The notes below the pieces were generated by a model that saw only the letters and a list, made by a program, of their open reading frames with translations, was not told the origin of the DNA and made no database searches. Of a stretch of 34,254 nt of DNA, positions 1 to 34,254 are shown piece after piece (positions within the stretch are counted from its first letter, which is position 1; every line of letters begins with the position of its first letter). This stretch comes from Lachnospiraceae bacterium. GTDB taxonomy: Bacteria; Bacillota; Clostridia; Lachnospirales; Lachnospiraceae. The stretch spans positions 1-34,254 of the forward strand of contig JAFRLH010000043.1 in assembly GCA_017431345.1 (NCBI GenBank). Reading direction: 5' to 3'. Position numbers and translations under genes: made by a program.

Positions 1-40
1 AAAGAGAGATATTTTCCATGTTTTTGGAAAATATCTCTCT
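1..40 (-). terminator. Candidate terminator hairpin downstream of lysS
   Basis: A perfect 15-bp inverted repeat: the left arm at 3-17 pairs with the right arm at 26-40 around an 8-nt loop. Read on the minus strand the stem ends in TTT at the window edge, so it could terminate the greA-lysS transcript that ends at 203. The stem is AT-rich (AGAGAGATATTTTCC) and the rest of any U-tract lies outside the window. It could equally be the edge of a repeat or a terminator of an unseen gene. Confidence 0.5.
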
Positions 41-202
41 GCGAATTGTGTTCTTCACACAACGATTATCTTGATTTCCGTCCGTATTGGTCCATATTAG
101 TGCATTATTTTTATGTACTAAATATGTACTGGCAAGGATCGGATGCGCCAAAACCACTATATATTGTGGTGTAATGGTCTATATTGGTACAATATCTTGT
201 GG

Positions 203-1702
203 TTATTCCTTGATGGACTTCATTGTCGGGAACAGCAGCACATCGCGGATCGCCTGGGAATCTGTCAGCAGCATTACCAGCCTGTCGATGCCGTAACCGA
301 TGCCTCCCGTGGGCGGCATGCCGATCTCCAGCGCGTTCAGGAAGTCCTCATCCGTATGGTTCGCTTCCTCATCGCCTGCAGCAAATGCTTCTTCCTGTGC
401 GGCAAAACGTTCTCTCTGATCGATCGGATCGTTCAGCTCGGAATAAGCGTTGCACATTTCCCTTCCATAAATATAAAGTTCAAAACGCTCCACATAATCC
501 GGATCGTCCGGCTTTTTCTTGGTAAGCGGGGAGATTTCAATCGGATGATCCGTAACAAATGTAGGCTGGATCATCTTCTCCTCGCAGAACTCGTCGAAGA
601 ACAGGTTCAGGATATCGCCCTTCTTATGGCGCGCTTCATAAGCGACGCCTTTTTCATCAGCAAACTTCTTTGCTTCTTCATCTGTCTTTACTTCCGAAAA
701 ATCAACGCCTGCGTATTTCTTTACGGCGTCGATCATGGTGATGCGTTCGAAAGGCTTCGCCATATCGATGACCGTGCCGTTGTAGCTGATGACAGCGCTT
801 CCGCAGACCTTCTCGGCCAGATAACGGAACATGCTCTCGGTAAGCTCCATCATCCCTTCATAATCGGTATAAGCCTGATAAAGCTCCATCAGCGTGAACT
901 CCGGATTGTGACGGGTGTCAACGCCCTCGTTCCGGAAAACGCGGCCGATCTCGTACACGCGCTCCAGGCCGCCGACGATCAGTCTCTTCAGATACAGCTC
1001 CAGCGAGATACGCAGCTTCATATCTTCGTCCAGCGCGTTGAAATGCGTCTCGAACGGTCTCGCAGCCGCGCCGCCGGCGTTCGCCACCAGCATGGGCGTT
1101 TCCACCTCAATGAAATCCCTGCCGTCCAGGAATCTCCGGATCTCCTTTATGATCTGCGATCTCTTGACAAATACTTCCCTTGATTCGGGATTCATGATCA
1201 GATCGACATAGCGTTGGCGGTATCTGAGATCAGTGTTCGTCAGTCCGTGGAATTTCTCCGGAAGCACCTGCAGACTCTTGGTGAGCAGCGTCAGCTCCTC
1301 GGCATGCACGGACTTTTCCCCGGTCTTTGTCGTGAACACAAAACCCTTTACCAGAATGATATCGCCGATATCCATTTTCTTGAAATCCTTATAGGATTCC
1401 TCTCCGATGGAATCTCTGGCGACATAGATCTGCATATCGCCTTCGCGGTCGCGGATATTGCAGAACGAAGCTTTTCCCATGACGCGCTTGAAAAGCATGC
1501 GTCCGGCCAGGGAAACAGTCTTTCCCTCCAGCTCATCATACCTGTCTCTTACCTCGGTAGTGTGATGCGTAACTTCCGCTTTTGTAATGCGGAACGGGTC
1601 CTTTCCCGCCGCCTGAAGGTCAGCGAGCTTCTCTCTTCGGATCTGTCTCTGCTGATTGAGATCCTGGACCTGATTTCCTTTTCCTTCGTTCTGTACTGCC
1701 AT
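203..1702 (-). CDS. lysS: Lysyl-tRNA synthetase, class II
   Basis: Charges tRNA-Lys with lysine in the cytoplasm using ATP. The 499-residue length is normal for bacterial class II LysRS. An OB-fold anticodon-binding domain fills about residues 60-150. The catalytic core follows, with motif 2 around 254-270 ([16 protein letters not shown]) and motif 3 near 466-480 ([14 protein letters not shown]). The ATG at 1700-1702 directly follows the greA stop codon (1703-1705) with no gap, and its ribosome site AGGAG lies inside the end of greA, so the two genes are translationally adjacent and co-transcribed. The stop is TAA at 203-205. Identification is by clear family motifs; nothing looks broken. Confidence 0.97.
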
Positions 1703-2185
1703 TTATTCTCCTGCTTTCTGAATTTCTGCTACTCTGTATGTCATGGTGCCGGCGGGCGTCTCCACCTGCACTTCATCACCGATCTTCTTTCCCATCAGAG
1801 CCTTTCCGACAGGTGACTCGTTGGAGATCTTCATCTGACGGCTGCTGGCTTCGGTGGAACCGACGATCGTCATCTCGATATCCTCGCCGGCTTCCACAAA
1901 GTGCACACGTACCTTGCATCCGATGCTGATCGCATTCGTATCCACTTCGTCCGAGTCGACGACTTCCACGTTTTTCAGGAGCTTCTCAAGTTCTTCGATC
2001 CGTGCTTCCACGTCCCGCTGCTCGTCCATGGCGGCGTCGTACTCAGCGTTCTCAGAAAGGTCTCCCTGGGCTCTCGCCTCTTTCAACTTCTGGGAGATCT
2101 CTTTCCTCTTATATACCTTAAGATACTCGAGCTCCTCCTCGGTCTTCAGGAGACCGGCTCTGGTCATGATGTTTTTCTCGGCCAT
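1703..2185 (-). CDS. greA: Transcription elongation factor GreA
   Basis: GreA enters the RNA polymerase secondary channel and stimulates cleavage of backtracked RNA. The 160-residue length is typical. The N-terminal coiled coil is visible at about residues 10-78 (KTEEELEYLKVYKR, then ARAQGDLSENAEYDAA with the conserved acidic tip). The C-terminal FKBP-like globular domain follows (ISIGCKVRVHF, then SPVGKALMGKKIGDEV). The ATG at 2183-2185 is preceded by an AGAGGAAAG ribosome site. It is the first gene of a greA-lysS operon, an order common in Bacillota, with a SigA-type promoter at 2294-2322. Confidence 0.97.
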   Translation of the reverse strand: MAEKNIMTRAGLLKTEEELEYLKVYKRKEISQKLKEARAQGDLSENAEYDAAMDEQRDVEARIEELEKLLKNVEVVDSDEVDTNAISIGCKVRVHFVEAGEDIEMTIVGSTEASSRQMKISNESPVGKALMGKKIGDEVQVETPAGTMTYRVAEIQKAGE

Positions 2186-2235
2186 CTTTGCTTTCCTCTC
2201 TTATCCTTCGGCTAAAAAACCGGAAATAGTCACGA

Positions 2236-2269
2236 AATGACAGGCAAACGGAACCGCCTGCCTGTCATT
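2236..2269 (-). promoter_or_regulatory. Leader hairpin of the greA-lysS transcript
   Basis: A perfect 10-bp inverted repeat, AATGACAGGC (2236-2245) and GCCTGTCATT (2260-2269), lies between the greA promoter and the greA start, so it would be in the 5' leader. On the minus strand it is followed only by TTTCGTG, a poor U-tract, so it may be a leader structure, a weak attenuator, or a terminator for nhaC read-through. Function is not known from sequence. Confidence 0.45.
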
Positions 2270-2293
2270 GTAACTGCATTTTGAATGTACCAT

Positions 2294-2322
2294 ATTTTAG
2301 CTTTATTAAACGTCCTTGTCAA
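2294..2322 (-). promoter_or_regulatory. SigA-type promoter for greA-lysS
   Basis: On the minus strand, TTGACA (complement of 2317-2322), a 17-nt spacer and TAAAAT (complement of 2294-2299). It lies about 110 nt upstream of the greA ATG and points into it. A 7-bp inverted repeat, AAACGTC (2308-2314) and GACGTTT (2323-2329), brackets the -35 box. That arrangement would suit an operator, or it may be a weak nhaC 3' hairpin. Confidence 0.7.
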
Positions 2323-2359
2323 GACGTTTCATTACGATATTTCACGGATTTACGCCGTT

Positions 2360-3877
2360 TCAGTGTTCTTTCATCACATACTTCAGAAGGAGGAGCAGCC
2401 CGATGATCATCGCAGCGCCTACCAGGAAGCTGATGATCGCATTCTGCGTCACCGCGGCAATGATGAAGGTAAAGAAGCTGACGGCCGCAACGGTGATCGC
2501 GTAAGGCAGCTGTGTCGACACGTGATCGATGTGCTCGCACTGCGCACCGGCGCTCGCCATGATGGTCGTATCAGAGATCGGTGAGCAATGGTCTCCGCAG
2601 ACAGCGCCGGCGCAGCAGGCAGAGATGCCGATGACCAGCAGTGTCGAAGAAGGCGGGAAGATTGCAGTAACGATCGGGATCAGGATGCCGAAAGTTCCCC
2701 AGCTGGTACCCGATGCGAATGCAAGAATGCAGGCTACGACGAAAATAACCGCCGGAAGCATCGTATACAGGCTCTGGGAAGCGCCCTTCATGACGGAAGC
2801 GACGAACTCCGCAGCGCCGAGCTGGCTGGTCATGCTCTTTAAGGAAACAGCCATTACCAGGATCAGGATCGGAGGGATCATGGCATTGAAGCCCTTCGGC
2901 AGGCATCCCATGGCATCCTTGAAGGTGATCACCTTTCTTGCGATCAGGTAGATGATCGTAAGAACTAGCGCAATGATGGCGCCCCAGGGAAGGCCGATAA
3001 AGGCGTCTGTATTACCGAACGCGCCGATGAAATCGCCGGCGAAATCCGTGCCGCCCCAGGCGTCTGTTCCGAAAAATCCGCCGACATAGATCATACCGAT
3101 GGTACAGGTCGCGATCAGTACCAGGACAGGCAGGATCAGATCCGGCACACGGCCCTTGGGATTGCCGGTCTCGATGTTCTCATCGCCGATGCCGGAGAGA
3201 TCGCCGGTCTCTCTGGCCTTCTTTTCAAATTTCATCATCGGGCCGTAATCAACGCCCAGCACGATCATGGCAATAATGAAGACAAAGGTCAGCAGCGAAT
3301 AGAAGTTGTACGGGATCGCGCTGATGAACAGCTGGATGCCGGTAACGCCGGTGTCCAGATCTGACGCAACGCCTGATACAGCTGCCGCCCAGGATGAGAT
3401 CGGCGCGATCATGCATACCGGTGCTGCCGTGGCGTCAATGATGTAAGCCAGCTTCACTCTGGAGATCTTGTGCGTATCGGTGACCGGACGCATAACGCTG
3501 CCGACAGTCAGGCAGTTGAAATAGTCATCGATGAAGATCAGAATGCCGAGAATGAACGTTGCGATCGCAGCGCCGGCCTTTGACCTGATATTCTTTGACG
3601 CCCAGCGTCCGAAAGCAGCGGAACCGCCTGCCGAGCTTACCAGCGCGACGATGACGCCCAGGATGACCAGGAACAGGAAGATTCCCGCGTTATCCGCGAT
3701 CGCCGTGATCAGACCGTCATTGATGACCTTGTCAAGTGCTGTGATCGGATTGAAGTTCGCGGCGAACAGTGCTCCGACTACGATGCCCAGGAAAAGCGAA
3801 GAATACGCTTCCTTGGTGATGAGCGCCAGGACGATGGCGATCAGCGGAGGCACCAGTGCCCAAAAAGTTCCATACAT
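2360..3877 (-). CDS. nhaC: NhaC-family Na+/H+ antiporter
   Basis: A polytopic membrane protein of 505 residues, the usual size for the NhaC/ion-transporter superfamily, with roughly a dozen hydrophobic segments from residue 5 to the C-terminus. Family-like polar stretches inside membrane segments include LIFIDDYFNCLTVG (about 113-126), the AAPVCMIAPISSWAA region, and a late TSWGTFGILIPI plus GDHCSPISDTTIM. These are typical of NhaC antiporters that export Na+ (or exchange an organic ion) for protons. The ATG is preceded by a GGGGG-rich ribosome site. It has its own promoter (3943-3971) and is probably monocistronic. The exact substrate cannot be told; malate/lactate antiporters of the same family are the main alternative. 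Confidence 0.85.
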   Translation of the reverse strand: MYGTFWALVPPLIAIVLALITKEAYSSLFLGIVVGALFAANFNPITALDKVINDGLITAIADNAGIFLFLVILGVIVALVSSAGGSAAFGRWASKNIRSKAGAAIATFILGILIFIDDYFNCLTVGSVMRPVTDTHKISRVKLAYIIDATAAPVCMIAPISSWAAAVSGVASDLDTGVTGIQLFISAIPYNFYSLLTFVFIIAMIVLGVDYGPMMKFEKKARETGDLSGIGDENIETGNPKGRVPDLILPVLVLIATCTIGMIYVGGFFGTDAWGGTDFAGDFIGAFGNTDAFIGLPWGAIIALVLTIIYLIARKVITFKDAMGCLPKGFNAMIPPILILVMAVSLKSMTSQLGAAEFVASVMKGASQSLYTMLPAVIFVVACILAFASGTSWGTFGILIPIVTAIFPPSSTLLVIGISACCAGAVCGDHCSPISDTTIMASAGAQCEHIDHVSTQLPYAITVAAVSFFTFIIAAVTQNAIISFLVGAAMIIGLLLLLKYVMKEH

Positions 3878-3909
3878 TTTGTTTTCCCCCTTGAGAGATT
3901 TTTATACTC

Positions 3910-3924
3910 TGCGGCTTCGCCGCA
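3910..3924 (-). promoter_or_regulatory. Small GC hairpin in the nhaC 5' leader
   Basis: TGCGGC (3910-3915) and GCCGCA (3919-3924) form a 6-bp stem with a TTC loop between the nhaC promoter and its start. It is stable but not followed by a U-tract, so it may be an mRNA-stabilising structure. No riboswitch fold was recognised. Confidence 0.35.
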
Positions 3925-3942
3925 TAAAAGTATTTGCGCACT

Positions 3943-3971
3943 ATTATACTGAAAATGACAGGATATAACAA
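3943..3971 (-). promoter_or_regulatory. SigA-type promoter for nhaC
   Basis: On the minus strand, TTGTTA (complement of 3966-3971), a 17-nt spacer and a consensus TATAAT (complement of 3943-3948), about 65 nt upstream of the nhaC ATG. Confidence 0.65.
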
Positions 3972-4015
3972 GTACAAATGCATGTATTACCCGCAGATTT
4001 CCGCAAATACGGCAC

Positions 4016-4044
4016 TTGATAATCCTTGTTAATGCTGATATCAT
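4016..4044 (+). promoter_or_regulatory. Candidate promoter for the DUF4364 gene
   Basis: TTGATA (4016-4021), a 17-nt spacer and TATCAT (4039-4044), pointing into the DUF4364 gene about 40 nt downstream. The boxes are near consensus, but no other support is visible. Confidence 0.5.
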
Positions 4045-4086
4045 CATATTTTAGAGACACTGTTGACCGTTTGTGAGGAAGAAGCA

Positions 4087-4605
4087 ATGCTTTCGGAACC
4101 CATTACGCTGTATAAACTTATGATCCTGTACATGCTCAGGATGGCGAAATTTCCGCTGAAGAATTCCAGGATCTCGGAATTCTTCCTGGAGCACGAGTAT
4201 ACGGATTATTTTACATTCCAGCAGGCGATAAACGAGCTTGCCGAAGCCAGGCTGATCACCCAGGAAACGATGCGCAACACGACCCAGTACGAGATCACCC
4301 GCGAGGGCGAGGAAGCGCTGGGGTACTTCGGGAAGACGATCTCCGACGCGATCAAGGCGGATATCAATGAATTTCTGAAGAAGAACCGCATCCGCCTCAG
4401 GGATGAAGTGAATGTCGTCGCGGATTATTACAAAGCAGGCACGAGCGACATCAATGTGCGGCTGGAGGTAAGAGAAGGCCGCACGACCATGATCTCCATC
4501 AACATCCCTGTTTCGGATGAAGACCAGGCAGAGCGGCTCTGCGACAACTGGCAGAAAGACAACCAGCGGTTATATGCGTTTTTGATGCAGGAATTGCTGA
4601 AATGA
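4087..4605 (+). CDS. DUF4364 family protein (winged-helix-like)
   Basis: A 172-residue cytoplasmic protein matching the DUF4364 family common in Clostridia. The N-terminus has the family-like opening ITLYKLMILYMLRM, followed by FPLKNSRISEFFLEHEYTDYFTFQQAINELAEARLI and TTQYEITREGEEAL. This reads like a winged helix-turn-helix of the PadR/MarR style. The C-terminal half is an alpha/beta region of unknown role. I chose the ATG at 4087 rather than the in-frame TTG at 4063 because a GAGGAAG ribosome site sits just before it and the family normally starts a few residues before the ITLYKL motif. A regulatory role is inferred from the fold only; the target is unknown. It converges on htrA with a 33-nt gap and no obvious terminator between them. 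Confidence 0.85.
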   Translation: MLSEPITLYKLMILYMLRMAKFPLKNSRISEFFLEHEYTDYFTFQQAINELAEARLITQETMRNTTQYEITREGEEALGYFGKTISDAIKADINEFLKKNRIRLRDEVNVVADYYKAGTSDINVRLEVREGRTTMISINIPVSDEDQAERLCDNWQKDNQRLYAFLMQELLK

Positions 4606-4638
4606 GAACCGTCCCCTGGCTCGCTGGCTCCTTGTATC

Positions 4639-6519
4639 TTAAAATCCGAAATTGAATCCCGGGAAACCGCCGCCATTCGGCTGTTCCTGCTGTCCGGGCT
4701 GCTGTCCGGGCTGACCGCCGTTCTGTTCCTGTTCGGAACTCTGGTGGTCTTTTTTAAATCCGAGCGTCATGGAAAGCTCTTTTTCCTGATAGCTTCCGTT
4801 CTCGACTCTCATGACCTTTATGCTCACTGTATCGCCGCCCTTGCAGTACTGCAGCTCATTCACGAGCGCGTCGTAAGTGCTGACCTTTGTCCCGTTGAAC
4901 TCAACAATAACATCCTGTTCAAGCAGGCCGGCTGCTTTGGCAGGGCTGTCATCCGTTACAGCGTATACCATTACGCCCTCGGGAATATTGTAAGCCTGCG
5001 CAACGGTAGCGCTTACATCGTTGAGCTGTACGCCCATGTAAGGATAATCATCCTCGGAAACCGCTACCCTGGGCTCCATAGTGGTGAGTTTCTCAATAAT
5101 TGCTTTTGCTGAAGAGATCGGGATCGCATAACCCATTCCTTCTACATCCGTCTCCGCATCTTTCGCGACGTTGATGCCGATCAGTTCGCCGTTCGCGTCC
5201 AGAAGCGCGCCGCCGGAGTTTCCGGGGTTGATGGCTGCATCCGTCTGGATCGTGGTAAGCGTATTGCCGTTCGAGGTAGTGATCTCACGATTCACGGCAC
5301 TGACAACGCCGGTACTGACCGACTGACCAAGGCCGAGTGCATTTCCGATCGCGATCACAGTCTCGCCAAGCTTCAGGGTATCGGAATCCCCCATGCGGAT
5401 CGAAGCAATGGAGGATTTCGTGGTATCCGACAGGTTCTCCAGCTTGACGCCTACCACTGCCAGATCATTCTGCACATCCGTTCCTTTTACATATCCGTCA
5501 ACCGTTGTTTCATCACCGAATGTTACCGTAAGCGTATCCGCACCTTCCACAACATGGTTGTTCGTCACGACCCACAGTTCCGTACCGTCGTCTCCGATGA
5601 TGATGCCGGAACCGGCGCCGGTCACTTCATAAGGCTGGTTGTTTCCCTGACCGCCGTATCCGTAGAAATAATAATAGAAGGGATTGAAATCTCCCGAATT
5701 GTAATTATCGTAAACAGATTTTGTGGTGATCGCCACGACAGCGGGCATCGCTACATCAACGACCTGGGTAACGTCCAGTGCCTTAACTGCAGCTGTTGCG
5801 CCGGCTGACGGCGCCGCTTCCGCGATGGAGGGCGTTCCGGCATTGCTTCCGGATGCCGTTCCCTGCTCTGCAGCAGAAGCACTTCCGCTCTCCGCCTGTA
5901 CTGCAGCAGAGGGCTGCTCTGCCTGTGCTGCGCCTTCCGTCGCTGCCTGCGTCTGCTGTTCCCCCGCGCCCGGTATCGCTTCCGGCGCGATCTGTGTCTC
6001 CTTCGGTGCTTCCGTCTCGATCTTGCTGACAGCCGTTCCGGATTTGCCGACATAGGATCCGATTGCCCAGCATCCTGCGCCGACTAAGCCGCCAAGCAGC
6101 AAGGCAGCAACGATAACGGCAAGAACGGTCTTTCCATGGCCGCCGCCTTTATTCCCGCCGCCGTTATTGCCGGAATATCTTGCACGGTAACGGCTTTCCG
6201 CATCGTCTGAACTGTATGCATAGGGGTTTTTCGGCCGCTGCTGATACGGATCACGGCTTTCTTCCCCACCCTCATATCTTCTGCGGTAACCATCGCTGGT
6301 ATAGCTGCTCTCCGCTTCTCTCTGTGCGGGAGACCTGCGGTACTCCTCCGCACGCTGCGACGGGGATCTCCGGTATTCTTCCTCCGGCTGTTCCGGCCTG
6401 TTCCCGTACTCTGCCTCCGGGTGCTCCGGTCTGTTTCCATATTCTTCCTGATCCGGACGTCCGGCTTCTTCATCCATGTCAGGCTCATTATATCCGTTTT
6501 CATCATAATATTCGCTCAT
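4639..6519 (-). CDS. htrA: HtrA/DegP-type membrane-anchored serine protease with PDZ domain
   Basis: A 626-residue surface quality-control protease. Residues 1-125 form a cytoplasmic, highly charged tail with four 11-residue repeats (26-69). One TM helix spans about 130-155, followed by an Ala/Glu/Gln/Ser-rich linker (160-245). A trypsin-like domain follows with His322 (TNNHVVEGAD), Asp352 (VQNDLAVV) and Ser435 (NPGNSGGAL), so the catalytic triad is complete. One PDZ domain lies at about 490-590 (YMGVQLNDVS, GVMVYAVTDDSPAKAAGL). The C-terminal tail is Gln/Gly/Pro-rich and ends in FGF. The ATG is preceded by AGGGA. It is divergent from the LCP gene. HtrA proteases degrade or refold misfolded exported proteins. 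A long N-terminal tail is common in Gram-positive HtrA, but the tandem repeats here are notable. Confidence 0.95.
   Translation of the reverse strand: MSEYYDENGYNEPDMDEEAGRPDQEEYGNRPEHPEAEYGNRPEQPEEEYRRSPSQRAEEYRRSPAQREAESSYTSDGYRRRYEGGEESRDPYQQRPKNPYAYSSDDAESRYRARYSGNNGGGNKGGGHGKTVLAVIVAALLLGGLVGAGCWAIGSYVGKSGTAVSKIETEAPKETQIAPEAIPGAGEQQTQAATEGAAQAEQPSAAVQAESGSASAAEQGTASGSNAGTPSIAEAAPSAGATAAVKALDVTQVVDVAMPAVVAITTKSVYDNYNSGDFNPFYYYFYGYGGQGNNQPYEVTGAGSGIIIGDDGTELWVVTNNHVVEGADTLTVTFGDETTVDGYVKGTDVQNDLAVVGVKLENLSDTTKSSIASIRMGDSDTLKLGETVIAIGNALGLGQSVSTGVVSAVNREITTSNGNTLTTIQTDAAINPGNSGGALLDANGELIGINVAKDAETDVEGMGYAIPISSAKAIIEKLTTMEPRVAVSEDDYPYMGVQLNDVSATVAQAYNIPEGVMVYAVTDDSPAKAAGLLEQDVIVEFNGTKVSTYDALVNELQYCKGGDTVSIKVMRVENGSYQEKELSMTLGFKKDHQSSEQEQNGGQPGQQPGQQEQPNGGGFPGFNFGF
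6313..6444 (-). repeat. Four 33-bp coding repeats in htrA
   Basis: Encodes four consecutive 11-residue units at residues 26-69 of the protease, from EYGNRPEHPEA to EYRRSPAQREA. The first two and last two pairs are most alike, which suggests duplication in steps. Copy number could vary between strains. Confidence 0.75.
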
Positions 6520-6622
6520 GATATTCCCTGCCTTTCCGCCGACGCAAATACCCTGCGTCCTTTATTATCACCGAGTATACAGGCAGTTTGTGATAAAACT
6601 GTGTCGGCAGAATGGAAAATAT

Positions 6623-6651
6623 TTGAAATTCCGGCCGTATTCGTATATTAT
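6623..6651 (+). promoter_or_regulatory. SigA-type promoter for the LCP gene
   Basis: TTGAAA (6623-6628), a 17-nt spacer and TATTAT (6646-6651), about 85 nt upstream of the LCP start. In the divergent direction a TATACT (complement of about 6574-6579) could be the htrA -10 box, but I see no good -35 for it. Confidence 0.65.
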
Positions 6652-6734
6652 ATATGTCTGAGAGTTATCACGGTCCGAAACGACCGGCAGCAACTCCTGT
6701 ATCATGATCTGACATCACTATCGGAGGAATATAC

Positions 6735-8144
6735 ATGAGCAGAACAGATGACGATTGGGGCCGCCGCAGGACAAGTTCCCGCCGAAGCCGCAAACCGTAT
6801 AATGATGATTATAAAGAAGACAGCCGGTTCTCCCGCAGGGGCAGAGACAGCTATGATGACGACTATGCCTATTCCCGCGGAGGCGGCAGATATTACGATG
6901 ACGAGCCGTATGACGACCGTTATGACGATCCGGATGAGGATATAAAGATCTATGAGAACAGCCGCCGAAGGGCGGCCGATGAAAGCCGGGAACGGTATTA
7001 TGACGAACCGCGTACATCGGGAAGAAGTTCCCGCGGCACGTCCAGGCGCAGAGAGGAGTACGAACCACGCAGACGCAGGTCTGCAAGGGAACAGGGAACA
7101 AAACGCAGACGCAGACGTTCCCGCGGACTGATGATCCCGGTGATCGTAGTACTCCTGTTCGTTGTTGTCGCAGCTGCCGGCATCGGATATCTCTCCTCTC
7201 TCTGGGGCAAAGTGGATTCCGCGAACTTCAAGGCTTCCGATGTTGTTGTGAACTCTGATCTTCCCGAATCGATCCGCAAAGAGCTCAAGGAATACCGCAC
7301 GATCATGATCTTCGGCGTGGATTCCAGAGACAACAGTACGCTCCAGTCCGGGACGCTTGCTGACAGCAACATCATCTGCGCCATCAACAGATCCACCGGC
7401 GATGTGAAGCTTCTTTCCATTTACCGCGACACATACGTGGAAACGACCGGCGGAGAACATATGAAGCTGACAGAAGTCTATTCGAAATACGGCGCGGAAG
7501 AACAGCTTTCCACGATCAACAAGAATTTTGACATGTATGTAACGGAATATGTCACAGTGAACTGGAGAGCCGTCGCCCTGACGATCGACAAGCTCGGCGG
7601 GATCGATCTGGATATGACAGCCGCCGAATGCGAAGGCATCAATAAATTTATTAATGAAGTAATCAACTCGACCGGGATCGAATCATCCAGGGTCAGCGTC
7701 CAGGACGGAACACAGCATGTGGACGGTATCCAGGCTGTCACATACTGCCGTCTGAGAAAAGGACTCGGCGATGATTTCAAGCGGACCGAAAGACAGAGGA
7801 CTGTCATCGGAAAGACCTTAAGCAAGGCAAAACAGGCCGGCATTCCGACGGTCATCAACGTCTGCAATGAAGTTTTCCCCGGCCTCTCCTCTTCGCTCTC
7901 ACTGCCCGAAGTGCTGACGCTGGCCGGCGGCATGGGAAAATACAACATCATAGATTCAGCGGGATTCCCGTTTGAAAACGAAGCGCCCAATACCGGCAGG
8001 AATTTCCTGTATCCTGTAACGCTGGCATCCAATGCAGCCGAGCTGCATGAGTATCTGTACGGAAATACGGATTATGCGCCGTCGGAGACGGTACGCTCCT
8101 TAAGCGAAGCAGTCGCTGAGGAATCCGGATTTTACGGGAATTAA
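6735..8144 (+). CDS. LCP (LytR-CpsA-Psr) family cell-wall polymer ligase
   Basis: A 469-residue type II membrane protein. LCP enzymes move lipid-linked secondary polymers (teichoic acid or capsule) onto peptidoglycan outside the membrane. Residues 1-130 are a very basic, Tyr/Asp/Arg-rich cytoplasmic tail. A single TM helix is at 131-153. The LCP domain starts near 188 (RTIMIFGVDSRDN) and continues through ADSNIICAINRSTGDVKLLS and the conserved arginine in IYRDTYV. Later come KLGGIDLDM and the motif HVDGIQAVTYCRLR, followed by a second arginine cluster (FKRTERQRTVI) that binds the pyrophosphate of the lipid substrate in the family. The start at 6735 has a GGAGG site 7 nt upstream. The gene ends 7 nt before a strong terminator. 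Confidence 0.93.
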   Translation: MSRTDDDWGRRRTSSRRSRKPYNDDYKEDSRFSRRGRDSYDDDYAYSRGGGRYYDDEPYDDRYDDPDEDIKIYENSRRRAADESRERYYDEPRTSGRSSRGTSRRREEYEPRRRRSAREQGTKRRRRRSRGLMIPVIVVLLFVVVAAAGIGYLSSLWGKVDSANFKASDVVVNSDLPESIRKELKEYRTIMIFGVDSRDNSTLQSGTLADSNIICAINRSTGDVKLLSIYRDTYVETTGGEHMKLTEVYSKYGAEEQLSTINKNFDMYVTEYVTVNWRAVALTIDKLGGIDLDMTAAECEGINKFINEVINSTGIESSRVSVQDGTQHVDGIQAVTYCRLRKGLGDDFKRTERQRTVIGKTLSKAKQAGIPTVINVCNEVFPGLSSSLSLPEVLTLAGGMGKYNIIDSAGFPFENEAPNTGRNFLYPVTLASNAAELHEYLYGNTDYAPSETVRSLSEAVAEESGFYGN

Positions 8145-8151
8145 TCAGTCA

Positions 8152-8180
8152 GGGCCGCCGGCTAAGCCGGCGGCCCTTTT
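8152..8180 (+). terminator. Strong intrinsic terminator after the LCP gene
   Basis: An 11-bp perfect GC stem, GGGCCGCCGGC (8152-8162) with GCCGGCGGCCC (8166-8176), a 3-nt loop TAA, then TTTT. It separates the LCP gene from the TIR/channel operon, whose first start is only 42 nt further on. That operon must therefore use a promoter in this short gap (a TATACA near 8185 is a weak -10 candidate) or depend on read-through. Confidence 0.93.
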
Positions 8181-8222
8181 CTGGTTATACAACAATCTGA
8201 TCATCTGACGGGGAGGCATCCC

Positions 8223-10103
8223 ATGACACTTGCCCTGATCTATCTCTTTACAGTCATTTTATTTCTTGTTCTGATGTTCTCGCTTGGATTCCAGCCTGCC
8301 TTTCTTTCCAGACTCAACGGGATCCTCCTTTTCATCACCGGCGCGGTCGGTGTTCTGACCTATGGATACGGTTATTCGGTGATCTGCAGCAGCCCGCTGC
8401 AGGCGATGATCCGCACGCTCTTCTCCGTATTCTGCATGTTCCTCGGAAGAAATGAGATCGGCGCCATAAGCAGCGCACCGCTCCTGCAGGCGCCGGTCAT
8501 GCAGCTGATCATCTATGCCGCCCACCTGTTTGCCCTTTATTGTACTGCCAGTGCAGTCATCGCAGCGCTGGGGACCCGGCTGATCCGTATGGTCAGGCTC
8601 TTCGTCTTCCGCCGTCATGACCTCAATCTGATCTTCGGTGCGAATGACTCCTCCCTGCAGTTTGCCGGACAGCTTCAGCGCGAGAACAGAGGCCCTGTGA
8701 TCTTCACCGACAGGGGAAGCGGCAGCGCTCTTGAAGGCAGGATTTCCGGCATGGGCTGTCTGTTGTTTACAGATGCGGATGCCCAAAAGCCGACTGCAGC
8801 TTTCCTGAAACGCATCGGGATGGCCCCGAACGGCCGTAAACTGCATGTTTTCTGCCTCGATCCGGATGAATCTGCCAATCTCGCCTATGCCCGCAGCCTC
8901 TCCGAAACGCTGCAGGCTCACGGATTCAAGCCTGAACAGGTTCAGCTCAGTGCCATCCTTACAGAGGAATCCTCCGGTGAAGAACTCCTGAGCACCATCC
9001 GGTCAGGGGAACAGGCTGCCGGCGGCTTTTCCAGCGTTATTGCCATCGAAAAACCGGATATGCTGGCACGGCTGATGATCCATGACTGCCCCCCTTTTGA
9101 AACGATGACCTTTGACAGCCAGGCCCTTGCACTGGATGATTTTGAATGCCTGATCATCGGGTTCGGTCAGACCGGTCAGGCAGCGCTGCGCCAGCTGATC
9201 GCGAACGGGCAGTTCGCAGGCAGCGCCTTTCATGCCACCATCGTGGCCAAAGACTATCATACCCATGCCGGAAGCTTCTTCTACCGCTATCCCGGGCTCC
9301 GGGCTCATGAAGACTGGTTTACCGTAATCGATGACAACGCGAAAAGCATTCCTTTTTACGATTACCTTGAAGCGCATCGCCGTACGTTGAATTATATCGC
9401 CCTCTGTACCGGCAGCGACAGGGAAAATGCCGAAATCGCCTATGAACTCCGGGATTATCTTTCCGCCCGGGGCGATCAGCCGGCCATCATGCTGCTCTCG
9501 GAAAGCGGGATCAGCCGGCTGACCGACAGCGGCCTTCAGCTGACCCGGGGGCTGTATACGACGGATATTCTCTGCACGACAAAACTCGACGCCATGGCGA
9601 TGGTCATCAATCATCAGTATCATCTTTCCGAAGGACAGACTGCCGAAGAAGACTGGGCCTCCTGTGACTACTTCAGCCGCCTCAGCTGCCGGGCAAGCGC
9701 GGATTTTACCGATGCTTTCCTGAAGGCCGCCGGCGTCAGCCGGGAAGCAGTCCTCTCGGAAGGCTGGCATCCGGAAGGCCGGATCCTGGAAAATCTGAGC
9801 ATCACGGAGCATATGCGCTGGTGCGCTTTCCACGAGACCATGGGCTACCGGACCATGCCGGAAGACGTTTTTGAAGAACGCGCCGGCAGGTATGAAAAGG
9901 AAAAAGAAGCGGCCGGCACCGCAAAGATCCGGATCACCAAAGATACCGGCAGACGCCTGCACGCCTGCCTGATCCCCTGGGAAGATCTTGACAGGCTCTC
10001 GGAAAGAGAGAATGCAGTGACCGGAAGATCCGTAAATTACAGGGAAATGGACCGTGACAACGTCCGCATGATCCCCGAGATGCTGAAAGGAGCAGGACAG
10101 TGA
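8223..10103 (+). CDS. Membrane protein with two RCK/TrkA-N-like domains and a RyR-like C-terminus
   Basis: 626 residues, first gene of the three-gene operon, with ribosome site GGGGAGG before the ATG. Hydrophobic segments lie at about 3-22, 31-53 and 92-118. Between the last two is a short hydrophobic loop (residues 60-80, SVFCMFLGRNEIG) in the position of a channel pore helix and filter, but it lacks a TVGYG sequence. The cytoplasmic part has two Rossmann-like segments, one starting LNLIFGANDSS (about 135) and one FECLIIGFGQTGQA (308-320, GxGxxG), as in RCK/TrkA-N nucleotide-binding domains. The C-terminal 100 residues (TEHMRWCAFHETMGY, then HACLIPWEDLD and YREMDRDNVRMIP) resemble a RyR domain. 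Likely a non-conducting or altered subunit partnering the next gene product; this role is inferred. Its stop overlaps the next start (GTGA). Confidence 0.8.
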   Translation: MTLALIYLFTVILFLVLMFSLGFQPAFLSRLNGILLFITGAVGVLTYGYGYSVICSSPLQAMIRTLFSVFCMFLGRNEIGAISSAPLLQAPVMQLIIYAAHLFALYCTASAVIAALGTRLIRMVRLFVFRRHDLNLIFGANDSSLQFAGQLQRENRGPVIFTDRGSGSALEGRISGMGCLLFTDADAQKPTAAFLKRIGMAPNGRKLHVFCLDPDESANLAYARSLSETLQAHGFKPEQVQLSAILTEESSGEELLSTIRSGEQAAGGFSSVIAIEKPDMLARLMIHDCPPFETMTFDSQALALDDFECLIIGFGQTGQAALRQLIANGQFAGSAFHATIVAKDYHTHAGSFFYRYPGLRAHEDWFTVIDDNAKSIPFYDYLEAHRRTLNYIALCTGSDRENAEIAYELRDYLSARGDQPAIMLLSESGISRLTDSGLQLTRGLYTTDILCTTKLDAMAMVINHQYHLSEGQTAEEDWASCDYFSRLSCRASADFTDAFLKAAGVSREAVLSEGWHPEGRILENLSITEHMRWCAFHETMGYRTMPEDVFEERAGRYEKEKEAAGTAKIRITKDTGRRLHACLIPWEDLDRLSERENAVTGRSVNYREMDRDNVRMIPEMLKGAGQ

Positions 10104-11653
10104 AGCGTAAGAAGACCCTATTTGCCCTCATTGCAGTGATCCTCTATTTCCTGATGCTCTTTTTGCTGATCGCGGCTGAAAAAGGGGCGCCGGGCGCTTC
10201 CATCACAGGCATCGGCTCTGCCGTCTGGTACTCCCTGACCACCCTCACGACCGTCGGGTATGGCGATATGTATCCGGTCACACTTCCCGGCCGCCTGATC
10301 GGAGCGATGTTCCAGGTACTGAGCATCGGCGTATTGGTAGCCCTGATCACTGCCGCCTTCTCTCTCCTCCGCGGCCGGCTTCTTCCGCTGGCCTACCTGT
10401 GGTTCAGAAGAAAAAGCCATTGGTTTATCTTTTCCGGGATCGATCAGCGCCAGATCCTGACCGCACAGGCCATCGCCAGGGAAAACGATCCTGCTGTGAT
10501 CCTCTTCTGCGACGACGGATCGGATCATGATATCCTTCCTGTCGGTTTCAGCGTCTCGCTTCCTCCTGCAAAGCTGATCGAATTTCAAAAGAACAAAGGA
10601 ACTGCGACAGTATTTGCCATGAGCGATGACCAGACAGAGAACGACCGTCTGGCAGAATCACTGGGAAACACGTCCTGCCGCATTTGCGTTATGACAGACT
10701 ACGAGCCGGACAGGCTGTCTGACAAGCTCATCCTGTATAATCCGTATCAGACCTGCGCCCGCCTGTACTGGTTTCAGTATCCGGTGACGTCTCCCGACGA
10801 AGTCATCGTGATCATCGGAGACGGAAAATATGCCGGAGCCCTGCTGGAACAAGCCCTGCTCTTTAATATCATTGCACCGGATCAGCAGCTTTCCTACCAT
10901 GTCATCGGTGATTTTGAAAATTTCAGGCGCAATCATCCTGCTCTTGACCAGGTCTTTGCTTCCTGTGACCGGCTTGTTTTTCATGAAGGTCCGTGGAATG
11001 AAGATTTTGAGCGCTTAAAGCAGGCAGACCGGATCATCTTCTGCCATGATGATCCCGCGCAGTCTATGGAAGAGGTGACTCAGCTGAAGCGATACTGTCC
11101 TGCAAAGGGAAGGCTCTTTGTCCGCGGCGCGGTACCGCTTTCCGGCTATACATCCTTTGGCACGCAGGAAACGCTTTACCAGCCCGGATACGTTCTTCGT
11201 TCAGAACTGTATCAGACGGCCATCCGCCTGCACCGGATCTATCAGGACTCCGTTGCAGGGGCGCCGGGGTGGGAAGCATTAAACGGATTTCTCAGACGGT
11301 CCAATCTGGCTTCCGCCGACCATCTGCGGATGAAAGTGCGCATTCTGCTGGATTCCAAAGGGGGAACGCTTCCCGAAAGCGCGGCGCAGCTGACATCTGA
11401 CAGCCTGACCCGCGCGGCGCAGATCTACAGATCGCTTGACGATGCAGCCCTTGACCGCTGCCGTCGGATCGAACACGAACGATGGATGCGTTTTCATCTG
11501 ATGAACAACTGGCAGTATGCTCCGGTCCGTGACAACGAACAGCGGAAGCATCCCCTGCTCCGCCCCTACGACGAACTGAGCCGGGAAGACCAGCTAAAAG
11601 ACAGCCACGCCTGGGAACTGATCGAAAAACTAAGCGGAAAGGAAATGCCATGA
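10100..11653 (+). CDS. Two-TM potassium channel with RCK-like region and C-terminal RyR domain
   Basis: 517 residues. TM1 spans about 7-26, a pore helix and filter lie at 40-56 with the sequence TTVGYGD, the signature of K+ channels, and TM2 spans about 66-90. The cytoplasmic part (105-440) looks like a pair of divergent RCK domains (HWFIFSGIDQRQILTAQAIA, then EVIVIIGDGKYAGALLEQAL), which usually bind nucleotides or Ca2+ and gate the pore. The C-terminal 60 residues (EHERWMRFHLMNNWQY, then RKHPLLRPYDELS) match the RyR domain pattern well. The start is GTG at 10100, within the stop of the previous gene, with AAGGAG upstream. The stop TGA overlaps the ATG of the TIR gene. A K+ channel is certain in outline; the gating ligand is unknown. 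Confidence 0.88.
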   Translation: MKRKKTLFALIAVILYFLMLFLLIAAEKGAPGASITGIGSAVWYSLTTLTTVGYGDMYPVTLPGRLIGAMFQVLSIGVLVALITAAFSLLRGRLLPLAYLWFRRKSHWFIFSGIDQRQILTAQAIARENDPAVILFCDDGSDHDILPVGFSVSLPPAKLIEFQKNKGTATVFAMSDDQTENDRLAESLGNTSCRICVMTDYEPDRLSDKLILYNPYQTCARLYWFQYPVTSPDEVIVIIGDGKYAGALLEQALLFNIIAPDQQLSYHVIGDFENFRRNHPALDQVFASCDRLVFHEGPWNEDFERLKQADRIIFCHDDPAQSMEEVTQLKRYCPAKGRLFVRGAVPLSGYTSFGTQETLYQPGYVLRSELYQTAIRLHRIYQDSVAGAPGWEALNGFLRRSNLASADHLRMKVRILLDSKGGTLPESAAQLTSDSLTRAAQIYRSLDDAALDRCRRIEHERWMRFHLMNNWQYAPVRDNEQRKHPLLRPYDELSREDQLKDSHAWELIEKLSGKEMP

Positions 11654-14600
11654 GTCAGGAGAAAGACCGTTCCTATATCGCCTTTATAAGCTATCGTCAC
11701 AGACCGCTTGACAAGCAGGCAGCTGAAAGGATCCAGAAAAGGATCGAAAACTACAGGGTGCCGAAAGAATTCCGGGAAAAAGTCGGCGGGGACCGGCTGG
11801 GCATGGTCTTCCGGGATGAAGACGAACTCCCGGCGTCCTCTTCTCTGTCAGACAGCATCACTTACGCCCTTGACCATTCCAAATACCTGCTGGTCATCTG
11901 CACGCCCGATCTTCCGGAATCCAAATGGTGCGAGCAGGAGATCCGGTATTTTCTCAAGACCCATGACCGCGATCATATCCTGGCTGTCCTTGCGGACGGA
12001 ACGCCGGATGTCTCCTTCTCCCCCTTGCTGCTGCATACCTTTGATGAAGATGGCAATATCACCGGCGATACAGAACCGCTGGCCGCCAATATCGCCGGGG
12101 AGAATCATTCGATCAATAAAAAAGCTTTTCACAAGGAAATCGTACGCATTTATGCCGCCCTCATCGGCTGTCCCTTTGATGCGCTGTGGCAGCGGGAGCG
12201 GCGGGCAAGGACCAACCGGCTGCTCACGCTCTCCGGTATCATCATGGCAGCGATGGCGGTCTTTATCGGCGTCGTTCTTTCCAAAAACGCGCAGATCGCC
12301 GAACAGAATGACAGTCTGCAGCGCCAGATGTCTGCCATAAAAGTAGATACAGGCCGGACACAGCTTGAGAGCTACGATGTCAAAGGTGCGCTGCAGAGCG
12401 GCCTGGATGCACTTCTGGACGATCCGTCCGGCTCTCTTTATGACCACCGGGCGGAAAAACTGCTTGCCGATGCCGCCTACGCCTATCAGGGACCGGACTG
12501 GCACAGCAGCCTGTTATACTCTCAGTCCACCGCAATCGAGACACTGGCCCTGACGCCGGACGGCAGCACTGCCGTTTTTTCCGATGAAGTCCTTACCGTG
12601 CGGGCTGTCAGCACAGCGGACGGCAGCCTTCTCTGGGAATACGCCGCAGAAACAGCGCGTGACAATGCGGATCCCTCTCCGGCAGAAGTATTTGCTTTTC
12701 AGGATCTCATTATCTGCAAATATGCAGACCGGATCATTGCCCGCAGGCCTGCAGACGGCAGCGAGGTCTGGCGGTATACCTATCAGGGCATTGGCGGCAA
12801 TCATTTCAGGGCTTTTAACAGCGACGGCAGCAGGATGATGCTGCTTGATCAGGCAGACGCCGAAGACGAGACGGTCTTCCTGATCGTCCTGGATACCGGC
12901 AGCGGGACCGTGACCGGCAGAAGAAGTGTCTCATCAGAAGTGGATACCGTATCGCTTTCCTGCATGAATCCCTGGTACTTTTACGCCGGCTCCTTTTCTG
13001 ATGACGGCAGATACGGTGCGCTCGCTGTCTATGTCACCCACCGGAAAGCAGACGGGACGGATGCCGGGGAGAACGGCACGCTGAAACTGGCACTCTATGA
13101 TCTTGAAAACTTCACGGAAGTTTACAGTGTTTACGCCGATGAATCGTCGGGGCTTTCAACAATTAACTACGGCGTTGCTGTCATCAATGAAAAAGACCTG
13201 TTGTGTGCAAGATTTACGGGAAGCTACGGCGGGATAACCCTGTCTCTGGTGGACGGCGAGACAAAAAGCGGAACACAGACGCTCACCAATCAGTCGATCA
13301 GTACAAAGACCGGTACTGCCATCGATCTTTTCGGGGAGTACATGCAGGTCATCCCTATGAAGATCCATGACAACCTTGCTCTTATTGCCAGTGAAAACGA
13401 TCTGTTTGTGTACACGCTGGGCACTGAGACGGTACTGGCAAAAGAGCTGTCAGTCCCGGGCAATATCCGCTCCCTTGTCCTGGCGGATGAAAAAACGGAT
13501 GAAGTCTACGCCTGGAACGCAGACGGTGCTGCTTCTTATTACGATCTGGAGCAGGACGGGACAATGGGCAGCTGGGGGGCCACTGATTATGACCAGAAAG
13601 ATATCGCTCATTTATGCCCGTTTTATAATACTGAGAACAATCTGCAGTTCTGCATCTCTGTCATGAACAGTCATCCGGGCAATCTGCTCATCATGAAAAA
13701 TACTTCCGACCCCTCCGGCGAAGTCATTTCCGAGCCGTCCTGGAAGGATCTGCTGACCAATTGCCAAGTCGCGTCGTCGCCTTCAGAAGATATTGTCTAT
13801 ATCAAATACAAAGAAAACGACACTGAGCAGTTCAGTGTCGCCGCCTTCGATGCGGCAGATCATAAAAAACTCTCCAGCACATCTTTTGATCTGGATTTCT
13901 TTGACAATACCATTTTCGGCATGGATCAGGAATCTTTTCTTCTGGGCAAATATCTCTTCCGGCTCGACGGTACCAGAGAATATTATCTTGAAAATATAAA
14001 CGAAGCCAGTGAATCAGATTTCATGGACGGTTATTTCCGGCATATTGCCCTGTCAGACGGAACCGTTATGACCGTCTATGACTGCTGTGCAGCGAAGAGC
14101 ACGACGCTTGTTCCTGTGTGGCTGGATGGTAAGCTGGTCTCTGCTTCCTGTGATCTTCCGGCCGGCATCTCCTTTGAAGACGGGAAAATCATGGAGACCG
14201 GCGGAAACGGGCTGGTCGTCGGTTATGGGATCCATCGATACAAACAGGAGGACGGCACCCTCATTACTGCCGAAAAAGACGGTTTCATGATCTTTGACGC
14301 CATCCATGAGAAGCGGTTTATCTTTGACGACCGGCATCCGGAAGCAAGGGAACGAATGCTTGCCGTCGGAAATGCAGCGCCGGTCTTTGCCTGCGCAGAT
14401 GAACTGGGTCATATCTCCCTTTATAATACAGAAACAAATACCTCCGAAGATCTGGACACAGCCTATGCGATCAGTGAGATCAGAGCACTGACCTTCTCTC
14501 CGGACGACCGTTATCTCCTCGTGATCACACGCAGCGGGAAACTGGAATGCTTCGATCTCGCTGCGAATACCCGTGTCTTCTCGGAACAGCCGGATATCTT

Positions 14601-14877
14601 CTCTTCTTTCCGCTATACCTATGTCGATCAACTGACATGCACTGCCAGCAAGGACGGAAGATACCTGTATCTGAAAGCCAGTAAATCGAACGATCCCTAT
14701 GGGCTCTGGCTGAGTCTGGACCAGACCTCCTGGACGGTGGCTGCCTCCTCCGATCTCGTTTATGAATCCCTTCCCGCGGATGATCATCTGTATGCATGGC
14801 GCAGCGAGGCTGTTTACCGGTATCCGCTCCATTCCCTGGAGGATCTCACAGCACAGGCGAAGGAAAGATTGGAATAA
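11650..14877 (+). CDS. TIR-domain protein with one TM helix and a large beta-propeller region
   Basis: 1075 residues. The TIR domain fills about 5-175: YIAFISYRH at the first strand, FRDEDELPASSSLSDSI, YLLVICTPDLPESKWCEQEI, then ILAVLADG. Trp93 and Glu97 sit where TIR NADases keep the catalytic glutamate, so hydrolysis or cyclisation of NAD+ is possible. A basic stretch RERRARTNR (182-190) precedes a single TM helix (about 190-211) and a short coiled coil (212-230). By the positive-inside rule the TIR domain is cytoplasmic and the C-terminal 800 residues are outside. That region has repeated DGS.., PDG.. and SPDDRYLL-like blades (for example FSPDDRYLLVITRSGKLECFDL) typical of WD40/PQQ-like propellers, probably two. 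The ATG overlaps the channel gene stop (ATGA). No terminator is visible between its end and alaX. Confidence 0.88.
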   Translation: MSQEKDRSYIAFISYRHRPLDKQAAERIQKRIENYRVPKEFREKVGGDRLGMVFRDEDELPASSSLSDSITYALDHSKYLLVICTPDLPESKWCEQEIRYFLKTHDRDHILAVLADGTPDVSFSPLLLHTFDEDGNITGDTEPLAANIAGENHSINKKAFHKEIVRIYAALIGCPFDALWQRERRARTNRLLTLSGIIMAAMAVFIGVVLSKNAQIAEQNDSLQRQMSAIKVDTGRTQLESYDVKGALQSGLDALLDDPSGSLYDHRAEKLLADAAYAYQGPDWHSSLLYSQSTAIETLALTPDGSTAVFSDEVLTVRAVSTADGSLLWEYAAETARDNADPSPAEVFAFQDLIICKYADRIIARRPADGSEVWRYTYQGIGGNHFRAFNSDGSRMMLLDQADAEDETVFLIVLDTGSGTVTGRRSVSSEVDTVSLSCMNPWYFYAGSFSDDGRYGALAVYVTHRKADGTDAGENGTLKLALYDLENFTEVYSVYADESSGLSTINYGVAVINEKDLLCARFTGSYGGITLSLVDGETKSGTQTLTNQSISTKTGTAIDLFGEYMQVIPMKIHDNLALIASENDLFVYTLGTETVLAKELSVPGNIRSLVLADEKTDEVYAWNADGAASYYDLEQDGTMGSWGATDYDQKDIAHLCPFYNTENNLQFCISVMNSHPGNLLIMKNTSDPSGEVISEPSWKDLLTNCQVASSPSEDIVYIKYKENDTEQFSVAAFDAADHKKLSSTSFDLDFFDNTIFGMDQESFLLGKYLFRLDGTREYYLENINEASESDFMDGYFRHIALSDGTVMTVYDCCAAKSTTLVPVWLDGKLVSASCDLPAGISFEDGKIMETGGNGLVVGYGIHRYKQEDGTLITAEKDGFMIFDAIHEKRFIFDDRHPEARERMLAVGNAAPVFACADELGHISLYNTETNTSEDLDTAYAISEIRALTFSPDDRYLLVITRSGKLECFDLAANTRVFSEQPDIFSSFRYTYVDQLTCTASKDGRYLYLKASKSNDPYGLWLSLDQTSWTVAASSDLVYESLPADDHLYAWRSEAVYRYPLHSLEDLTAQAKERLE

Positions 14878-14917
14878 GCCAATAAAAAGCAGCAATCCCT
14901 TTGTAAAGCCGCCCGTT

Positions 14918-16093
14918 TCAGGATAAAGATTCCTCCAGTTCCTTTCTTCCGGCGTTCACATGCCCCTGCACCATCTTCGGGCTTCCGCCGCCTCTCGCGC
15001 CGAACTTCTCTCTCAGCATGGTGCTCTGCTCCCGTGCATCTTTCTTCTCGCTTCCGATCACGAAATCATAACCGTGCTCATCATCTCCGCAGAAGATTCC
15101 GGCGTACCCGGCAGTTTTCTTCACAAGTCCGTTGACCAGAATCCGCCGTGCCTGCACATCGTATTCAGGATCGAAGATCCAGATATCCTCCTCTGTTTCC
15201 GGCTGCTGCCCGATCAGCATTTCTGCCTGTCTTTTCATCAGCCGGTCGCCGCGCTGTTTCCTGGCTTCGCTCTCCGCCATGATCCCGTTGATGTTCGCCG
15301 GAAGATCCTCCGCCGAAGTCGTCAGCGTATCGGTCAGGCTCTTCAGGATGCGTCTGTCTTTCTGCACCTGTTCCAGTGCGCGGTTTCCACAGGCGAAGGT
15401 GAACCGCGTACCGCCTTTATAATTCTCATGTTTCAGGATCAGGATCAGGCCGACCTCGCCGGTCCGTCTTACATGCGGGGCGCAGCAGGCACAGGCGTCA
15501 TACCCCTCGATCGTAACCACTCTGACCGGTCCGTCGATCTCTGTCTTCGAGCGGTAGAACATGTCTGCCAGCAGCTCTTCCGGCGGATATTCGGCAGTCA
15601 CAGCAACATTTTCCCAGACAGCCTGATTCGCAGCGCGCTCCAGATCGCGCACCTGCTCCTCCGTCAGCGGTCCGCTTGTATCCAGCGTGACGATCTGCGG
15701 GCTCAGATGAAATCCCACATTATTGTATCCATATTTTTTATAGAGGATGCCGGACAGGATGTGCTCCCCGGTGTGGTTCTGCATGTTGGAGAAACGGCCG
15801 GCCCATTCGATGCTGCCGGACACGGTACGCCCCGGCGTCAGCTTTGCGGCAGCTTCTTCTGTACAGGCGAGTTTATGCGTGATCACCCCGTTTTTGATCT
15901 GCACATCCGTGACGGATAAGCCTTCGATCGTACCGCTGTCCGGATTCTGACCGCCTTCTTCCGGAAAGAAAAGCGTCTGATCAAGGATCAGGCTGATCGT
16001 GCCGTTTTCCGCTTCCGCGGAAATGATCCGCGCCTGAAAATCAGTGTCGTAAGGGCGTTCGTCATATAATCTTATGGTCTGCATTCTTTCCAT
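14918..16093 (-). CDS. Stand-alone alanyl-tRNA editing protein (AlaX, long form with DHHA1)
   Basis: 391 residues from the chosen start. Trans-editing enzyme that hydrolyses mischarged Ser- or Gly-tRNA(Ala). The sequence resembles the AlaRS editing half. An N-terminal beta-barrel contains the FPEEGGQ.PDSG motif. The zinc site of the editing domain is complete: HTGEH (His107, His111) and CCAPH (Cys203, His207). The C-terminal DHHA1-like domain ends with GARGGGSPKMVQGHV. I start at ATG 16093 (MERMQTIRLYDE) because AGAAAGAAG lies 6-7 nt upstream; the open frame continues to 16237, but that extension is non-homologous and lies in the repeat array. It converges on the TIR gene with a 40-nt gap. 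Confidence 0.9.
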   Translation of the reverse strand: MERMQTIRLYDERPYDTDFQARIISAEAENGTISLILDQTLFFPEEGGQNPDSGTIEGLSVTDVQIKNGVITHKLACTEEAAAKLTPGRTVSGSIEWAGRFSNMQNHTGEHILSGILYKKYGYNNVGFHLSPQIVTLDTSGPLTEEQVRDLERAANQAVWENVAVTAEYPPEELLADMFYRSKTEIDGPVRVVTIEGYDACACCAPHVRRTGEVGLILILKHENYKGGTRFTFACGNRALEQVQKDRRILKSLTDTLTTSAEDLPANINGIMAESEARKQRGDRLMKRQAEMLIGQQPETEEDIWIFDPEYDVQARRILVNGLVKKTAGYAGIFCGDDEHGYDFVIGSEKKDAREQSTMLREKFGARGGGSPKMVQGHVNAGRKELEESLS

Positions 16094-16147
16094 GTGTGAT
16101 CTTCTTTCTAAAAATAATGCCATCAATTGCCATACGGGAATCGTGGT

Positions 16148-16427
16148 GTGCAATGATCTGATATTATCCAGGTTATACTGCCATAAACCAGGCTGGTACT
16201 TGTCTGCGCACCTGTCAAAAATCTGTAATCGGTGCAATTCATCAGTTTTAACCCATTTCTACTGTCACTTTTTCAGCCATGAAAATGATCTTGCTCAATA
16301 TTTGTGACAGTATATTTAAGTAATACAAGCTGAATTGCACATTTTATGACAGTACAAGAAAAAGAATCCCTTTATTATTGCACAAAGCATGACAGTACAG
16401 GGGACATAATCCTGCAAATATTGCACA
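16148..16427. repeat. Inverted array of 42-43-nt spaced iterons
   Basis: On the right arm TGACAGTA(C) occurs at 16305, 16347 and 16390, and ATTGCAC(A) at 16334, 16377 and 16420, each 42-43 nt apart, with 29-30 nt from each TGACAG to the next ATTGCAC. A degenerate CTTGCTCA at 16290 continues the series. The left arm has the same words inverted: ACTGTCA 16261-16267, GTGCAATTCA 16232-16241, CTGTCA 16212-16217, TACTGCCA 16176-16183 and TGTGCAAT 16148-16155, with double spacing of 84 nt between the outer and inner pairs. The axis is near 16286. The layout resembles multi-site transposon ends brought together, so a deleted element is likely. A multi-site operator for alaX is the alternative. Confidence 0.65.
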
Positions 16428-16486
16428 GAAGCAGAGAGCAAGGATAAAACATTGTGGAAATGCATGCTGCGGCAATTCCGGAACCA

Positions 16487-16518
16487 GGCAAAAGATCCCG
16501 GGCTTTTTCAGCCCGGGA
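16487..16518 (-). terminator. Intrinsic terminator of dapF
   Basis: Perfect 8-bp stem TCCCGGGC (16496-16503) and GCCCGGGA (16511-16518) with a 7-nt loop. On the minus strand it is followed by TCTTTT. It lies 9 nt beyond the dapF stop. Confidence 0.85.
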
Positions 16519-16527
16519 CCTTGTCTG

Positions 16528-17382
16528 CTAAATAAAGAACTCTCCCGTGAACACTTCCGTTGCAGTCCCGGTCATCTCCACATGGCCATCCTCTCTCCAT
16601 TTAATATGGAGCGATCCGCCGTTCAGCCTGACATCCACGCTGTGTCCGGTCTGTCCGATCAGCGCAGAAGCAACTGCGGACGCACATGCGCCTGTACCGC
16701 AGGCCATCGTCTCCCCGGCGCCTCTCTCCCAGACTCTCATTCGGATCGAATCGTTTCCGGTGACGTGAACGAACTCAACATTCGTCCTGTCCGCAAAGAA
16801 GGGATGATTTTCAATGCGCGGGCCGATCGTGGTGATCGGAATGTCCGTGACATCCGGTACAAAAAGGATCGCATGCGGATTGCCCATCGAGATCGGGATC
16901 ACGGTCTGCGGATGATCCTTAAAAGGAAGTTCTCTCCAGATTTCCTCCGCCTTCAGCGTCCCCGCTACGCCGGGTGTGAGCGGTGTCTCGCCCTCTTCAC
17001 CGATCAGCGTCGGAATGCCCATATCCACGGTCACCTGGACGACCTTGCTGTTCTTGACTTTCAGATCCAGTTTCTTGATTCCGGCGCCGGTCTCAATATG
17101 CAGGGTGGTCTTATTCGTCATCCCGTGGTCGTAAACATATTTCGCGACACAGCGGATCCCGTTCCCGCACATCAGACCGCGGGTCCCGTCGGAATTGTAC
17201 ATCTCCATCGTAAAATCGGCGATCTGCGACGGCTTGATCAGAATGAGCCCGTCCGAACCGATCCCGAAATGCCTGTCAGAAACAAGCTCCGCCAGACGGC
17301 CGGCCTCGATCGGAAGTTCTTCCTCGAACCCGTTCACATATACATAATCATTTCCGATTCCGTGCATTTTTGTAAATTTCAT
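16528..17382 (-). CDS. dapF: Diaminopimelate epimerase
   Basis: Converts LL- to meso-diaminopimelate for lysine and peptidoglycan synthesis. The 284-residue length is normal. Both catalytic cysteines are present in family motifs: Cys72 in MCGNGIRC and Cys228 in ACGTGACA. The start motif FTKMHGIGNDYVYV is the usual DapF opening. The ATG has a GGAGGTG ribosome site 7 nt upstream and an excellent SigA promoter at 17418-17446. The gene ends at its own terminator, so it is probably monocistronic. Confidence 0.97.
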   Translation of the reverse strand: MKFTKMHGIGNDYVYVNGFEEELPIEAGRLAELVSDRHFGIGSDGLILIKPSQIADFTMEMYNSDGTRGLMCGNGIRCVAKYVYDHGMTNKTTLHIETGAGIKKLDLKVKNSKVVQVTVDMGIPTLIGEEGETPLTPGVAGTLKAEEIWRELPFKDHPQTVIPISMGNPHAILFVPDVTDIPITTIGPRIENHPFFADRTNVEFVHVTGNDSIRMRVWERGAGETMACGTGACASAVASALIGQTGHSVDVRLNGGSLHIKWREDGHVEMTGTATEVFTGEFFI

Positions 17383-17417
17383 GACAGCACCTCCGGATAT
17401 TTCAGTGATTACCGCTT

Positions 17418-17446
17418 ATTGTAGCATATTTGATGGTGTATGTCAA
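17418..17446 (-). promoter_or_regulatory. SigA promoter for dapF
   Basis: On the minus strand, consensus TTGACA (complement of 17441-17446), a 17-nt spacer and TACAAT (complement of 17418-17423), about 35 nt upstream of the dapF ATG. It is one of the best promoter matches in the window. Confidence 0.85.
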
Positions 17447-17490
17447 AAATTTATGATGTAATGACCATTGCGATGTCAGAATATGTCATT

Positions 17491-18675
17491 TTATCCTTCA
17501 ATCGCTTCCGCAAGAATGCTGATCATCTCATCAATATCGGCTTCTGTCACGATAAGCGGCGGAACGAAACGGATCACATTTCCCTCTGCACTGATGATGA
17601 TCAGGCCGGCTTTCAGCGCACGGTTGATGATATCGGAAACGGGAACGGAAAATTCCAGTCCCTGGATCAGCCCGATGCCTCTGTGAGCAGTGATCACCCC
17701 GTACTTTTCCTTCAGCGCTTCCAGCTTTTCATACATATAGGCGCCAACCTTCGCTGCATTTTCCGCAAGGTTTTCCTTTTCAAAGGCATCCATCACGGCA
17801 CACGCTGCCGCGCATGCAAACGGATTGCCGCCGTATGTCGAACCGTGATCGCCGGGGACCAGGGCAGCCGCTTTCTCATTTGTCAGGAAAGCGCCGATGG
17901 GCAGTCCGCCGCCGAGCGCTTTGGCAACAGCCATCACATCCGGCTTTACACCGTACTTCTCACACGCGAACATATAGCCCGTACGGCCCATTCCGCACTG
18001 GATCTCATCACAGATCATCAGGATATCTTTTTCATCGCACAGCGCGCGGATCCCGGTCATGAATTCCTCTGTTGCTTCGAAAATGCCGCCTTCCCCCTGT
18101 ACGGGCTCGAGAATAATCGCGCAGGTGTTCTCGTTTATGAGCGCCTTTACGCTTTCAAGATCATTGTAATCGGCAAAACGGATGCCGGATATAAGAGGTC
18201 TGAAAGGCTCCTGGTAGTGGTCGTTTCCGGTAACGGACAGTGCGCCCAGGCTCCTGCCGTGGAAGCTGTGCTTCATCGCAATGATCTCGTGGCCGGTCCT
18301 GCCATCGCGGGTATAAGCGTATTTCAGCGCAGTCTTCATAACGCCTTCGATGGCTTCCGTACCGCTGTTGCAGAAAAAGACTTTTTCCATACCCGAAAGC
18401 CTGCAGAGTTTCTCCGCGGCTTTGACCGCCGGCTCATTATAGAAAAGATTTGAGACATGGATGAGCTTTTCCGCCTGCTCCTGCAGGGCTTTCGTATAAG
18501 CCGGATGGCCGTAGCCGAGGGCAGAAACAGCAATGCCGGCGAAGAAATCCAGATAGGACTTGCCGTCGGTATCAAAGAGGCGAACGCCTTCGCCGTGGTC
18601 TAAGACGACCGGAAAACGATTGTAAGTGTGGAGGAAGAATTCCTCGCCTGTGGTCATGATCTGCTGTGTATTCAT
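17491..18675 (-). CDS. argD: Acetylornithine aminotransferase
   Basis: PLP-dependent class III aminotransferase of 394 residues. It converts N-acetylglutamate semialdehyde to N-acetylornithine. Visible family motifs: FFAGIAVSALGYGHP near 44-58, FCNSGTEAIEG (101-111), HSFHGRSLGALS (136-147), CDEIQCGMGRTG (222-233), and the Schiff-base Lys252 in AVAKALGGGLPIGA. The ATG has an AAGGGG site upstream. It is last in the argCJBD order, separated from argB by about 200 nt that hold a palindromic repeat. Some ArgD enzymes also act as succinyldiaminopimelate aminotransferase, so a second role in lysine synthesis is possible. Confidence 0.95.
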   Translation of the reverse strand: MNTQQIMTTGEEFFLHTYNRFPVVLDHGEGVRLFDTDGKSYLDFFAGIAVSALGYGHPAYTKALQEQAEKLIHVSNLFYNEPAVKAAEKLCRLSGMEKVFFCNSGTEAIEGVMKTALKYAYTRDGRTGHEIIAMKHSFHGRSLGALSVTGNDHYQEPFRPLISGIRFADYNDLESVKALINENTCAIILEPVQGEGGIFEATEEFMTGIRALCDEKDILMICDEIQCGMGRTGYMFACEKYGVKPDVMAVAKALGGGLPIGAFLTNEKAAALVPGDHGSTYGGNPFACAAACAVMDAFEKENLAENAAKVGAYMYEKLEALKEKYGVITAHRGIGLIQGLEFSVPVSDIINRALKAGLIIISAEGNVIRFVPPLIVTEADIDEMISILAEAIEG

Positions 18676-18706
18676 AATTTATCCCCTTGCTATACCGATA
18701 TCATTT

Positions 18707-18870
18707 GCCCTGTCATTCTGAGCAGGCTTGTCCACTTTCTCTGCCGACTTCAGCCCTGTCATTCTGAGCAGGCTTTCCTGCGAAGAATCCACCGCGTATG
18801 TACTTCGATTTCAGTAAAACCGCCTGTGTTACAGCGGGGATCCTTCGTCACTTCGTTCCTCTGGATGACA
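18707..18870. repeat. Dispersed palindromic intergenic repeat between argB and argD
   Basis: Two 23-nt direct copies of a word containing TGTCATTCTGAGCAGG (18707-18729 and 18753-18775). The second copy continues into CGAAGAATCC and is matched by an inverted arm at 18838-18870 (GGATCCTTCG then GGATGACA). Together 18753-18870 form an imperfect inverted repeat with about 40-nt arms. A related solo arm is at 21051-21086. This looks like a REP/MITE-like element of a type common in Clostridia. It ends 4 nt from the argB stop and could affect argD expression. Confidence 0.7.
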
Positions 18871-18874
18871 TACC

Positions 18875-19762
18875 TCAGGCTCTTCCGAACAGTGTCTCGC
18901 CTTCCATCTTGATCACGCTGCCGACGCCGTCATGCGTGAAGATCTCCAGCAGCAGGCTGTGCAGCACGCGTCCGTCCAGAATATGCACATTATTCACGCC
19001 TGCTTCAATCGCATTGATGCAGTTCGTGAGCTTCGGCAGCATGCCGCCGGTCAGTTCTCCGGATTCGATCAGCGCCTTTGCATCCGCTACCGTGATCTGC
19101 CGGATCAGGGAATCCTTGTCTTCAAAATCCTTATAAAGACCTTCCGTATCCGTCAGGAATGCCAGCTTCTCTGCATGGACAGCCGCGGCAATGGCGCACG
19201 CAGCGTCATCCGCATTGATATTGTAGGTATTGTATTCCGCGTCAAACCCGATCGGGCAGACGATCGGCAGGAAATCCTTCTCCAGCAGATCCATCAGGAT
19301 CTTGGGATTCACTTTCTGGATCTCTCCGACGAAACCGATGTCTTCGCCGTCCGGCATCTTCTTGGTGACTTTCAGCATGCCGCCATCCTTGCCGCTGATG
19401 CCGGCTGCGTGCACGCCGAGCGACTCGACCATCTGGACAAGGCTCTTGTTCACACGGTTAAGGACCATTTCCGCGATCTCCATGGTGTTCATGTCGGTCA
19501 CACGCAGGCCTTTGACGAACTGCGGAACATTTCCGCTCTTTTCGACCCACTTGCTGATGTCCTTGCCGCCGCCGTGGACAACGATGGGCTTGAAGCCGAC
19601 AAGTTTTAAGAGGACAGCGTCTTTGATCACGTTGAATTTCAGTTCCTCATCGACCATGGCGCTGCCGCCGTATTTGATCACAACGATTTTTCTATTGAAT
19701 TTCTGGATGTAGGGAAGTGCTTCGACGAGCACTGCCGCTTTGCGCAAATATTCCTGTTCCAT
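18875..19762 (-). CDS. argB: Acetylglutamate kinase
   Basis: Phosphorylates N-acetylglutamate, usually the committed and feedback-regulated step. 295 residues from the chosen start. Motifs: VIKYGGSAM (Lys30, ATP site), [12 protein letters not shown], and the C-terminal LTGGMLPKL plus [10 protein letters not shown] typical of the amino-acid kinase fold. I chose the ATG at 19760-19762 because GGAGG lies 5 nt upstream. The longer reading from the GTG at 19780 overlaps the argJ stop and has no family support. It lies 14 nt after argJ, so the two are co-transcribed. Confidence 0.95.
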
Positions 19763-19776
19763 AGTTCCTCCAAGAA

Positions 19777-21003
19777 TCACGAACGATAGTCCGCGTTAAT
19801 CTTCACATAATCATACGTCAGGTCGCAGCCCCAGGCTGTTGCTTCCGCCGTACCGGCCTTCAGGTCGATCAGCGCTGTGACCTTCGGCCAGGATAATATC
19901 TTTGTGGCTTCTTCCTCGCTGTAATCCGTCGCGATACCATCCGTCACGATCCTTAAGCTTCCGCCTTCGCTCACAAAATCGAGATTCGTCTTATCCGGAT
20001 CAAATTCTGCCCCGGAATAACCCATTGCACAGACGATCCTGCCCCAGTTCGCATCGTGTCCGAAGATTGCTGCTTTCGTCAGGTTGGAAGTGATGACCGA
20101 CTTGGCAAGCACCTTCGCCTGCCGCTTCGTTTCCGCGTTAATGACCTTCACTTCGAAAAGTGCCGTCGCGCCTTCGCCGTCGCCGGCGATCATCATGCAG
20201 AGTTCCCTCATTACATAGAACAGCGCATCGTAGAATACGTTGTATTCTGCACCTTTCTCCGTAACCTTTGTATTGCCCGCCAGGCCGTTCGCCAGTACGA
20301 GCACGGTATCATTCGTGGAAGTATCGCCGTCCACAGAGATCATGTTGAACGTGTCCTGCACGACATCTGACAGCGCTTCCTGCAGCAGTTCCTTCTTAAT
20401 ATCGCAGTCCGTGGTAATGTAGCAAAGCATCGTGCACATATTCGGATGGATCATGCCGGCACCTTTGCACATGCCGCCCATCGTTACGGTCTTCCCGCCG
20501 ATCTCAAATGTCACACAGACTTCCTTCGGATGCGTATCGGTGGTCATGATCGCTTTTGCGGCAGCATTCCCGGCTTCCGGCCCGTATGCAGCGGCCGGTA
20601 CCATGATGCTGATGCCGTTCCGCACCGGTTCCATCGGGATCTGCGGACCGATCACCCCTGTCGAACCGATGAGTACCGAATCGGCCGGCTGGTCAGCGAC
20701 CGCCTCCGCGACTGCTTCGGACGTCAGCCGGCAGACTTCCATGCCTTCTTTTCCCGTACACGCGTTCGCAATGCCGGAATTGATCACGACAGCCTTTGTC
20801 TTCAATCCGGAGTAAACCACCTGCCGGTCCCAGACGACCGGAGCGGCTTTGATTATATTCTGCGTAAATGTTCCGGCTGTCTCGCAGGGAACATCACTGA
20901 TGATCATCGCCATGTCAGGCGTACCGTTCTTCTTGATGCCGGCGTGGCAGCTTGCAGCTTTAAAGCCTTTGGGAGATGTCACGCCGCCGGTGATAATGTT
21001 CAT
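19777..21003 (-). CDS. argJ: Glutamate N-acetyltransferase / amino-acid acetyltransferase
   Basis: Transfers acetyl from N-acetylornithine to glutamate, recycling the acetyl group in the cyclic arginine pathway. 408 residues from ATG 21003, which has GGAGG 7 nt upstream; the longer frame to 21027 is not needed. The self-cleavage site is visible: [10 protein letters not shown] with the nucleophile Thr191, preceded here by Cys instead of the more usual Ala. The C-terminal motif [13 protein letters not shown] is also present. No argA or argE was seen in the window. ArgJ may be bifunctional (also using acetyl-CoA), which cannot be told from sequence. Confidence 0.95.
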
Positions 21004-21050
21004 GTATTTTCCTCCATCCGTTATCATAAAACCACTGTCTTCAGGCGGTA

Positions 21051-21086
21051 GATCCTTCGTCGCTGCGTTCCTCAGGATGACAGAAT
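21051..21086. repeat. Solo arm of the dispersed palindromic repeat
   Basis: GATCCTTCGTCGCTGCGTTC followed by CTCAGGATGACA matches the arm at 18839-18870 with few differences. It lies in the 141-nt gap between argC and argJ and lacks the partner arm. Confidence 0.65.
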
Positions 21087-21144
21087 TTGTCTCACGGACG
21101 AAAACCTGTTTTTCTCCTTTTCGACCGTAATTTCAGCGCTGCCC

Positions 21145-22185
21145 TTACGGGAACATCGGCAGCTGCATCAGTCCTGCCGTCTCGTCCAGCCCGAACATCA
21201 GGTTCATGTTCTGCACCGCCTGCCCGGCTGCGCCCTTTACCAGGTTATCCAATGCCGCCATCACGATGATCCGGCCGGTCCTCTTGTCGATCTTGAATCC
21301 GATATCGACAAAATTGCTGCCCTCGACCCATCTGGTCTCTGCCGGTTCGCCTTCCTTCAGCAGACGGATGAATGTTTCACTGCCGTAAGCTTCCTCATAA
21401 GCAGCGTTCACGGCCTCGCTGCCGGCACCGTCCGCGAGTGACGCATAAGCCGTTACGAGGATCCCGCGCATCATCGGCACAAGGTGCGGCGTAAAATTGA
21501 TCATCACCGGCTCACCGGCTGCATAGGAAAGCTGCTCCTCGATCTCCGGCGTATGCCTGTGGTTCGCGACCCCGTACGCTTTGATGTTTTCATTCACCTC
21601 ACAGAAAAGATTCGCCGTTTTCGCGCCTCTTCCTGCGCCGGAAGTGCCGGATTTGGCATCCACAATAATGGTCCGATGGTCGATCAGCCCGGCTTTCACC
21701 AGCGGATACAGGCTCAGGATCGAACAGGTCGTATAACAGCCCGGGTTCGCCAGAAGCCTGGTCTTCTTTATCTCCTCGCGGTTGATCTCGCACAGCCCGT
21801 AAACCGCCTCATCAAAGAGTTCCGGGCATTTATGTTCAATACCATACCATTTTTCATATACAGAAACATCCTTGAAGCGGAAATCTGCCGAAAGATCGAT
21901 GATCTTTGCATCCGCCAGGATCTCCCTATTAATAACAGAGGCCAGGTAGCCCTGCGGCGTAGCGGTGAAAATAACATCCGCCTGCTTCGCCATTGCCGCG
22001 ATATTCTCTTCTTCGCAGTCCAGTTCCGTAAAAGAATTGCAGTTCTTATATATGTCGGCGTACCGCTGTCCCGCATAACTTCTGGATGCACAGCCGGTCA
22101 GTTCCGCATCCGGATGCTGCATGATCAGTCTGGCAAGTTCTGCGCCGGCATACCCGGTCGCGCCTATTATTCCCGCTTTGATCAT
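21145..22185 (-). CDS. argC: N-acetyl-gamma-glutamyl-phosphate reductase
   Basis: NADPH-dependent reduction of N-acetylglutamyl phosphate to the semialdehyde. 346 residues, usual for the family. N-terminal Rossmann motif GIIGATGYAGAEL (about 5-17). Catalytic Cys150 in LLANPGCYTT. The pocket signature SGAGRGAK follows. The ATG has GGGAGGAG 6 nt upstream. It is first gene of argC-argJ-argB-argD and transcribed from the promoter at 22256-22284, which overlaps an ArgR-type box. Confidence 0.96.
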   Translation of the reverse strand: MIKAGIIGATGYAGAELARLIMQHPDAELTGCASRSYAGQRYADIYKNCNSFTELDCEEENIAAMAKQADVIFTATPQGYLASVINREILADAKIIDLSADFRFKDVSVYEKWYGIEHKCPELFDEAVYGLCEINREEIKKTRLLANPGCYTTCSILSLYPLVKAGLIDHRTIIVDAKSGTSGAGRGAKTANLFCEVNENIKAYGVANHRHTPEIEEQLSYAAGEPVMINFTPHLVPMMRGILVTAYASLADGAGSEAVNAAYEEAYGSETFIRLLKEGEPAETRWVEGSNFVDIGFKIDKRTGRIIVMAALDNLVKGAAGQAVQNMNLMFGLDETAGLMQLPMFP

Positions 22186-22255
22186 AGAAAACTCCTCCCA
22201 TTTTCACAAACGTCAACGAAAGAAGGAAGCCCTTTCATATTTCGTGCTGTGTGAC

Positions 22256-22284
22256 AGTATACAACCATCTGATTTTTTATGCAA
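22256..22284 (-). promoter_or_regulatory. SigA promoter for argCJBD
   Basis: On the minus strand, TTGCAT (complement of 22279-22284), a 17-nt spacer and TATACT (complement of 22256-22261). The boxes and spacing are identical to those of the divergent argG promoter. Confidence 0.8.
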
Positions 22285-22299
22285 GAATTTTTATGCATA
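22282..22299 (-). promoter_or_regulatory. ArgR/AhrC-type operator at the argC promoter
   Basis: On the minus strand TATGCATAAAAATTCTTG matches 14 of 18 positions of the Bacillus-type ARG box CATGAATAAAAATTCAAG (recalled consensus). It overlaps the argC -35 box, so repression by arginine-bound ArgR is likely. No argR gene is in the window. Confidence 0.65.
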
Positions 22300-22314
22300 A
22301 TTTTAAATAAATAC

Positions 22315-22343
22315 TTGCATTATTTTCATTGCGGGTGTATACT
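22315..22343 (+). promoter_or_regulatory. SigA promoter for argG
   Basis: TTGCAT (22315-22320), 17-nt spacer, TATACT (22338-22343). The predicted start of transcription is near 22350, giving a leader of about 95 nt. Confidence 0.8.
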
Positions 22344-22414
22344 TTCGTTCGTCAAAGCAATGATAATTCCGAGGTTCAAGGTATTTCCCCGAATATTCGG
22401 TTTTATGCATAATA

Positions 22415-22432
22415 TTTGAATAATTATTCAAA
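22415..22432 (+). promoter_or_regulatory. ArgR-type operator in the argG leader
   Basis: TTTGAATAATTATTCAAA is a perfect 18-bp palindrome containing TGAATAATTATTCA, the core of the ARG box. It touches the argG ribosome site (AGAGAGG, 22431-22437), so bound ArgR would act as a roadblock downstream of the promoter or loop with the box at 22282-22299. A second palindrome, CCGAATATTCGG (22389-22400), lies just upstream. Confidence 0.75.
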
Positions 22433-22445
22433 GAGAGGTCTTGTT

Positions 22446-23666
22446 ATGAAAGAAAAAGTGATTCTTGCGTACTCCGGCGGTCTGGACACCACAGCCATCA
22501 TCCCGTGGCTTAAAGAGAATTTCGACTATGACGTGGTCTGCTGCTGCGTTGACGTCGGTCAGGGGAATGAGCTGGACGGCCTGGAGGAGCGTGCAAAATA
22601 TTCAGGTGCATCCAAGCTTTATATCGAAAATGTGATCGATGAGTTCTGCGACGAGTATATCGTTCCCTGCGTACAGGCGAATGCTGTATACGAGAACAAA
22701 TATCTGCTCGGCACTTCCATGGCAAGACCTTTGATCGCGAAGAAGCTTGTCGAGATCGCCCGCAAGGAAGGCGCGACCGCGATCTGCCACGGCGCGACCG
22801 GAAAAGGAAACGATCAGATCCGTTTCGAGCTCGGCATCAAAGCGCTGGCGCCCGACCTGAAGATCATCGCTCCCTGGCGGATGACTGATGTATGGACCAT
22901 GAATTCCCGTGAAGAGGAGATCGAATACTGCAAGCAGCACGGCATCGATCTTCCTTTCGACGCTTCCCACAGCTACAGCCGCGACAGGAATCTGTGGCAT
23001 ATCAGCCATGAGGGTCTGGAACTTGAGGATCCCGCCAATGAGCCGAATTACGATCATCTGCTCGTCCTCGGCGTCACACCGGAGAAAGCGCCTGATGAAG
23101 CCGAATATGTCACCATGACCTTCGAGCACGGCGTACCGAAGAGCCTGAACGGCAAGGAGATGAAAGTGTCTGAGATCATCACCGAGCTGAATGCACTGGG
23201 CGGAAAGCACGGGATCGGCATCGTCGATATCGTGGAGAACCGTGTCGTCGGCATGAAGTCCCGCGGCATCTATGAGACGCCCGGCGGAACGATCCTGATG
23301 GAGGCGCATCAGCAGCTGGAAGAACTCGTCCTCGACCGTGCGACTTATGAAGTCAAGAAGGAAATGGCTGACAAGCTCGCCCAGATCGTATACGAAGGCA
23401 AATGGTTCACGCCGCTTCGTGAAGCTGTGTGCGCATTCATCGAATCCACCCAGAAGGATGTGACCGGTGAAGTAAAGTTCAAGCTCTACAAGGGCAACAT
23501 CATCAAGGCCGGTACGACTTCCCCTTATTCCCTGTACAGCGAATCGCTGGCATCGTTCACCACCGGCGATCTGTATGACCATCACGACGCGGACGGATTT
23601 ATCAATCTGTTCGGCCTGCCGTTAAAGGTGAGGGCACTGAAGAAGATGCAGAGAGAGGGAAAATAA
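22446..23666 (+). CDS. argG: Argininosuccinate synthase
   Basis: Joins citrulline and aspartate with ATP to give argininosuccinate. 406 residues. The N-terminal PP-loop motif AYSGGLDTT is at residues 8-16. Further family motifs: CCCVDVGQGNE, CHGATGKGNDQIRFE, and DRNLWHISHEGLELEDP. I chose ATG 22446 with AGAGAGG upstream instead of the TTG at 22416, which would place coding sequence across the ArgR box. It ends 14 nt before its terminator. argH, argF and carAB are not in the window. Confidence 0.97.
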   Translation: MKEKVILAYSGGLDTTAIIPWLKENFDYDVVCCCVDVGQGNELDGLEERAKYSGASKLYIENVIDEFCDEYIVPCVQANAVYENKYLLGTSMARPLIAKKLVEIARKEGATAICHGATGKGNDQIRFELGIKALAPDLKIIAPWRMTDVWTMNSREEEIEYCKQHGIDLPFDASHSYSRDRNLWHISHEGLELEDPANEPNYDHLLVLGVTPEKAPDEAEYVTMTFEHGVPKSLNGKEMKVSEIITELNALGGKHGIGIVDIVENRVVGMKSRGIYETPGGTILMEAHQQLEELVLDRATYEVKKEMADKLAQIVYEGKWFTPLREAVCAFIESTQKDVTGEVKFKLYKGNIIKAGTTSPYSLYSESLASFTTGDLYDHHDADGFINLFGLPLKVRALKKMQREGK

Positions 23667-23680
23667 TTTCAAATACAGTA

Positions 23681-23709
23681 AAGGCAGCCGTCAGGCTGCC
23701 TTCTTTTTT
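23681..23709 (+). terminator. Intrinsic terminator of argG overlapping the eamA 3' end
   Basis: Stem AAGGCAGCC (23681-23689) with GGCTGCCTT (23694-23702), loop GTCA, followed by CTTTTTT. It works best on the plus strand. On the minus strand the same hairpin contains the last codons and stop of the DMT transporter gene (stop 23691-23693) and could end that transcript as well, though its U-tract is weaker. Confidence 0.88.
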
Positions 23710-24626
23710 ATGATCTCTCTTATTTCCACCTGCGACAGGATTACCGCTGTAAATACCAGTATGCAACCGAACACTTCTCTTCCGCTCGGGACCTGGTGCA
23801 GGATCATCACGCCGCCAAGCATCCCGAATACACACTCCATGCTCATGATCAGTCCCGCCGTCACCGGCGACGTATATTTCTGCCCGATGATCTGCAGTGT
23901 ATACGCAATCCCGCAGCTCAGGATCCCCGCATATAAAATCGGATATCTCGCATCCACGATCATGTCAAATGACGGCTTTTCCAGGAACAGCATCGGGACC
24001 AGCGTCACTGCGACCGACGTAGCAAGCTGCATAAATGAGATCCACACGCCGTCGATCCTTTTCACATAATAATTCACGAGCTGGATCTGGACGGCAAAGA
24101 TAGCTGCACAGAGCAGAAGCAGAATATCCGCCGGCTGCTTCTTTGCCTGTCCGGAAATGCTGATGAACCATACACCAACAATACAGAGAAGAACACATCC
24201 CCAGATCCGCAATTTCACTTTTTCTCCAAGGAAGATGCCAAAGACCGGGACCAGAACGATATAAAGAGCGGTAATGAAGGCTGCCTTCCCGGCATCTGTG
24301 GTAACCATAGCAAACTGCTGGAGAACAGCAGCAGAGGTAAAAGCGAGGCCGCAGAACAGTCCGCCGATGAACATTTCACGGGTAATATGTTTTGAATGTC
24401 CTTTTCCGACGCTGGGTTCCCCCTCTTCCCCTTTAGGAAAGGGCTTAAAGAGTCTTCGTACCATCAGTGGAAATACCACCGCCGCCCCCAGTGCGCACCG
24501 CACACATTGGAACGTAAAAGGGCCGACATATTTCATGCCGGCACTTTGGGCTACGAAAGCGAGCCCCCATATGATTGCTGTAATGGTAAGCAGCAAATTG
24601 CCGTACCATTTTGAACCATTATTCAT
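23691..24626 (-). CDS. DMT-superfamily (EamA) transporter
   Basis: 311 residues with about ten hydrophobic segments and two EamA repeats: the first opens with LLLTITAIIWGLAFVAQSAGMKYVGP, and the second spans roughly 165-300 with the typical ending YTSPVTAGLIMSMECVFGMLGGVMILHQ. EamA proteins usually export amino acids or metabolites. The start overlaps the APC permease stop by 8 nt. The nearest GGGG is 13 nt or more upstream, so translation is probably coupled to the permease. A cytoplasmic insert at 63-85 is charged. The substrate is unknown; context with phnW and the permease hints at an amine or amino acid. Confidence 0.88.
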   Translation of the reverse strand: MNNGSKWYGNLLLTITAIIWGLAFVAQSAGMKYVGPFTFQCVRCALGAAVVFPLMVRRLFKPFPKGEEGEPSVGKGHSKHITREMFIGGLFCGLAFTSAAVLQQFAMVTTDAGKAAFITALYIVLVPVFGIFLGEKVKLRIWGCVLLCIVGVWFISISGQAKKQPADILLLLCAAIFAVQIQLVNYYVKRIDGVWISFMQLATSVAVTLVPMLFLEKPSFDMIVDARYPILYAGILSCGIAYTLQIIGQKYTSPVTAGLIMSMECVFGMLGGVMILHQVPSGREVFGCILVFTAVILSQVEIREIIKKKAA

Positions 24627-26073
24627 TCACAAAATTGCCCCGCTCTTTCACATAGAAAACGAGTCCGATCGCGATCCACACGATCAGCATGATATAACTC
24701 TCTTTTCCGAAATGTACACCGGAAAGCCCTGGGATCGGAATCAGCTGCAGGATCATAAAGATCACGCCGAAAGCAGCGCCTGTTACTGCCATCGCTTTAA
24801 GGAAAGCAGTACCATCCCCGTACTTCTTCGTTGTTACAAGCGCACTTGCGCAGGTAAAGAAATAGCCGATCGAAGCGCCGATCGCACTCATGTCCACGAA
24901 CCATCCCAGTGCCTCACGCCCCAGGATCGGACCGGACAGGGAAACGATCACGCAGAAGATCATCGCATTCCTGGGCGTTCCGTATCTTTTGTCGACCATG
25001 CCGAACCATGCCGGCAGATATCCGTCACGGCTCATGGAGTACATCAGACGGGAAGAAGCCAGATAGAATCCCATGATACCGGACAGGACCGCACAGGAAA
25101 CACCGACGCCGATCAGTACTTTGCCGAACGTCCCCAGCAGTTCCTCTGCCGCAACAAGCACGACCCAGTCGCCCGCCATAACTCTCTCAGGCCAGTTCTC
25201 CAGCGCCGCAGCAGCTACGGTATTATTGGAAACATACACAAAGCAGCCGAAAATGATGGCGATCATCATGATGTAGGATACTTTTTTGAAGCTGAAGTTA
25301 AACTCTTCTGCTGCCTGCGGGATCGCATCAAATCCTACGAAAGCCCAGGGAGCGATGGCGAATGTCGCCAGGATGGCGCCAAGCACGCCGCTTATGCCCA
25401 CATGGGCATATTTCCCGATATCCGCGGTCACTGCGTTCGCTGCCATCGCAGCACTCTTATCAAAGCCCCAGACCGGCTCCATATTGATCCCCTTCGCTTT
25501 GCTGCTCACGAGACCGGCAACAAAGAGCGTAAACACGCAGACCACCAGCAGCGTACTCAGGATCGTCTGAACAATCGCCGCTTTCTGTACGCCGATGATA
25601 TTGAGATACCCGAACAGGATCAGGATGAACATTGCCAGCATCATTTCACCCATATAGATGTCAAATCCGGCGATGTTGTAATGGAATCCGAATTTCAGGA
25701 TATCCGCCGGACCGTCCAGTCCGTCCACGATCAGACCGATCGCAGTCGAGTTCATCGGTACGTTCGTCAGATAGGCCACCACCAGGAACCATCCGCAGAC
25801 AAAAGCCGCATTCTTGCCGAAACACATCTTTGTAAATGTGAATTCGCCGCCGGCTTTCGGATACTTCGGCACCATATACGCATAAGAAAACGCAATGATG
25901 ATCATGACCAGTGCGCCGAGGATCATAGCGATCGCCGTTCCTGCCACGCCCGAAGTCGGCAGGAACTTTTTGCCGGGATTGATAAAGGATCCCCATCCGA
26001 TGACGCATCCGAATGCGATTGCCCATACATGCATCGGTGTCAGCTGTCTTTTCAGTTCGTTATTCTGCTCCAT
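24619..26073 (-). CDS. APC-superfamily amino-acid permease
   Basis: 484 residues with about twelve TM helices. The N-terminal signature AIAFGCVIGWGSFINPGKKFLPTSG matches the APC helix 1 substrate-binding loop, and FAIAPWAFVGFDAIPQAAEEF matches helix 6. Transports an amino acid or amine, normally with H+ or Na+. The ATG has a GGGGGG-rich site 5 nt upstream. The start lies 21 nt after the phnW stop, so both belong to one operon. Given that neighbour, alanine or 2-aminoethylphosphonate is a conceivable substrate; this is inference only. Confidence 0.9.
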   Translation of the reverse strand: MEQNNELKRQLTPMHVWAIAFGCVIGWGSFINPGKKFLPTSGVAGTAIAMILGALVMIIIAFSYAYMVPKYPKAGGEFTFTKMCFGKNAAFVCGWFLVVAYLTNVPMNSTAIGLIVDGLDGPADILKFGFHYNIAGFDIYMGEMMLAMFILILFGYLNIIGVQKAAIVQTILSTLLVVCVFTLFVAGLVSSKAKGINMEPVWGFDKSAAMAANAVTADIGKYAHVGISGVLGAILATFAIAPWAFVGFDAIPQAAEEFNFSFKKVSYIMMIAIIFGCFVYVSNNTVAAAALENWPERVMAGDWVVLVAAEELLGTFGKVLIGVGVSCAVLSGIMGFYLASSRLMYSMSRDGYLPAWFGMVDKRYGTPRNAMIFCVIVSLSGPILGREALGWFVDMSAIGASIGYFFTCASALVTTKKYGDGTAFLKAMAVTGAAFGVIFMILQLIPIPGLSGVHFGKESYIMLIVWIAIGLVFYVKERGNFVNE

Positions 26074-26094
26074 CTTATCCCCCCGCTCTGATTA

Positions 26095-27183
26095 TTATTT
26101 GTCTGAAAGAAATTCTTTATAAATCGCGATCAGTTTTTCAATGTCCTCTTTATAGATCTCGCCGATATTGCCGATGCGGAATGTCTCCGCTTCAGTCACT
26201 TTTCCGGGATAAATCGCGTATCCCCTCTCCTTGATGAACTCATACATTTCCTTGAATGTATAGCTGCAGTTCTCGGGATAGAAGAAAGTCGTGATGATCG
26301 GACCCTGATGTTCCCTGTCAATATAAGTCTTGTAGCCCAGCTTCTCCATCTCTTCGATCAGGAAACGGTTGTTATCATAATATCTCTTGCTGCGTGCAGG
26401 GATACCGCCCTCTTCCTTCATCTCCTCCATCGCTTTTGCGAACGCAAGCACGACATGCGTCGGAGAGGTGAAGCGCCATTTCCCGTCAAACATGCCCTTC
26501 CACTGGTCGTACAGATCCAGCGACAGGCTGCAGGATTTTCCTTCGCACTTCTTCAGTTCATCCAGTCTGCAGATAATGAATGTGAAGCCGGGAACGCCCT
26601 GAATGCATTTATTGGCAGATGAAACGATGAAATCGATGCCCCAGTCAGCGACCGGAATTTCCACGCCGCCGAAACTGGACATGGCGTCGACTACGAAGAC
26701 CTTTCCGGCAGCTTTTACGACCTTTCCAACAGCCTCAATATCATTCAGAATGCCGGAAGTGGTCTCGGAATGCACCATGGAAACATGGGTGATCTCCGGA
26801 TCGTCCTGCAGGATCTGAGCAACATCCCCTGCATCCGGGATCTGATTGTAGTTGTATTTTTTCAGCACATAGCTGATGCCGGCGTGTCTGCAGATATCTG
26901 CCTGACGCTCGCCGTACGCGCCGTTCGACAGGATCAGCAGCTTGCCGTCCCTGCCGACAGAGCTGATCAGTACGGATTCTACGCCGAAAGTACCGGAGCC
27001 CTGCATAAGGACACAGGTGTATTCCTCGGGGGAAACATGCGCCAGCGCAAGCAGCTCGGCGCGGACATGCTGAGTGATTTGTTTGTAGTCATTGTCCCAG
27101 GTGCAGTGATCGACCATCATCTCTTCCTTGACGGTACGGGATGTGGTGAGCGGACCGGGGGTGAGAAGTTTGTAGGTGATCAT
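26095..27183 (-). CDS. phnW: 2-aminoethylphosphonate-pyruvate transaminase
   Basis: PLP-dependent class V aminotransferase, 362 residues. It interconverts 2-aminoethylphosphonate plus pyruvate with phosphonoacetaldehyde plus alanine. The sequence is close, as I recall it, to E. coli-type PhnW over its whole length: LLTPGPLTTSRTVKE, VLMQGSGTFGVESVL, MVHSETTSGILN, VDAMSSFGG, SSANKCIQGVPGF (Schiff-base Lys192), WRFTSPTHVVLAFAKA, and YPGKVTEAETFRIGNIGE. The ATG at 27183 has GAGGAG 9 nt upstream; the frame to 27237 is not family-like. No phnX, phnA/Y, ppm or ppd gene is nearby, so whether the enzyme works in breakdown or in making aminoethylphosphonate is open. Confidence 0.93.
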   Translation of the reverse strand: MITYKLLTPGPLTTSRTVKEEMMVDHCTWDNDYKQITQHVRAELLALAHVSPEEYTCVLMQGSGTFGVESVLISSVGRDGKLLILSNGAYGERQADICRHAGISYVLKKYNYNQIPDAGDVAQILQDDPEITHVSMVHSETTSGILNDIEAVGKVVKAAGKVFVVDAMSSFGGVEIPVADWGIDFIVSSANKCIQGVPGFTFIICRLDELKKCEGKSCSLSLDLYDQWKGMFDGKWRFTSPTHVVLAFAKAMEEMKEEGGIPARSKRYYDNNRFLIEEMEKLGYKTYIDREHQGPIITTFFYPENCSYTFKEMYEFIKERGYAIYPGKVTEAETFRIGNIGEIYKEDIEKLIAIYKEFLSDK

Positions 27184-27680
27184 AATGATTACTCCTCTTC
27201 TTATTGCATAGTATGGTAATCCGGCGAAAACGATCAAAAGTAGTGCCGGCGATATAATGAATGACTGCCATTTTTCAAAAACAGACAGGGATCACAGTGT
27301 CCCCACTGCTGGGAAAAGATGGCATTGTAGTAATCATATTACCGAAAGTGGGAATTTGCAAGGACTTTCAGGGATTCGGACGGCGTAAACTAATCATCAG
27401 TTGATGGGGAATGAGAGACCTCTTGATGAGCTAATGGAAGTGATTTAGAACAAACTCATTCTACCATACATCTTCATTTCGTCAAATCTTGCTTAAAGCA
27501 CTGATGTGGTGACCCCCACACACTGGTTCCGCGGCGACGGGCCCCCCGGCGATGCTCCCATCGCCCGATCAACACGGATGCTCCCGTCTCAGGCGGTTTT
27601 ATCTGGAAGGAAAACTGCTGCCAGCAACTGCTTCAGCCCTGCCAGATCTTCTTTTTATCGACTGTCCTTCAGCTTTAGAT
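27184..27680. other. Gene-poor stretch upstream of phnW
   Basis: About 500 nt with no convincing gene. It holds the phnW upstream region (a possible -10 TATATC on the minus strand near 27254-27259 with a TTGAAA-like box before it) and a GC-rich block at 27510-27575 unlike its surroundings. I see no homology I can name. It may be debris of an inserted element continuous with the repeat element that follows. Confidence 0.4.
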
Positions 27681-27799
27681 GCAAATTCCGCAAAAACGGA
27701 GCGGTCAATCCGCGTCAGCGGAGTAGCCGTTCCGCTTGAAACGGCGTGTGTGAGCGCCGCCAAGAGGAACCCGCCCTTTTCCGTGAACAGAACCATAAA

Positions 27800-27823
27800 G
27801 AACAGTCACCAGGTGAACTGTTC
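27800..27823 (-). terminator. Hairpin after the 15-codon ORF
   Basis: GAACAGTCACC (27800-27810) pairs with GGTGAACTGTTC (27812-27823) with one bulged base. On the minus strand it is followed by TTTATGG, a weak U-tract. It begins 10 nt past the stop of the tiny ORF. Confidence 0.45.
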
Positions 27824-27833
27824 CTCAGTCTTG

Positions 27834-27881
27834 TTATGTAATCACTGATTTGCCTGTAATGCTGACTGAGCTTACCGACAT
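27834..27881 (-). CDS. Possible 15-residue peptide ORF inside the MITE-like element
   Basis: ATG at 27879-27881, TAA at 27834-27836, encoding MSVSSVSITGKSVIT. It has a good ribosome site (GAGGAAGGA, about 5 nt upstream) and is flanked by a large GC hairpin upstream (27918-27959) and a terminator-like hairpin downstream (27800-27823). This is the layout of a leader peptide or the 5' remnant of a lost gene. No homology is recognised, and it may not be translated. Confidence 0.3.
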   Translation of the reverse strand: MSVSSVSITGKSVIT

Positions 27882-27917
27882 TTTTCCTTCCTCAACCCGA
27901 TGGAACGAGCCCCGTCT

Positions 27918-27959
27918 GGTGCGAGCGGCGGGTCCCATGGGGCGGTGGGCCGTCGCACC
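27918..27959 (-). ncRNA. Large GC-rich hairpin of unknown class
   Basis: GGTGCGA (27918-27924) and TCGCACC (27953-27959) enclose a second paired segment CGGC (926-929) with GCCG (949-952) after one bulged G, giving an 11-bp interrupted stem with a C/G-rich loop. On the minus strand it lies 37 nt upstream of the tiny ORF. I do not recognise a known RNA class. Confidence 0.3.
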
Positions 27960-28178
27960 GGGGCGACCAGAGAAGCTGACGACGGTGCCAGCCGGATCCT
28001 ACAGCATGCACCATTTTGAAATTGCCCAATCTCCATTTTTGTTCTACTTTCTCTCCAAAATGGATAGTAAGACAGGATAAAGAAAGGCGCGCCGTTTGGA
28101 GCGGAAAATGCACGCCGTTGCATCGTAATGTTTACGCCGCTGTCAGCGGAATCGATACGCCGGTTAAGCGGAATTTGC

Positions 28179-28396
28179 AGCTTTAGATTCCATTCAACCG
28201 GTTACGTATCGCAAGCGTTTTTCTGACTGTAAAGCCCCCGATGTTTGCCTGCAGCCGTTCCCAGTAAATACTCAATTCCCGACGACTCTCTGTGTAGTGC
28301 TTTCTGGTCTGTACACGATCAATCATTCCGACCGGGCACGGTTATGTGTGGTTCTCCCTGCTGTTCTTCATCCGATATGTGATGAATATATGTTGT
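28179..28396. other. Non-coding flank between the element and the EPS operon
   Basis: No gene, repeat or RNA that I can support. It separates the right end of the MITE-like element from the terminator of the EPS operon. Confidence 0.4.
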
Positions 28397-28421
28397 AATG
28401 GGAGGCGAACCGCCTCCCATT
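28397..28421 (-). terminator. Hairpin terminator at the end of the EPS operon
   Basis: Perfect 11-bp stem AATGGGAGGCG (28397-28407) and CGCCTCCCATT (28411-28421) with loop AAC, 10 nt beyond the glycosyltransferase stop. The U-tract is better on the plus strand (TTTCTTC), but position suggests it ends the minus-strand operon. Confidence 0.7.
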
Positions 28422-28431
28422 TCTTCATGAC

Positions 28432-29349
28432 TCAGATTTTCCGTCTCCTTCCGGTAATGATGCAGACATAATCAAACAGAGACGGAGAAAATTTAAAAAG
28501 ATAATACGCCGCTTTCCTCTTAAAGCAAAAAGATTCCGGCGGCCTGTCCAGCGATCGGATAACGGCGGAAGCCCGTTTCCCGATCCTGTCAGTTCGTCCG
28601 CGATATACAAGGATATACCATGAAAGCAAAATCACTTCCGGGGTGATATCATATCCCCATTTTTTCAGATCCCGGATTCTTCTCACAAACATCGTATAAC
28701 GATCTTTTACATACCTTTTCGAACTGATATCATTGATACTGCCTCTCCTTAAAATTCTATAATTATAAAGCCATTCATCCAGCACATATACCTTTTCTGC
28801 CGCGTGAATCAGCTTATATACTGTGCCAACATCCTCAAATACCATGTTTTCCGGAAAACGTATATCCTGAAACAACTGACGCTTGTATAACTTGTTCCAT
28901 ACTGCAGAATCTGTAATGACCATGTTCTTTTCAACCATTCCCGGCCGAACAGGCAATATCCTCTTTTTCTTTCGTCCGCACCGGGTAATCCCGTTATGCA
29001 TAAATACGACGATATCCGAATCATACTTCACGGCAGTCCTGTACGGCAGTTCGCAGAATTCTGTCTCTACCCAGTCGTCTCCGTCCACAAACATTACATA
29101 CTCTGCCTGTGCAGCATCTAACCCATCGTTTCTGGCTATGGACAGCCCTTCATTCTGCTTGTGTATCACACTGATCCGGTCATCCAGTGAAGCATACCTG
29201 TCGCAAATTCCTCCGCATCCGTCCGTCGAGCCGTCGTCAACTAAAATGATCCCGATATCCGTCATGGACTGGCTGATCAGGCTCTCTATACACGTCGGCA
29301 GATACGCAGCCACATTATACACCGGTACGATCACAGATATCTCAGGCAT
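28432..29349 (-). CDS. Glycosyltransferase family 2
   Basis: 305 residues. A GT-A fold enzyme adding a sugar from a nucleotide donor to a lipid-linked repeat unit at the inner membrane face. N-terminal ISVIVPVYNVAAYLPTCIESLISQS, then VDDGSTDG (Asp38/Asp39), NEGLSIARNDGL and the metal-binding MFVDGDDW (Asp89, Asp91) are all present. MVFEDVGTVYKLI (EDxxxxxxL-like) is the catalytic base region. The C-terminal third is basic and helical and ends in GRRRKI. The ATG has GAGGAG upstream. It is third in the EPS operon, 24 nt after the Wzz-like gene. The specific sugar cannot be told. Confidence 0.93.
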   Translation of the reverse strand: MPEISVIVPVYNVAAYLPTCIESLISQSMTDIGIILVDDGSTDGCGGICDRYASLDDRISVIHKQNEGLSIARNDGLDAAQAEYVMFVDGDDWVETEFCELPYRTAVKYDSDIVVFMHNGITRCGRKKKRILPVRPGMVEKNMVITDSAVWNKLYKRQLFQDIRFPENMVFEDVGTVYKLIHAAEKVYVLDEWLYNYRILRRGSINDISSKRYVKDRYTMFVRRIRDLKKWGYDITPEVILLSWYILVYRGRTDRIGKRASAVIRSLDRPPESFCFKRKAAYYLFKFSPSLFDYVCIITGRRRKI

Positions 29350-29373
29350 AGCATCTCCTCAGAGCAATTTCAC

Positions 29374-30882
29374 TTACCGGATCGCAATATACCCCAACAC
29401 CGGCACCTGCTGGCGGCCACACACACGCACCTCTTCCTCGATCTCACTGTTCTTCGATTCGTCGATTCTCTCCAGCAAGATCACCGCATCCGATACAGAC
29501 ATGGCTTCCAGAGATTCCGGATCATACAGGATACTGCGGCCGAATTTCGCGTTCAGACCAGTACCGGAGACAGCTCCGGCGAGTTTCTCTGCTTCCGCAC
29601 GGCTGATTTCATCATTTGAGGTTCCCGTTATATACAGATCCTTATATTCATTCTTCACAGCCAACAACCTGATACCTGCAACAGCCATGCTGCGGCTTTC
29701 CTCGACAGAAAACTGAACGCCATCACCTCCAAACACATGAAAGATCCTTTTATCAATACCCTTTGGCTCTTTCCCCGCCGTCCAGGTTCCGAGCCTTGAT
29801 AGTTTGAACGCATCCCGCATATCGTTCTGTGTCAGCAGACGTCCGCTCAGGAAAACAGACAGCAGCACGCAGCCTCCCACCAGAAGCAGCCCCAGAAAAG
29901 CACCTGCCAGGATATATTGGGGTTGGATATAATCGATTTCCGCTGCAGCAGCCTCTTCCGACACCGCTTCAGAATCCTCACCTTCAAGCTCTGCTTGTTC
30001 TTCCTGATTTTCTTCAGCAGCAGCCTCATCAAGCTCCTTCAGTTCCGGATCAGAAAGCGCCAATGTCTTCAGAAGTATTCTCTGAGCCTCGGACAGATAC
30101 TGAACGGAACTGTTCATGGCATTCTGATAAGTATTGATCTTGGTGATCTGATTATACTGACTGTCCAGCAGACCAGTATCCACCTGTTTTGTATATTTCT
30201 CTGAAAGGAATTTCATATCAAAATCGATAATCAACGCTTTCGCTTCGGCTTGAAGTTTGTCGATCTTATCTTTTACAAGTCCTGCGATCTGCGTGCATTC
30301 CTCACGGCTTCTTCCCTTCACAGTCACCATCAGCAGATTATTGCTCTGCCATGAAGAGACCAGCTGCGAAATATATTCCTCCTGCAGCTCTTCCCCGATA
30401 ATAAAACTGATCTTACTGCACAGTTCCTTATCCACTAGGCCGCTTGTAATGTAAGAAAATACCGTATTTGTAAAGTTCTGAGCGTCAATCTGTGGATACA
30501 CGACCTCATAATGAGTATCGATCAGATAGCGAAAAGTAACCGTGTCCACAGATGTCGCATCGATCTGCCCGATAATAGAATTGAAATAATAATTGTAGAG
30601 TTGTTTATAACCTTTCTGATAGGTCGTATATCTGTCCAGAACGTTATAAACCTCCGCAATCTGGGTGGCGGTAAGCTTTTCCTCTGCTTCCGCCACCGCG
30701 TTGGCATATTCTGTAGTCTCATCTACAGGAATCTCTTCCTCAGCGGCTTTAGCTTTCTGCTGCCTGTATACACCGAAAGCAGACAGTGCGGCAGCACCCA
30801 GAATCATGCAGATTAAGGCAATCCGCCATTTCAGCAGACATCTCATGATAATATCATTTATGTAAATAGCGCTTTCTTCCAT
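29374..30882 (-). CDS. Wzz/CpsC-like polysaccharide co-polymerase with degenerate kinase-like tail
   Basis: 502 residues. N-terminal TM helix at about 19-38, a long extracytoplasmic helical region, an acidic stretch (285-315, Glu/Ala-rich), a second TM helix at about 322-346, then a cytoplasmic domain of about 150 residues. Such proteins control chain length and export of surface polysaccharide. The cytoplasmic tail has a pattern like a BY-kinase/CpsD fold (SRSMAVAGIRLLAV, then LYITGTSNDEISRAEAEKLAGAV, then SVSDAVILLERIDESKNSEIEEEV and VPVLGYIAIR). It lacks a Walker A lysine, so it is probably inactive. The ATG has AAGGA upstream. No separate tyrosine kinase or phosphatase gene is in the window. 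Confidence 0.82.
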   Translation of the reverse strand: MEESAIYINDIIMRCLLKWRIALICMILGAAALSAFGVYRQQKAKAAEEEIPVDETTEYANAVAEAEEKLTATQIAEVYNVLDRYTTYQKGYKQLYNYYFNSIIGQIDATSVDTVTFRYLIDTHYEVVYPQIDAQNFTNTVFSYITSGLVDKELCSKISFIIGEELQEEYISQLVSSWQSNNLLMVTVKGRSREECTQIAGLVKDKIDKLQAEAKALIIDFDMKFLSEKYTKQVDTGLLDSQYNQITKINTYQNAMNSSVQYLSEAQRILLKTLALSDPELKELDEAAAEENQEEQAELEGEDSEAVSEEAAAAEIDYIQPQYILAGAFLGLLLVGGCVLLSVFLSGRLLTQNDMRDAFKLSRLGTWTAGKEPKGIDKRIFHVFGGDGVQFSVEESRSMAVAGIRLLAVKNEYKDLYITGTSNDEISRAEAEKLAGAVSGTGLNAKFGRSILYDPESLEAMSVSDAVILLERIDESKNSEIEEEVRVCGRQQVPVLGYIAIR

Positions 30883-31091
30883 AACGAATCCTTTCTCTGT
30901 TTACAGCAGACCGAAATCAGCTCCGTTGATAATATTACCCTAATTTATTGATAATCTCAAGTGTCGCAGCAATCTATTCGTTACGATAATTACGATTCTA
31001 TCCCTGGATAAGCAACGTATCGCTTGTCATTCAGTGGAACACAAACGACAAAGAATCTAACGCACTCAACATACGGTCTTACTATAATCGC

Positions 31092-32525
31092 TCACACACT
31101 TCCCTCTCTCATCAGCACCACCTTCACCGTCCTGAACAGAATTTCCACGTCCCTCAGCAGACTCCAGTTCCGAATATATTCATTATCCAATCTGACGACT
31201 TCCTCGAAATCCGTGATCTCGCTTCTCCCGCTCACCTGCCATAATCCGGTAAGGCCTGGTTTTGCCGCCAATCTGCTCTTGTGATGAAGATCATACTGTT
31301 TGTACTCATCCAGCGTTGGAGGGCGTGTTCCCACCAGGCTCATGTCCCCTTTCAGAATATTCCAGAACTGCGGGAACTCATCCAACGAGGTGTCTCTTAA
31401 TGTATGTCCAAACGGAAAGATTCTGGGATCATCATCCATTTTAAACATCAGTCCCTGCATTTTATTCTGTTTCATTAATTCAGCTTTTCGTTCCTCCGCA
31501 TCCACATACATCGACCGGAATTTATAAATCCGAAAAATACGCCCATTCTTGCCGACACGCTCCTGTGAAAAGAAGACCGGCCCGGGCGCCTGTTTTTTTA
31601 TAATAGGCGCAACGAAAAGAAAGATAATACCAGTGAGAATGAGCCCCACGATTCCGCCGACAATATCCATCAGGCGCTTTAGCATTGCCTGAAAAGGCGT
31701 GATACGGGATACTGTACCGGTAATCGCCAGAATGCCATTGACCCGCTCAACCGTCGGATTCGGGCAATTCGCGGCAAGATGGTCGATCGATAGATGGACG
31801 GTGATGCCCATTTCGATAAACACATCTGTAAGTTCGACAGCCTGAGGACCAGATGCATCGATCAACACTTCATCGACAACATGGGTGCGGGCGTATTCAA
31901 ATGCTTCATAGGCAGTTCGGCCAAGAATCGGAACCGACAGTTCTTCCATTTTCCCGACCACTTTCTCAGAAATGGCGTCTTCTGCTTCCGACAGGATAAT
32001 GACCCCCTCCAAAAACAGTTTTGTGTAAGAATTTTCCTGCAGCTGCCGGATTCTTTTCAGCGCATTCCTATCTTGTGTGACCAACATAAGCCGCTGAGCA
32101 CCTGCCTCAGCTTTCCCTCGTCTCCGTAATACGAATTTAAGAATCACATGTCCCAAGAGCGAGAGTCCCGTGTTTATCAGGACAAATATGCCCATCTGCA
32201 GTCGGGAATATACGCTTGTATTGTGTACTATATACTCATATACCAGCGTGAGCAGAAAGACAAACGCATTAAGTCTGACTACGGCAATGATCTCGTGAGC
32301 CAGATTGCGTCTTAAAATACCCGAATAGGTATTATCCCAGATTATGACAGCAAAAAATAACACAGAGATCACAAAAATTATCTCTCTATAGCTATCATCC
32401 ACGTACGGATTCGATCTATGGAGCCTCAAATAATACGATATGAAAAAAGAAATTTGCAGAATAACGAAATCCAAGAGAAGGAAATCAAGATGCTTCTGCC
32501 AGCTCCGGTTGGTTAACTTGTACAT
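31092..32525 (-). CDS. Undecaprenyl-phosphate sugar-phosphotransferase (polyisoprenyl hexose-1-P transferase)
   Basis: 477 residues. It starts polysaccharide repeat-unit synthesis by placing a sugar-1-phosphate on undecaprenyl phosphate. Four N-terminal TM helices (about 14-32, 48-63, 85-99, 110-132) and a CoA-binding-like middle domain (144-260) lead to a C-terminal bacterial sugar transferase domain (283-477). Key pieces: KRLMDIVGGIVGLIL, YKFRSMYVDAE, TSLDEFPQFWNI with the catalytic Asp382-Glu383, MSLVGTRPP and KPGLTGLWQVSGRS. The ATG has AGGAG 4 nt upstream. First gene of the EPS operon; a 209-nt gap without a recognisable gene separates it from the Wzz-like gene. Confidence 0.94.
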   Translation of the reverse strand: MYKLTNRSWQKHLDFLLLDFVILQISFFISYYLRLHRSNPYVDDSYREIIFVISVLFFAVIIWDNTYSGILRRNLAHEIIAVVRLNAFVFLLTLVYEYIVHNTSVYSRLQMGIFVLINTGLSLLGHVILKFVLRRRGKAEAGAQRLMLVTQDRNALKRIRQLQENSYTKLFLEGVIILSEAEDAISEKVVGKMEELSVPILGRTAYEAFEYARTHVVDEVLIDASGPQAVELTDVFIEMGITVHLSIDHLAANCPNPTVERVNGILAITGTVSRITPFQAMLKRLMDIVGGIVGLILTGIIFLFVAPIIKKQAPGPVFFSQERVGKNGRIFRIYKFRSMYVDAEERKAELMKQNKMQGLMFKMDDDPRIFPFGHTLRDTSLDEFPQFWNILKGDMSLVGTRPPTLDEYKQYDLHHKSRLAAKPGLTGLWQVSGRSEITDFEEVVRLDNEYIRNWSLLRDVEILFRTVKVVLMREGSV

Positions 32526-32643
32526 ATTTCTCCTAGAGACACCTTTGGTCTGTAACCTTTCTATTATTTTTGTAACAGCGTTCTATGGAATAATACATTA
32601 TCTGTCCGAGAATTGACGCCTGTGGAGATTGCACTCTCTGATG

Positions 32644-32672
32644 ATTATATCAGTATCTTTCCATCATAAAAA
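32644..32672 (-). promoter_or_regulatory. Candidate extended -10 promoter of the EPS operon
   Basis: On the minus strand TGATATAAT (TATAAT = complement of 32644-32649, with the upstream TG of an extended -10), and a weak TTTTTA 17 nt before it. It lies about 120 nt upstream of the sugar-phosphotransferase ATG. Confidence 0.5.
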
Positions 32673-32729
32673 TTGAGATATATTACTAATTTCGAAAATC
32701 TATCATAATTTACTGATATGTAATGACCA

Positions 32730-33137
32730 TCGTCAAGAGACAACTTGACAAGAATCATCGCAAGCTTATTCTATTGTAACCGAAGGTATCGTGAAAGAGC
32801 TTTAGGGTATCAGTTCCCGGCATTGGCCACTCTGATATACGTGGATTCAGGGATTACTCCCATTACCGACAGGTCAATGGTCCGCCGTGAGCTCTACCGT
32901 CTAAAAGCGTGGATCACAAAAGTGCCGACATAGTAAAATCGTAGATAGCTCGAACCTTGAAGAGTCTAAAGCTCTTTCAAGATGCCTCCGGTGTTAATAG
33001 TTAAGTGCCGTTGGTGACGGCGCAAGCCGGCTTTCAACGGCTTAAGTGCCCACTTTCACAGCGGGATGGCAGGGTCAAGGATGCGAAGCACCGCCACAGG
33101 CGGCCTGGCCTTGATGCTGACAGCTCGATGTGATACT
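32730..33137. other. Structured non-coding flank of the IS110-family element
   Basis: No convincing gene in about 400 nt. It contains a perfect 13-bp inverted repeat, GAAAGAGCTTTAG (32793-32805) and CTAAAGCTCTTTC (32966-32978). A nested stem has GCCGTTG (33007-33013) with CAACGGC (33035-33041) around an inner GC stem. CCGCC...GGCGG pairs near 33092-33104. IS110-family elements carry a guide (bridge/seek) RNA in their longer non-coding end, and this is the place to look on the 3' side. The exact IS end is not located. Confidence 0.4.
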
Positions 33138-34254
33138 TTATTCCACGTTGCCGGTTATCATGCCCCACATGAAACAGGCAAGTTCTCTGGCTACAGCAGT
33201 TTTTGCAACATTGTTCTTCTTATTGTTTTTAAGGACCATGCGATAGTATTTCCGTCGTAAACGTTCGTTGGCTTTGTCAGCATAGGCAATAACCTCTGGT
33301 GGATTTCCATCCTGTCTGGCTTTTAGTGCCTTAGATTTAAAACCGATGTGTCCACGACTATAGCTCTGCGATGCTTCTACCAGTAAAGAACGAACGTGGC
33401 GGTTTCCAGCTTTGGTAATACCGAGGTGGATTTGATCGTCCCCGCTCGAATCCTCTCCGGGTGTAAGTCCAATGTAGGAAGCAAAGTGCTGAGCAGAGGC
33501 ATAACGTTTAAAATCGCCGACTTCCGTAAGCACAGTCAGAGCAGTCACAGTTTTGACACCCATAAAGCAGGACAGTTTCCGGACATTCTCCTGATAGGTT
33601 ACATTTGACGCAAGCTCTTCGATACGTTTATCAAACCGCTCCAGTTTATCGGTGAGAGTATCATATGTCAGGAGATACTCCTGCAGAATCTCTGCGTACA
33701 AGCCTTCTGGTTTTAAGGCTCTGAGCCATTTCAGATGCGCTAAAGTCCAATAGTTGGTTGTACCGTCAAATCTGTAGTTGTGCCGCAGGCAGAATGAAAG
33801 GATCTGCTGCTTCACCTTTTTGAGGGCTAGTTTATGATCATCCCTCATGCGGATATATTCCTTGGTCTGCTCATCCTGTTCTGTTGGGATATGGACCGGT
33901 GAATAATCATGATGTGCCAGGCACCTGGCAATCAGCGCGGCGTCACGCTTATCGGTTTTGACCTTCTTCCTGCCCTTCTGCTGAAGCATCGTGGTGGGTG
34001 CAAGGATGACGCACTTCACGTTATGAGCCGTCAACTGGTGATACAACGTAAACCCGAGGCAGCCAGCCTCATAACCGCATATGAACAGAGCATCGTCTCC
34101 GTAATGGAAACGCATAGCCTCGATATAGTTGATGACTTTGTTGTAATGGCCGTCAACTTTCTGAGGATATTCAGCTTGTTCTTTTTCGTTTGTGTAGCAG
34201 CAAAGAGAAAAAGTTTCCTTGTGTACATCCATTCCTACGTAGACTGTGCTATAC
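33138..34254 (-). CDS. IS110-family transposase/recombinase, 5' end beyond the window
   Basis: The reading frame is open to the right edge; before the first in-window ATG (34232) the frame reads YSTVYVG, the usual lead-in to VGMDVHKE in this family, so the true start lies outside. The N-terminal RuvC-like DEDD domain shows Asp2 (MDVHKETF), Glu55 (GYEAGCLG), and Asp94/Asp97 (KTDKRDA), numbered from that ATG. The C-terminal domain has ASYIGLTPGEDSSG followed by GITKAGNRHVRSLLVEAS, containing the conserved serine used by IS110 recombinases. It looks intact within the window. The EPS operon promoter starts about 470 nt past its stop. Confidence 0.93.
   Translation of the reverse strand, partial: YSTVYVGMDVHKETFSLCCYTNEKEQAEYPQKVDGHYNKVINYIEAMRFHYGDDALFICGYEAGCLGFTLYHQLTAHNVKCVILAPTTMLQQKGRKKVKTDKRDAALIARCLAHHDYSPVHIPTEQDEQTKEYIRMRDDHKLALKKVKQQILSFCLRHNYRFDGTTNYWTLAHLKWLRALKPEGLYAEILQEYLLTYDTLTDKLERFDKRIEELASNVTYQENVRKLSCFMGVKTVTALTVLTEVGDFKRYASAQHFASYIGLTPGEDSSGDDQIHLGITKAGNRHVRSLLVEASQSYSRGHIGFKSKALKARQDGNPPEVIAYADKANERLRRKYYRMVLKNNKKNNVAKTAVARELACFMWGMITGNVE

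Follow-up and report, generated by a model that had tools for sequence, protein, structure and literature searches.

A bacterial three-gene operon joins a putative TIR receptor to potassium-channel-like subunits with RyR tails: a candidate TIR-to-channel signalling module

Genes for TIR proteins and genes for RyR domains are neighbours in many bacterial genomes, and this genomic linkage is general and recurrent. The case at the centre of this study is a block of three overlapping genes in a stretch of 34,254 nucleotides from a Lachnospiraceae bacterium (contig JAFRLH010000043.1 of assembly GCA_017431345.1; hereafter “the window”), which encodes a channel-like subunit, a K+ channel and a TIR protein with one predicted transmembrane (TM) helix. 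Judged from their sequences, both channel subunits end in a RyR domain, the copy in gene 1 being diverged. We consider it somewhat better than an even bet that the block is a TIR-to-channel module, in which the TIR domain makes an ADP-ribose messenger and the RyR domains of the channel sense it.

Materials and methods

Two genome sets were drawn without regard to TIR, a phylum sample of 398 genomes (RyR in 10) and a class sample of 391 genomes (RyR in 27). As relatives of gene 2 we took the best 80 (L067-L146) of 174 loci found with a search pattern that contained EH[IE]RW, so the invariance of the H..W pair among these 80 loci is given by construction; all were fetched with their flanks. TIR genes at the 80 loci were called using a purpose-built TIR HMM, and the TIR of L079, at a contig edge, is fragmentary. 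Loci on the same contigs were not taken as separate support (L076/L032 in G111, L068/L148 in G647, L136/L035 in G150 and L144/L037 in G005). RyR domains were compared in an alignment of ten rows, which included Mycobacterium phage Baudelaire gp81, the RyR proteins of Ruegeria and Pectobacterium phages and both tails from the window. Contact residues are numbered after Baudelaire gp81, the numbering being identical to that of RyDEP, which itself stood outside the alignment. The Mycobacterium phage RyR gene is flanked on both sides by genes with an NAD-type salvage annotation.

Results

The three open reading frames of the block lie on the forward strand at 8223..10103 (gene 1, 626 aa), 10100..11653 (gene 2, 517 aa, GTG start) and 11650..14877 (gene 3, 1075 aa). 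Genes 1 and 2 overlap by GTGA at 10100 and genes 2 and 3 by ATGA at 11650, as an earlier reading of the same DNA (the sequence-only reading) had it. The strong upstream terminator that was part of the same reading was also found: an intrinsic-terminator-like stem-loop at 8151..8177 on the forward strand (12 pairs, 11 of them G-C, with a T-rich tail) ends the upstream gene of the LCP family. It is much the strongest of nine terminator-like sites in the whole stretch, for which 5.6 were expected. Genes 1 to 3 are found together repeatedly in relatives, more often than by chance.

Gene 2 has the features of a K+ channel with an RCK gating ring, i.e. a TVGYGD selectivity filter (residues 51-56, 10250..10267, forward strand), a KcsA-like 2-TM pore (Ion_trans_2, 6.9e-11) and RCK lobes; its AlphaFold model (mean pLDDT 91.6, pTM 0.83) matches tandem-RCK gating rings. 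The C-terminal RyR domain (PF02026, residues 441-517, 11420..11650, forward strand) is recognized by Pfam at 4.1e-7, with 30.6 bits versus a cut-off of 27.4, and matches ryanodine receptors from the PDB at 4e-17 in phmmer.

Gene 1 gave no Pfam match of note. It consists of a TM/pore-like region, a predicted tandem RCK and a diverged RyR domain, and the K+ filter is absent from it. In place of TVGYGD stands the filter-like motif MFLGRNEI (residues 72-79, 8436..8459, forward strand), with FLGRNE at its core. All 13 relatives that have the N-terminus (one of 14 is without it) keep G-[RK]-[NS]-[ED], and the longer form MF[LI]G[RK][NS][ED][IFY] fits 12 of the 13, the exception being L081 with IFTGKNDF. 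No sequence match was found between the TM regions of genes 1 and 2, for which hhalign returned a probability of 1.2. The AlphaFold model of gene 1 (mean pLDDT 89.1, pTM 0.81) predicts RCK lobes and, like that of gene 2, matches tandem-RCK gating rings.

The RyR-like domain of gene 1 covers residues 493-626 (9699..10100, forward strand) and carries about 25 extra residues. Pfam PF02026 missed it in every member of the family (0/15 at E<=0.1), whereas a profile comparison of the gene 1 C-terminus (15 sequences) with the gene 2 C-terminus (22 sequences) gave a probability of 98.2% and an E of 3.6e-14, against 0.1-0.5 for eight control windows outside the RyR domain. Fold searches of both models listed no RyR chain and barely covered the RyR part; the RyR calls in the two subunits are therefore calls from sequence.

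The TIR domain of gene 3 (residues 8-182, 11671..12195, forward strand) matches TIR_2 at 1.8e-9 (38.6 bits, cut-off 28) and aligns with the TIRs of plant L6 and Roq1 and of bacterial 7uxr (E 6e-4 to 0.01). Its putative catalytic residue E97 (11938-11940) lines up with the SKWC..E / WTE..E glutamate of L6 and 7uxr, which we take to be the catalytic residue there, and 44 of 46 TIRs have a glutamate at this position. Domain match and glutamate together are the sequence features of a catalytic TIR, which makes the protein a putative NADase. A single TM helix starts near residue 188 and is followed by a propeller-like region (residues 280-1075, 12487..14874, forward strand), whose PQQ_2 match (2.1e-6) is barely above the cut-off (28.0 versus 27.6 bits) and whose WD40-type matches are weak. 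Because positive charges precede the TM helix (by eye), the TIR is predicted to lie inside the cell and the propeller-like part outside. Relative to L070, conservation is 86% in the TIR, 44 and 34% in the outer part and 61 and 64% in the RyR tails. Among the closest relatives the TIR is the slowest-changing of the compared regions and the outer part the fastest, a pattern expected of a fixed messenger with a changing sensor. The source genome holds a second TIR-TM-PQQ protein, which has no RyR neighbour within its 10.75 kb contig.

The domain assignments of the sequence-only reading thus came through largely intact. Gene 2 is the one clear K+ channel that it named, the third gene has the TIR-TM-propeller architecture, and the models agree with RCK-like domains in both membrane proteins. 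The RyR-like C-termini stood for gene 2 by Pfam and for gene 1 by profile comparison, but not for gene 1 by Pfam.

The residues by which RyR proteins contact their ligand are recognizable in both subunits. As set out in the available text of a 2026 preprint (PMC13232231), phage RyR proteins use H75, W78, H100 and D117 to cleave or bind 2'cADPR and 3'cADPR; the same text describes RyDEP as a small phage protein that removes the host signal with the catalytic pair H75 and D117. These four positions, together with L109, are exactly those invariant in all ten rows of our alignment. They correspond to H459, W462, H484 and D501 in gene 2 and to H530, W533, H580 and D610 in gene 1, where they are invariant in 15 sequences. 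At the level of aligned residues, the four ligand-contact positions of cADPR-binding RyR proteins are accordingly present in both channel subunits. The H-16-D spacing is kept in 76 of the 80 gene 2 relatives (best 80 of 174). By analogy, it is plausible that the published phage biochemistry supplies the ligand of the channel's RyR domains; the RyR proteins tested in the available text (bound or not, 6/8, with cleavage by one) include none that is channel-borne (PMC13232231). Elsewhere RyR is joined to TrkA_N, RelA_SpoT and AAA domains, and to a SLOG-like domain just under the cut-off.

A survey of gene neighbourhoods had been chosen beforehand as the observation that could overturn the sequence-only reading, and the linkage of TIR and RyR withstood it. 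In 7 of the 10 RyR-bearing genomes of the phylum sample and in 10 of the 27 of the class sample (10 of 20 when counted by genus), a TIR_2 match lies no more than 5 kb from RyR. In the union of both, which have three genomes in common, this holds for 15 of 34 genomes versus about 0.6% expected for each, a chance value per gene that was calculated from the TIR_2 density in the 34 genomes (0.63 per Mb) with rounded genome sizes and with kinship ignored. The gene 2 relatives give a similar picture. Among the best 80 of 174 loci, 37 have a TIR gene no more than 1 kb from the channel operon, a zone of 148,581 bases in total; the 975,574 bases further out contain eight TIR genes. This amounts to 0.249 versus 0.0082 per kb, a thirty-fold difference. 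Of the 55 loci whose flanks extend 2.5 kb or more on each side, 23 have a TIR within 1 kb; at 38 of the 80 loci (best 80 of 174) no TIR was found in the fetched stretch.

Position and kind of the TIR partner vary. At the 37 loci the TIR gene lies downstream on the same strand (22), upstream on the same strand (7), upstream on the opposite strand (6) or downstream on the opposite strand (2). Nineteen partners, hand-picked from 45 for diversity so that proportions among them carry no meaning, were sent to Pfam: five are propeller-like, four have MORN repeats, three Sel1/TPR, two weak STAND/NB-ARC matches plus TPR, one TPR and one DUF6273, and three showed nothing further. In two genomes (G770 and G833) a TIR-TM-leucine-rich repeat partner has two RyR neighbours, a small gene for RyR alone and a four-TM protein that ends in RyR, the RyR match of the latter being just under the cut-off; leucine-rich repeats would be the outer sensor in L156 and L157. 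Four arrangements and several partner types argue against a single inherited gene order.

The TIR gene is not a constant companion of the channel. The pair of genes 1 and 2 is present at 14 of the 18 closest loci, and no TIR was found at eight of the 18, four of which are flanked by 7 kb or more on each side (L071, L073, L080 and L083) and four of which end near a contig edge. TIR is absent from the fetched flanks of all ten loci titled Butyrivibrio; the two Butyrivibrio loci viewed and five loci of genus g2 keep the same neighbours, as would be expected for a core gene. The channel at such loci may also cooperate with a TIR encoded further away, respond to a different signal or simply serve K+ homeostasis. 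The source bacterium is related to common gut species. In G640, of its genus, the two flanking genes are 92 bases apart and the trio is absent, and G647 carries the whole trio at the equivalent site with 82% identity; gene 1 occurs in 2 of 11 genomes of the genus, several of which are incomplete. Presence in G647, absence at the G640 site and the 2 of 11 genomes mark the trio as an accessory unit in this genus.

The flanks in the window resemble housekeeping DNA by eye (lysS, greA, an antiporter, htrA, LCP, an AlaX-like gene, dapF and arg genes), and the location in a defence island considered by the sequence-only reading is therefore unsupported there. A mobile-element reading was likewise dropped: no related gene was found in viral contigs or in plasmids (the latter at E<=1e-12), and no tRNA in the window. 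PADLOC and NCBIfam yielded no named system, only partial TIR/repeat matches far below the cut-off. We found no paper on a bacterial TIR with an RyR channel; a 2025 preprint that possibly covers related systems stands outside this comparison.

Discussion

The sequence-only reading is partly supported as a whole; its domain reading and the link that it proposed between TIR and channel hold up well. In the TIR-to-channel module, the outer part of gene 3 would sense a signal outside the cell or in the envelope, and the TIR would then cut NAD+ to give an ADP-ribose messenger, most likely 2'cADPR or 3'cADPR. Gene 1 and gene 2 subunits would form a mixed tetramer, and binding of the messenger to the RyR domains would open or, less likely, close the pore. 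The resulting K+ flux would shift the membrane potential and lead to growth arrest or to a response that protects the cell against phage or against attack on its envelope. A role of the trio in defence or stress is possible.

Several other scenarios deserve to be weighed. The TIR could plainly consume NAD+, with the channel reading NAD+, ADP or ADP-ribose by its RCK lobes and the RyR domain being an accessory adenine-nucleotide site, so that no dedicated messenger would exist. The predicted structures lend this some weight, as ADP- or NAD-bound GsuK ranks with the nearest structures for both channel subunits in the fold search of the models and a GxGxxG-like stretch is kept in RCK2 of gene 2 (by eye). 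It is nonetheless unlikely in our view, since RyR is what otherwise differing TIR-linked proteins have in common (tandem-RCK, 4-TM, AAA and RyR-only), which points to RyR as the receiver.

A physical coupling, in which the TIR would serve as a scaffold and the channel would be gated through direct contact with the receptor, without a diffusible nucleotide, would suit a membrane receptor and a membrane channel that come from overlapping genes. The catalytic glutamate that nearly all TIRs have kept speaks against it, as does the fact that the same RyR type also adjoins partners whose sensors differ greatly or for which no TM helix is predicted, and we regard such coupling as distinctly unlikely. 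Alternatively, the RyR domains might switch the signal off by cleaving or sequestering the messenger, in the manner of phage RyDEP, and the channel would have a trigger of its own. The conserved catalytic pair of RyDEP and the small RyR-only genes beside TIR genes in G770 and G833 would fit this. According to the available text of the preprint, however, cleavage was absent in seven of eight phage RyR homologues tested in spite of conserved residues (PMC13232231), and fusing an off-switch to both channel subunits would be odd; this scenario is quite improbable. That the pair serves K+ or osmotic housekeeping and TIR genes settle alongside it without functional link could by contrast hardly be upheld, for although TIR-less channel pairs sit among housekeeping genes (by eye) and the Butyrivibrio loci have no TIR, the thirty-fold local enrichment, the 15 of 34 genomes versus 0.6% expected (kinship ignored) and the coming and going of the block as one unit at the site shared by G640 and G647 all oppose it.

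If the TIR-to-channel module is real, gated ion channels would join the effectors of TIR signalling. Host RyR domains would gain a role, and phage RyR proteins would mimic the host's own receptor. It would also be a widespread module that goes unnamed by defence-finding tools in the libraries searched. A wider pathway can be drawn from it, in which receptors that cross the membrane once, with their sensor outside and their TIR inside, would produce a cADPR isomer, and this isomer would open membrane proteins through RyR-type domains; this extension is tentative and, to us, a little less probable than a coin toss. If true, it would be the first cADPR signal acting on the RyR domain of an ion channel encoded in the same operon, and would parallel, in prokaryotes, both Toll-like receptors and animal cADPR-RyR signalling. 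In the available text of the preprint, cADPR is linked with the gating of animal ryanodine receptors (PMC13232231). Whether its action on them is direct is an old question, which a small bacterial operon with a TIR and an RyR channel makes testable.

Among known systems, Thoeris (SIR2-SLOG or TM-macro ThsA plus TIR ThsB) comes close in having a TIR beside an effector that binds an ADP-ribose derivative, and its TM-macro type shares a membrane effector with the block, as far as the available text describes it (PMC11204291). Here, in contrast, the effector would be a channel pair with tandem RCK and RyR domains, and the TIR is part of a membrane receptor whose outer region is large. Pfam found neither SIR2 nor SLOG nor macro domains in the three proteins, and PADLOC and NCBIfam gave no Thoeris model at cut-off or full length. 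Because the known Thoeris effector is absent, we do not file the block as Thoeris (newer Thoeris types stand outside this comparison); by analogy, its way of working would on balance resemble that of Thoeris, with an effector of a new kind. Phage RyDEP and its RyR relatives belong to the same PF02026 fold family and have the four ligand-contact positions in common with the block, but RyDEP is a small phage remover of a signal, whereas RyR here forms the tail of host channel subunits beside a TIR. The 2-TM pore and two RCK lobes per chain are shared with GsuK and other tandem-RCK K+ channels as well as with plant CASTOR/DMI1, from which the block differs in the added RyR domain, in a gene 1 without K+ filter and in the TIR receptor encoded in its operon. 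The RyR repeat PF02026, finally, stands on an ion channel in animal ryanodine receptors too, yet theirs is a large Ca2+ release channel and the pore here is of the K+ type with RCK. The common ground with animal ryanodine receptors is therefore likely a shared module and not a shared channel.

RyR and TIR genes outside the operon

A second TIR-TM-PQQ protein (1115 aa) is encoded elsewhere in the window's own genome (L153:265-3612). Its TIR domain is 41% identical to that of gene 3, the TIR-TM-propeller protein of the operon, and no RyR gene was found on the L153 contig by motif or BLAST. A minus-strand IS110-type transposase-like frame (33138-34253), recognized by eye, is interrupted by the window end.

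In Butyrivibrio and genus g2 genomes (L113, L144, L035-L039) a RyR-RCK protein without K+ filter is encoded in a housekeeping neighbourhood common to these loci, and no TIR was found in the RyR-RCK neighbourhood of any of them. The gene looks as if it were fixed in both genera, much like a core gene.

Two TIR genes are carried by the locus of genome G111 (L032 and L076, one contig). The shorter one (L076:5073-5915) is devoid of the catalytic glutamate position and is perhaps a regulatory TIR. At another locus (L043:4032-11326) a TIR-TM protein with 28% identity to gene 3 is encoded next to a CASTOR/POLLUX-like channel (Castor_Poll_mid 20.3 bits, under the 26.7 cut-off) and beside a membrane protein that is RyR-like by BLAST only.

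RyR is also fused to a SLOG-like domain (L062:18814-19899; 24.9 bits, slightly below the 25.4 cut-off) and, by domain match, to RelA_SpoT (L044:2823-5027) and AAA (L066:8812-11004). Given these fusions, RyR looks as if it might serve as a general receiver module.

TIR-TM-leucine-rich-repeat proteins occur in two genomes (L156:2152-7378 and L157:1-4658), where their genes adjoin a small RyR-only gene and a gene for a four-TM protein ending in RyR. Their predicted layout resembles a Toll-like receptor turned around. Mycobacterium phage Baudelaire gp81 (L152:375-785) is a RyR protein flanked by genes with phosphoribosyl pyrophosphate transferase and nicotinate ribosyltransferase annotations, a gene setting of the same kind as that published for RyDEP, a phage RyR protein acting on 2'cADPR/3'cADPR (PMC13232231).
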